In this document: positions 1 through 64,000 of the stretch, one piece after another
Position numbering within the stretch: position 1 is the first letter of the stretch
How the letters are laid out: every line of letters begins with the position of its first letter
Origin: Argentina anserina
Lineage: Eukaryota; Streptophyta; Magnoliopsida; Rosales; Rosaceae
Direction: 5' to 3'
Assembly: GCF_933775445.1 (NCBI RefSeq)
Contig: NC_065873.1
Span: forward strand, 17,298,001-17,362,000
Length of the DNA stretch: 64,000 nt
Position numbers and translations under genes: made by a program
Notes under the pieces: model-generated
Seen by the model: only the letters and a program-made list of their open reading frames with translations
Databases searched by the model: none
Told to the model about the DNA's origin: nothing

Positions 1-96
1 TCTTTTGTCTGTCATAACATTGATGAATATGACGGTAACAAACAAAAGAGTGATAAATTGTGGGAGACAATTCATACCGATTATATGTAAAATTAG

Positions 97-1097
97 ATGC
101 TAGCACCGGGTGAGAAACCTCCGAAAGAGCCGAGGACCCGAATCACGCTCGCTTCTCACTACAACAAGTTCAAGCTACTCTTGCAAAAATGGGGCGAATG
201 TTTGGCGGCGTCACGGCAACGTATAGCTAGCAGCACTTCGCTAATGGACAAAGTAAGTTTACATTATTTTATCATATATATAATTTTTATTTAATTATAT
301 GAATTAAATTATGTAATTTATATCTATTTTTTTTAAAATATATAACATTGTTTACATTTTTATTTTAATATATCTGATTTTTTTACATTATTTGTTTTAT
401 CTAATTTGTTTAAATATGACCATTGTCTACATTTATTTTAATATATCGAATTTGTTTACATTATTTGTTTTATCCAATTTATTTAAATTATGTAATTAAA
501 TATGTACCTAATATAAGTTTTTCACATCAAAAACGACAAGCTCAATCATGTTATTATAATGTCCAGAAGAAAAAATTTACACACTTTGAATGTTGGGAAG
601 TGGTTAAAGTTCATCCATCTTTCGTTGCGGTGCTACCTACTACTTCATCTCCATATGCAAGTAGTCACCATGGTACTCCTTCCGCAACCGAATCATCTCC
701 AACCATCAATTTGGATGACGACCAAGTGAATGAGACACCTCAAAGCAACACTGCAGCTCCATCGAGTCCAGCTAGACCAATGGGAACCAAGGCGACAAAG
801 GAAGCTAGGCGCCAAAAGAAATAGGGTAATACTCTTATTAAGAAACGAGATGAGGTTTTGCATACCATTGCAAGTGACCAAGCATCATGGCATACCAAGA
901 GGCTAGCCCATAATGAAAGTGAGCTTCATTATTACACAGAGTACATAGACATTCAAAAGCAGAAAGAAGCAAGGGCGGAAGAAGAGTTACGATTGAATAA
1001 ATAAGAGAATGACACAAGGATCATGACAATGGATTTAAAGGACTATGACCCCAATCTCGAAAATGTATTTTACCAAGAGGAAACTAGCAATCCTTAA
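97..1097 (+). pseudogene. Harbinger ORF1-like (Myb/NAM-associated) protein relic
   Basis: The first exon (97-252) encodes a segment with the pattern HYNKFKLLLQKWGECLAAS and ends at a clean GTAAGT donor after a DK dipeptide. A second exon from around 518 encodes a stretch containing KFTHFECWEVVKVHPSF, then a Ser/Pro/Thr-rich linker and a charged coiled-coil tail running to 1097. This order matches the NAM-associated C-terminal family (often annotated as glutathione S-transferase T3-like), which is the accessory DNA-binding protein of plant Harbinger elements. In-frame stops at 822-824 (TAG) and 1002-1004 (TAA) break the reading frame. I call it a relic; the family assignment is by pattern only. 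Confidence 0.6.
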
Positions 1098-1373
1098 TGA
1101 AGGAGAAGCTAGTCAAGACCAACCTACCGATGAAACATATTTGAATTGTTATCACCCAAGTCGCGTGCTATTTCCATAGTAGTTATAGTTGTAGTTGTGT
1201 ACTAAGAATAAATCTGGGCTTGGCTCGTTATTTTATGTAATTTAAATTTTCTAGAAATAAAATGCAATTTATTTATTAAGTTGAAATTAAAATACACATT
1301 ATATTAAAACACATACTTAAATTAAACACAAGCTTAATAATTAAACACAAGCATCATGAAAACACAGAATAAA

Positions 1374-3384
1374 GGTAAAATTGCCAAAATACAGCCCAAA
1401 TTTGGCTAAAATTGTCAATTTGCACCCCGAACTTGTTATTGAGTCAATTTACCTCCTAAACTTGGTAAAAATTGCCGATTTGCACCTCATCCGTTAAATT
1501 TAACTGTTTCTATCCAATTTTGCGTCACATGTCATGCCCATGAGAGGTAATGTTGTGATTTTCTATTTATATTTTTCTTAAAAACAAATAAAAATATTAT
1601 TTAAAAGGAGGATTATTTTTAAATCAATTATTTATTTACATCTTTTTTTCTATATACTTCACCCTACTTCGAATTATATATTCAACATACTCACCCATTC
1701 AAATAAGTGTGTTGTGTATATGTACATATATGGCAAAAATGCCGTTTTGCACCCTAAACTTGATCTTAATTGTCAATTTGCACCCCGAATTTGCATTTGA
1801 GTTAATTTACCTCCTAAACTTGGTAAAAATTACCGATTTACACCCCGAACTTGTATTTGAGTCAATTTACCTCCTAAACTTGGTAAAAATTGCTGATTTT
1901 CACCTTATCCATTAAATTTAATGGTTTCAATCCAATTTTAAATCACATATCATTATATATTTATTCATATTTAATAATGAAATAAATTAATAAAATTACT
2001 TAAGAGGAACACTTGCTACAATGTTTGTTTTTTCGAAACATGTTATTGATTTATATATTTATTATTTTATGTGATATGGTATGTTAAAAGATATTAAAAA
2101 ATATAAATAAATATATTGAAAATTAAAAATAAATGTGTGTTCCGAGAGAATTATTATTCTACCATTATGTGTGTCTTAACCTTATTAGGTTTCATGTTAG
2201 AGATATATTCGCATCTCTGTAATAGATTAAGATTCCGAATCATACGGGATTGTGGTTATGTAATGCCTATATATTGGCCTCATTATCAATGAATAAACGG
2301 TTACGTTCTGTTCTATTACGTCGTTATTATTCTCGTTTTGTTCCTCCTCCAACAATGTGTACATATAAAAATATATTTATACACAACACACTATACTTGA
2401 ATGGGTGGATATGTTGAATATATAATTCAAAGTAGGGTTAAGTATGTAGAAAAAAGATGTAAATAAATAATTTGATTAACAAAATAATCCTCATTTTAAA
2501 GAATATTTTATTTGTTTTTAAGAAAAATATAAATAGAAAATGACAACATTACCCCTCATGTGCATCACATGTGACGCAAAATTGGATAGAAACAGTTAAA
2601 TTTAACCGATGGGGTGCAAATCGGCAATTTTTACCAAGTTTAGGAGGTAAATTGACTCAAATACAAGTTCGGGGTGTAAATCGGCAATTTTTACCAAGTT
2701 TAGGAGGTAAATTAACTCAAATGTAAGTTCGGGGTGCAAATTGACAATTAAGACCAAGTTTAGGGTGTATTTTGGCAATTTTTCCTATATATATATATTT
2801 ATATTTATATGTACACATTGTTGGAGGAGGAACGAAACGAAAATAATAACGACGTAATGGAAGAAAACGTAACCGTTTAATTATTGATAATGTGGCATAT
2901 ATATAGACATTACATAACCACAATCTCATAGGATTCTGAGTCATAATCTATCTCTAACAGGAAACATAATAAGGCTAAGACACACTTAATGGTAGAATAA
3001 TAATTCTCCCAGAACACACATTTATTTTTAATTTTCAATGTATTTATTTATATTTTTCTAATATCTTTTAACATATCATATCACGTAAAATAATAAATAT
3101 ATAAATCAATAACATATTTCGAAAAAAACATTGTAACAAGTGTTCATCTTAAGTAATTTTATTAATTTATTTCATTATTAAATATAAATAAATATATATT
3201 GACAATATAGCCCCTCAAATGCATGATATGTGATTTAAAATTGGATGGAAAACATTAAATTTAACGGATATGGTACAAATCCGCAAATTTTACCAAGTTT
3301 AGGAGGTAAATTGACTCAAATGCAAGTTCATGGTGCAAATTGACAATTATGACCAAATTTGAGATGCAAATCAGCCATTTTGCC
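1374..3384. mobile_element. Mutator-like element with interleaved inverted repeats, 9-bp TSD
   Basis: The element is bounded by the direct repeat CAGAATAAA at 1365-1373 and 3385-3393, a perfect 9-bp target duplication. It starts GGTAAAATTGCC and ends as the complement of GGCAAAATGGCT. Inside are four segments arranged A-B-A'-B': roughly 1374-1725 is the reverse complement of 2376-2788, and roughly 1726-2375 is the reverse complement of 2789-3384. Each segment begins with tandem copies of a 45- to 50-bp motif built on CAATTTGCACCCCGAACTTG and TTTACCTCCTAAACTTGGTA. No transposase is present, so it is non-autonomous. The 9-bp duplication points to the MULE superfamily. The paired arms could fold into very long hairpins if transcribed. 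Confidence 0.8.
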
Positions 3385-3399
3385 CAGAATAAAACATAT

Positions 3400-4558
3400 T
3401 TAAAGTATTTCACCGGTTTTCACCCTCCAAATGTGTTTCATCAAGTCTGTCTGGAGGTCTCGATGGATGTAAGCGGATTCGAGATCGACAACACAATCGT
3501 GAAACCGTTGTATATTAGCTCCATCTCTACTGATTGGCTCAAAAAGAACTTGATTCCCTTGTGCATTCACCGGCCCATCATAAACCCGGAAAGCCCTCAA
3601 TGGGTTTTGCAAGTCTTCTTCTTCTTCCTCATCCTCTTTCTCATCATCCACGTATTTTTCCTCAAAAATCATGTTATGCAATATAATGCAAGCCAACATG
3701 ATGGTAGTCATTATCGATTTGTGGTGCAATGTACAACTATGATGTATAATTGCCCATTGAGATTGCAAAATGCCAAATGCCCTCTCCACATCTTTTTAGT
3801 ATGCCTCTTATTTCTTTGTGAAGAGCTTATTTTGCGGCGTTTGGGGATTATTATTTTGCGGCGTCAGCCAGATAATAAGTTGTGGTGTACCTCTGTCCGT
3901 GGACTTCGTAGACGACAGTTGGGCCTCTTCCGGCAAGAATCTCTTAGAACACATTCGATAAGTGGAGCACATTAATGTCATTTTAGCTCCAGGACCATTC
4001 ATAAGCGTGAGGTATGCCGGTGTTGGACTGCGGAGGTATCTTGGACCATAGAGGTGAAGGCTGCAAAACTCCTTCATACATTCCAGGGTAGTCGATTCCC
4101 CCATCCTTGTAATTTCAGTACACTTATTTGCAGCTGACCCGTATGCTAGCATTCGTAGAGCCCCGTCATCTTTTGTTGGGGAAGTAGCCCAAGCAAAGCA
4201 ATGGCGTCTTCTCTTTGATGCCAAGATAGGTCGTGGTTGCAGAGGTTCGTCATAATAATGTTGAATCGGTCTCTTCTCATCATGTACCTCCGGCGAAATT
4301 ATTGAGCGTCGAAGATTGGACATCTGATGAAGTAATCTTCCATGAGATTGCATCCCCTAGATAGCCTATGACATGGCTTATTTGGTTTTTTACCGCGATG
4401 TGAATGTTTGGTCGTGTTGATTCATCATCGTGTTGTGCTTCCGCCATGACCACCTGATTGACGAATGATTGCTCCATATCGTCATCCTCTTCTTGTTGAC
4501 GTTGTCTGCGCCTGAAAAAATTATGGAAGGTGAAAGGATTCATCAGAGTGATGAACAA
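3400..4558 (-). pseudogene. HARBI1/ALP1-like transposase (plant_tran/DDE) relic
   Basis: Reading leftwards from about 4558, the N-terminal part carries an acidic MEQSFVN segment and then a region resembling DGALRMLAYGSAA and TRMGESTTLECMKEF, the helical part that precedes the DDE domain in plant Harbinger nucleases. The last part, 3789-3400, has MERAFGILQSQWAII followed by ACIILHNMIFE, the conserved C-terminal motif around the last catalytic acid. The middle of the DDE domain, which normally holds the first two Asp residues, is missing: the sequence jumps from the RSPTPA motif to a degraded NDIN-like motif. There are also frame changes near 4280 and 3808. This is an internally deleted, inactive transposase. 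Confidence 0.75.
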
Positions 4559-4667
4559 AGAAATGTTACTAAGTGTTCAGATTGAAGGATTAGTTATATG
4601 CTCAGATTCTTCACAATAGCGTGATTTGTGAGTATATAATGAGTGATATTAGACGTTTTATAGCAAA

Positions 4668-4810
4668 TTAGTCGAAAATCTTACCAGAAATCTGGTTTAA
4701 TTATTTTTCCGACACTGACACGTGGCAGTGACACTTGTCAATTCTCTATTAGTCGAAAATCTTATCGGAAATTTTGGATAATATCGAGTCGATAACGACA
4801 CGTGGCACAT
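4668..4810. repeat. Imperfect ~80-bp tandem duplication, each copy with a G-box-like CACGTGGC
   Basis: Two neighbouring segments (about 4668-4737 and 4748-4810) both begin ATTAGTCGAAAATCTTA, continue with a GGAAAT- or AGAAAT-type stretch and end in GACACGTGGCA. They lie near the right end of the Harbinger relic. The CACGTGGC cores match plant G-box/ABRE motifs, but nothing shows that they regulate a gene here. Confidence 0.55.
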
Positions 4811-5013
4811 TATTATTGGTTGTAAATATATCTGGTAAAAACATTTAATCATTTCACAATAAAATAAAATTGAATTTCTCAAGCAAATTGTGAATGAGTG
4901 TGTGAGAAAATCGATTTGTTTGAGAAAAATATGAAATCGATTTGCTTGAAGTAAAATTTACTTCTGGGACCACATTTTATTTGAACAAAACCATTTTATG
5001 GATGCGGATGCTC

Positions 5014-6122
5014 TAAGACAATGTAATAATAGCAAGTGTAATAATAACAAGAGTTAATGAAACAGACATTAAAAGTACTAACTGATAAAACCCCCAAATG
5101 ATTGGACAAAGTTCCAGGTTAGAACCACAAAGTACTTGATTCGTGGACTAGGCCACCTAATCTCCATGATCAGAGTCAGAGTTATTATGAGTCTTGAAGA
5201 GTCTTCACGATGGCACTTCCGAAAAACTTGAATCTGGTATAAGACATGGTAATTACATTTCTCAATTCATTATTAGCTTTGGCAGTTTGGCGTGCACAAC
5301 TCTGAAATGACTCTAAACCCAAAAATCATGTGAAACACCAACTTATCGACTTATCGTGATTACGGTCTAAGGGTGGCTTATGTTATCGGACCTGCTGAAA
5401 CCAGCAAAAAAACCAACTGGTTCAAACCGAAACAGAAACTAGAAAAGTATCCAACTCCCCAAACCAGTCGACAAATCGACTACTTTTGAGATTCTACCAC
5501 GAATAAGGAAAATCTTATTGCTAGTTATCATCTGATTATTGATGCTTTATAGATTAAAACCATAATTTTCATCGAAAAATAGCAATGATCCAATATTGGC
5601 AAATCAAACTGTAGTCATGCGCGCATTCTCGTTATTGCACATTCATATAATCAACGTGCTAATTCAAAAGAATCATTTTCTAAATGGAAAATATTTTGAC
5701 GCCCTATTAGAGCGCAAGATTTGGTGCTATAATCTCATATGACATGTTTTGTCACATTGTGGTGTTAGAAATTACCATAATCATAAAATGTCATTTTAAA
5801 TGAAAATACAATCATATCTTTATTAATTCAACGACTCTAGATTATTATTAAAAAATTAGCTTTCTTTTTTATCATTTATTTTTTTATTACGATATAATGC
5901 TTTCAAAATTGGATATTTACAAAAATATGCTTGAAATATAAATATGTGTGTGTGTTGAGCGTGCGCGATATATACACACACACTGACACACATGTCTATA
6001 GATGTGTGCGTGCGTGAAGAATATGTGTGTGTGTGTGTGTGGGTGCGCCTATATGATAATTATAGTATATTCTAGAAAGATTACCATAAAAATATTGTAT
6101 TTATATGGTATATATAAATATG
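5014..6122. other. AT-rich spacer, no gene seen
   Basis: No convincing coding region. The stretch is AT-rich and contains a (TG)n run at about 6022-6041 inside a wider TG/CA-rich zone (5943-6043). Confidence 0.6.
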
Positions 6123-6333
6123 TGTTGTAGGGAAAATGGAATGATCTACTCATCTCATTGATAATCCCTTTTATATAGAGGTCAAGATTACAATAGAAAT
6201 AAATGGTAATTATAATGGTAATTAAGGCTACATAATGGTGATTGATCTATTACATCCGTTGACCATAAATGTCATTAATTTATTCCTTTATTTGCATTAA
6301 CGAAGTCACACTAAAGGTGTTTTTCCTTCAACA
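6123..6333 (-). mobile_element. Short LTR of a minus-strand retrotransposon, with adjacent PPT
   Basis: Read on the minus strand, the stretch begins TGTTGAAGGA at 6333 and ends CCCTACAACA at 6123, giving TGTTG...CAACA termini typical of an LTR. Immediately before it on that strand lies ACAAGGGGGAG (6334-6344), a good polypurine tract. So this is the 3' LTR (211 bp) of an element lying to the right in minus orientation. I find no matching second LTR in the window and no 5-bp duplication, so the element is truncated or overrun by the retrotransposon sequence that follows. Confidence 0.6.
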
Positions 6334-6832
6334 CTCCCCCTTGTACCAAGTTTAAAAATATAATGGTGCATAGCCAGGGGCTTGGACTGTTTGAGTACTT
6401 ACGGCACACTGCCAAAGCTATCTTTGTACAAAACGGCTACGGCCAGGCTATCAATGAAATGAGGAATTTTTCAAACCATTGATCCTTACTACGCTAGCGT
6501 ACTACGGCAATTAAATTCATTCAACAAACTATTTCATTGTGCGCACAACAAAGATAGCATTAAGCATGTAGCCAGAAGTATAAGATAACAATCACATAAC
6601 CTTGCTACGGCAATAATATAAACAATCACTTGGACCAAAAGACAACTTCTATTCATTAAAGATAGCGAGTTTGGCACAAAGGCCATTACAGAAATTGTTT
6701 TTACAGAAATAGAAATGAAGCACTACGGGGACGAGGGACGCATTACAAAGTCTATTATCACCCCATCATACTCCTCCATCGCAGCTTGATACGCCGACAT
6801 CGCTCAGGCCGCATCGCTAGTACTCGCAGCCT

Positions 6833-9669
6833 CTAGCTCCGCCGCTTGCCCCGATTCGCCTTGCGGCGGTTGTGCATCCTGATGCTCTGAGAAGGAAGAG
6901 TAGGAGAAGGGGTCTCCGGATTAGAATCAGACATGTCATTATCACAAGATAAACCAAAAGAAGAAGAGTCAGAAATTTTCTTACCATCTTCCCTCTGCAC
7001 TTCGGCCTCCGCAGCAGCAGCAGGCTGTGAAAAGGGCGGAATCACCTCATGCGGCATTGGTGGCGCTTCCAAACCCTTCTCCGCCAGCCGAATCTCGTAG
7101 TCTGCAGGATCCAGCATCTCCAACTCCTGGAATTGCGCTATCATATCACCCACGGCCGTGACATAGTACCCTTCCAGGTACGCATTCATTTCCGCGGATG
7201 ATTTGAAGGCAGCCACTGTGCTGGATGTGGCCTCCTCCGCTACGCGGGCCTTTTCGGTCTCCGCCTCCTCCCTCACCCGCCTAACAAGCTCATCGGCCTC
7301 CGCAAGGGCAGATTGTGCCGCATCTCTCTCCACGGCCATCTCTTGGGCAAGCGACTCGGCCACCTCCCGACGGGTAACCTCCTGCCGAAGGTCCTCCTGG
7401 AGGTTCGCCGCATTTTCCAACTTGGCCTTAGCATTGGCCAAGTCGTTCTCCAGCAGTAAGACCCTTGTCGCGTGATTGCTGTCCCGTTCAACCACTTCGG
7501 CGAGATGGCGCTGCGCCTCCAGAGCATCCCGCTCCGCGTCGAGCAGGTTGAACACCATCTTAGCCGCCCTCGTTGCAGCCAGACCGAGTGGACTCCGCAG
7601 GTCAAGACCGGACCCTTCAGGCCGCCTCAACCCTCCGAGCCCGGCGCGCTGGCTGAGTAAAACCAACTTCTCCAGTTCCGGAGCTCCCAACTTGCTCAAA
7701 GGACTACGGTCCAACGTGGACAGATCCTCGAAGACCCGAGATTCTGTAAAGGTGAGATGCACCATTTGCGTAGTCCTCTGTCTTTTCAGAGGCGGAGCTT
7801 CTACCATTATATCCTCCACATCTTTGGGAGCAGCAGAGGACTTGTTTTCCTTGAAGACGCGCCCGCCTTCTGCACCTTCTTCTTTCTCCCGGTTTCTTGG
7901 GACACCGCCGGATCAGCCAAATGCGGATCGGCATCAATGCGGCCTACTCCTTCCGCATTGCTCCGGCGCGGCAACCCTTGCTTGTTTGGCAGGCTCGCAT
8001 GAGAGGGAATAGGTAGATCCACGACCTGCGGGGAATCCTCGATCCGCTTCGCCGAGGCATTCACCTTCTTCGTGGACGCCGCCACTTTCTTCGACATAAC
8101 GCGTCGCAACATCGTTACCGCTATCCCTTCGGTATCCGGCGTTACGTCGGGATCTTTCTGCTGCAGAAATCTCGCGTAGCAGATACGCTCCGACTTCTCA
8201 AAATTCATATTCACCGAGAGCGTCGTAGCTGCACACGTAGTAACAGATTAGTACGCTATAAACAAAGAATAGAAGACTGAAGAGCGTATCACTTTTACAT
8301 ACATGGCGACAGAGTAATCCTTGCTCGAACAAGAGGTACGGGTTCGTCAGTACCTTCAAATCGTGGACTAGGTCCTCACCTTGGCACCTCCAAAGGTATG
8401 TCACACGATTCACTCGATCGACTTCCCGCTCCGACAACACCAACCTCCTTCCCGCTGCGCAACAAAAAAAAAAGGGAGCGTCAGCAAGCAGTTATTCTGT
8501 AGTGACAAAATTTAGGAAAACATTAAAACCTACAATTAATGGCTTGAAACCGCGAGGGAATACGCTTCTCTGGGAGATACTCTACCCCGTTAATGCGCCC
8601 ATATTCCCATCCCCTCTCTACTACGAAGCTGTTTTTCCTCCAATTAGCTTCCGAGGTGGGCCAGTTCTCTAAGACTTGGAACTCACTACGCTCATCTCGC
8701 CTCACAAATCGCGCAGTCCCTCCGTTACCATTCCGCTTGTTATAATCACCTTGAAAAAATGGAGCACATCTGCCGCAGTAGGAGACGAACACCCTGAGAG
8801 GTGGAAGAGCGAGCAGAGACCGAAAAGGACTCGCCACATGTTGTAGCTGACTTGACTAAAAGCCAAGCCAAACTCCACCACAAGACATTGCAGGTGCGGA
8901 TCCAATGGTAACTCCACCCCAAGCCGTAGTACGGAAGGACTTACTAGCGCGTACCCGTTAGGCAGCATAGAACCAAACTCATCATGCCGAATTGCACGGG
9001 CAATGATCGTGGCAGGCAACTTAAACTCCTCCACATAGCCATCCACCGCGGCGGAGTCAGCTCCATGTGGTTCTTCCACCTCTGACATCTGCACTCCGCC
9101 ATCTAACCAACGCCTTACAGGCGCTGGGCTAGCGTTGGGCCTGAAGTACTAGTCCCCGAGGCACTCGCGATACGCTCTGATACGCCTTGATCTTGGCCCA
9201 GAGCGAGATTCACCTCACTTTCTCCAACCTCCTCATGTTGTGACTCCATGGTGCTTGACGACTCACTCGTGTCCCAATCCGCTAGCCCTCTTGCAAAGAC
9301 AGAGGCACGATCTTCACGGCGCAAGTCGTTCCCACCGCTACGCCGCACCAAGTCCAAGTAGTTGTCCTCCAATTCACTAGTCCACGACCAAGAAGATGAC
9401 GACGCGGACCAACTTCCCTCTACAGACCCGGAATCGCTGTCAGTTAGTATATTTATCCTAGGCATTACGCTGCAGCAAGCAACACCGAAGTCAAAGGCGA
9501 ACAACCTAGAACTAGAAGTCAGAAAGTCAGTCAGATCTATCCTACGAACCTCGCAAGAACGAGTTTGAAGAACATGAAGAACACGAAGAACATCAAACCC
9601 AGTTAACGGCGAAAACCCATCAGCACCGCCCATACAAACACCCCACTTGGCCGGAAAACACCCATCCAA
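6833..9669 (-). pseudogene. Antisense ORF of the retrotransposon ('putative gypsy-type transposase' family with coiled coil)
   Basis: Five minus-strand segments read in order (9669-9115, 9094-8702, about 8840-8523, 8443-8198, 8214-6833) form a degraded protein. The 9094-8702 segment has the pattern LVSPSVLRLGVELPLDPH...YNMWRVLFGLCSLF, matching the N-terminal domain called 'putative gypsy type transposon' in plants. The 7819-6833 segment (328 codons) is a Glu/Ala/Arg-rich coiled coil (about residues 110-210) followed by an acidic, Ser/Pro-rich tail with basic residues at the end. Frameshifts near 8760 and stops between segments show decay, although some gaps could be introns. Function is unknown. 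Such ORFs are known from the region between pol and the 3' LTR of Tat elements, on the strand opposite to gag-pol, as here. Confidence 0.6.
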
Positions 9670-10265
9670 AGATTAAATAGACCCAAAACCTACCAATTTG
9701 CCGGAAAAACCAAAACCCAAAACCACTGATTTACCCTATAAACACAAATCTACCAATAAACAACCAAAGCCACAAGCCGTATAAAGGAGATTCAGATCAG
9801 AAACATACCTCAAAAAACCGATTCACACAAAGATCTCGATGAGTTTCTTCCAAACGTGAAGGAGAGCAAACGAGAGCAAAAGGGAGGGAACGAGAGAATT
9901 TGGATTTCGAAAACTTGGATCTGTCGATAATGACAGCCATTCTATCCCTTTCACCCTTTTATACTAAACTCCATCTCACATCTCACCCGTTGATTTCTCA
10001 AAAGCATTCCTTAACCGTCAGATCCAGAAAACTGTTACTTACATCTTAGCCGTCGACCCAAGAGACATCGCTCCAGATCTCGCCACGTGGCATGAGTTAC
10101 CGAGGCAACGTTTCGGTTACACACGCCTTAATTACATGCAATAACTGTCTTCTCGGATAACGTCACCCCACGAAATTGAATTGTTCATGAAACATCCGCC
10201 CAATGCATGTACGACACGTGCTGCCCACAGCGCGAATGGCACTGCTCTCAACCTAAAAACACTAT

Positions 10266-10560
10266 GCTCACAGATAGCGATAAAAAGACGTCCTACGCGT
10301 AAGAATTTACTACGCTATGACGGACGCACTACGCTCAAAGATAGCGATGAAAGACGTCCCACGCGTAAGAATTCACTACGCTATGACGGACGCACTACGC
10401 TCAAAGATAGCGATGAAAGACGTCCTACGCGTAAGAATTGACTACGCTATGACGGACGTACTACACTCAAAGAGAGCAATGAAAGACGTCTCACGCGTAA
10501 GAATTCATTACGCTATGACGGACGCACTACGCTCAAAGAGAGCGATCAAACGTACTACAC
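10266..10560. repeat. 66-bp tandem repeat, ~4.4 copies
   Basis: Unit of 66 bp containing AAGACGTCCCACGCGTAAGA and CTACGCTATGACGGACGCAC. The GACGTC landmarks recur at about 10286, 10352, 10418 and 10484, with a partial copy to 10560. Copies differ by a few bases, mostly at CpG sites. Because 66 is a multiple of 3, several frames stay open across the array; I read those as by-products and not genes. The array lies just upstream of the retrotransposon's polypurine tract and 3' LTR. Confidence 0.85.
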
Positions 10561-10777
10561 AAAACATGATCTGCTACAACAGAGGCACTGAAACCAACCA
10601 ATACCCAAAGAGGTTCGACACGGCTCATTACACCATCAAACAACTCGGCATTCCTTAACCGGGGAGTGGGGGACTATGAGAGGGTCAGTGAGACCCATTG
10701 CTGATTATGGCAAAACACTCAAATATTAACTCCCCAGTCAAGAAATTACCTCCCTAGACTGGGAACTTGGGGGGAGT

Positions 10778-11351
10778 TGTTGGCATAGGCTTATGCCCGC
10801 CATAATCAGCACAACTATCAGCGCATTAAGGCTAATATATAGCACAGTCTTACAATACTGACAACGAGTCAGCCGCACCAGCTACGCAATGGGCTTCCCC
10901 ACGATCCAAACTGACTACGGACGCGCCCTCACGCGCATCTCAAAGAAGACTCCAGAGAACACCTTAATCGGACGTCGTCCCACACCGAAAGATAGGTAAA
11001 CGATCTACCTCAACTCAACAATAAAAGGTCAAACTCTTGACCTCATAAGGTAAGTACACTAAATCCCCTACTGTAACTCTGCATAAATTATCACCATCTT
11101 AACTTAAGCGTCGGAGAGTTGAAGACCACGCCGCCGTGGTCTCCACTTTGACGACGTGTGCCATTTGTGACAGGGAAAAGACAAAGAGTACGGCGTATCT
11201 CATCCACGAGGAATACGGCGTACTAAACCGAGTGTTATCAACAACCCTGATGCCCAGTTTCTAGACTAGCCCATCTGTTTCGGTATGTAACGGTGTAACA
11301 CCGTAGAGCATTGTGAGTTATTCTTCACTTAGTTTACCTTCTGGCCCCACA
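10778..11351 (+). mobile_element. Candidate 3' LTR of the Tat-like element
   Basis: Starts TGTTGGCATAGG directly after a purine-rich tract and can be closed at GGCCCCACA (11343-11351), giving TGT...ACA ends. It contains AATAAAAGG near 11022 as a possible TATA or polyA-type signal. The right boundary is the least certain part, because no second LTR copy is available for comparison. Confidence 0.5.
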
Positions 11352-12972
11352 TAGGAAATGTGTAAGAATTGGAAATCAAAAAAAAAATCTTATAGCTAGT
11401 CTCCAGACTCTATCATTAATCACGAAATTATAAAATGTATAATGTTTCTCATCTACAACAAGTAAACAACGTCATTTAGGTTTTGTAAGTTGAAATTATG
11501 CATCATCGATCGTCATTTTATAATTCACAGTGCACGTACAACTATTATAAAGTGTAAACTATACTATCGTGTTCATTATTTAAACACAACATCACTTATT
11601 AATTGTTAGATACAATTACATCAAAACGAGTCAAACAAGCACCATTGTGCATGACTCTACAATATCACAATTGATTCTGTTTATATATAATCACATTTCT
11701 GAAACAAACAAAACCATGATCTCTGATTAAAAATTACCTAGGGTACGTATGTCCACGATTTTCATTTGATCCAACTGAACTCAATTTCCAATATAAAAGC
11801 ATTGCTAACTAATTATGGTCAAAATTTTGGCACTATAATTTCAATATGTTCACAGGTTTAATTTAATCACATGAATGAGATTGATCAAAGGTTGACAAAA
11901 AGCTTGAATGTTACTGGTGGATCATGACTTGAGCATTAGATTACTGTAATTTATAAACCCCTCGATTTGGATTCTCGTTTTGGGGCAAATAGTTAATAAG
12001 CTAGGGCTAAGATCAAAAGGACATATATGATGTGATTATGTGAATCACCCATCCCCTCAGAAGGACAAAGGCTCAATATATGTGAAGCGAGTATACATAA
12101 TACATGAAAAGTTTTTGATTGAAGTGTGGACGAGAGGTCATTTCGGAACTCATATTGAAGATATCAAAATCAGTGTGTCATCTAAGAGCAAAGACTGATA
12201 CCGGTAACCTGAGTCCAGAGTCAATGTTTTTTACTCGACGACTACGTACATGTCATAATGTGCGACTTAAACAGCGAACGCACTGGTTTATATACCTTCG
12301 TTCTAATAGGGGACAAAACCCCCTAGAAACAGCCACTATCAAAGTGATCAAAGCACTAGGTCCCAGGTGATTAGACAAAATCGAAATATAGAAACCAACC
12401 ATGGTAGTACGTAGAGCCATTGCCAGTTTGCCACCAGCATATATATTGCCTTCGAAGTTAATCTCCAAATCAAGAATATTGTGATTCCAATCATTCGAGT
12501 TGTTAACAAGAAGAAAGATGACACGTAACTCAAAAATGAATCCGAATTGTGTTTCTCAAACCAAAACTCAGTGTCTTTTTAGTTGTACTACTAGTCTGAT
12601 CATTGAGTGGACTCTCAATGTGTTAGTCTCTATCGATCTTTTTCCTCCTCCAAATTTTGTTAAGCTGAATTTTGATGATTAGTCCTTAATTATGAAAATG
12701 TGCGGGCAAAACCGACCCGGCCCAGCCCCACCCCAGAGATTCACCCAAAAACGGACGTCACAGCTTCCCTCACCGGACACGGCGTCGTTTCAACACTTCC
12801 CCTAGAAGGCACCATGTGCTCTAGTCGCTCTCCACTTGGCTCCCACTGTGCGCTTCCCCTATCCACTTGGCCCCCTCACACTCACGGTGCTCCGATCCCC
12901 CCCCCCCCTCCCCCCGATCCAGTGGCACTCTCGTAATTTCACCCTCCTCGGTCCCATCGACCCCCATTTTCT
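11352..12972. other. Spacer; only a short RNase H-like fragment suspected
   Basis: AT-rich spacer with no supported gene. At about 12640-12682 a short plus-strand stretch reads PPPNFVKLNFDD before a stop, resembling the start of the RNase H-like domain of plant LINE-type sequences. It is too short to annotate as an element. Confidence 0.4.
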
Positions 12973-12978
12973 TATATA
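12973..12978 (+). promoter_or_regulatory. TATA box of FATA
   Basis: TATATA in the context CTTATATACCCAC, 72 nt before the FATA start codon. It is followed by a pyrimidine-rich stretch with a (CT)n run ending near 13037. Position and context fit a plant core promoter with a CT-rich leader. Confidence 0.55.
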
Positions 12979-13049
12979 CCCACCCCCTGTTTTTTTCTCT
13001 ACTCACAAACCCTCCTCCACCTCTCTCTCTCTCTCTCACAAAATAAAAA

Positions 13050-15503
13050 ATGATGAAGCTTTCGTGTAATGCAGTGGACCAAATCCACGGCGGGGCCCAA
13101 TGCCGCTTCCTGGGCCCACACAAGACCTACTGCGCCGCCCCTCGCCGGAAAGTTTCGATTTTGCCGTGGGGGAGTGGGAAGAAGAGGAGGGCGGAGATTG
13201 TGGCGGTGGTGTCGGACAGAGGAGCGGTGCCGGGCCGGGTCGAGCCCATGACGCTGGCGGATAGGTTGAGGCAGGGGAGCTTGGCGGAGGACGGCAAGTC
13301 GTATAGGGAGTGCTTTATTGTGAGGAGCTATGAGGTTGGGATGAACAAGACTGCTACTGTGGAGACCATTGCTAATCTGTTGCAGGTTTGAATGTGACTT
13401 CAAATTTTGATTGAGTTATAATGTGTGTGTTTTAAAGTTTCGATTTTTATGATTTTTGAGCCTGTGGGATTGTTTGGTTTGAATTGTTTGGGCCAAATTT
13501 GAGGGCTTTAGGTGGATTGGGAGTGTTTAGTTTGCTGCTTTCATACATGCATTTATGAACTTTTGGAGTTCTGCGATTTATTGCTTCCAACTGTATAATA
13601 ATTTTGATTGTAGTTTATTCTTGTTTAGAGCCTTGATTGCTTTAGGTTTAAAAATCACCTGGGAAAGCTTATTAGATACTTATCACTGTAATTTGTACGT
13701 TATTAGTTGAATGATTTTGTTTGTTTAAGTAGATTAAAAATTTCGAACTTGAATGAGATTAAGGACATTGTTGGAGGATTAGCCGAGGTGGTTATTTTAG
13801 TGAGGAGGGAAGCTAGTTAGTTACATGTTTATTGGGATACTCATAACAACATTCGTGCAATATATGTATGACCAGTGAGGATTGGTGATGTAGGAGGTTG
13901 GATGCAACCATGCTCAAGTTGTGGGATTTTCAACAGACGGATTTGCGACAACCACCACCATGAGGAAATTGCATCTAATATGGGTTACTGCTCGCATGCA
14001 CATTGAAGTCTACAAGTATCCAGCTTGGTAGGGTTTCTTGTCTGCATTTTGGTTCTGGATTGGATTCGTACCTAGCAAGTGTGATTTTATAATGTGTGTC
14101 TCTGCAACAGGAGTGATGTTGTTGAAATAGAAACGTGGTGCCAAGGGGAGGGGAGAATTGGAACTAGACGTGATTGGATTCTCAAGGACTATGCCACCGG
14201 ACAAGTCATTGGAAGAGCAACAAGGTATTTAGTGATTCTGCTTATTGTTATACAAAATCTTTATAGCATGTTGAAAAAATGGTATAGGTAGAGTAAGTCA
14301 TAGAATTTCTTATATACTTTTCTTATATACAGAAGAGAAGATGTAATTGTATTGAGCCAACATCCCCGTATTCCGCGATGTACTGTATAGTTTGTCTAGG
14401 CTGTTCGTGGCAGACTCTTAATCTTTAGCCACCCACTTTACTTGTACCTAGTTACTGATACTTCCTCATCATTTTGACACTCCTAGTCTCATAGTCTGGC
14501 TATTTGCAATAGCATTTACCACCACAATATTTTCTCAATATATTGTATAACCATCTACTTGAAGATTGTAATTGAGGAAGAGTTTGAATCCTTTTTCTGC
14601 AGTTCTGATTATCGTTAATCATCAAATTATGTGTTTCTGTGATGCGTTATTAACCTTCACCACCTTTATGCATGATCTCAGCAAGTGGGTGATGATGAAC
14701 CAAGACACCAGGAGGCTTCAGAAAGTCAGTGATGATGTTCGGGAAGAGCATCTAGTTTTTGCTCCACGAGAGCTAAGGTAAGAACCTTGTCTTCTTTCTA
14801 GGGGCCTTGATTGTCATTTCTTTATAGCATTCTGACATGCCTGAAACCACACAACTGGTGCACAATCTTACTGGTTTTTGTATTTGTATTGGTAGATTAG
14901 CATTCCCAGAGTCAAACAATAGTAGCTTGAAGAAAATTGCTAAACTGGAAGATCCTGCTGAATATACGAGACTAGGCCTTGTGGTAAGTTCTCAGTTTCT
15001 TATGGTTGGTTCTTAGCTCTTAATTTTATTCAGTGCTCTCAGTATACCTTTGTATGTCTCAGCCAAGGAGGGCGGACCTGGACATGAACCAGCATGTTAA
15101 TAATGTCACCTACATTGGTTGGGTTCTAGAGGTCAGTTACATGTCTGATTAATGTAGAATTATACTATGTGTTTTATGGCCATATTATCATTCATCTTAT
15201 AAGAGATATTCCCTTCTTATACAACAGAGCATGCCTCAAGAAGTCATTGATACCCATGAACTTCAGACCATCACCTTAGATTACAGGCGGGAGTGTCAAC
15301 AAGATGATGTAGTTGATTCCCTTACAAATGTGGAACACGTAAAGAACGCTGAAGCAAATTTGGATTCTAGAGGAGCAAATGGATCTCCTGCTGCAACAGA
15401 AAATCATGACTACCGTCAATTCTTGCATCTACTGAGAATATCAGGTGATGGATCAGAAATAAACAGAGGACGTACAGTGTGGAGAAAGAAACCTGCAAGA
15501 TGA
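13050..15503 (+). CDS. FATA: Oleoyl-acyl carrier protein thioesterase, chloroplastic (FATA)
   Basis: Plastid enzyme that hydrolyses acyl-ACP, mainly oleoyl-ACP, releasing fatty acids for export to glycerolipid synthesis. Seven coding exons join in frame: 13050-13385, 13894-14027, 14111-14224, 14682-14777, 14896-14983, 15063-15131 and 15228-15503, all with GT-AG introns, giving 370 residues, the usual FATA length. The first ~55 residues are Ser/Arg-rich without acidic clusters, fitting a transit peptide. NKTATVETIANLLQ and WCQGEGRIGTRRDW mark the FATA class rather than FATB. Catalytic-site residues are present with family spacing: Asp263, Asn265 and His267 in DMNQHVNN, and Glu301-Cys302 in RREC. 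The start ATG at 13050 follows a CT-rich leader; a second Met follows at once. The gene appears intact. Confidence 0.95.
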
Positions 15504-16244
15504 GGAATTCTTTGTACCTGGTTGGTTTCACCTGTTTTTGGTTTGATTTTGTTTCTGGTCTCTTGTGTTTTTGGTCCTTTGTATGAGAGGTTTTGTTTCT
15601 TAGTTAATGTCAGCTTCATAGTTTATTTTTTGAGCTTTTCCAATTGTCAGCTGTTACAAAATGTCGTTGGGTCCTGCACTGCTGTGAATATATTCGCAAA
15701 GAATATTCACCATTTTATGTTGTATCTGACATTTAAAATGGTTACCAATCTTCATTGGAATGTAATATTACTAGGTCAAGCTTCAATAATAATTCTTAGC
15801 ATCGTTGTGGGATTTTTGCTGGTTTCATTTTAATAAATATAGGGTTAATTTTACTCTAGCTGCCTGTATGTCTTTCTGAGCATTTGGTTATTACCATTTC
15901 TAAACTTCAAAAGCTTACATATGAGATCTGTGCATCTTATACATCTATAATTTTCATCTCATGTTCAGAATTTTCATGTCAAAGTTGGTTCTTTCGATGT
16001 CAAACCTATCAGCATTTGACTTTATGGTGCTCCGCAAGTTTTCTGGTAACGAACTCATTGAATCAATGGGGCCATGAAGCTATCAATGAAGTTACCACTA
16101 ATTCCTACCTATCGTCATCAGAATAACCTAATAGCAAACCAGAATAACCTAATAACCACAATTGCCAACTGATAAAGTACCATTCTATATCGACCAAAAT
16201 CTGCATGTAGACGCCAGTCAAGAGTAGCTGAAATTACTACAGAA
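15504..16244. other. FATA 3' flank, no separate gene
   Basis: T-rich sequence after the FATA stop, probably its 3' UTR (roughly to 15850), then anonymous spacer. Short open stretches here lack any recognisable domain. Confidence 0.5.
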
Positions 16245-16530
16245 ATTGCTCATTGTTACACTCCCTGTTGTCTTTCTGGTGGTTCTGAAGCTGCAAGTGA
16301 CTTGAAACTGAATTATATTCCTTAGTGGTTAGAAATTGGCGTTGGCTATACGTTAAGGATGAATATATGGGAGGATGGGGTGTTGAAGCCTTCCACGGGC
16401 TGGATGCTCATGAAGGCTAAGGTGAGAAAAGAGACATTCCTTAAGATCACAATTTCACAACAGAGGAAATTGCAATGGCGACATTCCTGATCGTGGATGG
16501 AGCCATCGAGGTGTGGCAACTGGCAAGTAT
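16245..16530 (+). pseudogene. Decayed copy of the Trp/Gly-rich secreted-protein gene found at 22036
   Basis: The stretch ATTGTTACACTCCCTG followed by CTTTCTGGTGGTTCTGAAGCTGCAAG closely parallels the signal-peptide coding part of the gene at 22076-22125. Further on, CCACGGGCTGGATGCTCATGAAGGCTAAGGTG parallels the CACGGGCTTAAGGATGCTCCACATGGCTATGGTG part at 22220-22253, after a region with insertions and deletions. No open frame joins these parts and no start codon is kept. I infer an old duplicate now non-functional. The CACTA element and an inverted-repeat element lie between the two copies. Confidence 0.55.
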
Positions 16531-17168
16531 TCATATTCCATGGTGATCTCATAGAACACGCTTAGAGCGTCTATGAGAATCTGAGATGTATCATTACTAG
16601 TTACTACATATAATCAACCTAGCCAAAGTGATTAATTAAGTTTCGAATGAGTATACGTACTTGCTGAAGTAAGCTTCTAAGTTTCAAATTGTTGGTGAGA
16701 GTAATCACAGCAACGTACCGCCCCCTATAATTGACTAGCACATATGCTAACGAAAAATCTGAAATGCAGTAAAATTGTCGGACATTAAACCCTTAGCATG
16801 ATACAAACTCCAAATGTATTGATCGAGCTCTACTTGTTTCTGGCATCAGGCATAAGACATCACATTACAATACATGTTGAGAATTTGAAACCAAGATTCA
16901 GAATGTATATACGAACCTGAAAACTGAGGGCCGGGGTTTCAATTTAAAACGATAATGAGGGTGATTGTCATAATTGTTGAAAATCGACTCTTATCAAGAG
17001 GCTGAAATTGAACTATTCAATGTATACACTTAACATTTAAAACTAAGCAGTTCAAATAATTGTTGTTCCTCTTGTAGTAGTTGAGTTCTATTAACTTCAA
17101 GCAATCAGCATCCTACTTAATGCTTCTGATTACAAGTCTATTTCGTGACAAACCCAGAAAATCACAAA
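16531..17168. other. Spacer, nothing recognised
   Basis: AT-rich sequence without coding, RNA or repeat signals that I can support. Confidence 0.5.
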
Positions 17169-18318
17169 GAATAATACTAAATGAACCACCTATTTGATGG
17201 ACCACCTATTTGATGAACCATCTATAAACCACTTTAGGTGGCAGCTGAAGTGGCATAGCCACCTCATCAAATTATAATATTTGAGTTTTATATTTTCTAT
17301 TTGTCTTAATAAAAACAATCATTTATTCAATATACAAAAATCCTTTAAACATAACTATCTTTTAGATTTATCTTTGAATTATCTGCTATTATCTTGATCC
17401 CCAATTTAAGAACTTGGAACCACAATTGCAGGACGGAAGAGTTCAATATTATCAAAGTATACATATCTATAATTTAGCGATTAGGGTTAGGGTTTATCTT
17501 ATAATCAAGCAATCCCAAAAAATTTCAAACAAGGACGAGCAAAGCTTATTATTACGAACACAATGATCGATGACCAGCTAGCTAATAAGAGATCACGCAC
17601 CTCAACTCCTCATCATCGCCATCGCAATGCAACAAAGCAATGCATGACCTTTTTTTTTTTAGGGAATGGATTGTTTGTTTTGTTCGGCTAAAATCCCAAT
17701 TTTTTCTCTGTTATTATTGACAAGGTCGTGATTAGAATGAACTCTCTCTTGAGTCTCTTCTTCTCCGATGTCCTCTCAACGTAGCTCTCATCTTCTCTTC
17801 AATTGAAAGACATCTACTCAATCTAATTAATTTAGGTACCAATTTTCTGCAAACTCTCTCCCCATTTTAATTGTGGTTAATTATATATAAATATATATGA
17901 ATAGACTTTCATGTTTGAAATTAGGATTTGGTGGAAACTGTATGCGGAAGAGATATGATGTAAAGAGATTTCTGCAACCATTCCAAAATCAGTGCTCTTC
18001 TTGTGTGGTTTACAAGACATATGTGTATATGTTGTTGAAGGAGGAGGTGAGAGGACGAACTCTGGAGAAAAAAGATAGAAGAATACAATTTTGATGATGA
18101 CAGGGAGGAGCACAAAGCCAAAATAAAAAACATTGAATCCTTGAAAAGATAAATTTAAAAGAAATCTACTATCATATTATACAAAACTCAAATATTATAG
18201 TTTAATGACATGGACATGCCACTTCAGCCGCCACTAAGGTGGTTTATGGGTGGTTCACCAAATAGGTGGTTCATTTAACATTACTCTCACCAAATAAGTG
18301 GTTCATTTAGCATTACTC
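17169..18318. mobile_element. Inverted-repeat DNA transposon, ~1.15 kb, non-autonomous
   Basis: The left arm (17169-17293) contains TAATACTAAATGAACCACC and runs through GGTGGCAGCTGAAGTGGCAT to TATAATATTTGAGTTTT. The right arm (18185-18318) is its reverse complement, with GAGTAATGCTAAATGAACCA at the outer edge. The end motif is itself repeated in tandem at both ends (three partial copies in all). The interior has a telomere-like TTAGGGTTAGGGTTT at about 17480-17495 and no transposase. No clear target duplication was found, so the superfamily is undecided. Confidence 0.65.
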
Positions 18319-19696
18319 AAAATCAAATGGGATTATCAGTCAATCAATGAGGTTACCAATAATTATTCCTAGCTATCAACCTAATACCACACCAGAATAG
18401 AATTTAGGTCATGATCATGGGTTATCTAGATTTAAAAATCACAATAGCCCTCTCAACAAATACATACCATAATGCACTACACCACAAAAAACATTTAACA
18501 ACATGCAATGTATGTTGTCAAAAGTTATTAACAACGTTCAGTGCATGTTGTAGATGCAGAAGTCGTTAAAAGTCTAAAACTTTTAACAACACAACTTGCA
18601 CATTGTTATATTATTTTAACAACGCACATTGCTTGTTGTCGTAATCTTTCAATAACAAACAAAATGTACGTTGTGCTTTTTTACAACACATATTGCATGT
18701 TGTTGTAAGTTTAAAACAACATGCACCTTGCGAGTTGTACTTTTTAACAACAAGTTATGCATGTTGTTGTACGTTTTCAACAACATACATTTTGTGAGTT
18801 GTACTTTTTCACAAGCAACTTGCATGTTGTTGTAAGTTTTCAACTACTAGTCCTGAATGTTGTTATATTACTGAATGTGTTGTCATAACATTTTAATATA
18901 CACAATTTACACTCAATTTGCTAGGATCTTCTTTCCTGTAACTAATTCCACATACATTCACTATGACTTAGTCACAATTGCATCAAATATGAGCACACAC
19001 TTTAAACATAGGAAATATATATATGTCTCATATCTCATACATCATCCTTGATAAAACATTAGAACAAAATAAACACAAACAAATAAACACTACCGGGTCC
19101 TCCTATCTCTCCGGCGCCTTGGTTGAATCTTCCTTACTGGCCTTACAGGTGTCGTTTCAACTGGTTTGACAGAATTTATTACTTCAAGCTAGTGGTGGTA
19201 GTGATGGGGATAGGGATGGTGGAAGACTGGAATTCATGGAACCATGTGCTCTAATACACTTTATGGTATTTCTGTGGACAGTGAAAAGAATATTAATTAC
19301 ATGCACTGAGGAACATGAGAACCAAGAAGATGGGGGAAATGTGGAGCAAAAATCTGAGTCGACCAAACAAATAGCAATGATGATCTACAACGTAAATGAG
19401 TTAAATTCAAGTAAGCATAAAGAACCTGAATATTCTATATGTTTCTTCTAAGTCCTCTCAAACAATCATATGTATAGACAATCCAAGTTCCAAACCATAT
19501 CATAAATTACCTGAACTATAAAATTGTGCCTTTCACAGTCATAGCCTCATAGAACATATTGATAGCCTCATACATACAGCAAACACACGTAAAATTGTCA
19601 AGACATATTATAAAAACTTGTGATACTCTTCTTTCAATGTTCTTACCCACATAACACATGCTAGTTAAGTTAATAAAATGCACAGACTTCCTTATT

Positions 19697-20105
19697 ATCA
19701 AGGAAAAGAGCAATCTGCAGAGCATTTGGATATTCTTCAAATTTCAGATATATCATAAAAGCAATATCCAAAACTAACATATCATCTGGTATATGCGTTA
19801 AGATACAAAGTAGCACAGTGACTCATTGACATTAACTCCTTCCAGTTTTAATAGGTGAGGTAGATTGGGTAAAGTCTGAATCATGGCCACAGTCTACTTA
19901 CCTTGCTGAATTGGTGAGGTAGAGACAAGTCCTCTTAAAATTTGTCTTATCAACATGCTCAACTAACAGATCAAGGTCTTCAACCTGGCATTGGGCAAAC
20001 TATCAGTCCCAACAAAAAAAAAGACTGGCAAACAATGAATTTTAGCAGATTAATATTTGGATTTACCTCCATTAAAAGTTCAACAGCTTCCGGTTCGGCA
20101 TTGTG
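19697..20105 (-). pseudogene. Captured fragment of 26S proteasome subunit RPN1 (PSMD2)
   Basis: Three consecutive exon pieces are readable inside the CACTA element. 20105-20067 encodes HNAEPEAVELLME between an AG acceptor and a GTAAAT donor. 19984-19902 encodes VEDLDLLVEHVDKTNFKRTC and a few more residues, again with intact AG and GTAAG splice sites. From about 19815 to 19697 the reading PDDMLVLDIAFMIYLKFEEY continues to IALFLDN. Order and sequence match the N-terminal third of RPN1, the scaffold subunit of the 19S base. The third piece has a few extra bases before PDDM and the fragment stops abruptly. Introns are kept, so capture was at the DNA level. Confidence 0.85.
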
Positions 20106-20689
20106 CTGCATTGCATAAATGACTTATTAGAAGAAAAGTTTAATCACATATCAACAAACAGATAGGCAACCTGACTGATTATATTTATGGAACCTCAATA
20201 GAAATATCAACTCCAAATAATTAACAAGGGCCATCAGTAACCACCTTGAATACGGAACGATACATATTTTAAGTAACAAAAACACACAAGAAGACACTAT
20301 GAACTAAGAATACTAAAACATAAAACTACTCTGCTAACTAAAACATACTTTTGTCGAATTAATTGCATACAGATACCATTGAAATACGGCTACATTGTTT
20401 ATTTTCCGATCATTCAAGTACAAAGTCCCCAACTGTATACATATGGTTTCATATTTTAACTCTCATAAACAACAAATTAGATGCCGTGTACAATCCTATA
20501 GCAAACTCGTACCACTTAAACACTCATTTTAACATAAACTGTACATAAATTTCATAGAAATACAATCGAAACGTCCTTTAATAGTGTTTTTTATGCAGAA
20601 CAAATCTTAATCTCCACAATTTTATCAAAGCAAAACAAGTATACCAGTATTAACACTGCAACAGAGACCCTACCGCTTAGTGTAATAAC

Positions 20690-20882
20690 CGAGTTCACCA
20701 GTAATCACACTCTCATTCTCTTCAAACTCCACCATGCCGTTAACAATTCCTGGCAGCTCCAAATCGATCGTGATCTCGGTGACCTCTACATCGCAATGGA
20801 GTGCTTGGAGGTCTCGACTTGTACATTTTCATAGATTGAAGGAAACAGTTCAAAGCTCTTCTTCGGAACCTGTAAGAGAAAC
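20690..20882 (-). pseudogene. Further captured coding-like segment, source uncertain
   Basis: Read on the minus strand, an AG acceptor near 20871 is followed by a GSEEE-like segment that could be a broken start of triosephosphate isomerase exon 2. A frame further down reads VEVTEITIDLELPGIVNGMV and ends ITGELGYYTKR with a stop. The second part looks like coding sequence, but I do not recognise its source gene. Confidence 0.35.
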
Positions 20883-21156
20883 GAAACAAATGAAGGCTGA
20901 GATGAAGAAATTAGGGATTCGAAATCAAAAACGAAATTGACAGTTGAGATGAAACAAAATTGAGGATTTCAATCCTTAAAACACTATAATCGCACAAATC
21001 ACGTGAAATTGAAACCCAAACCTAATAACAAATCAGTTACCAAAAACTAAAGATCGGCTAAGCTGATCGGTTAAATACTACAGTTTTGCGATCAGAATCA
21101 GATTCGCACAGCTCAAAATAGAGGAGAGAGAAACATAGATCGGATAAGAGACTTAC

Positions 21157-21300
21157 GCATTTCCAGTTGCCGCCAACGAAGAACTTCCAGCCCATTTTTG
21201 TTGAAGATGAGATTTCTCGGTACCGACAAAATGGATGAAGAAATAGAACACTGGATGAGTGTTGGGGTCTGTTTATATTTCGGCTTTTTCTTGGTGCGCA
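21157..21300 (-). pseudogene. Captured promoter/leader and exon 1 of cytosolic triosephosphate isomerase
   Basis: Minus-strand ATG at 21195 begins MGWKFFVGGNWKC and ends at TGC (21157) directly before a GTAAGT donor, as in exon 1 of plant cytosolic triosephosphate isomerase (family start M-x-R-KFFVGGNWKC). Arg3 is replaced by Trp. Upstream sequence on the same strand includes AATATAAACAG near 21270 as a TATA box and a CT/CA-rich leader, so promoter and 5' UTR seem to have been captured too. The downstream barrel-coding exons are missing, so no isomerase can be made. The fragment lies inside the CACTA element. Confidence 0.85.
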
Positions 21301-21965
21301 AGCGGCGATACTTGCAGTAGTGATGGATTGGGCCGGCGGGCCCACTTGGGTCGTGTGGAATTACGGTTGGGGGCTGAGGATCTAGGATATTCCTAGAGGG
21401 ATATTTGGAGGGAGAGGAGGGGTAGTTTGGTATGTTGAGATGACTAAAAAAGGGACTTCCTTGGCGCACGGGAGAGAGAATTTTGTATGTCTAGATACTT
21501 ATACATATTTTTCTTTTGGCTTTTTAGTATCTTAAATTTTTGAAATAACATGACGATCCATTGTGAGTTGTTATTTTAAAAATTTTTAACAATGTACTTT
21601 TACTATTGTTTTGTCTCAAAAATTTTAAGATTATACGACAACGTGCCGCATGTTGTTATTTTAACACTATTCAACAACATTCATTTTCGCTTGTTGTCGA
21701 TATATACATTCGATAACTTAAAAATAACAACACGCATAATGCATTGTCGAATATTGATTTGATAACATGTCAATGACGCATGTTGTGATATAAGTGTTTC
21801 AACAACGCACAAATTTTGCATGTTGTAGATTATAGTAATTAACAACGTTGATTTTAAGCATGTTGTTATTATGATGTTGTTGAATGTCATTTTTCTTGTA
21901 GTGATGATCAAACTCTCCATGCAGACGCCAATGTATATCATTCCCAAAATGATCATCTTCTCCAG

Positions 21966-21973
21966 TATAAGTA
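21966..21973 (+). promoter_or_regulatory. Putative TATA box of the small secreted-protein gene
   Basis: TATAAGTA in the context CTCCAGTATAAGTAGAG, 70 nt upstream of the ATG at 22036 and 63 nt downstream of the CACTA element end. All promoter sequence further upstream is therefore now transposon. Confidence 0.45.
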
Positions 21974-22035
21974 GAGTCGATCAGCCTCACTGGAAAGCTC
22001 CACAAAGCAAAAGACGAAGAGTGAAAGAGAGAAGA

Positions 22036-22365
22036 ATGAAAACAGTTAGTATGGAGAAAGCGAAGGCATGTCTCATTGTCACACTACTCCTTGTGACATT
22101 TCTGGCGGGTTCTGAAGCTGGAAGGGAGATGATGATGAAACCGAAAGAGGAGGTCTACAACCCTAACTGGTTATGGGGATGGGATCATATCTTTTGGCCT
22201 TGGTGGTGGTGGGGACTTCACGGGCTTAAGGATGCTCCACATGGCTATGGTGGAAAAGGTGACATGCCTTGTGATCATAACAAAGGCAATGGCAATGGTG
22301 AGAAAGGTGAGACTCCTGATCATGGAGGTGATGGTCAGAACGGAGATGGTGCCAGGTATCCATAG
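22036..22365 (+). CDS. Small secreted Trp-rich/Gly-rich protein, function unknown
   Basis: Single-exon frame of 109 residues from ATG 22036. Residues ~8-28 form a hydrophobic core (LIVTLLLVTFLAG) followed by SEAG, a good signal peptide with cleavage after Ala or Gly near residue 28. The mature part starts with a charged stretch (MMMKPKEEVY), then an unusual Trp block (LWGWDHIFWPWWWWG, nine of the window's most clustered Trp codons), then a hydrophilic Gly/Asn/Asp tail with NGNGEKGE- and DHGGDGQNGDG-like repeats. It has one Cys in the mature region (in MPCDH), so no disulfide-rich fold. It may be a cell-wall or apoplastic protein; I know no named family that fits. An upstream in-frame extension lacks a signal peptide and lies partly next to the transposon, so I prefer this start. 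A decayed copy is at 16245-16530. Confidence 0.7.
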   Translation: MKTVSMEKAKACLIVTLLLVTFLAGSEAGREMMMKPKEEVYNPNWLWGWDHIFWPWWWWGLHGLKDAPHGYGGKGDMPCDHNKGNGNGEKGETPDHGGDGQNGDGARYP

Positions 22366-23889
22366 TTACACAGACGAAGCTCAATGGTGTCGACTGAAGT
22401 ATAATACTACTACGTAAATAAGGACTAAGGAGACCATGTAATGGTTCAGTTTCAATTTACCAAAAACATAGGCATGCTTTAGTTATTTTAGAGTGTTCGC
22501 ATCCCTCTGTGGTTCCAAACTCCCAATATGAGATGTTCATGTCGCTTCTTAATCTAACTAGTTTTGTTGAATGCTGGAATAAGCTATTCGAAACTGTTCA
22601 ACGTAAACACTGCAACAACATCAAGCACAACATCGGTTTTCTTGCAAATTGGACTGGATTGGAATTTTTTTTTTTTTTGGTTACAACTGGATTGGATTTC
22701 TGTTCTTATAGTATAAGTATATAACAAAACGAAGATGTAGCAGCGTCTGATTATTTTTCGACGATGATTGGGGCCATTACTATGGCATTTTCGAAAGAAT
22801 AGATCCTATCACGAGTTGCAGAATGAGATCTTCAATGTCTCTGCTCACGGAATGTAAACATAGCTCGCCATTTAATATCCTCCTATTCTGCTGCAAATCA
22901 TGAACAAAATCTCATCTTTTGCTGTATCCCATCCGCATACTTCTAACCTTAACGTTTACTATCTGTTTCTTGCTCATCATATTCGAATATTATACTGCTA
23001 GCATCCCAACCCGTCAATACATAGATTATCCTTCGTTAATGCGTAGTCCTGGCAGGGAGTCACCAATGTAAAACCTAGGTTGAGGGTCTCCTAATATTGG
23101 CATGAAACTTCAGTTTGATTCAGCTTGGCAGGTTCTTGACTTGTTCTTGCTTTGGCTGGTTGAGGGTCTTCTTGCTAGTTACAACAGTGTGCAGACATTG
23201 CAGAGCAAGCTCAGGTTACAGAAAGAAGACAGTTCAAGCCAGCTTCAGTACAAACGTAGTAAACGCAAGGTCTAGATCATCCCTATATGCCATGCAGAAG
23301 TAACCTACAGACCCTTCAACAGCAAAATAACGTCGTAAGGGTCCATGGTACTGAACTTCCCTGTTCACAATTGACTAGATGCAACTGAAAGATAAATAGG
23401 GGACACGAGAATTTCAGCCTGAATATATTTTTCTCCACTGCTTGTAGGCTAGTTCCATTAACATCTCAGCTAAGCATAACAGATTGTACCATTTAATGTA
23501 ATATGAAAAACAGGATATTCAAGTAATAGTAAATACCCCACTAATCATAAAGCACTTCCATACAAAATCCCACTAGTCACTAGACCTAACAAACTGCATG
23601 TTTCCAACAATTAATCCCTATCAGAAATATGAGTTCTGTAGACCTGGCACAACAACTCTTTCTGACCTCCATCCCCAGAAAGCACTTTACATAACCCTGT
23701 ACAGAAGAGGGATCATTTATCTTTAAGAATGATGAGAACATCCTAGAAGCTAATACCATGATAGTCAAAAAGTAAAAGGATATATCTTAGGCTCTTAGCA
23801 AATATTATTTCTTATTCTCAGTCCAGAAAGATGTATACATAAGATAAAGATGCAACTTACATGATCAATCACAGAAGCATGAGTTGCAC
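22366..23889. other. Spacer between secreted-protein gene and RING gene; no gene seen
   Basis: Probable 3' UTR of the secreted-protein gene at first, with a poly-T run at 22664-22678, then anonymous sequence. The part from about 23600 to 23889 is probably the 3' UTR of the RING gene. Confidence 0.5.
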
Positions 23890-25902
23890 TCAGGAGGAAG
23901 TAGGAAGGAATACCCTAATGAGCTCTTTCGCAGTAACTTTTCTCCTACAAGTAGGACATTTTCCTTGTGCAGTTATTGCAGCCTTAATGCATTTCTTACA
24001 AAAAATGTGACCACATTTTGTTGACATCTCCTCAACCATGGGAGACATGCAAATGGGACAAGTAAAAGAGGGCTCCTTTGGTGGTGGTGGCAGCGGCGGT
24101 GGTTGCAGGGCCTGCTCATTCTGCAAAGTATTTTAGATGCGCCCAACAAATTAGACATGCACAAGGAAAAAAAAATGAAAATTCAACTTTAAGAGACCGT
24201 ATTGTCAAAAAGTCATAAATCAAGTTCATGATCTGTTAAAGCATTTCCGGGATGTACAGCAGAGATACATAGGACAACCATTCACAAGTAATTTTAAAGG
24301 TTCTGAACCTAGTTCAGTAACTTCAGTTGATGTAAGCATGAATATCACCATATATCGAAGGTTCACAGCATGTTGCTAACAGATTATCAAAAGCATAAGT
24401 GCATCATCATCAACAAAGTGACAAGAAATTAATATGACCAACACATAAAAATAGAAGGTTTAATATGAAATGTAAAATTATAGACAAAAATGGAAGTTTT
24501 ACTATGAAGACATGTTCAGGCCAGCACTGATTTCACCACTTAACATGATGGGGATAGAAACTTCAGGATTAGTATATTCCCTTTGGAGGACATCAATTTA
24601 GGTGTAAGTAACTATGCTTTAGGTGGCAAAACTAATTTCATCCCCAAATCACTTGCAGCAAATTCAACATTTGCCTGACTGATCTACCATTTCATCAAGA
24701 CGCTAGAGTTGTGAGTGTGCACTTAAACACGAGAAACAAAGGTACATGGTGCCATGGCGGACATAGATTTTTGGCCAAGTATAGCATAAACCTGGTATAT
24801 GTTAAATCCAGATGCAACATACTTAATAGCAGGATGAAGGTTCAATTAAGTTTGCAATGGAATGTGATATGATGTATAAATACAGAAGTCTTCACCAAAA
24901 CCAGATGATTAGTGCATTGGCAACAGAACATAAATGATGACACATGCAGTTTTTAGGCCATCAAGATTTAAATGAGGATTTACCTTTGAATTGGAGTTGT
25001 TATTGCCCTCCAAGTTTATGTAGTAGTCACAATTAATGATGGTTCGATTTGGTTCAGCTCTTCTGCGCTTTTGACGAGTGGCCCTAGTTGGTTCTGTAAT
25101 GGAAATGTGAGAGATGCATATACGAAAATGCTAAGTCGAAAAAAGTTAAGAAACAAAACAACTACATAAGGCATATAACACTAATGGCCATACAGGGAAA
25201 CTAAAACTTGCCACTGACAATGTCTAGCTCAAATGTAAGCAGCTTTTGTAACAACCCATTGTCCTTGAGAACAACAATATTAATAAACAATAACAATAAC
25301 TTTGAGGGAAACATAAGGTCTAGCTTGGACAGGATCATCCAGGACAAATTTGAACAATCAGACATTCTAGTCAACTTATTCCACTAAATTTAATATATAA
25401 TTTTATCTGAAAAAGAAAATAGTGATACAAAAGGCAACAAATAATAAACATGCTCCACAAAAGAAAACACCATAGATGCCCAGAAGTTCTTCTGTAATGA
25501 AACAATAAGTCGAACAGAACGTATTCACCTGTTTCCAAATCAACAACACACCTCCTTCGCATGCTTCTGTTTTCAGCCTGAAACTATCACAATATTAAAG
25601 CTTTACTTTTATGAGTGTGAAGTGTACAGAGGCAGCCACAGCAAAGGAGTATGTAGAGTTAAATTGAAGCATACTTCTGCAAAAGCCCTGGGGGAAGCTA
25701 TGACAACATCATCATCAATAGCCTCAAGATCAATCACCAATGGAGGCTGGCTAGGTCTCTCTGCCTGAGGTAACACCTGAGCTGAAGTTCCCTCATGATT
25801 CCGGTTCGCACCAGGTGGTGCACTATTGAGATCTAAGTCATTCTTCCTTTGCCTGAGCCCACTTCTTGCAGGAGGGCGCCCCCTTACCACCCGAGAGCTC
25901 AT
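23890..25902 (-). CDS. RING-type E3 ubiquitin ligase with SUMO-interaction-like motifs (RNF4/STUbL-like)
   Basis: Four coding exons join in frame: 25902-25675, 25577-25529, 25093-24984 and 24120-23890, giving 205 residues. Residues 150-187 form a C3HC4 RING: C150-x2-C153-x11-C165-x-H167-x2-C170-x2-C173-x10-C184-x2-C187. Upstream, VIDLEAIDDDVVIA (56-69) is a hydrophobic core flanked by acids, as in SUMO-interaction motifs; a basic RQKRRR patch (about residue 100) could be a nuclear signal. A C-terminal RING plus an N-terminal SIM resembles RNF4/Slx8-type SUMO-targeted ubiquitin ligases, acting in the nucleus on sumoylated proteins. A leader intron probably spans about 26537 to 25945 (donor AAG|GTACGA). 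The STUbL role is inference; the RING is certain. Confidence 0.88.
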
Positions 25903-27855
25903 GCTATGTACGCAAATCCCTTATCGAAGTTCAAAAACCTAAAATTTCAACAGCAATCATTCTTATCAGACGCGTGCTCCACTTTGTCCAAAACCAATGA
26001 AACATAAATACAACTCAAGCATAAGAACTCAGTATTTGCAAATAATCAAGCAATATTAGACGATATAGATCAAATGATAAAGAATAAACAAATGCAGACT
26101 ACACTTTGCTCACACAGTCTATAATAAACATGACAGTTCAAATTACAGTAACAAGTATAAAGCTCCAACACACTGGGCATCAAGTAGTGAACTATAAATC
26201 AGAGTCTGATCACTTAATAGCTCATCAGTGACCAAAAACTTGTACTAATTTCACCAAAATCAAATTCTCTAAGCCCAAACAAACCTCAACGTCACTCCGA
26301 AGCCAAAGATTCAAACTTTATTCAAAAAAGTCTCGATTTTTAAAAAACCTAATTGCTGAAATCATAGAATATGAAGATTTCTCACAACTCTAAGCAGTAT
26401 CATTAAAAATATTTATAAAACAAAAAACAAAAAAAAAGATATCGGTGAGAGAAACCCTAGGCAATGAACAGGCACAGCAACGAGAAACGAGAATGAAATA
26501 GAGGCAGGAATTGAAGATAAAGATGAGAATCGTACCTTGTAATCGGAGAGGGGGAAGAGAAAGGGTGAGGGAGTTGGCCGGAGAGAAACTGGGAATTCGA
26601 ATTTAATATAGTGAGAGATTGATGACGTTTGAATCGGAGAAAGGAGAATGAGAATTCGAATTCTTCTTACTAGTGGAAAGATATATTTCTGTTTTAATTT
26701 TATCTTCTTTCTTCTTCTTCTTCTTCTTCTTTCTTCTTGCTGTGTATTGGTTTTTTAAACGTCTCTCCTCTTTTGGGCCACTCTTTCACGCGAGCCGCTC
26801 ACGCACCCAAAACCTCCACGTTGCCTCGCATGTGCGCTTTATTTTTGGCGAGTTAAATTGGTTTTTTACTCACGATCTCTGAGAAATTTTTCACTAAACG
26901 TGTTGGGTTCTTATTAGTTGACTACAAATTCATAGGGTTCAAGGTAACTTCTCATAGACTGCTTCTTAGGTAACAGAGTAATCAATCATACATGATTAAT
27001 TAACGGCTGACTTGGTTCTTACTATGATGTATATTTCATCATGCTCATAGACAAAACAAAAACATTTACAGCCGATATAATAAATTGTCCTTTGTATCTG
27101 GTTTCACTGCTTCTTGTGTACTTATCGTTTTATTTGAATCAATTGTGAATGAGAGTTGATAGAGGATTTAACCTTTAGTGTAGGCTTTTCACCGTAAGAA
27201 AAAATATATATAGAAGAGACTATTCTCATTTTCTTTTGTATCGAACTAAATCTACTATATTATCAAACTAACAAATTTAAGGAAAAAATTCAGTTGTGTC
27301 CATATTGTTTGTTTTTAATCACATATGTCCTTATTCTTTTAAAATCTCATCAAGCGCGGAAAAAATTTCAAATCCCTTCCAAGAGTGACGTAATCATCAG
27401 ACGTGGAGGAGACAACGAGAACCCACTTTACAGTCTGAAACCCTAGTTTTATCAAAAAGACACAATTATCCCTCTACACCCTTTTTTCCTCAATTAAATC
27501 TCTTGTGCAGTTTGTATTAAGAATTTGTTTCTCGGAGCTGCGCACACTAATTGGACCGCAGTGAGGTTCTTTCATGTTACTGGTATTGTACACTTGCTTG
27601 TCTGATTCATTTATTGGTTTATGCACATTTCAGTTTATCGTTCACTCTTTGAAATCTGGGGTGTTTTTGATGTTCTTTGTACTAGTAGTTAAAAAACCAT
27701 GTCTATTTTTGGAAAGTTTGACGTGTCTTTTATTGGGGATGAAGGGTTTATTTCTTGTATAGTCGTGCTATTGTTTTCTGTCACTTTGATATTGAGTGAA
27801 TAAGAGAGTAATGTTGATCTTATTTACGGGGTTTGTGGTTGTGTTTCTTTACCAG
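25903..27855. other. RING gene leader/promoter and spacer
   Basis: 25903-26560 is probably the 5' UTR with one intron of the RING gene on the minus strand. 26700-26738 is a (CTT)n-rich microsatellite. From 26740 to 27855 I see no supported coding exon. In particular, no transit-peptide exon for the DnaJ gene that follows could be recognised. Confidence 0.5.
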
Positions 27856-29268
27856 CATCTGTGGCTGCGAGGGATTACTATGACACACTTGGTGTGAGCA
27901 AGAGTGCCAAAGCTTCTGAAATCAAGAAAGCCTATTACGGCCTGGCAAAGAAGTTGCATCCAGACATAAACAAAGACGATCCGGATGCTGAAAAGAAGTT
28001 TCAAGAAGTTCAGATTGCTTATGAAGTTTTGAAAGACGAGGAAAAGCGTAGAGAGTATGATGAGTACAGCCCTGATGCATTTGAACAGGGAGGCAACGCC
28101 AATGGCTTTCCTGGTGGTTTTCGCAATCTGTTTGAAGACTTGTTTGGTGTCAAGGATATCAAAGTTGTTTTGGAGATATCCTTTATGGAAGCTCTCAAGG
28201 GATGTGCTAAAACTGTGCAATTTAGAGCTGCAATTTCCTGTGAAGCTTGTGGTGGAACTGGTGCTCCTCCAGGCACCAAACTTGAATCATGTAAGGGGTG
28301 TGGGGGTTTAGGCACGACTTTCATGCAAACTTTCCTTGGTAGGGTGCCCCTTCATTGTCATCAGTGTAGAGGGACTGGCAAAACTTTCGCAGTACTCTGC
28401 AACTCCTGCAATGGGAAGCGTGTCTTAAATGGAACAAAGTCAGTCAAATTAAATATAATGCCAGGAACCAACAACAAAAGAAGAATTGTGGGTGTTCAGA
28501 CACGGTGGAACTGATCCTGATGGATTTCAACCTGGTGATCTTTATGTTACCATTAAGATTAGGCAAGACCCAGTTTTCTGGAGAGAAGGTGCCGACATTC
28601 ATGTAGATGTCCTTCTGAGTATCTCTCAGGTAATCCTTAAATACTTCACTGCTCAGCAGCTGTCATATGATGCTTATAATTTGTGTTACTTCTGCAGAGT
28701 GTGAGATGATAAATTAGAATGTACGTATGTATGTGTTTATACATTTCTACCTTGAGACAACCAGAAAGTTCAATAAAGAAATTAGAAGATATGTTGTTCG
28801 GATATAAGACAATTGTCTTGTTCGTATTTGGAAGTTTTGATCTTTAGGAATTTTTTTTATACTTGTAGATCTTATAATCTGTTGCTTTCAAACTATTGCC
28901 TGTCATTTGTGGCATATTACTTCCAGTGAAAGCGATACCTGCAGTATTTATTTACTGAGGCTGGAAGGAATGCTTTTGTGCAGGCAATATTGGGAGGAAC
29001 TGTAAAGGTCCCTACCCTCACTGGAGATGTACTCCTGAAGGTCAGCCCTGCAACGCAACCTGGTCAGAAGGTAGTCCTGAAGAACAAGGGGATCAAGACA
29101 AGGAATCCCAATTCATTGGGCCATCAGTATGTGCACTTCAATGTCAGCATTCCAACAAATCTGTCTCAAAAACAACATGAAATAATCCAAGAGTCTGCTA
29201 AAGAAGCTTCTTCCAACGAAGAATTGGAGGGGGAACACGATAAGTGTGCTGCTGCAGGAGCGTCTTGA
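27856..29268 (+). pseudogene. GFA2-like mitochondrial type-I DnaJ (Hsp40), frameshifted
   Basis: Exon 27856-28629 (acceptor TTTACCAG) and exon 28984-29268 (intron GTAATC...TGCAG) encode nearly all of a GFA2-type DnaJ co-chaperone, which helps Hsp70 fold proteins in mitochondria. The J domain has the HPD triad (KLHPDINK). The zinc-binding region has four CxxC motifs ([32 protein letters not shown]). The C-terminal substrate domain includes GGTVKVPTLTGDV. Around 28480-28495 a 1-nt shift is needed to pass from [11 protein letters not shown] to [11 protein letters not shown]. No exon encoding the N-terminal transit peptide is visible upstream, and the Gly/Phe region is short. Either a decayed duplicate or a functional gene with an assembly error; I lean to pseudogene. 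Confidence 0.75.
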
Positions 29269-30159
29269 TGGTTTGATAAAATGGGATGGAGATTGACCAA
29301 AAGAATACAGAAAGGCAGATTCAACCGAGTAGAGAACTAGAGGGGAAACTTAGCAGATTTTGGGTTTAAAACAACGTCAGTATCACGATCTGGCTTAGTT
29401 AGCTGATTAGAAGGATTGAAGAACTGAATTGGGTATACTTTACTTGAGGTTGATCCAAGTGTCTACGAGAGTACGACATATTGACTGGACCAGTGCTGAT
29501 GGAAACCATCTGCTGGTTAATACTTTCAATTACAAAAATATTTGTTGGGTGTAAACCTGTGAAATACAATCTGAATAATGTAAGTTTGCTCATTTGAGTT
29601 TAGTCATGACCAATTAATCAGCTCGTCATTATCGTAACAGTTTGAATCAAATTATTTGTTTGTGTTGTTGATCCATGCCCGAATGATAAAGTACAGATCT
29701 TTTATCACTGAAACTCAGAGATTTAGCTGTAGATCATTATCTGGTTGTGAAATAAGCAGATCATTTGATTGTTCTACATTTAAAAGCAAAACTGCATAAT
29801 GTGCCCGTCAAAGTAGTTTGGAGCGTGATTAAATTATTGGTAACAATAGCTTCACAGTAAATCTCATATACTGGTTTTAGTGATATACATGCCTCAACTC
29901 ATATGTTATAAACAAGGTTGTAAAAAAATGACACTAATATCTTGCTAGGAAATGCACCAATATCTTGCTAGAAAATGTCAAGTTCATTTTATATATGAAA
30001 GAAAGTAACAAGTTACATTTTACAAGTGAAGAAATGTGAAATTTATTGAAAGAAAATAAACAAATATGTAACTTGGCACAGACACACAGCATTACGGTAA
30101 ACTTGCTCAAAGAAGCTAAAGGGGAGAGTTAGACAATTTTCCCTTTGGGAAATTCTACA
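29269..30159. other. Spacer, convergent gene ends
   Basis: 3' flanks of the DnaJ gene (+) and CDC45 (-). No other coding or RNA signal seen. Confidence 0.5.
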
Positions 30160-31941
30160 TCACAATTTACCAGTCAGCCTTTTCATAAAGGTATTCACTT
30201 GAGCTGAATCCAGGATGATCCATGAAGACTCAAACATCTCATGGAAGAACTCTGCAGAAATCTCCTGAGCTGCATTACGAAATGCAATTCCAAATGAATT
30301 TCCTTTAACTGCTCCAAGTCGAGGCTTCCCACAAACCCCAACTATGATCATCTTTTTGGCTTCTTGTGCCAAGCAAGCACAAACCAAAGGCTTCATCTTA
30401 GCTCCCTTCTCTTTCAGAGCATCCATCACAAAATAGCATAATTTAGTCAATGCCTGGGGGTATCCCAAAAGCCTTCCATCTACAGAATCTTCAAGTTTCA
30501 CCCACCGAAATTTCCTTCCGCTTCTTATACATCCACTCTTCGTGACTGCTCTACTTCCTTGTCTAACAATTGCCCTTTGTACCCGAATTGCTTTCTGCAT
30601 TCCAGCTTTCAGCTTATCAAGATTGTTCAATGACAGTGCATCATAAGCTTCTCCAAACTGCTTGGCAGCACAAGAACCATCTGATTCTACAAACGATTCA
30701 AGCAAAGCTGTGACTCCATAGACCACATCTGCTGCTGATACCCTAGAGCCATAACCATGGAGCCGCAAAAAGCTCCGGTAATAGAAATCAGTGAGTCCAT
30801 ACTCAGGTAAAAATTGTTCAAACTGATCTCTCATCCGCTTTTTCACTTCAACATTCATGAACTGAAACTTCTGTTGGCAGTCCACCAGCGCTATTCCCAT
30901 CCTTGCAATTAGAAGCTGGAGCTTTTTCATTCCGTTGTCACTCCACGTCTTCAATTTAGTTGCAATGTAGGACGAACAAATCATGGAATCGAACAAATTC
31001 CATTCCTGCAACAGCATCAGTCTCGGCTCATCTTCGTATGCAATTCTAGACGAACTGGGCAGCCGAATCTTGGTGCCATCTTTGAGAGTCACCGAAGTCA
31101 CTGCCTCCAAACTCCCTGAACTGTTAATATGCTGCTCAAGCTCCATAACCGCAGCCTGGTACCTCTCATCTGTCAGCCTCTCGTGTACAAACTGATCCGT
31201 TAAGGAAACACAAGACAACCAAAGCAACTCATTCGTGTTCTTCCTCAAAGAATGTGACAAATCATACATCAAACACCCCGAAGGCTTACCATGGAAAGTA
31301 CCTAAATGGTAATACTTCTTCTTCAACCTCTTAAAAAGCTTAACCGGGCCTTCCTCCTCCGATACCCTCCTCTTCTTCCTCGACCTCTCCCCATCCCCAT
31401 CCCCATCCTCCTCACTCTCACTATCACTATCCCCATCCAACTCTTCCTCCAGCTCATCATCACTATTCAAGTCACTGGCATTAGCCAATGCCGAAACATC
31501 CTCAATATCATAAGCCAAATCGGCCTGCCTCTCATCCTCCTCGGTATACAGCACGACCACGCGCTCGTTCTGCTCACTCAGATTGTGCAAATGAATCGGC
31601 CGGTGGCTGTCCACCACGAAAACGCGTGCCAATGGGGACAATTTGAGCAGCCTCCTCAGGTCCCTGTGGCACCCCCAATTGATCAAGAGAATAGAAATCG
31701 GATTCTCCGACGAAGAACACAGGTCAGGCCCTGCATACCTATGAATCTCCTGAAACGAAGACACCGGATAACACGAATACCGGACCGAATCGGATTCGAG
31801 AACATGGAGGATGATCTTGAGGGCACAGAGTGAGTCCACATCTGAAGTGGATGGGAATATCAACAGAGGATTACCAGATGAGGCCAGCGCCGATTGGCGG
31901 AGCCTTGAGTAGAAGGACTCCACTGTCTGCTCTCTAACCAT
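30160..31941 (-). CDS. CDC45: CDC45, replication initiation factor (CMG helicase subunit)
   Basis: Uninterrupted 593-residue frame, close to the usual length of plant CDC45. CDC45 joins MCM2-7 and GINS to form the CMG helicase at replication forks in the nucleus. The N-terminal part shows the DHH-like fold signature of the family (PLLIFPSTSDVDSLCALKII and INWGCHRDL, with VVDSHRP), in which the catalytic residues of true DHH phosphoesterases are not all kept. An acidic loop around residues 150-190 (EDVSALAN...DDELEEELDGDSDSE) is followed by a basic RSRKKRR, the typical low-complexity insert. The C-terminal half contains GFRNAAQ-like and FHEMFESSWIILD segments. The coding region has no intron. 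The start ATG is the first in frame and follows a telobox-bearing leader. Confidence 0.95.
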   Translation of the reverse strand: MVREQTVESFYSRLRQSALASSGNPLLIFPSTSDVDSLCALKIILHVLESDSVRYSCYPVSSFQEIHRYAGPDLCSSSENPISILLINWGCHRDLRRLLKLSPLARVFVVDSHRPIHLHNLSEQNERVVVLYTEEDERQADLAYDIEDVSALANASDLNSDDELEEELDGDSDSESEEDGDGDGERSRKKRRVSEEEGPVKLFKRLKKKYYHLGTFHGKPSGCLMYDLSHSLRKNTNELLWLSCVSLTDQFVHERLTDERYQAAVMELEQHINSSGSLEAVTSVTLKDGTKIRLPSSSRIAYEDEPRLMLLQEWNLFDSMICSSYIATKLKTWSDNGMKKLQLLIARMGIALVDCQQKFQFMNVEVKKRMRDQFEQFLPEYGLTDFYYRSFLRLHGYGSRVSAADVVYGVTALLESFVESDGSCAAKQFGEAYDALSLNNLDKLKAGMQKAIRVQRAIVRQGSRAVTKSGCIRSGRKFRWVKLEDSVDGRLLGYPQALTKLCYFVMDALKEKGAKMKPLVCACLAQEAKKMIIVGVCGKPRLGAVKGNSFGIAFRNAAQEISAEFFHEMFESSWIILDSAQVNTFMKRLTGKL

Positions 31942-31981
31942 GAGTTTGGGGTCAATTGGGCATATGGGGTTGGGGTTAGGG

Positions 31982-31990
31982 TTAGGGTTT
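31982..31990 (-). promoter_or_regulatory. Telobox (AAACCCTAA) upstream of CDC45
   Basis: Plus-strand TTAGGGTTT inside GGGGTTAGGGTTAGGGTTTGGG (31974-31993), about 41 nt before the CDC45 start. Teloboxes are common in promoters and leaders of plant ribosomal-protein and replication genes, so the site suits the gene; its activity here is inferred. Confidence 0.6.
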
Positions 31991-32225
31991 GGGAGAAATT
32001 AAAGGTGAAAGCTTTTGAGTGTAAAATCTCAAAACCCAGTACAACCCTAGACTTAAATTCCAATTGGGTAGTCAAACTGAATGAAAAGTAGAGAATCTGA
32101 CCCGGTAATAAACAGGATTTGATGGATGAAAGCTGAATAGGAGAGAGTGAAATAGAAGTACCTGAGATTTGTATGAGCTCGGACACAGCGATGGGTTCTC
32201 TGTGTTCGATTCGGCTATGGCGAAT

Positions 32226-32227
<2 letters not shown>

Positions 32228-32259
<32 letters not shown>
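32228..32259. repeat. (GA)n microsatellite in the CDC45 leader/promoter
   Basis: A pure GA run of about 32 bp (CT on the CDC45 strand), about 290 bp before the start codon; typical of plant core-promoter or 5' UTR CT tracts. Confidence 0.8.
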
Positions 32260-32261
<2 letters not shown>

Positions 32262-32388
32262 GGAGATTGGGTTTTAGAAATGGTGAAATGTAATTTGAAT
32301 TTCCAAATTGAGTTTGAGTTTTTTGGTTAACGCTTTTTTCGGTTCTCGTTGAATTTTGTTTGAATTTTTTAAAGCGCGGCGAGCGTAG

Positions 32389-32398
32389 TTTTGGCGCC
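32389..32398. promoter_or_regulatory. E2F-type site upstream of CDC45
   Basis: TTTTGGCGCC matches the E2F consensus TTTSSCGC on the plus strand. A GC-rich AAAGCGCGGCGAGCG lies just left of it. It is about 450 bp upstream of the CDC45 start, within likely promoter range. Replication-licensing genes are classic E2F targets, which supports but does not prove function. Confidence 0.6.
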
Positions 32399-33731
32399 TC
32401 TGAAATTTTTGGGGATTTAGGTCGTTGTAGGAGGGAGGGGGATTGTGTGTGCGCGTACTCATAGTAGGCTCTGGTTGGACGGTGAGGATGGGCTGATGTT
32501 GCAATCGAATTGTTGTTGATTTTGACTCTTGACCCGTTTCGTCGTCGGTGCATCAGAATTGTAACTCACATAAACCTAGGTTTTTATTTTCGTATGTTGG
32601 TTGTTTTCGATCTCCTGTTTTTGCTTCAATAACATTAGCTTGCGATATAATTATTTTGGTTTCAGATTCATCAATACTTGAAATATAATTTTTGTGGTTA
32701 AGATGGGACTTGGAGCACCGAGGTCCTTGTGCCAACTGCCGACCCCTAGGGCCCTACTGTCCTGCCCACGGTATACCCAATCAAATACAAACCCTCCGAA
32801 CAGTTGAAATGTCACCAAAAGAAAATGTATGAGATTGCTTTACATCCATAGTGATTCAAATAACTTGACTTTTCTAAGTTTTCTTTTGCATAATAAATCA
32901 TTTATGTGTAGCATTTGCAAGGTGCACTAACATATAGTGTGTCACTGGTGTGGAACTGATTCTTTTACATTTACAAGGACTTGTGTTTATACTTTTTTTT
33001 TTCCATTCATCTGTCTTTAACCGAGCTAAGAAAAGACTAAATCAAAAAACATCAGGAGAATTGGTTGAGAATAAAATGGCTGCTATTGCAAGAGACATGT
33101 CGTGAGCTCAGGGACTGGCTTTAGATATGTCATTGTTGTCTGTTGGCATGGAACAGTTAAGCTAGTTATCTTGTGCTCATTTCATCATTTGTCCATTCAT
33201 AGGTAATCACACAAACGAAAAAGATTGAAGGATGAACAAGCCAACAAGGGAAATGACATGCGTTTTATATATTTTTTAGATTAGGGAAATTAACCGAGCT
33301 TATTGTTTCCCTAAGATATATAGAAGCCAGGATACAATATACAAAAAAGTTATAGCATGTTGTTCCAGAAGAGGAGAGTACAACAACCAAACAAATTGTG
33401 GCGTGGTATAAATTGGACTACTATAATAAAAGAATATGTATATTCCTCACAGCCGGCCAGAGTAGATAAAATTCGATTTCTATGACAACACAGTAAACAC
33501 AGCTAAAGATGGAATGACAAGTGAAAAACAGAGATAAATAAAAAAAGAGTAAAATACAAGATTTTCCAAGGAGTGGAATGAAATCTTTATTAATACAATA
33601 TAGCACACGCATGCCCAGATTGAATGAATGCAGCACTTAATAGAAGGTACTTCTCATGCTGAGAGATAGCCTTTAAAAGATATTTACAGGTCCAAACACC
33701 TTATAATTACTCACAATCTCAGACCAACATC
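32399..33731. other. Spacer between CDC45 promoter and RIN4 3' end
   Basis: No gene recognised. A GC-richer patch at 32705-32775 (CCGAGGTCC...CCCACGG) stands out from AT-rich surroundings but matches nothing I know. Confidence 0.4.
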
Positions 33732-36071
33732 TCATTTTCTGCTCCATGGAAAGCAGCAACTCTGTACAAAGATAATGGAACATGAGATGAGAGAAACTAT
33801 TAAGTTTAATGAAAATTTAAAAAAAAAAACAGATAGAGGATCATAGTGCCAAACCTTAGCACTATCACTGCCAGCAGGCTTCCGTGTAGTGTGGTAAGAT
33901 GCCTCAGGTGGTGTGCCGGGAACTTTTCCTGCCTTCTCCTCCCTCACTTTGTTAAAAATGTGAGTGAAACCATCAGCGGATGCAGGGTTGTTCTCATCCC
34001 ACTCACCGAATTTCGGGACAGCAGCTCCTTTGTCAGGCTGACAGATTAAACAGAAACATGCTCAGGAAGTATATCATATGTAACAGAACCATCTATGCAA
34101 CTAATCAATTAAGTCTTGTGATTAACTACAATACCAATCATTTTTTTAAACAGTGGTTCTTATTTGTTTGCCTCCAAATAATGCTCCATCATCAGTCAAA
34201 CCAAGCTTTGGAGACCAATTTATTTTAGTGACAGCGACCGTAGATATGCGACTAGCTATGTTTTTATAGAAATAACATTATGGAAATAAGAAAGAAAATT
34301 TACACTTTCATCACGAGGCTTAAGACGGGATCTCCCAGGAGTGCCATGGCTACTATCATATGAAGGCTTTCCCTCCCAGGAGGGAGAATCTCTCCCTGAG
34401 GCCCTAGCCTGACGATGGAGAGGTGAACGTTCAATGCTTTGTTCAGAGCCAGCACTTTGTCGTGTAGTTCTTCGATGAGTTTCACCAGAGCTTGTTCCAC
34501 GTCCTCTACCAGGTTGATTTGTTGATTCACCAGAAGATCTGCGACTCAGATTCTCGCGATGTGCTGGAGAGTTGGCATATTGCCTTTGGTCAATATCCTC
34601 CCTGCTTCTTCCCCGTTCATGATTTTGTCTTACTGGTTCAGCTTTGACTCTGGGAGGTGATGATGAGACTGAAGACGAATCATTAAGGATATCGGGGTTC
34701 TCTTGGGGGTCATTAGGATTGATCATCTTTCCCCCAGGCCCAGTTCGACCCTTTCGGGCCTTATCAAAATAGGCTGTGTAGGGAACATTTTCTTCACCTT
34801 CCCAATTGCCAAACTTTGGTACATGAGAGCGTTGCTGCCACAAAAAGAATTATTGTTAAATATGACCTACATGTTAAACATATCATGAGAGAGTTTATAG
34901 TACATAATAGCATCAAAATATGGAGTTTATGAGCATGGATAAGACCATGAACAAGAAAGTTTAAATTTTTGAAAGATGCCGTACAAGTAGGTCTGCACGA
35001 CTACAACTTAAGTTTACTTCGCTATACTTAGCATAGTTGGACCAGACTCAGGAAGAGAAGGAAAGTCGCAATCTAATAGCAACTACGTAAATCTTGTTAA
35101 AGTACCATGAAAAGATCGTTACTCAACAAGAATTGATGCAAAGATTGAGATAACAACTGGTACCTACTTCATGTCAGTGAAGGAATTTATGGACTTGCTC
35201 AAAGACACACTTCGGAAATATTTTTTTGAAGATTTTCACTGTCAATTCTGCTCCCCTTAAAATGACTGAAAATGACAATTTTAGAATCTGGAATGCCAAA
35301 AGAATTGACAGATGACACAAAGAAGTCATATTCAGACCCCATCCATGATTACCAATGGAATTGGCTTGATTTAGAGTTCATATATATGCAGTGTGAAAAG
35401 GACAGAAAACGAATACAACACCCAGTATTTTTTCAACACAATTTACTAGGAACAATCACAAAACTAAGTAAGATTGAGGCTATTTGTATCGGGGGAAAAC
35501 AAAAGACTCTTTGGCAAATTGTTAACCAATGAAATTCAGATATGCTAAAACATGATAAAAGGTATTTTCCCATGCAAATTGTGCTTCAACAGTATCAACT
35601 CGGAAACAGGCACTGGCAACCAATGAATATATTTCCATTGAAAAGATTTAAAAAATCCAAATAATAATTTCCATTGAGTAGCCAGAGAATTTCATATATG
35701 AATACGCCATAAAGAGCGTACAATCCATACCAACAATGCAGAGGGAACAATAAGCTTTGAATGGTTTATAGAGAGACAGATTATCAATTATCTTACTGCA
35801 AGTGTTAATCTATTACCTGCTGCCACCTGCCACAATATTAATATCAAACTTCTAGAATAATGCATTAATCAAAATGCCCATTGATTCTATTTCTGTGGAC
35901 ATACCAACATGCGGAGGATATATTATGCAACTTTCTCACCTTGTGTTTTAACAGTATTAATACGGACTTGCTGGAAAATGCACAGAAGACAAAAGAACAA
36001 TATACTCTGCAACAACATATAATTAAAACCTCTTTATTTTTCCACAGGAAAGCCATAGAATTTCAAATGTC

Positions 36072-36136
<65 letters not shown>

Positions 36137-36349
36137 TTGAGAGAGACAGAGAGAGAGGGAGGGTAGAATATAACTAAAGAGAAAGTGTCTAATATCTACC
36201 ACTATGCTTTCCAATAACTAGCACTACACACAAACAAATATATACAGAGAGAGAGAGAGAGAGAGAGAGAGTATAATATAACTAAAGAGAAAGTATCTAA
36301 TACCTACCACTGTGCTTTCCAATAACTAGCACTACACACAAACAAATAT

Positions 36350-36386
<37 letters not shown>

Positions 36387-36453
36387 AATATAACTAAAGA
36401 GAAAGTATCTAATACCTACCACTGCTTTCCAATAACTAGCACTACACACATAA

Positions 36454-36488
<35 letters not shown>

Positions 36489-37752
36489 GAGAGAGATTAT
36501 TTCAGAACAAAAGAGAAAGTATCTAATATCTACCACTATGCTTTCCAATATCTTGCACAAAAGCTGATATGGCCTCATCATAAGATTATCCATGCCACAA
36601 ATTTTGCCCTCAGAGTCTAATTATAAAGTCCAAACGTATTAGTAAAACAAAGTGCCATGTCTACTGGTGGAGGACCCAGAAATTTTTTATACAAGGGCAT
36701 AGTGAACAATATATTTAGAAAAATTAAGCTAAATAATTGGAGATAATTGTGATTTAGTATGAATTCTAAACAGTCAAAGACTACATTGCTTGTTGGTTAA
36801 ACTAAACAGAAGTCAAGATACAGAAAACCTCTTGTCATTGTCTCTTTCTCTCATTAAATGATTTTGGTTTCGTTTAAATATTGCAGCTTCTCTCACATCA
36901 AGCCTTAGCTCATGTTCTACTCTCATGATATCATCTATTTAGACTTTAGTATTAGGTTAAGCAAAGCATGTATGTAAACATTTTGGCTTCTACCTATATT
37001 GATCATCAGTCAAGTACATTCTCCATATCTGAGTGGGCGCATCAGCCCTCTCTTGCCCCTACCTCGGTCTGCCCATGATGTCAAGTTGTCAACTCACTGA
37101 TCAACCAAATTATAATATACTGGCGTATGATCCTCAAAATAAAAACCCAACAGAGAACAATATTAGGAAATTCAGGCTGCACACACCAGAGCGAAATTTC
37201 ATAACATCATTCAGCCACAAGGAGAAAATGGAAAAAAAAAACTCTTTCCTCAGAACTTTCCACTGTTTACTCTGGTCACTCTAAAATGGCAGTAAACAAT
37301 GGATAATGAACAGACTCCAAGGAAATGACTACAGACCAAAATATCAGCAAGATGGCCATGTCCATGACTGTCCATTGAAGAGTTTGTTTTAGACACCTAA
37401 TTTATTCTTGTTTTTTAGCAAATGTCAACTGACCTGATGCAACATCCTCTTTTAAGTTCTTTAATGCATTTTCTAGCATTGAAAAATGAATCTCTATCTT
37501 TTCACAGAACGAAACCAATGTCAACCCATCAACCTATATTTTGATATCTATGGGAACGAAAAAACTAAGAGGTTATCTTATCCAAATTCTAACCTAGTGC
37601 CCTCAACAAAATCAATTGGAAGACAAAATACATACAGAAAATATGAACACTTGCTTCTCCATCCACATGATATCAAGCCTATACGTTCAGTCCCACTAAG
37701 AAGGCAAAAAATTCTAAGGTGGATGCACAAACAAGAATATGAACCTACATTC

Positions 37753-37799
<47 letters not shown>

Positions 37800-38627
37800 T
37801 TCTTTTAAAGGAAGCATGTACAGTAACGTATGAGTACTAAATAGATTTCCAGTATGGTAAATAGAACTTTTAGATGCTCCCACCAAAAGATGTCTACCCA
37901 CAAGTTTCCACCAAGAGCTTCAACAAAAATTCCTGGATTAAAACTACATTGGCTATATGCATCATTTTACCGCACCAACTAGATTGATCAACACCCTTAG
38001 AATCTTCTACAATCTGATCCTCGAAAGTTTGAAGAGGGAACCACTCCGCCCCCACAAACTAACTAACAGAACGGCTAAGGCTCCAAGATTCTGGCACATG
38101 TCTCATATGCTAATTCAACCTCACAAAAGAATGCAAGAACACTTCTTGAAGAAACTTCTTGATCATACATTGCACAGGCAGAAAATGCAGATCCAAGCGA
38201 TTAATAAGACACTCGGATAGTCTGATTCAAAACCCTCTTAATCTCTACATCCCAAGTACCATGAGACTAAAAATGTCTAACTACAGGAATTCAGACCAAC
38301 AACAATACCATGTCTGCAACAGAATTCACATATCAGCAAATCCATACAAAACCAAAAGTCTTTCTTGTCAGAGAGTAAACAGAGATAATACATTCCCAAA
38401 GTCTCATGGCAGACACCATCCTAAAATAGCAGACAAAGTCATAAAAACCACTATTTTTGGCAATCCAGAAAAGAAAACCGAACCCTTGCTCAACTATCCA
38501 TAACAAATTAACAATTCACAATTTTCCACAGCTTAACCAAACAAGAAAACATCAAAATCAAACATTCAAAACCAACCAAACACAAACACAAAAAAAAAAC
38601 GAAGCAAATTAATGAACTTACTGCCAT
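33732..38627 (-). CDS. RIN4: RPM1-interacting protein 4 (RIN4), plant immune regulator
   Basis: Four coding exons: 38627-38622 (only Met-Ala), 34834-34304, 34037-33855 and 33761-33732, giving 249 residues. RIN4 is a plasma-membrane protein targeted by bacterial effectors and guarded by NLR receptors. Two NOI domains are present: VPKFGNWE...YTAYFDKARK (7-30) and VPKFGEWDENNPASADGFTH (186-205) followed by IFNKVREE. Both contain VPxFGxW, the core of AvrRpt2 cleavage sites, and Thr204 aligns with the regulatory Thr166 of Arabidopsis RIN4. The C-terminus SCCFPWSRK has Cys242-Cys243 for lipid anchoring. The middle (60-175) is disordered, Ser/Arg/Gly-rich. The tiny first exon and a 3.8-kb first intron are unusual in size; a GTAAGT donor and CAG acceptor support them. 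Confidence 0.93.
36074..36552. repeat. Microsatellites and ~116-bp tandem repeats inside RIN4 intron 1
   Basis: A (CA)n run (36076-36105) passes into (TA)n, then three copies of a unit of about 116 bp (near 36175, 36292 and 36408) plus a partial one to 36552. Each contains TATCTAATACCTACCACT, GCTTTCCAATAACTAGCACT and an internal (GA)n run. The last full copy carries (CA)n and (TA)n instead, so the unit seems to have grown around unstable dinucleotides. A separate (GA)n of ~40 bp lies at 37757-37796. Confidence 0.85.
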
Positions 38628-38869
38628 CTCTCCACAGATTCAGAGCAGCCCCCCCAAAAAAATGTCAGACCCTGAAAATTCAACTCCTTTCAGCAAACCC
38701 ACCTCCAATTAACACAGCACAAAGCTCCTCCTGCAAACCCTTCAACGACCCACCAGAGAAGAACCCAAATTCAATTCTAGAGAGAGAAGAAGAAGGGGCC
38801 AGAGGAAAATAAAGCAGGGAGGAAGCTTTAGAGAGAGAAAGAAGGAGCTGTAGAGAGGTTTATCAACCA

Positions 38870-38998
38870 TTGACGGACGCTACCCGTCATGTTTGACCTT
38901 TCTTCAAAAATGTTAAAAAGTCTCTGTTTCTTCTCTGTTCAAAGTTCAAACCTCTCTCTCTTTCACAGTTTCACCCCAAGCGAGTTGAGCTGGGTCAA
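38870..38998 (-). promoter_or_regulatory. W-box cluster upstream of RIN4
   Basis: Three WRKY-type cores lie within 130 bp upstream of the RIN4 start: TTGACG (38870), TTTGACC (38892-38898) and GGTCAA (38993-38998, TTGACC on the gene strand). Clusters of W-boxes are common in defence-gene promoters. The cores are short, so chance occurrence is possible. Confidence 0.45.
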
Positions 38999-40306
38999 CT
39001 CACCCAGCTCGGAGACCATTCCTTATATGCTAAACGTTAAATTCTACTTGGCATGGTAACGTTTTTCCTGGTTAAACTATGAAAGAATTACACACTTCTG
39101 GAGCTAAAGTTTAAATCTTGATGCACCCTTTGGGAAAGATTGAAGCTTTCGTGTTTTTTTGGGGGGTTAAAATTTTGGTGGCGGCTGTTTAAACTGTGAC
39201 TGTTAAGAAGTGCGTTTAGGAGAGGTTGCGCTAGCTTGTCGGCTTCTGCGGAAACATTGCTGCTGACACCTTTCGTTTTGTCGTTTTCTAGAGTCTCTGT
39301 CAGTTCTTTTTACTCGTTTTATATATGAATTTCGTGAATTTTGTGCTTTATGAAACAAAAGAGAACAGCTGTTTTGTAACAGCTATGAGAATATATATTG
39401 ATGTTGCTAGGTCTGATGAGGTTGTTAATGTTAGGTATACAGGAGTTAGTTAGGTTTTTGGCCAAACCACATAGTACGTCAATTTACGGTATGTAAACTC
39501 ATATGAATTGAAAATTTAATAAAGATTTTAAGTAATGACCGTATTTAACTTTAATCTAAACTATGAAATCATTGAGATTTGTGCAAGCAGGCACCAGGAC
39601 ACAACCCTAATAAGGATTATAAGGCGGGGGCGTGATCGATGGAGTTTGTGAGGCAACAATGAGATCACTGATGAAGAAAATCAAAATGGAAATAAATCGT
39701 GTCAAACACAACACAAAATAAATTTTTTAATAATTAGGTTTAATATGTGGTTGAGTTCAGTATTGACAAAATATGTGTTAGTAGATGTCAAGCATTTAGT
39801 TCAATATGAGTACATTATCATCATTCGATATTTTATGTCAAAGATTTAACTCAACTAAACTCTACAAGTTAGTCGCGATTCAATTTTCCCGATTATACGA
39901 ACCATTATCTGCCTAAGAACCAGAGAAAAGATGTCATGTGAAAGTATATATATGATGTTACAAATAAAAACTTAGTTGACAAGAACAATTACTCACTCAT
40001 GCCCCAGTATATAAATGGAAGAAACCACTTAACTTTCAGATCATAAATGAATTCAATACTTATCCAACCCCTCCCACCTATCGAATTGTCTACCAAGTTG
40101 CAAGCCTCTTCACATATAGTACACTATTAATCTGTAAAATTGTCCTTTTTTCCTATTTGATAAGAATAAAGTTGCTAAATTATACATGGAATACTTTGAA
40201 TTGAATAACTGTGTCCAACTTATGCCTAAATTTGATAGCCATTGCTCCTGCGGAAGGATTTGGAAAAATGGTTGATCTCTTTCACACAAGTAGAATCCCA
40301 GAGAAG
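38999..40306. other. Spacer left of the TRIM element; no gene seen
   Basis: AT-rich sequence without supported coding or RNA features. Confidence 0.5.
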
Positions 40307-40885
40307 TGTTAAACAACGACAAGCGTGGCCCGTGGACCAACTGTACCGATATTGTCCCAACTTAACCACCTCACAAGTGTTGGGTTTTAATCACAAAAGG
40401 CCTCAGTACAATTGGTTATTATCCACCCACTTATAAGCTTTATTTTCTTTGTCACTTCTTAGATGCGGGATCTCTCATCTCCAACACGTCCCCTCACGTG
40501 CAACCTAATTTTTAGGTCTGCACGTGACAGATTAACATCCCACATACTGGGATGAAAGAAACTAAGGTCCAGTAACCAACGACACTTAGTGGTCATCCAA
40601 TCGGAAATCCTCCGATAACATAACAAAGTGGCACCCAACTCGGGTCCACGAAAGATTGGAGGCGCGACTGGAGAGGGACCCGCTCTGATACCATGTTAAA
40701 CAGCGACAAGCGTGGCCCGTTGACCAACTGTACCGATATTGTCCCAACTTAACCACCTCACAGGTGTTGGGTTTTAATCACAAAAGGTCTCGGTACAATT
40801 AGTTATTATCCACCCACTTATAAGCTTTATTTTATTTGTCACTTCTTAGATTTGGGATCTCTACTGCGATCTCTCCTCTCCAATA
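40307..40885 (-). mobile_element. Complete TRIM (miniature LTR retrotransposon) with perfect 5-bp TSD
   Basis: Two direct LTRs, 40307-40486 and 40694-40885, flank a 207-bp interior, and the whole is flanked by AGAAG at 40302-40306 and 40886-40890. On the minus strand the order is LTR (TGTTGGAGA...GTTTAACA; the outer copy starts TATTGGAGA by mutation), PBS TGGTATCAGAGC complementary to initiator tRNA-Met (40693-40682), interior, then the purine-rich tract GTGAGGGGACG, then LTR. No coding capacity. One LTR has a ~10-bp extra segment (CTACTGCGAT). The LTR has no 5S rRNA-like part, so it is not a Cassandra element. The same family forms the ends of the chimeric element at 54491-60190. Confidence 0.9.
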
Positions 40886-40890
40886 AGAAG

Positions 40891-42573
40891 AAAAAAAAAC
40901 AAGAGCATGCCTGGTTTGACTAGCTTTATAAAACCATTAAACGTGATGTGCACTATGCTTGAATTAGCTACCATTTTCTGTTCCTATTTTAATAAATCTG
41001 ACAGAGACTTCTACCAGTCCATAGAATTGGAATGTTTTAGGGTTTAGTGTGGAAGCTGCCATTATGCTTAAGATTTACTCTTTAAATTATTGTATTAGTT
41101 TCTTGGCCTTTCAATCACTTTCGAAATTTGCCTTGGGATTTTCTGGCTCTTTCTGCTTGTTCTTATATCATTTGTGTTGGTTTTTAATATTCCATTGATG
41201 AACAAGAGCGTGAAGATGCCCCAGTGTCTAAACAAAAAATATAATTTGGCAATTTGCCGACGGAGTTGTTTTAGGGAGGAAATAAATGAGGAAAATAGGG
41301 AGATCGAGTCCATTTGGCTGCTTCATTGAAAATTCAACTTGTCAAAAACTAATGTACCAGTTGTTGAGAAAGGAACCCTTCCTATGGGGAAGGGACTTGG
41401 TTGACGCAGAAGTCATAGAGAAAAAGCTTGACCAATAACACACGACCCCTTAGGAATTAATGAAAAATATCTTCCATTTGCGACATATTAGAATTTTGGG
41501 TACATGTGATTTTGACCAAGATATAACGTATGCGTGAAAGCTCCCATGGGAATGCTCCTAGGGTCTCATCTTTTTAGTCCAAACACATGTTGTGAAGGCA
41601 CTCAATATCATGTATACGTGACGAACTAAAAACCTGGTTGAATCGTGGAAGTAGCTTAAGTGTGTTGGTTAGCAACGTTGACTCATGACAAGAACGACGT
41701 CAATTTTTCTTTTAAGAAAATTCAAGCAAGAACATAAAGGGACTAATTGATTGATCGAGGTGCATTATGACATTAATGACCAATTGAACTACCAATTAAT
41801 TGTCGATTCGTCTTTGGTCACTCGACATTCATTGCAATTTGCAAGGCAATTACAAGCCATAATTTGAAGTCTCCCACTATGTGTCTCGTTTTGATTAGTT
41901 TAGTGTACATTGATTTAGAAGTTTTTACATTGTAGTTTTCTTCTACGTTTACACCAGAATTGGGAAAAAAGTAGGAGATTCCAAAAAAGTAGCTGGTTGT
42001 TCATTGTCATGTAATAAAAAAAACTAATGTAAGCTCTTGTTACAAGTAAATTTGACACAATCAAGCTCGGACTATCTCCATGTGTTCATATCTAGCTTGG
42101 TAGAGTTGTTTGAAACTTCAAAGGGTTGAATTTGATTCGAGTGGTTAGAAGTGCTTGCAAGTACAAGCGTATAAGTTCAATCCAAGACCATCTAAACACC
42201 AAAGAAGACAAAGGTTAGTCGTTTCTTCTCTGGTCGGAAGCAGACAAAGCTTCTAGTAACAGAGCAAGCAAATCTTCTACCGGACGTGAAAAAGATTCGT
42301 TCTTTCCGTTTTTTATTTTTTGTTTTTGGTTTTTCTCGAGTCAATTTCACTTTGACTGTGATGATACTTTCCTCCATGTAAAGAGCAAAGTTTCTACAGA
42401 ATTACGCCTAAAGTAATTTGTATTTAAGTTTTTTACTCCAAAATTACAGCGCTCGTTAAAAATGAAAAGTCACTAACATCAGAAATGGGTTCTGTGCAGA
42501 AAAAGTTTCTCGCTTTTTACATTTTACTACTTGCCTAGATCTGTAGTTCTTCAAACCCTGGTATGTTTGGCCT
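40891..42573. other. Spacer, no gene seen
   Basis: No supported coding exon, RNA gene or repeat. Confidence 0.45.
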
Positions 42574-42780
42574 ATGAACCCACCTGGGTTTGCCAAATTT
42601 GCCTCAAAAATCACTACCCATTATCAAAAGCTGGGGGTTTTGGCCAGCAATTTGTTGTTCAAGATTTCAAGTGAGCTATACAGCTTTTGCTTCTATTGTT
42701 TCAAGAAACCAACAAGTCTGTACTGTGTAGAAGAAGCTCTCTTTCTCTCAATCTCTTCACAAGTTCTCATCTTTTTCTGA
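42574..42780 (+). other. Possible upstream ORF in the BAP31-like gene leader
   Basis: A 68-codon frame starting at a true ATG ends 46 nt before the BAP31-like start codon. If the transcript begins upstream of 42574, this would be a long uORF. The peptide (MNPPGFAKFASKITTHYQKL...) resembles nothing I know, and a transcript start downstream would remove it. Confidence 0.25.
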
Positions 42781-42826
42781 GGCCCAGTTCAGATTTTGTT
42801 GGCAAAAATCAGAAGCAGAAGCAGAG

Positions 42827-44523
42827 ATGTATGAGTTGTTGATCCCGGTTGTGATTGCTGAGGCAGTTGTGGCATCTCTTATGTTGCTCAAGATTGGGCC
42901 ATTGAGAGAGCTTGTGTTGAAGATTCTGGATCAGCTCAAAGTGGGTAGCGGCCCAGTCACTCTCATTGGCATTGCTGGCACCATGGGTGTGATTCTCCTA
43001 TCAAGATTCATTAGCATTATCAAGATGCAGAACAAAGGTGAAAAGCTTGGGACCATGTCACCCATGGATCAGGTTCTATATAGAACACACATCCTTGAAG
43101 CTTCATTAATGTGTATGTTACTGTTCTCTTTACTATCTAAGTTTCACAGTTGGATTCTTGTTTAGAGTTTTCTTCAATTCTGTGCGATTTGTGTATTAGT
43201 AAAAAATGGCATTTGAATGGTTCCACAAGTAGTTTTGGGTCGACTCTCAGTAGTAGAATCTGATGAGAACAGGATGACTTTTCAGTTTTGAGGAAATCCA
43301 GTTAAGCTTTGCAATTTCATAATTTCAGTGGTTGTACAATTTGACTGTGCATTTAGCATGTGGGTTGGTTAGAGCATGTGTGAAAGGACTGGTGTGGAGA
43401 ACTGTCAATACCAGACAAAGACTTAAATGTTTGCATATGAACTGGGTAGGGTAGATTTAATATGCAAATTTGAATAATCTCCTTAACAGATAATGACTTA
43501 GCCTTTAGTTGCCTATCCTTTGCATTTTGTTGTTCCATTGCGGCTTTCCCCTTTCATCTCTTGTCAATGATCACAATTGCCCCATTTAGTTCAATTTTTA
43601 TCAATACATGAGTTATGGAGTGTGGAAGGAAAGTTTTCTCAAAAAATAAATAAAAAAAAGAGTGTGGAAGGAAAGTGACTGTTTGTTTCCTAAACTGTGA
43701 GATAAGTTGTACTCCCCCATTCATCTCATCACCTAATATCAGGCTTTGGAGTAGATTTCTGAAACTGTGGCTATATATATATATGCATTGATATAAACCA
43801 CATCCTTAACTCTAATTTATGCTGGGCTCAGATTTCTCTCATATAGTTGGATCACTTTAGTACATTTAGTAAAATGCATGAGCATTCGGTATCCATGTAA
43901 ATTTAGGCAATTGTACAGTCCTCTACAACCTGCTTCTGCAATACCTGTGATTACGTCTATGCTTCCAACTTCTATGGTTTGGAACACTTACCAATTCCAG
44001 CAATGCTTATCATGCTTTCTGTAGGGGTGTCTTTTATTACTGCCGAAATGGAAGGCTTAACTTGATTTTTTTTTTAATTGAAGTGATTCGTGTATATGGT
44101 GTCTGTATTGTGCTTAGCTATAATGTCTAACCACTGAGGTTTCAATCTTGAATGTTGCATGCAGCTTTTGCTGTATTTCTTGGATTCATAATTGATCGGA
44201 CGCACGATTATCTTACAAAGCTTGATGGGTTGACCAGTACAGAAGAAGAAGTTGAGAGGCTTCAGAAAGAAAAGGCGCAGCTTACTGAAAAGGAAGAGAA
44301 GTCTTCCAAGGAAATCAAGCAGCTGCAAGACATAGTTGCAACTCTATCAGAGAATTTGAAGAAGCTGAAGTTGGAGTGCGTGGAGAAAGATAAAGCTGTT
44401 GAAACTGCTGAATCCCATGTCACATCGCTCCAGAAACAAGCTGCAGATCTACTTCTTGAGTACGACCATTTGTTAGAAGACAACCAAAAACTTCAGGCTC
44501 AGTTTGCAGGACATAAGAGATGA
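42827..44523 (+). CDS. BAP29/BAP31-like ER membrane protein
   Basis: Two coding exons, 42827-43112 and 44165-44523, joined by a GTATGT...GCAG intron, give 214 residues. BAP31 family proteins sit in the ER membrane and act in export and quality control of membrane proteins. Three hydrophobic segments are visible: LLIPVVIAEAVVASLMLL (about 4-21), VTLIGIAGTMGVILLSRFI (about 43-61) and a segment around MSFAVFLGFIID (95-106), followed by DRTHDYLTKL. Residues 115-210 form a charged heptad-rich coiled coil (EEEVERLQKEKAQL, LSENLKKLKLE). The C-terminus is AGHKR and not the canonical KKxx retrieval signal. The start is the first ATG before a hydrophobic segment, as in the family. Confidence 0.92.
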
Positions 44524-44870
44524 AGAAAAAGCCGAAAAACTGAATAGCGACCGTTCTAATTTGGGAAACATTTTTGTCTTCTCCTACCAGAAATGATCAT
44601 TATTCGGCTGGAAATGGGGAATGTTAAAAATTTTGTGATGCTCAAGAAAGTGGAATTTGCAATCTGGCCATCTTTGTTTTGTTCTATGGTTTTCCGTTTT
44701 AGTTGAATATATCTTTTTTCTAATGAATACTAGGTATCAAGGCAGTCCAATTCGAGATAACTAAGCATGAACTTGATACTAAATAGATGATATTCACAGA
44801 ACTTGTTAGATTAGCTCAGTTTTTAAACCTCTTTTAGGGTGTAGTTGTGTAACAATGAAAGTTAATCGTG

Positions 44871-46703
44871 TTAAGATAATTTATTCAATTTTATTTGCTC
44901 TGAAGAATGTGCCTCCCCAAAACTAAGCTCAGATTTTGGGACATATCCCATAGCTCTCATTTCATAATACAACTTTTTCAAAAGTAGCACAATATCTTCA
45001 TGGTGCTGGTGACTTGTATCTTGCATGAGAAAAGCATGGAGTTCCCCATCCACTTCCACTACACTGTAGCCTGGTACTTTCTTTACTCCGGTCTGATTCA
45101 TGATCTTCTTCATACTTGCTACACCTTCCCACCTCCTTGCCATGGCGTAGAAGTTTGAGACCAAAGCATAAACTCCCATGTCATCTGGATTGAACTCGAG
45201 GACCTTCTTTGCTGCAATCTCTCCCACAGACAATTTCCGATGATTGTGGCAACCTGCAAGGAGAGCAACCCAGACAGGAAGTCTTGGTTCGGTGTTCATA
45301 GAAGCTATTAGCTCACTAGCCTCTTCAACTCGTCCAGAACGAGCCAGCAGATCAACCATACAAGCATAATGCTTTTCCCCTGGAGGCATCTTATACTTAG
45401 TGACCATGACATCAAACCAATGCAACCCTTTTTCTACGAGACCAGAGTGACTGAAAGCCGATAGAAGAGAAGCAAAAGTAGCATGATCAGGCTTTAGGTT
45501 TGTCTCTGTCATCTGGCAGAAGAGTGCTAGAGCTTCATCTCCACACCCATGTATCCCATAGCTGGCAATCATAGCATTCCAAGAGATCAAGTCTCTGGAG
45601 ATCATCTGATCAAAGAGAGCACGAGCGTATGAAAGGGAACCACATTTAGAATACATGTCAATGACTGCAGTACCGCAAACCTGACCAATCTCGACCCTTT
45701 TCAAAATATATCCATGAATGGATTTACCCAATTTCAACAGCCCGACTTGTGAACATGCTAGAAGTGAGCTCACAAGAGATGCTGAATCAGGCTCGAAGCC
45801 AAAACTCTGCATCTCTACCACCGTCTCAAGTGCCTGAGCTGCAAAACCATTTTGAGCAAAGCCAGAAATCAAAGCACCCCAAGAAACTGCATTCTTATAA
45901 GACATCTTATTGAACACACAAGAAGCCAGCTCCAAATGTCCACACTTAGCATACATATCCACAAGGCTTGTCTGAACTATAACATCCATAGGAACACCTC
46001 TCCGAATCATATAACCATGAACCGAAAGCCCCAACCTCAAGTCTCCTAGACTAGCACAAGCCTGCATCAGCCCCATCATCACAACCCCATCAAACTCCAT
46101 TCCTTCATCTTGCATCCTCCTATACAACTCAACTGCCTCCACCGGCCTCTCACTCTGCAAAAACCCCGTGATCATTGTCGTACAACAAACAAGATCCCTC
46201 CTAGGCATCCTGTCGAAAACGGCCACAGCCTCATCCATCTTCCCACATTTCGCATACAAGTTCAAAACAGAACTCCCCACAAACACATCACCCTCGTAGC
46301 CGCAACGCGCTGCCGCGAACCAGACCTCTTCACCCATTTTCAAGTCCACCATGCCTGCACACGCCTTGAGGGCAACAGTAAACGTAGAGCTGTCCGGTCT
46401 AACCCCCGCGGTTATCATATCAGAATACAAACTCAGAGCTTGAGACGGGCAATGCTGACGAGAATACGCAATGATCATGGCATTCCACGCACGTAAGGTC
46501 CTCTGAGGCAATTCGTCGAACACCTTGCGGGCGGTTTCGGTGTGGCCGATGCTTGCGTAGGAAGCTATAAGTGGTGCGGTGGAGTTGGAATTGGTTACAG
46601 CACCCGTCACTATCATAAGGGCGTGGATTTTGGCTATGGTGGGTTTGTGTTTGCAGGACAAAAGAAAATTCTTGAGACGGTTTGGCCATGGAATCAAACT
46701 CAT
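44871..46703 (-). CDS. PLS-class pentatricopeptide repeat protein (E/E+ type)
   Basis: Single-exon frame of 610 residues. PPR proteins of this class bind organellar RNA and usually specify C-to-U editing sites. About a dozen P, L and S repeats run from residue ~40 to ~510, with typical patterns such as NSLVDMYAKCG-like (SLVDMYAKCGHLELA), AWNAMIIAYSRQ and VFDRMPRRDLV. They are followed by the E motif (VWVALLAGCHNHRKL and the GVYALVSNFYA segment) and E+ (KKVPGYSVVEVDGELHAFL). There is no DYW deaminase domain. I start at ATG 46703 (MSLIPWPNR), because a longer in-frame reading runs into the neighbouring tRNA gene. Mitochondrial or plastid targeting is likely, but the first 30 residues do not decide which. 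Confidence 0.9.
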   Translation of the reverse strand: MSLIPWPNRLKNFLLSCKHKPTIAKIHALMIVTGAVTNSNSTAPLIASYASIGHTETARKVFDELPQRTLRAWNAMIIAYSRQHCPSQALSLYSDMITAGVRPDSSTFTVALKACAGMVDLKMGEEVWFAAARCGYEGDVFVGSSVLNLYAKCGKMDEAVAVFDRMPRRDLVCCTTMITGFLQSERPVEAVELYRRMQDEGMEFDGVVMMGLMQACASLGDLRLGLSVHGYMIRRGVPMDVIVQTSLVDMYAKCGHLELASCVFNKMSYKNAVSWGALISGFAQNGFAAQALETVVEMQSFGFEPDSASLVSSLLACSQVGLLKLGKSIHGYILKRVEIGQVCGTAVIDMYSKCGSLSYARALFDQMISRDLISWNAMIASYGIHGCGDEALALFCQMTETNLKPDHATFASLLSAFSHSGLVEKGLHWFDVMVTKYKMPPGEKHYACMVDLLARSGRVEEASELIASMNTEPRLPVWVALLAGCHNHRKLSVGEIAAKKVLEFNPDDMGVYALVSNFYAMARRWEGVASMKKIMNQTGVKKVPGYSVVEVDGELHAFLMQDTSHQHHEDIVLLLKKLYYEMRAMGYVPKSELSFGEAHSSEQIKLNKLS

Positions 46704-46804
46704 GTGTTCATGGGAAGAAGAAGAAGAAGAAGAAGCTTCAGGTTTCTGCTTCTTATTATAGCCGTAGCGAAAAATGAAGAAATTGAAATTTTGATAAATT
46801 AAAA

Positions 46805-46877
46805 CGCCGTCTGTGGGAATCGAACCCACGACCACACGGTTAAAAGCCGTGCGCTCTACCGGCTGAGCTAAGACGGC
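46805..46877 (-). tRNA. tRNA-Lys (anticodon UUU)
   Basis: A 73-nt cloverleaf on the minus strand: acceptor GCCGTCT paired with AGACGGC plus discriminator G, D-arm with TAGCTCAGCCGGTAGAGC (A box), anticodon stem CACGG/CCGTG with loop CTTTTAA giving anticodon UUU, and T-arm GTGGGTTCGATTCCCAC (B box). TTTT follows directly, a Pol III terminator. No intron and no encoded CCA, as expected for a nuclear plant tRNA. It lies between the divergently read PPR and PIG-S genes, 101 bp before the PPR start. Confidence 0.97.
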
Positions 46878-47000
46878 TATTGTGATCATTTTTCTTAATT
46901 GCTTTAATATATATGCGACTTGTTATATTGAACCGGCAATTGCTATTTGACTACTTGCTTCTTTCTCAATTGCTCACTTTGAGTGAAGAGCTCAACAGCA

Positions 47001-47154
47001 ATGGCGGAAATCACCGAACCTCTCATCTCTGCAAATCAACCACCTCAACCAAACGGGCCACCTCCAGACTTCGATCCCGAAACCATGCGCAAAACCAAGC
47101 CCGGCCTCAAGCGCCTCATCATAACCGTCTCAGTCCTCTTCTCCTTCATTCTAG

Positions 47155-47190
<36 letters not shown>

Positions 47191-50100
47191 GATTTATTCA
47201 CTGCTTCGTTTTAACTTGGAATTTCAAATGCAGGCGTGCCGTTGATATACAAATCGGTAGAAATTTACCGCGCGCCATTACCGTTCCTGGAAATTGATTC
47301 ACTCTCATCCGAAATCGACTCGACTCCGCTTCTATTCCCATGTCGATTCCAAGCCATCCTCCTCGGCTTCGGCTCCAAATCCTCCACCGCCTCTCTCGAA
47401 TCTTCCATTCTTCTCCAAATGACCAAACTGACCCTGCAGACGCCTCCATGCGGCACCTGCAGCCCCAACCGCACCGTCTCTGTCCTCCTGGGCGCTCCAA
47501 TCTCCGGCGTTGATTTCGACGCCGACGATGAGGCTGTGGACGAGGCTCTGGAGGCTGCGGTCGGGGCCGGTTATGGCTCCGGCGGAGGAGGGGAGGTGTA
47601 TACGGTGGTGGTGGTGAATAGGGGCGGGGAGGAGGTTAGAGGCGTGGTGGGGAAGTATAGGCATGCTTGGATTGTTGGGAGGGTTGAGGAGGAGGAGGCG
47701 GCGGCCATGGCGGCGGAGGTGTTTGTCAGAGTGTTTGTGAATGGTGGGAAGGAGGAAGGGTTGATTCACGGCGAGTTTATGCCAGTTGGTGCTGATGGAA
47801 CTCTTGTTCTCTCGTTTAATTTGCTTAATGCTGATCCTCGAGATTGGATTTATGATTGGTATGGAGCTTCTTGTGTGCACATTCAAGCGCATTTTCGATG
47901 AATGCTTTGTCTATTGACGGTGTTATGTTAGCAGCATTGTGTTAAATGTTTTCTTTGTTCTATGAAAATAATAAGTGACGGATATCCGCAAGTGATTAGT
48001 CTCTGTAATTATATATGCTTTATGTTCTGAATCATGTGATTATCTATGTTTAGAACTAAGGTCTAGTAGATTAATAAGTTATTCCCATTTGGTATAAGCT
48101 TGGACGCTTGTTGGTGTCGAGTAGGTTTTATTCCAGTGTGCTGATTTGCTTATACTGCAGGGACTTTCAGACAGTAGAGGTGACTCTGTTGACTCCAATA
48201 ATTGAGGCTATGAAACCAGTAGCAAACATAAGTGTGGAAAGTCAGGTAACAAATTTATAATGTTTTACACTTTTGAATCCTTTGGTATTATCACTCATCT
48301 GGCTTGTCATTTTTATAGATTTTTTTATCTGATTTTGTTGTTGGTCTCCCTGGGCAGGTGTTATACCATGTGCCAAAGTCCTCATTGTCTTACTGGGATG
48401 ACAAGTGGAACAGTTACGTATTTGAAACCAAGGATCTTCCTTTCTTTGTAAGCTTCAAGAAGCCTATATGCTGTAGTTGTTTTATACGGTAATCCACGTT
48501 CAAACTTATTTATATGAATTATCACTATTATTGTATAATCTATAGGTTAATTCGAACGAATGGCACCTGGATACATCCGTTGCAGCTGGTGGGAGGTCAA
48601 AGATGTTGCACTTTGTGGTGTATGTTTCTCACTCATTATTCTCATTTTATGTACTTGATTTCAGGTTCTGTTCACTAAAGTTAAATGCAGGGCACATTGG
48701 TTCTGTAATAAAGTATCTTTCATGAGAATGTGCAATTTTGTGAATGAAATGTGGTTACAAATGTATAGTTTGAGAGCTCTTGAGCTCGCTTCTGCATGGA
48801 TCCTTTACTCATATACGTTACCTTTTAGGTTTGTAGGAACTGGAAGTGGATTGATTAAAAGTTTCTTATAGCATTTTCCTATTTGATGAGATATTAGAGA
48901 ACACATGCATGCAAGCATTCCTCTAATCTCTTCCACTTATATCAGTACTCACACTAATAGGCTGCATATGCTCAGTGAATTATGTTCTATTCACAACTCA
49001 CAATGTCAGGTTCTCTTCTTTCTTAACTTTGTGCTCGTGATTTGTTCTTAGGTATGTACCGTCTGCAAAGGAGTGCCCTCTTCTTTTACAGCTTCCAAAC
49101 GGGCAAATTTCCAAGACTAATAGCTTTATATCTCCAGTAAGTTGTCTTGCCATCTACTCCTTACATCTTTTACGCTCCATTCTGATAGTGAAATTTTATA
49201 ATGTAGCTGTTTTTTTTTGACATATCACAGATGTGGGGAGGTGTTATTGTGTTGAACCCCCAAACATGCAGAAAGGATTCAGAAAGTAAGCATCCTTCTA
49301 GGCATACAATCTTGCATGAGGTTAGATGCTTTTTCTAACAGTTTTGAATTAACTTTTAAATTTTCCAAGTGGCAAGTGCATGTGTAGCTTCTTTTTACTC
49401 AGAAATTCTGTAGTATCCAACTGGAGGAGCTGTTAGAACTTAATTGCTTCTCTTAAAGTTTCCTAATTACTATGAGACATCTGAAAAGAACTGAAGTTCA
49501 CAGAAAATAGGTAAGATGCGACTTGAGTATAAGGAGTATTTCTTTGTATATAGCAATTGACACAGGCACACTTTAAGCATATAAATAATTCATTTTAATC
49601 ATTGTTAAACCACCTTAATCATTTTCTTATCTCTAAATCCCTATAACTTTGTTAAACCACCTTAATCATTTTCTTATCTCTTGTTAACTGTCATTGCCCC
49701 ACCACAGTCAACTTGGTCTAGGTTCAATGTACTAAACCCTATGTAATTGCTTTTGATTAGCTCTAGCTTCATTTATCTCCATAGCATGTCATCTCTCCAA
49801 CCTATTTTAGCGGCTCTCAATGAGTTGAAATAGACACAGTGATATTCTCAAACTCCTGCCAACTTGTTAATCAAAACCTGTCATCATGCTGGGTGTGATT
49901 AGTACTAGTATATGTAGAGAATGAAGGAACATGTGTATATATTTAGTGAATAATGAGAAGCTTATTTCTACTGATAGTTCTGGTATTCAGAACCAAGACA
50001 AAGATAATTTATTGATCGGGGAAAATAATTATGTTCTAAATAGAAATAAAGCATTAAGTACTTTGGGCTTGGTATGTGTTGTTTTGTTACTGGATATTCT

Positions 50101-52271
50101 TTTTCTTGTTGTTTGAGCTCATTATAGTTGGGGTTGACTGCACAGCTTGCAATTTTCTGAGTATCAAGAAACAGATTTTTTGATATTATTTGGGTATTAT
50201 CTCTGGATATTATTTTTGTACAAAGTACTAGTAGTGCATGTTCTATTGTTGCAGAGTTCTACTTATTTTTAACATTGGTGCATGCCTTTTTTTTGTACAG
50301 GATCTGCAGAAGGTGTTTGAAGTTTTCATGGGGCAGTTCCGCCAACTTTTTAGTTTTAAGTCTGATAACCTGTATGTTGGGGCTTCAGGGACATACAACC
50401 TATTACCTAGCGAAAGAGGCTTCACAGTATGGTAAGACGAAAGTCTGACTCAAGTCAAGTTACTGCTAGATAAAGTTTTTGCAGTCATAATTGTGCTATC
50501 AATCATTCTTCTACATCCTGGCTACTTACCAAAATATTATTTCTTTTATGGGCCGAAATGGATTTTTTTTTTACCAGCAATACTACTTGCAATATCAGGC
50601 TATACTTACATATCAGTCTCCTACAGGGAATTGGATGTTTTGTCACGCATGCATACGTGCTTCAATCTCCATTCATGTGCCACAACCCTTGGGTCTCTCT
50701 CCAGATTGGTATGCTTAAGTTGGTCACGCTTCAATTGCTTCTATTCAACACCAAAGAACCTATATCCTTAAGCAGCCTAGGGTAACTAGTTTTTCCATGC
50801 AGGTTCAATCATTGCCGAGGATGATTATAAAAGATGAGATTGGAAAGCAGGTGACTATTACATTTTTATCTATGAAATTTACTAATTGGTGACGGAAATT
50901 TTCTTTTCCCAATTGCATGGTTATATCTGGTTTCAAGTATACATGCCCTTGTTGATTTGTAAAAGGAAAGCACAGATGAGATAAAAGATAGATTAGTACA
51001 CGTAAAATAAGAGAGTTTAGAAAGAATTTGCAAACAAGTCATCTGTTATTTTAAATGGTAGCTTCATTTTACGGAAAAAGAATCAAATGAAAACAGAGGG
51101 TGTGCTATGCATTTCCTGGAAATTCCAGAAAACGAGTTCGTAAGCATGCTTCTTGAAATGTGTCGTCCATTGTACACCAGGACACTATTTGTGTAGAGAT
51201 GGATTGTTGGTCTTCTCTTCAATACTGAAGATTCACAATCCTAGTGAACACAAAGGTTTTGACCCTCTTAAGAGGCAGTTTTCAGTTACATCAAAGTAAC
51301 AACTCCTACCCTTTTAATTAACTTTATTAGAATGGGTTTAGCCCTGTGTTTATTCGCTGGGGTTGCAGTATGCTAGCTGTCATTTGAGTGCTTTGGATGG
51401 AAATATATAGAGGATTTTGAAGTTTTTAGAGGTGCAGGTTTTAATATTACAGCATATTCATAAATATTCTTGACTGGAGGGCAACTGCAGTCTAGGCTTA
51501 GCTTCTTTGGGTGATTCATCATTGAAGTGTTTTTGTGTTTCCCCTCTCAAACCAAAAAATAAAATAAAAATTTAATTGTTTTTGGTGTTTTCTTCTGAGC
51601 TTCTACTAGTCTTTTTCTTGTTGGTTGTGGAACTTCTTGTCACTTCCATTGATTCATTCTCTGGATTAGTTAAATTGGTTTCTTTTAGGAAAAAATAATA
51701 ACATTGTTTTAGGTCTTGCATGATATCTTCTTAAGTAGCTAAAGTTTATTGTTGTTTCAGGTGAAGTATTCTCTGGAGGCAGCAAAGTTGGCTCAAAGTA
51801 ATGCCTCTGTCGGTGTTTATGATGCTTCTGCTGGTATGCTCCAACTTCCTTGTGGGTCAAAATTTAATTAGTGGCTTCAAAAGGACTTTCCGACTTAATT
51901 ACGACCTAATTATTATATTGCAACAATACTGATACATTTTTTTTAATTCAGTGTCCTCTAGGCAAGCAAGGTCTCTAGCAGAGGATGCCTTTTTTCATCC
52001 ATCGATCATGTCGGTCAGCTACTACTCGTTTGAGCATTGTTTCGCCGTCTACTCGGTTTGTTACCAGCACCTACTTATACAGCAAAAAATATAAGGGATT
52101 TTTTTATTTTTAATGTGTTCTCATATGTCAACTATTTTGCTATATGCACAGCCTTTCTTTCTGCCAGTTTCGATGCATGTTATATTGGCGGCTCTAAGAG
52201 AATGGAGAAGATACAAAAAAGAAAATAAGAAGTACTTGGCTTGGAGGGCCAAAATGCAGGATGCATCTTAA
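47001..52271 (+). CDS. PIGS: GPI transamidase subunit PIG-S
   Basis: Thirteen coding exons: 47001-47154, 47234-47858, 48161-48245, 48358-48447, 48546-48619, 49052-49136, 49231-49320, 50301-50431, 50627-50708, 50803-50850, 51761-51833, 51952-52055 and 52152-52271. All phases fit, giving 586 residues. PIG-S is a non-catalytic subunit of the ER complex that attaches GPI anchors to proteins. The protein has a cytosolic Pro-rich N-terminus, a membrane segment at about 40-58 (LIITVSVLFSFILGVPLIY), a large lumenal domain with NPRDWIYDW-like and SYWDDKWNSYVFE segments, and a second membrane segment near the C-terminus (FFLPVSMHVILAAL) followed by a basic tail. Exon 2 has an Ala/Gly/Glu-rich, GC-rich stretch (47500-47720). 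Intron 1 carries a (CT)n run (47158-47189). Confidence 0.93.
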
Positions 52272-53043
52272 TAAGTTGTCCTGGAGCCGATATTATTTGG
52301 TTTGAAGGCCAGAAGACATCCAAAGAGCAATGCAGGTGGCGTTTTCGGATTGTGGCCTAAGTGACTCATGAAGTAGAAACTAAGAGTAATGATAGATCTA
52401 ACATCCATCCCAATTTGTTCAACAATGGATACATATGCCGTCAAATGTATTCTCACGCTTGGTTGATGGTTCTAATCTTTTGACAAGTCGGCGAACAATA
52501 TTTATATAATGCTATGATAAACTTATCAAATTTGAGCTTCCATATACATGGTTGGAACTTGGAAAATGCTGCAAATATCTTGCCATGGTTGATTTATGTG
52601 TTTAAGAACTTAAGATTTTTGAATGTGAATGCCAATTTCCGTGGACAACTGTTTCGTTTGGATCAATCATGCTGCTTTTTCATTGGCACCCAAAGAATTA
52701 CAATGACTGTCCAACTTTATTTGCAATTTTATTTAATTCCTGTGGCCTCTAATTGAAACAATCAGCTACCGAATACAAGAATCCATTGCATTTCACAAAA
52801 CTAGAATCGAACTTTACATTTGTATTGGCCATGGGGAAACAAATAGTTCTAACATTATCGAGTGAACAATCAGTCTTTCATTATCAAATAAAGTTCAAGA
52901 CAGTTTCCTCATCAATAGCTAAATGGTACAGTATCCTCTCATCAATTAGCACATCTAGAATGGCTGTGGTGATACTAGTGAATCAGGTGGCGTCACTATT
53001 ATGATCACTACCGATGTTGTCCGAGATCAGGTAGTCATCTAGC
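52272..53043. other. Spacer between convergent PIG-S and NAC genes
   Basis: 3' flank of PIG-S and anonymous AT-rich sequence; no supported gene. Confidence 0.5.
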
Positions 53044-53120
53044 CACGAGCCACGAGCCACGAGCCACGAGCCACGAGCCACGAGCCACGAGCCACGAGCC
53101 ACGAGCCACGAGCCACGAGC
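53044..53120. repeat. Perfect heptamer tandem repeat, CACGAGC x 11
   Basis: Eleven uninterrupted copies of CACGAGC, about 40 bp downstream of the NAC stop codon. The copies are identical, which suggests recent expansion. Confidence 0.95.
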
Positions 53121-53159
53121 CATCGTCATATTGGCTTTCATCTGCCACAGCTGCCTTCA

Positions 53160-54490
53160 TTATTCTGCTGCTGATAAGGCTTCTTTTAACACGTTGTCGT
53201 CAAGCTCATTGTAACTGAACACATTATCATCAAGCTCACTATAGCTGAACACATTATCATCAAACATGCTTGAGCTCATAATAGTAGTACTTTCATCATC
53301 GGGTTCAACCATGTTTGAGTACTCATGAGTAGTGAATCCTTCAGCTTGATCAGACACCCTCATCTCTGCTTCATTAGCGGCATAGTAGAAGTTATTCTCG
53401 GGCAGTGGCTCGGATGGTAATAGTGAATCTGCAGGTGCTTCGTTTTCGGGATCTTGATATCCACATAGTTCTTCTACGGTAAAGAGATCATCAAATGGGA
53501 TTTCATCTTGAAGAGGTGGATTTGCAAGATGGTTTGGCTGATCATTACTGACGGGAGCACTATTGTTAGGTTGACTAAAACGCATAGACTCATAAGCTTC
53601 TACCCTTTCGAATTTGTAAGAATGACTATGAACCATCAGATCATCATCACCGGGAAGCTGCAGTTGATGCTGTTGAAAGTAAGAAAGAACACCAAGAGGG
53701 TTTGGCTGATCATTACTGACGAGATCACTAGGGTTAGCTTGACTAATACTCATAGTCGACTCGTAATCTTCTACCGTTTTATATTCGTCAGAATGACTAG
53801 AAACCATCAGATCATCACGGGGGAGCTGCGCCGGAGCCTGCGGTTGCTGCTCTTGAAAGTAAGAAGGAACACCAAGAGGGCTCGTCTGATGACCGTTGTC
53901 AGTATGTGAGTTAGGGTTTGGCTCGTAAGTTTCTACCCTTTGAGGTACGTAACAAACACTAGAAACCATCATATCATTATGTTTGTCTACCCTTGAAACC
54001 TTTTTACGGGAGGACCTTAGAGAGACATTCATCTGATCCTCAATAAGTTTTCTCTTCCGGTCTTTGCGTATCCGGCATAACACAAGATCAAGTTCATTAA
54101 AAGATTTGGTAGTCAATGAATCATCAATCCTGTACTCAATCATAATCCAAGAACCATTCTCATTCGGTTCATTGGGCACGTAATGAAACCTTTTCCACGA
54201 TCCTAAGACATTTTTCTTTGAATCATATACTTTGGCTCCTGAGGTGTCACATTTCCAGGTGCCAGAACCTGTTGCGCGCACCACGTTTGAACCATTGTCA
54301 CTCACTTTCTTCAATTCAGTAAAGAAAAAGAGGTCTTCACCCTGGTTCAGTCTTGGACCACCAAACCTATTCCAAAGATCACATGGTTCCATTTTGTAAA
54401 CATTGCAGTTATTCATAACCCTAAAATCACACTTGAACGGTTTACCGCACACCTTGTTTAGAAGATAATATCCCAAAAGTTCTTGGTTAG
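53160..54490 (-). pseudogene. NAC transcription factor, main (3') part, split by a retroelement
   Basis: From 54485 to the stop at 53160 an open frame of 441 residues continues the NAC domain: QELLGYYLLNKVCGKPF (subdomain A end), MEPCDLWNRFGGPRLNQGED (B-C), WKCDTSGAKVYDSKKNVLGS (D) and SWIMIEYRID (E). The C-terminal half is Pro/Gln/Asp-rich, with two similar NPLGVxSYFQ segments and three LDDNVFSY-like repeats near the end, fitting an activation region. There is no ATG where the domain should begin; the first 21 codons lie at 60191-60253 beyond a 5.7-kb insertion. Subdomain D lacks the usual GYWKATGKD wording, so this is a divergent NAC. The long intact frame is odd for a dead gene. Confidence 0.88.
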
Positions 54491-54669
54491 TGTTGGAGAG
54501 CAGAGATCACAATCTAAGAAGTGACAAAAAAAATAAAGCTTATAAGTGGGTAGATAATACCCAATTGTACCGAGGCCTTTTGTGATTAAGACCAAACACA
54601 TGTGAGGTGGCTAAGTTGAGACAATATCGGTACAGTTGGTTCACGGGCCACGCTTGTCGTTGTTTAACA
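54491..54669 (+). repeat. 5' LTR (TRIM family) of the chimeric element
   Basis: 179 bp, TGTTGGAGAG...TGTTTAACA, directly followed without spacer by the PBS TGGTATCAGAGC. Homologous to 60011-60190 and, reversed, to both LTRs of the TRIM at 40307-40885. Confidence 0.9.
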
Positions 54670-54681
54670 TGGTATCAGAGC

Positions 54682-55342
54682 ATTCTTGCTCTGTTTCCTG
54701 TTTTTTTTTTCTGTTTTTTCCGACCGGTCGCCCTCTCGTGCTCACCGCTGCCCTCTGGCGCCTCTCGACGTCGCCGTCGACCTTCCGCTGCTCCTCACCG
54801 GTGCTCATCGACCCGCAGTCGCCGCCCGCTTCGCACTCTGACCCCAAGTCGTTGTCCTCCGCGCTCCGTTCTTCCGGCTCTGTCACCGCTGCTCCCCCCC
54901 CGACACCGTTGCTCCTCACCTGCGCTCATCGACCCGCAGTCGCCACCCGCTCTGCAGTCGACCCGACGTTGCTGTCCCTTCGCCGCTGCTGCTGCCCCCG
55001 ACGTCGTCGTCCTCTCACTCCGCAGTCGCCGCTCGGACCCAAAGTCGTTGTCCGTTCTTTTTTCTCGAGTCGGCCTCTCTCCGCACCGCCCGACCCGGTT
55101 TTATTTCGCCCCGACCCGGCCCAACTTTGACCCGGCCCAACTTTGACCCGGCCCAGCCCTGATTCAGCGTGACCCGACCTGGTCAACTCGACCCGACCCG
55201 GTCAACTCTATCTGACCCGGTTCGGCTAGATTCAGGCAATGCATACTCACCGTCAGTGTAAGTGCACCGGAGACAGATTGTTCTCCATTTTTTGTGTTTT
55301 TTTACTGTCTAATCTCTGATTTTTTACATTGTTTCTTTTTCA
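54682..55342 (+). other. GC-rich Copia leader
   Basis: The stretch between PBS and gag is strikingly C-rich for this window. A block around CTCATCGACCCGCAGTCGCC occurs twice (near 54803 and 54924), and GACCCGGCCCAACTTT recurs near 55112-55148 within a run of GACCCG-type motifs. Long open frames here are by-products of the composition. Confidence 0.6.
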
Positions 55343-58300
55343 ATGAGTTCTGGACACGAAACGGAGGGTTCTCAGCTCCCTGATGTTCCGACCTTCAAAG
55401 TATCTGTCAAAGGCTCTGACAGTGGTTCATTTGGGGGCGCCAAACTCAACGGAACCAATTTTCGTAAATGAAAATGACTTATGGCTGCTCATCTTCGAGG
55501 CATGCACAAGATGGGACATGTCACTGGTGTCACTAAGGCTCCTAGTCCTGAGGATATTGTTGCTTACAATAAATGAGACGACGACGATAGTCTTGTCATG
55601 TCCGTCTTGTGGAAAGCTATGAATAATGAGATAGTTGATCTGGTGGAGGCATGTGCCACTACGCAGGCAATATGGGAGACACTGGCCGACTTATATACTA
55701 ATGACTCTGATTTCATACAGGTTCATGAGTTAATATGCACATGTTTGGCAATATACCAGGATGGGCAACCGGTGGCGCACTATTTCACCAAACTAAAGAA
55801 TATTTGGGCTGAGATTGATGTGAAACGTCCTTTGCATGATTAAAAATCAAGAGGATATTGTTTGGTACCAAAAGGAGAAGGAGCTTGAACGAGTTCACCA
55901 TTTCCTGAAAGGTCTTGATGCAAAGCATACCAGTGCGAAAGGCGAATTGCTCCGAATGACCGAATCACCTAGCCTACTCACCGCTTTCACCTATATCCGA
56001 AAGGATGAGTCTCAGCTGGAGAGTATTCTTCAGGCACCGGCTGTCGTTTCCAGTCTTACTGTTCATGCTCGATCTCCGGCAACACCCCTTCCGCAAGCAA
56101 CTTCTGCTCCCCTTCCGCAAGCAACTTCCGCTCCCCTTCATCGACAAAGACCACCACCAGGCTTCGGGAATTAGCATTGCCCTCCTTGCTCTTATTGCCA
56201 TGATACTAACCATACTCGTGTGACCTGTTGGAAATTGTATCCACACCTTAGGCGTAAGAGGCCTAATTATCGCCCCAGGAAAAAGCAGCTCTTCAATTAG
56301 TTCCGGAACCAGATATCTATGGTGTGGTTGGGTATGATCATCATACTGCTGGAGGAGCACCTACAACCTCGGTCGTTGGCTGTGGTCAAATTGGTATGGC
56401 TTTCAATATTTCTCACTCTGTTAGTTTTGATACATGGATTATTGATTCTGGTGCATCTGATCATATGACTTATGACAAATATTATTTTACCGTATTGTCC
56501 CCTCCACCTGTACCCTATGTAACTAATGCTAATGGTGAGGCCTTCCCCGTGTTAGGGACAGGGTCCGTTCGTATTACTCCCACCATAGAGCTTCACAATG
56601 TACTCTATGTACCTGCTTTATCTCATCATTTGATATCTGTTCCCCAATTGAACGCTGACGCTCAGTGTTCTGTGACCTTTTTTCCTATGTATGTGATATT
56701 TCAGGATCTTCTCACTGGAAGGGTAATTGGTCGGGGGTCTATGAGGGGCCGTTTGTTTCATCTAGATCTGACATACGCTGGGAAAAAACCAGGGGGACAG
56801 TCTCGGACCGCTTTACTCTCCACTTATGACAAGCTAAGTGAAGTTTGGTTATGACATCGTCGCTTAGGACATCCATCTTTTAGTGTTATGAAAAAATCCA
56901 TGCCTACTTTGTTTATTAGTGTGGACGAGTGTTTTTTATGTTGTGAGACATGTGTTTTGGGTAAGAGTCATCGATCTACTTATTCCCCTAGTACTTCTAC
57001 TAAAAGTTTTCTTCCTTTTGAATTAATTCATTCTGATGTTTGGGGACCCTCTAAAGAGTCTACTGTGTCCGGAATGCGATATTTTGTGTCATTTATTGAT
57101 GATTGCACACGTCTTTCATGGATTGTTCTTCTTAAAAATAAAGATGAGGTTTTTCCAACTTTTGGTGCCTTCCATATCTTTGTCCAAACACAATATAATG
57201 CCACCATTCGAGTTCTTCGTTCTGATAATGGGGGGGGGGGAATATGTGAATCATGTCTTTCAGGAGTTCTTTAACACACACAGAATTGTTCATCAAACAA
57301 TGTGTCCTTACACACCTGAGAAAAATGGGGTTTTTGAAAGAAAAAATCGCCATTTACTTGATATGGCTCGGTGTATTCTTTTTAGTGCCCATATGCCTAA
57401 ATACCTTTGGGGTGATGCTGTCATTACTTCCGCCCACCTCATTAATCGTCTTCCATCTCGTGTCCTTCAGGGGAAAGTTTCATATGTGGTGCTTGCATCT
57501 CATGTCTCATTACCCTCCTTTTATAATCTTCATGCCTGTGTTTTCGGTTGTGTTGCTTTTGCTTATTTTCCACAACATCAGCGTTCTAAGTTGAAAAGGG
57601 TACCGGTGCTATCATCCCCCAACCCGGAAGTACTATGTCACTATGGATGTTACATTTTTTATGACATGAGTTATTTTCCCTCTTCTGATACTGCTCTTCA
57701 GGGGGAGAATTCATATTTTGAAGAGCTGTATCATGGAGAGGGGGAGACAAGTGAGCTAGTCGATATGGTAACAGGTTCCGTTGAGATTACCAATGTGTCA
57801 GCTACACAGGCACCACCAAATGTCGTCACTCCAGAGATTCAGGCACCAGAAGCTGACAACACAACTGCCCCTCATGTCTCCTGTACAACTGTTTATACCC
57901 CTGACCAATGCTCTCATGGTACAGAAGATCACTCATCTGAGGTTAGTAATTTTATTAAGGCTAATAATAGACAATATGTTTTGCCAAATATGTCTACTCG
58001 GGGTCAACCAACAAAAAAATATGAACATACCTTTCAGACTAAAGCCAAGTATCCTGTGGCAAATTTTATATCTACCAAAAGATTATCTAAGTCATATGAG
58101 TCATTTGTGAATCAAATATCTACTGTATCAGTACCTAACAAAGTGCAGGATGCATTGAGAGATCCAAAATGGAGGAAAGCAATGGAGAAAGAGATGAAAG
58201 CATTACAAAAGAACAATACTTGGGAGCTTGTACATCCACCATATGGCAAGAAGGCTGTAACATGTCGTTGGGTGTTTATAGTGAAGCATAATCTAGATGG

Positions 58301-59603
58301 GTCAGTAAGCCGGTATAAATCATGCCTAGTAGTGAAGGGGTTCATCCAGACATATGGCATAGACTATGATGAGACATTTGCACCTGTTGCAAAAATAAAC
58401 ACTATCCGGGTATTGCTCTCTATCATTGCTAACTTGAACTGGCCACTTAGGCAGTTTGATGTTAAGAATGCATTTCTTCATAGAGAACTAACAGAGGAAG
58501 TATATATGGATCTTCCGCCTGGATATGTGGTCGCTTCTCCAACTACCTCTGTATGCAGATTGAGAAAGTCTTTGTATGGTCTTAAACAATCATCTCGTGA
58601 TTGGTTTGGAAGATTCTTACAATTCATGAGGAAAATTGGCTATAGACAGAGTAATTCAGACCACACGTTATTTCTCAAACATCAACAAGAGAAGATAACA
58701 ACCCTAATTATAAATGTTGATGATATGGTAGTTACTATGAATGATACTGTTAAGGTTGATAGATTACATAAACTGCTTGCCACAGAGTTTGAGATGATGG
58801 ACCTAAGTACACTCAAGTACTTCTTAGGCATTGAAGTAGCCTGAGAAAGTGAAGGTATCTATATGTGACAGAGGAAGTACATTCTTGATCTACTAACAGA
58901 GACATGTATGTTGGACTGCACTCCCATTGATACTCCTATTGAGCAAAACCATCGGTTAGCAGAGTACCCAGATCAAGTCCCTACTGAAAAACCTTGTTAT
59001 CAGAGGCTAGTTGGACGCCTAATTTATCTATCACATACCAGACCAGATGTTGCGTATGCAATAAGTATAGTGAGTAAGTTCATGCATAATCCCAGTGAGG
59101 ACCACATGGATGATGTTGTAAGGATTTTGAGGTACTTGAAGTCAGCTCCGAGGAGAGGAGTAATGTTCTCTAATCACAATAATATCCTTGAAATTTGTGG
59201 CTTCACATATGCAGACTGGGTTGGAAATATTACAGATCGGAGATCCACATCAGGGTACCTTACCTTTGTTGGGGGTAATCTTTTTACATGGAAGAGTAAG
59301 AAATAAAAGATGGTAGCATGATCTAGTGGTGAAGCAGAATACAAAGGTATGGCTCAGGGAGTGTGCGAATTGTTATGGCTTAGAAATTTGCTACAAGATT
59401 TGGGTATTAAGCCTAAATGTGCTATGCAGCTGTACTGTGACAACAAGACAGCCATTGATATTTCACATAATCATGTGCAACATGATCGTACAAAACATGT
59501 GAAGGTTGATTGTCACTTTATAAAAGAGAAGATAGACGCGAAGATCATTAGTTTTCTTTTTGTTTCTACAGAAGAGCAACTTGCCGATATGCTCACAAAA
59601 TGA
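55343..59603 (+). pseudogene. Copia gag-pol polyprotein, degraded
   Basis: Gag starts at ATG 55343. A zinc knuckle CSYCHDTNHTRVTC lies near 56190-56232. The protease motif IIDSGASDHM follows at about 56440. The integrase core carries HSDVWG, SDNGG and the NGVFERKNR region (57020-57450). Reverse transcriptase shows FDVKNAFLHRELTEEVYMDL and GLKQSSRDW, with its catalytic YVDD changed to NVDD. RNase H has ADWVGN, CDNKTAI and a final ADMLTK. Premature stops include TGA at 55469 and 55574 (expected Trp), TGA at 58842 and TAA at 59305. A run of 11 G at 57230-57240 shifts frame inside the integrase. This gene order (integrase before RT) defines Copia. It cannot produce active enzymes. Confidence 0.9.
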
Positions 59604-59657
59604 GTTTTTATGATTCACTTAGCAAGTTTGGCATGGTTGATATGTATGCACCAACTT

Positions 59658-59787
59658 AAGGGGGGGTGTCGGCGTGAATCCGGCGCAAATCACAGAGTAA
59701 TTAGTGTTAGATTAGGCTATATATTTGTTAAATCTGTGTATGAATTCATTAAGCAATAATCAATATAATTCCAGTTGGTATCAGAGC
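59658..59787 (+). repeat. Copia PPT, single 107-bp LTR and PBS
   Basis: AAGGGGGGG (59658-59666) is followed by TGTCGGCGTGAATCC...AATTCCA (59667-59773), a GT spacer, and TGGTATCAGAGC (59776-59787). This is the end of the Copia element, followed, unexpectedly, by a PBS as if a new copy began. No matching Copia LTR exists at the 5' side. Confidence 0.8.
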
Positions 59788-60190
59788 GGGTCCCTCTCCA
59801 GTCGCGCTTCCAATTTGTGTATGGACTCGAGTTGGGTGCCACTTTGTCATGGGCCCATGATGGGTGCCATTATCATGTCATCGGAGGGTTTTCCAATTGG
59901 ATGGTCACCAAGTGTCGTTGGTTACTGGACCTTGGTTTATTTTATCCCAGTGTGTGGGATGTTAATTTGTCACGTGCAGACCTAAAAATTAGGTTGCACG
60001 TGAGGGGGCGTGTTGGAGAGGAGAGATCCCACATCTAAGAAGTGACAAATAAAATAAAGCTTATAAGTGAGTGGATAATACCTAATTGTACCGAGGCCTT
60101 TTGTGATTAAAACCCAACACCTGTGAGGTGGCTAAGTTGGGACAATATCGGTACAGTTGGTCCACGGGCCACGCTTGTCGCTGTTTAACA
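59776..60190 (+). mobile_element. TRIM interior and 3' LTR closing the chimeric element
   Basis: From the PBS on, GGGTCCCTCTCCAGTCGCGC and the following ~200 bp match the reversed interior of the TRIM at 40487-40693. They end in GTGAGGGGGCG (PPT) and the 180-bp LTR 60011-60190 (TGTTGGAGAG...TGTTTAACA). Confidence 0.88.
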
Positions 60191-60253
60191 ATTAGTTGGA
60201 AGAAACTTGAAACCTGATGGAAGGTTGAGACGAGGAACGCACGAGAACGCCAT
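60191..60253 (-). pseudogene. NAC transcription factor, first 21 codons, separated by the retroelement
   Basis: Minus-strand ATG at 60253 begins MAFSCVPRLNLPSGFKFLPT and one Asn, ending at the insertion point. LPSGFKFLPTN is the start of NAC subdomain A (usual form LPPGFRFHPTD). The next codon in the same frame is at 54485-54483, on the other side of the insertion, after the duplicated target site. Upstream, TAATATATACC near 60447-60457 on the gene strand could be the TATA box. Confidence 0.85.
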
Positions 60254-61732
60254 AAGCCGATCAAATCAGGAAATCCTCAAGAAAAGAAAGTTGTCTTCTT
60301 GATGGGAGAAAGGTAGAAGATCTCTAGGGATTTAATGAAGAGATTCTGGAGATGAAATTTTTTTGAAGCTTTGAGAGATTTCTTGATCAGAAAGACACGA
60401 TTGAATACATACATTGCAAGTAGTTCACTACTGTCACCAGGACTGGGGTATATATTAGGCCTAGATTTAGAGTTTCTAATTCTCCGCCACCATTATATGG
60501 CAACTCATATGCATGTCAATGAGTCAATCCATTTCACACAGGTAATGGTATTACAATCCAGGTCTAACAAGGATTATATTTCGAACCCGTAACTTCCGCT
60601 GCTTGCCCTAAAAAACAGGAGAACAAAATAATATCGTATTTTAGGTTTTATTTGTTTGTTTTTTCAATTAAAAATTTTATTTGGTTTTTCTCTTTTGTGA
60701 ATGTGGGTGTATCTAGAAACCAGGAGTCTCTTTCTAATTTTTATTAAAAAAAAATATAAAAAAAGAAAGAGAATTTTTTTAGATGCGCTTGGCTTGTCAA
60801 CCCTTTGGTTCCAGCACGTCCATTTTCAATCGTTTAGCCTTTAATATGTTTATGATTAGTGTTTATCTGGAACATACTGTTGATTGATAACAGTTAAGGG
60901 ATCCAACCGACTTCAAATTATCTGATCAGTTTTCGCAGAAAACATCTCGAGGTGAGATTCAAGAGTTGAACCGGCTGAAGGATCTGCACATGTGGAGGGA
61001 ATATGGAACACCCTCGTTTACATGCTCAATTCTGAAAACTCAATTGAGAGGGCTTAGAGGTGAGACTTGAGAATTGGACCAGCGTTTAGAGGGCTTTGTG
61101 TTGTATCACTTTATGGACTGAATGATAAAAAGAACAATTTAGAAATTGAACATAAAGGAAACAATGTTCTAGATCCTTTACCTGAGCTTCATTGTTGGTA
61201 TATATGTATAATGTTGTGTTCGAACTGTATGTTCTAGGGGACAAAACGTCTCTTGTAATACGACCATATCATTAAATGTCTACTTTCTACCAAGAAAACA
61301 CGTCTCAAAATTCTAGCCGCTATATCTATGTGCCACACCACCATCATTTTGGCCAAACAGTGAAACACACTAAAGAATATCATGATCAAAGGTGCAACAG
61401 ATTCCCATCTCAGATGGTTAATTGATATCCCTACATTAGAAGAACTAAAGAACCACTCAAGTGTGGTGGAGTTCGGAAGAAGAGACACAGGCAATAAATT
61501 CAGTTAACTTTTTTTCTAATTTTCCAGATGTTTGAAGCTAAAATTTAACGATGTTTATATAAATAATGAGCTCATTGAGGCCTTACAGCATTGCAACTAG
61601 AGTAAAAACAAAATGGAAGGCGGGGTAAAAGAAAATATTACACGCAGGTTGATACCAATCAAAAGATCTACTAGATTAAGTCATAATAAACACCATGAGA
61701 TTGTGCACATAAACTATCCACACCCTCAACTG
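60254..61732. other. NAC promoter/leader and spacer
   Basis: The first ~250 bp are the probable leader and core promoter of the interrupted NAC gene. From about 60600 to 61732 I see no gene; the last part is probably the 3' UTR of the SAM-domain gene. Confidence 0.45.
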
Positions 61733-63391
61733 TCACACTCTTGATTCCAATGCCAAAAGGATCTTTTTCCTGGGACCCTGAAACCCAAAGTCAAAACAGT
61801 TAGCTCAAAGCAAGCAAGCAAAGACAAAACTCGTCAAAACCAACTCCTGGTACATTTTCTATGACTTAGCAAGCAATAGAAACTGGAATAGCAGAACCCA
61901 ATCTATTTTGAAAATCTATATATAACACACACTGTCTTCTGTTGGAATATGCAGAAAGTAAGGTGACAGAATTAGCATTTGATCCAAACCCCTGAACACA
62001 ATCCTCACCATTACTGTGAAGATGGAATGCTTCTAAAGATGAATATTGTCACTCTAGCAGATTCGAAATATGAGTTGTATCTACAACAATTTCTACTATG
62101 GTGGCATATTGAAACAAAGTTGAGCACTGTAAAGCCAGCACAGATACACACATATTTAGGAACAATTATGTTCATGCAGACTCATGTTTTCGGATTTCAT
62201 GCTGTTGGAAAGAAATTGTTTGGCATGGTGACGTTGTAATATAATGTTTGTAATTATCTTTCAAGAATGATGTTTGTAATAATCTTCTAAGAATTCTAGC
62301 GAGTTTCTCGAGATTACCATTGGTATTCCTAGAGCCTTGAGATCCTCATCAGTCATGTGCACAAGTGCCGTCATATCGACCTACATAAGCATGTCAAATT
62401 AATAAGTGGAAAGTAAGAAATATTCCCCAAAAAGAGGTGGTTAAAAGATTAAAACTATCATGCTTACTTCCTCTGCTTGAAATGTAATGCAATACTTTTC
62501 AAGATCCAAGGACGTCAAAAACTCGTCCACAGAAGTCCCAACCTGCATGAAAGACAGATTGATCATATAAGGCAGAAATTACAATAACTAGTGTGCATCT
62601 TGTTTTGTGGGCCAGTCTAAGGATGATATATTGGAATAGACAGTAGTTCAGTCTAACAATAGCATTTTATAAAAACTAATAGTATCCATGCTGTGCCTCC
62701 TAAAAGTGGGTAATAAACAAACAGAAGCAGCAAAGAAAAATGGTCAAACAGATATGAAAACAAGAGATTCTTTAAGGAAACTACCCCCATAGTAGAATAG
62801 TTAACATATCTTCAGTTAACTCCTGTTCATTCCAACCTATGTTAAATTTTTGTTATCAACATTAGATGTCCAATGAAGCCTCAAGGGACCATCTCAAATA
62901 TCAAACACACCACGTGTTAGCTGTATATGAGATCAGTATGTGATGAATGAAAATCAAAGAATTTGTGCCTTTTTTGAAGCCTTTTTGCTAGATGTTGTGT
63001 TGGCAACTTTGTGAGTCTCTGGTGCAGGTACTGCAACAGCAACGGTTCTCCTCACTGATTTAGCAGCCTCTACTTTGGACCTTGGTGGATCGGCATTCAC
63101 TGGTTGTGGCTTCATAGTACCAGATAGCTTTTCCCGTAGGTCTCTTACACCTGAAACAGATCTTGTTCCAGATGTCTGTTTAAAATTTTTCCTCTGAAGC
63201 TTCAAACGTAGGTCCCCAGCTTTGCGATCTTCAAAAGATATCAGCACAAAGTCAACTACTACAAAAGATGATTTACTGGAATCAAATAAAAATAGCTGCA
63301 ACTTCAAGTACAAATGCAAAGGTCCATACTTGATAATTGAGGTTCATTATCATCATAAAGATCATGCTCCCACTTGTCATCTTGTCTCTGC
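61733..63391 (-). CDS. SAM-domain protein, 5' end outside the window
   Basis: Five exons are visible: 63391-63330, 63228-62969, 62542-62468, 62380-62318 and 61777-61733 (stop TGA). They encode RQDDKWEHDLYDDNEPQ, a basic linker (AGDLRLKLQRKNFKQ, VSGVRDLREKLSGTM, KKASKK) and a C-terminal SAM domain: SVDEFLTSLDLEKYCITFQ, then DMTALVHMTDEDLKALGIPM, then GPRKKILLAL. Short plant proteins with this layout exist; SAM domains mediate protein or RNA contacts, and the role here is unknown. The N-terminal exon is not recognised in the remaining 600 bp. The third visible intron has no GT donor: the frame-keeping site is AAAAAG|GCACAA, a GC-AG intron. Otherwise the exon would read on to a stop after AQIL, dropping the SAM domain. 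Confidence 0.82.
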
Positions 63392-64000
63392 CTGAAAATG
63401 ATGTGCCTTCATCTCAATTACAAAGCTTTGGGCTTAAAACTCAACTACCATTAAGCATTAACATATCCACACTCAAATCAGAGCACAACCAGCAGTGTGT
63501 TCCCATGGCAAAAATTATTCTAACAAAATGCATTCCCAGCATTTTCTCATCAGCATCTGGTGAGTGCAACCTTGCAACACTAAATGCAGCAGCTTTCTAG
63601 CTACAAAGCTTTCACCAAGATTGAACTATATACTGATATAATAAAGCAGATATTGATCTGAAGATTTCATAACAGCGACCATATTTAAACCCAGAGTAAC
63701 AGATGTTCATAATATTTTTACAACCATCAGTAGAGCAGTTCAAGAATCATCTATTCACAAGTGACAAAGAAAATCAACTCTGAAGTTTTTGCAATGTAAA
63801 AGTACTAACATTACAGTTAACACAAAATTTAGACAAGTCATCATATCCAATTTTAATTCCAAATCCGATTTAAAAATCACAATGATGAGAGATATGTGGA
63901 GGTGAACACCGTTTCCAAGTGGCATCTCATTATAACCTACTTGCATTCTTATCATCATTCAATCTGAATGAAAGTTTTGCCAATCAATATCTAAACTTTG
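63392..64000. other. Probable intron/upstream part of the SAM-domain gene
   Basis: No exon recognised. It probably holds an intron, and perhaps the first exon, of the minus-strand SAM-domain gene, which must start here or beyond the window edge. Confidence 0.4.

Follow-up and report, generated by a model that had tools for sequence, protein, structure and literature searches.

We found that an element in the window, a 64,000-nucleotide stretch of the Argentina anserina genome (G000:C2:17298001-17362000), is a chimera in which a TRIM and a Copia retroelement are joined twice, each time exactly at the primer-binding site (PBS) that they share. An initial sequence-only reading had treated this locus as singular, and it is in fact one of at least 15 loci in this genome with such joints. 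Two of these are heteroterminal insertions, and they show that joining of TRIM and Copia before integration happens in this genome. The similar splices elsewhere in the genome suggest that TRIM and Copia are copied side by side and are sometimes stitched into one DNA. The window element itself is probably a chimeric cDNA that arose by second-strand transfer between molecules, at the PBS common to TRIM and Copia, and was then integrated as one insertion.

Anatomy of the window element

The element lies on the forward strand and reads TRIM LTR, PBS, Copia interior with polypurine tract (PPT) and a single Copia LTR, PBS, TRIM interior with PPT, and TRIM LTR; this anatomy, proposed in the sequence-only reading, was confirmed by the sequence and by direct-repeat and PBS searches. 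The left TRIM LTR (54491..54669; 179 bp) matches its direct-repeat partner, the right TRIM LTR (60011..60190; 180 bp), at 167 of 179 positions (93.3%). These two form the sole long direct repeat (158 nt in register) between 53500 and 61500, where the four other direct-repeat families are 54-63 nt long and positioned elsewhere. The flanking target-site duplication (TSD) consists of GTTAG on the left (54486..54490) and ATTAG on the right (60191..60195), which agree at four of five positions. On the LTR tree, which carries weak signal and on which some ordinary TRIM pairs also stand unpaired, the two window LTRs are not mutual nearest relatives; their pairing on this tree was rejected as a test of a single event because it is uninformative. 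With LTRs of 179-180 bp, a PBS, a non-coding 212-bp interior (59788..59999; long subfamily, by comparison with other TRIM copies), a PPT (60000..60010, as read from the sequence), and many further copies in the genome, the outer element has the features of a TRIM.

The PBS 12-mer, TGGTATCAGAGC, is present exactly at junction 1, between the TRIM LTR and the Copia leader (54670..54681), and at junction 2, between the Copia LTR and the TRIM interior (59776..59787). It also occurs on the minus strand at 40682-40693, in an ordinary TRIM of the window; 0.25 matches with up to one mismatch are expected by chance. The letters around the junctions are TTTAACA/PBS/ATTC and TTCCAGT/PBS/GGGT, so that, as had been noted, the bases beside the shared 12 nt differ (A and A at junction 1, T and G at junction 2). 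Both the TRIM and the Copia LTR families adjoin the PBS with no spacer, because TSDs at other loci show that the Copia LTR ends in ..AGT or ..ACT. The window Copia LTR has the end ..CCAGT, an end type set by the TSDs at L048, L053, and L049, and is therefore the 109-bp segment at 59667..59775, preceded by a PPT, likewise read from the sequence, at 59653..59666. A BLAST search of this LTR against the whole window returned only itself and stretches of 12-22 nt (E 0.75), and the single Copia LTR that had been contrasted with an ordinary nested insertion is thus upheld.

The Copia leader and gag-pol (54682..59652) resemble Copias at other loci. Pfam matches on four of six stop-free pieces, to Retrotran_gag_2, Pol_BBD, gag_pre-integrs, and RVT_2 (PF14223, PF22936, PF13976, and PF07727), identify the interior as Ty1-copia; the two 3' stop-free pieces gave no Pfam match. 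The gag-pol frames are interrupted by stops and frame changes, so this is not a complete, functional gag-pol, and the suggestion that the TRIM had gained one finds no support.

Recurrence of PBS joints across the genome

A 27-nt pattern for junction 1 (TRIM LTR end, PBS, and Copia leader) has one exact match in the 237-Mb genome, namely, the window, and this search found no second copy of the exact chimera; transposition of the whole chimera is accordingly unsupported. Two further matches at three mismatches are another chimera (L010/L053) and a Copia without TRIM parts (L011/L054). When three mismatches were allowed, the junction 2 pattern gave six matches, all at two mismatches or fewer and all chimeras, including the window. 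The genome search for either junction proposed in the sequence-only reading thus produced no second copy of this chimera but did produce related PBS splices at other loci. Sites with the TRIM LTR end, the PBS, and a following base other than G number 20 (eight chimeric, nine ordinary TRIMs with a changed base, and three others), and those with a base other than A before the PBS and TRIM interior number eight (six chimeric and two ordinary). There are 102 sites with A before the PBS and TRIM interior, and at least one (L077) is chimeric in the subset inspected; at least 7 of 110 exact PBS and TRIM-interior starts therefore follow a foreign LTR. These counts come from one assembly and from a subset of TRIM loci that were read, and since most queries contained the PBS, the sample is biased toward PBS joints. 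Several candidates were rejected as chimeras: L058, L061, L062, L064, L066, and L068-L071 are TRIMs in which the base following the PBS differs, in L029 and L088 the preceding base does, L056, L072, and L074 are ordinary or other, L054 is the Copia without TRIM parts, and L089 (C7:15242095-15247606), a candidate by length, is an ordinary Copia at its PBS. Also, tandem copies of the same TRIM are present in this genome.

The 15 loci at which this TRIM is joined to foreign sequence at the PBS or within about 10 nt of it are the window, L033, L048, L049, L050, L051, L052, L053, L055, L059, L063, L067, L073, L076, and L077. The partner is another retroelement in 14 of them, either a Copia, with LTRs of several types, or a member of a second family that resembles TRIMs. 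The one locus left out of this count is L067, a TRIM (flanks TATCC/TATCT) with 571 bp of foreign sequence after its PBS. The common layout is the LTR of X, a unit of Y, and a unit of X, and it occurs in both orders, with either the TRIM or the partner as X. With both ends read, the order Copia-TRIM-Copia was found in L048 (C1:5451747-5457527; TSD GAAAA), L053 (C3:33301661-33307346; TSD GTGAA), L077 (C6:34408813-34414474; TSD TCATG/CCATG), and L049, which has a deleted core (C4:5626002-5627137; TSD ATTTC). In L055 (C2:5790778-5791546; TSD TACTG), this TRIM lies inside a second TRIM-like element that has its own LTRs. At L051, L052, L063, L073, and L033, of which the near ends were read, TRIM units lie ahead of Copia sequence. 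A search with the 5' LTR of L052 found no 3' LTR nearby, and in L033, a locus first noticed only because of its TRIM match, one of two pieces of the partner matches a copia-type gag.

The two heteroterminal insertions have unlike ends. In L050 (C6:913375-913892), a Copia LTR, PBS, TRIM interior, and TRIM LTR are joined exactly at the PBS and flanked by the perfect TSD CGATC. In L076/L081 (C5:14422399-14427808), of which the ends were read, a Copia LTR and leader lie on the left and a Copia PPT, LTR, and two successive TRIM units on the right, flanked by TCACC, again a perfect TSD. The two Copia LTRs of this insertion are identical at 110 of 110 aligned sites outside a 14-bp gap and a lost last base. 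Insertion into an already integrated element gives no unlike ends that each adjoin the same TSD. The parts must therefore have been linked already when they integrated, and a single integration took up both ends; this speaks strongly for one integrase having acted on the Copia end as well as on the TRIM end. Among the window and the seven chimeras for which TSDs are given above, the TSD is perfect in six of eight and agrees at four of five positions in the window and L077.

Some joints are imperfect. At the first TRIM joint of L076, 10 nt of LTR end and PBS are missing; L049 lacks the second PBS; and so does L051, which has lost 28 nt of TRIM LTR along with it. In L059, the TRIM LTR is entered at nt 80 and the TRIM piece exits exactly after the PBS into gag; such an exact stop at the PBS 3' end, despite an acceptor in gag, fits a tRNA-copied PBS as the DNA end. 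In L077, the 5' Copia LTR has a TRIM-like inner end (TTTAACA) and the inner TRIM LTR a Copia-like one (TTCAACT). The Copia LTR at the outer 3' side keeps the unexchanged end TTTCAACT; the two Copia LTRs agree at 107 of 118 positions in the part compared. L033 has a similar apparent exchange and is the weaker case, with one LTR read.

Possible origins of the chimeras

In the normal second jump of reverse transcription, plus-strand strong-stop DNA, which consists of the LTR and the tRNA-copied PBS, pairs with the PBS end of the minus-strand cDNA. For the window, we consider it probable that this step took place between molecules. TRIM plus-strand strong-stop DNA would pair with a Copia minus-strand cDNA at the PBS end of the latter; extension would then run through the Copia interior, PPT, LTR, and the tRNA still attached to the Copia cDNA and would create a new PBS end; this end would then anneal to a TRIM minus-strand cDNA and be extended through the TRIM interior and LTR. 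The end product would be the LTR of X, the Y unit, and the X unit, both joints carrying a PBS, where X is the TRIM and Y the Copia in the window. A single transfer would give the LTR of X, PBS, Y interior, and Y LTR, as in L050; two jumps with the TRIM as Y would give L048, L053, and L055; and jumps from one copy of this TRIM to another would produce the tandem TRIMs. Co-packaging, the order of the strand transfers, and a shared Copia integrase are presumed steps of this mechanism, and host alt-EJ may help at the PBS, by analogy with the literature on animal elements. Several observations speak against strand transfer: the mismatch in the window TSD, outer window LTRs that differ and, on a tree with weak signal, are not nearest relatives, the exchanged LTR ends in L077 and L033, which simple strand transfer does not give, the 10-nt loss in L076, and the lack of a second PBS in L049 and L051.

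It is conceivable, though rather doubtful, that Copia DNA, as a one-LTR circle or as linear cDNA, instead entered an integrated TRIM at the PBS by single-strand annealing, alt-EJ, or crossover, with no integrase involved. One crossover in the shared block would yield both junctions together, homoterminal forms could also be produced, and the window itself is compatible with a later PBS-guided insertion into an existing TRIM; such capture would nevertheless need recombination on a 12-nt match there, and it is unable to yield heteroterminal insertions with perfect TSDs such as L050 and L076. Reciprocal exchange upstream of the PBS would explain L077 better than strand transfer does, and L033 likewise. 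The sequences of these two loci thus suggest that LTR ends were exchanged just upstream of the PBS through a second, DNA-level route. Precedents, in the available text of a review, are integrase-independent Tf1 insertion at the PBS and PPT and PBS-guided alt-EJ that leads to one-LTR circles (PMC12786077). Both PBS strand transfer and capture of a one-LTR Copia circle had been put forward from the sequence and both are reasonable, with L050 and L076 showing pre-integration joining and L077, and less surely L033, resembling a DNA-level crossover.

Descent of all copies from one amplified founder chimera is very improbable. The Copia-TRIM-Copia order is common to L048, L053, and L077, the TRIM units of L048 and L051 form a pair (support 86/82), and three of the 13 chimeric units (those of L048, L076b, and L077) are nearer, by 0.1-0.9 points, to another chimeric unit, the shortened one of L051. 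However, nine of the 13 are nearest by identity to an ordinary TRIM and that of L063 is tied, across two subfamilies. In a tree of 62 TRIM units, the ordinary ones being a partial sample mostly chosen by likeness to the window or L048, the 13 chimeric units need 11 label changes, against a mean of 12.0 after shuffling (126 of 500 shuffles were as low). Starred branches force at least three origins, in a tree with low support overall (4 of 59 inner branches starred). Furthermore, the partner Copia LTR pieces (n = 11, those of L052, L073, and L059 having arbitrary starts) are mostly unlike, with 52 of 55 pairs 43-74% alike and three 81-89% alike, and the exact window junction 1 occurs once. For LTR pairs of the L053/L077 type, 8/13 non-chimeric ones lie 5.05-5.18 kb apart, versus 5.52-5.55 kb in L053 and L077, and copies without the TRIM unit appear commoner, judging from length and from one copy (L089) that was read. 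A TRIM interior shorter by 28 bp was set aside as proof of a shared origin, since it defines a TRIM subfamily of which many other copies exist. Because the chimeric units scatter among ordinary TRIM units of two subfamilies, repeated independent births are favoured. The distances between LTRs of the same element range from 0.020 (L048), 0.025 (L053), and 0.044 (L055) to 0.070 (window), 0.074 (L049), and 0.0995 (L077, partial), and the births would therefore have occurred at different times.

Misassembly, or deletion of one LTR from a normally nested Copia, is just as improbable, since each end of the deletion must have fallen precisely on a PBS, joints of this kind occur at 15 loci with different flanks and, in six of the eight tabulated, perfect TSDs, and ordinary nesting leaves both LTRs of the incoming element plus an inner TSD where the window element has one Copia LTR.

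Candidate helper elements and comparison with known systems

The autonomous elements that mobilize TRIMs are still being sought; according to the available text of Gao 2016 (PMC4717578), 278 of 289 TRIM subfamilies were left with no coding relative identified. The chimeras name candidate helpers, offer a natural assay for second-strand transfer in plants, and provide a route by which a coding-free element may pick up coding sequence in one step. We give an even chance to the broader proposal that unlike LTR elements, when packaged together, regularly undergo second-strand transfer with each other at a shared initiator-tRNA PBS and that heteroterminal cDNAs integrate normally, such that the Copia lineage in a chimera would supply integrase to the TRIM and one could read from PBS chimeras in a genome which TRIMs each autonomous element packages.

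There is precedent for template-switch complexes, for tandem TRIMs, and for end joining at the PBS. In the open-licence PMC literature, covered mostly as titles and the starts of abstracts, we found no report of TRIM-Copia PBS chimeras or of cross-family heteroterminal insertions among the papers listed. The comparisons that follow reflect the available parts of each source. In PBS-guided alt-EJ and integrase-independent retrotransposition, PBS microhomology likewise joins cDNA strands or targets insertion, and tandems result; the elements there are from animals and yeast, and the available text mentions no TRIM-Copia fusion (PMC12786077). Host alt-EJ factors are reported in this review to use PBS microhomology for the second jump in animal elements, and the pathway to be present in plants (PMC12786077). 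Recombinants within the Onsen (PMC5668417) and mini-Tnt1 (PMC2923131) families also reflect template switching between plant Copia RNAs, but these involve close homologues and mostly first-jump LTR switches, with no chained units.

Tandem TRIMs, which are common (Gao 2016, PMC4717578), and Cassandra arrays, for which template switching has been offered as one cause (PMC7215508), similarly consist of LTR-PBS-interior units arranged head to tail. Those arrays repeat one element, whereas the chained unit here comes from another, the second unit in the window being a Copia. In pear, the TRIM Pbr118 has five complex elements, four with TSDs (PMC4668562). Sabot and Schulman 2007 (PMC1950507) described complex LTR elements from intermolecular template switching within families and mentioned VejuL and BARE2 as chimeric products of RNAs packaged together. 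Those complexes are single insertions with three LTRs, two cores, a flanking TSD, and similar outer LTRs. The window element likewise has three LTRs, the Copia one being internal, and two cores, the Copia and TRIM interiors; its flanks agree at four of five TSD positions, and its outer LTRs, 93.3% identical, are not each other's closest relatives on the tree. Each of those complexes, however, belongs to one family (Angela, Squiq, or Opie) and is explained by an R-region switch in the first jump, whereas the chimeras described here join unlike families at the PBS and include heteroterminal forms.

TRIMs joined to foreign sequence at the PBS

Among the 15 loci in which the TRIM is joined to foreign sequence at or near its primer-binding site (PBS), L059 carries a patchwork Copia (L059 900-1560, in the C2:14501393 region; C1 to C7 are contigs of the same genome). 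Its Copia leader changes over to the TRIM LTR at nucleotide 80 of that LTR, and the TRIM part stops directly after the PBS, where gag follows. Because the TRIM part exits to gag immediately past the PBS, the arrangement suggests that this PBS had been a DNA end. At L067, another of these loci, 571 bp of foreign, low-copy sequence lies directly 3' of the TRIM PBS (L067 1520-2090, corresponding to C6:2082345-2082915). A 98% copy of this stretch is present at C6:37094137-37094711 and a partial copy (84%) at C7:11533529-11533850; it could be host or leader sequence that was captured.

Inverted and tandem arrangements

L072, a pattern match counted as non-chimeric, shows at L072 1350-1520 (in the C6:33860970 region) an inverted piece followed by TTTTAACA, the PBS, and the TRIM interior. 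Judged by eye, the inverted piece is similar to the second TRIM-like family, whose LTRs enclose a TRIM at L055. Tandem TRIMs of the window element's family were found at C7:23402355-23403310, C3:31859496-31860449, and C1:1924803-1926673, the last with copies in opposite orientation near one another.

Other repeats in the window

Upstream of the TRIM-Copia element are a perfect tandem repeat of the 7-bp unit AGCCACG (11.7 copies; window 53041-53122) and repeats spaced at 162-180 bp that are 73-87% alike (window 53525-53979). An ordinary TRIM of the same family, from its short subfamily, lies on the minus strand (window 40307-40885). Flanked at both ends by CTTCT, it is a built-in control for the normal order LTR-PBS-interior-LTR.
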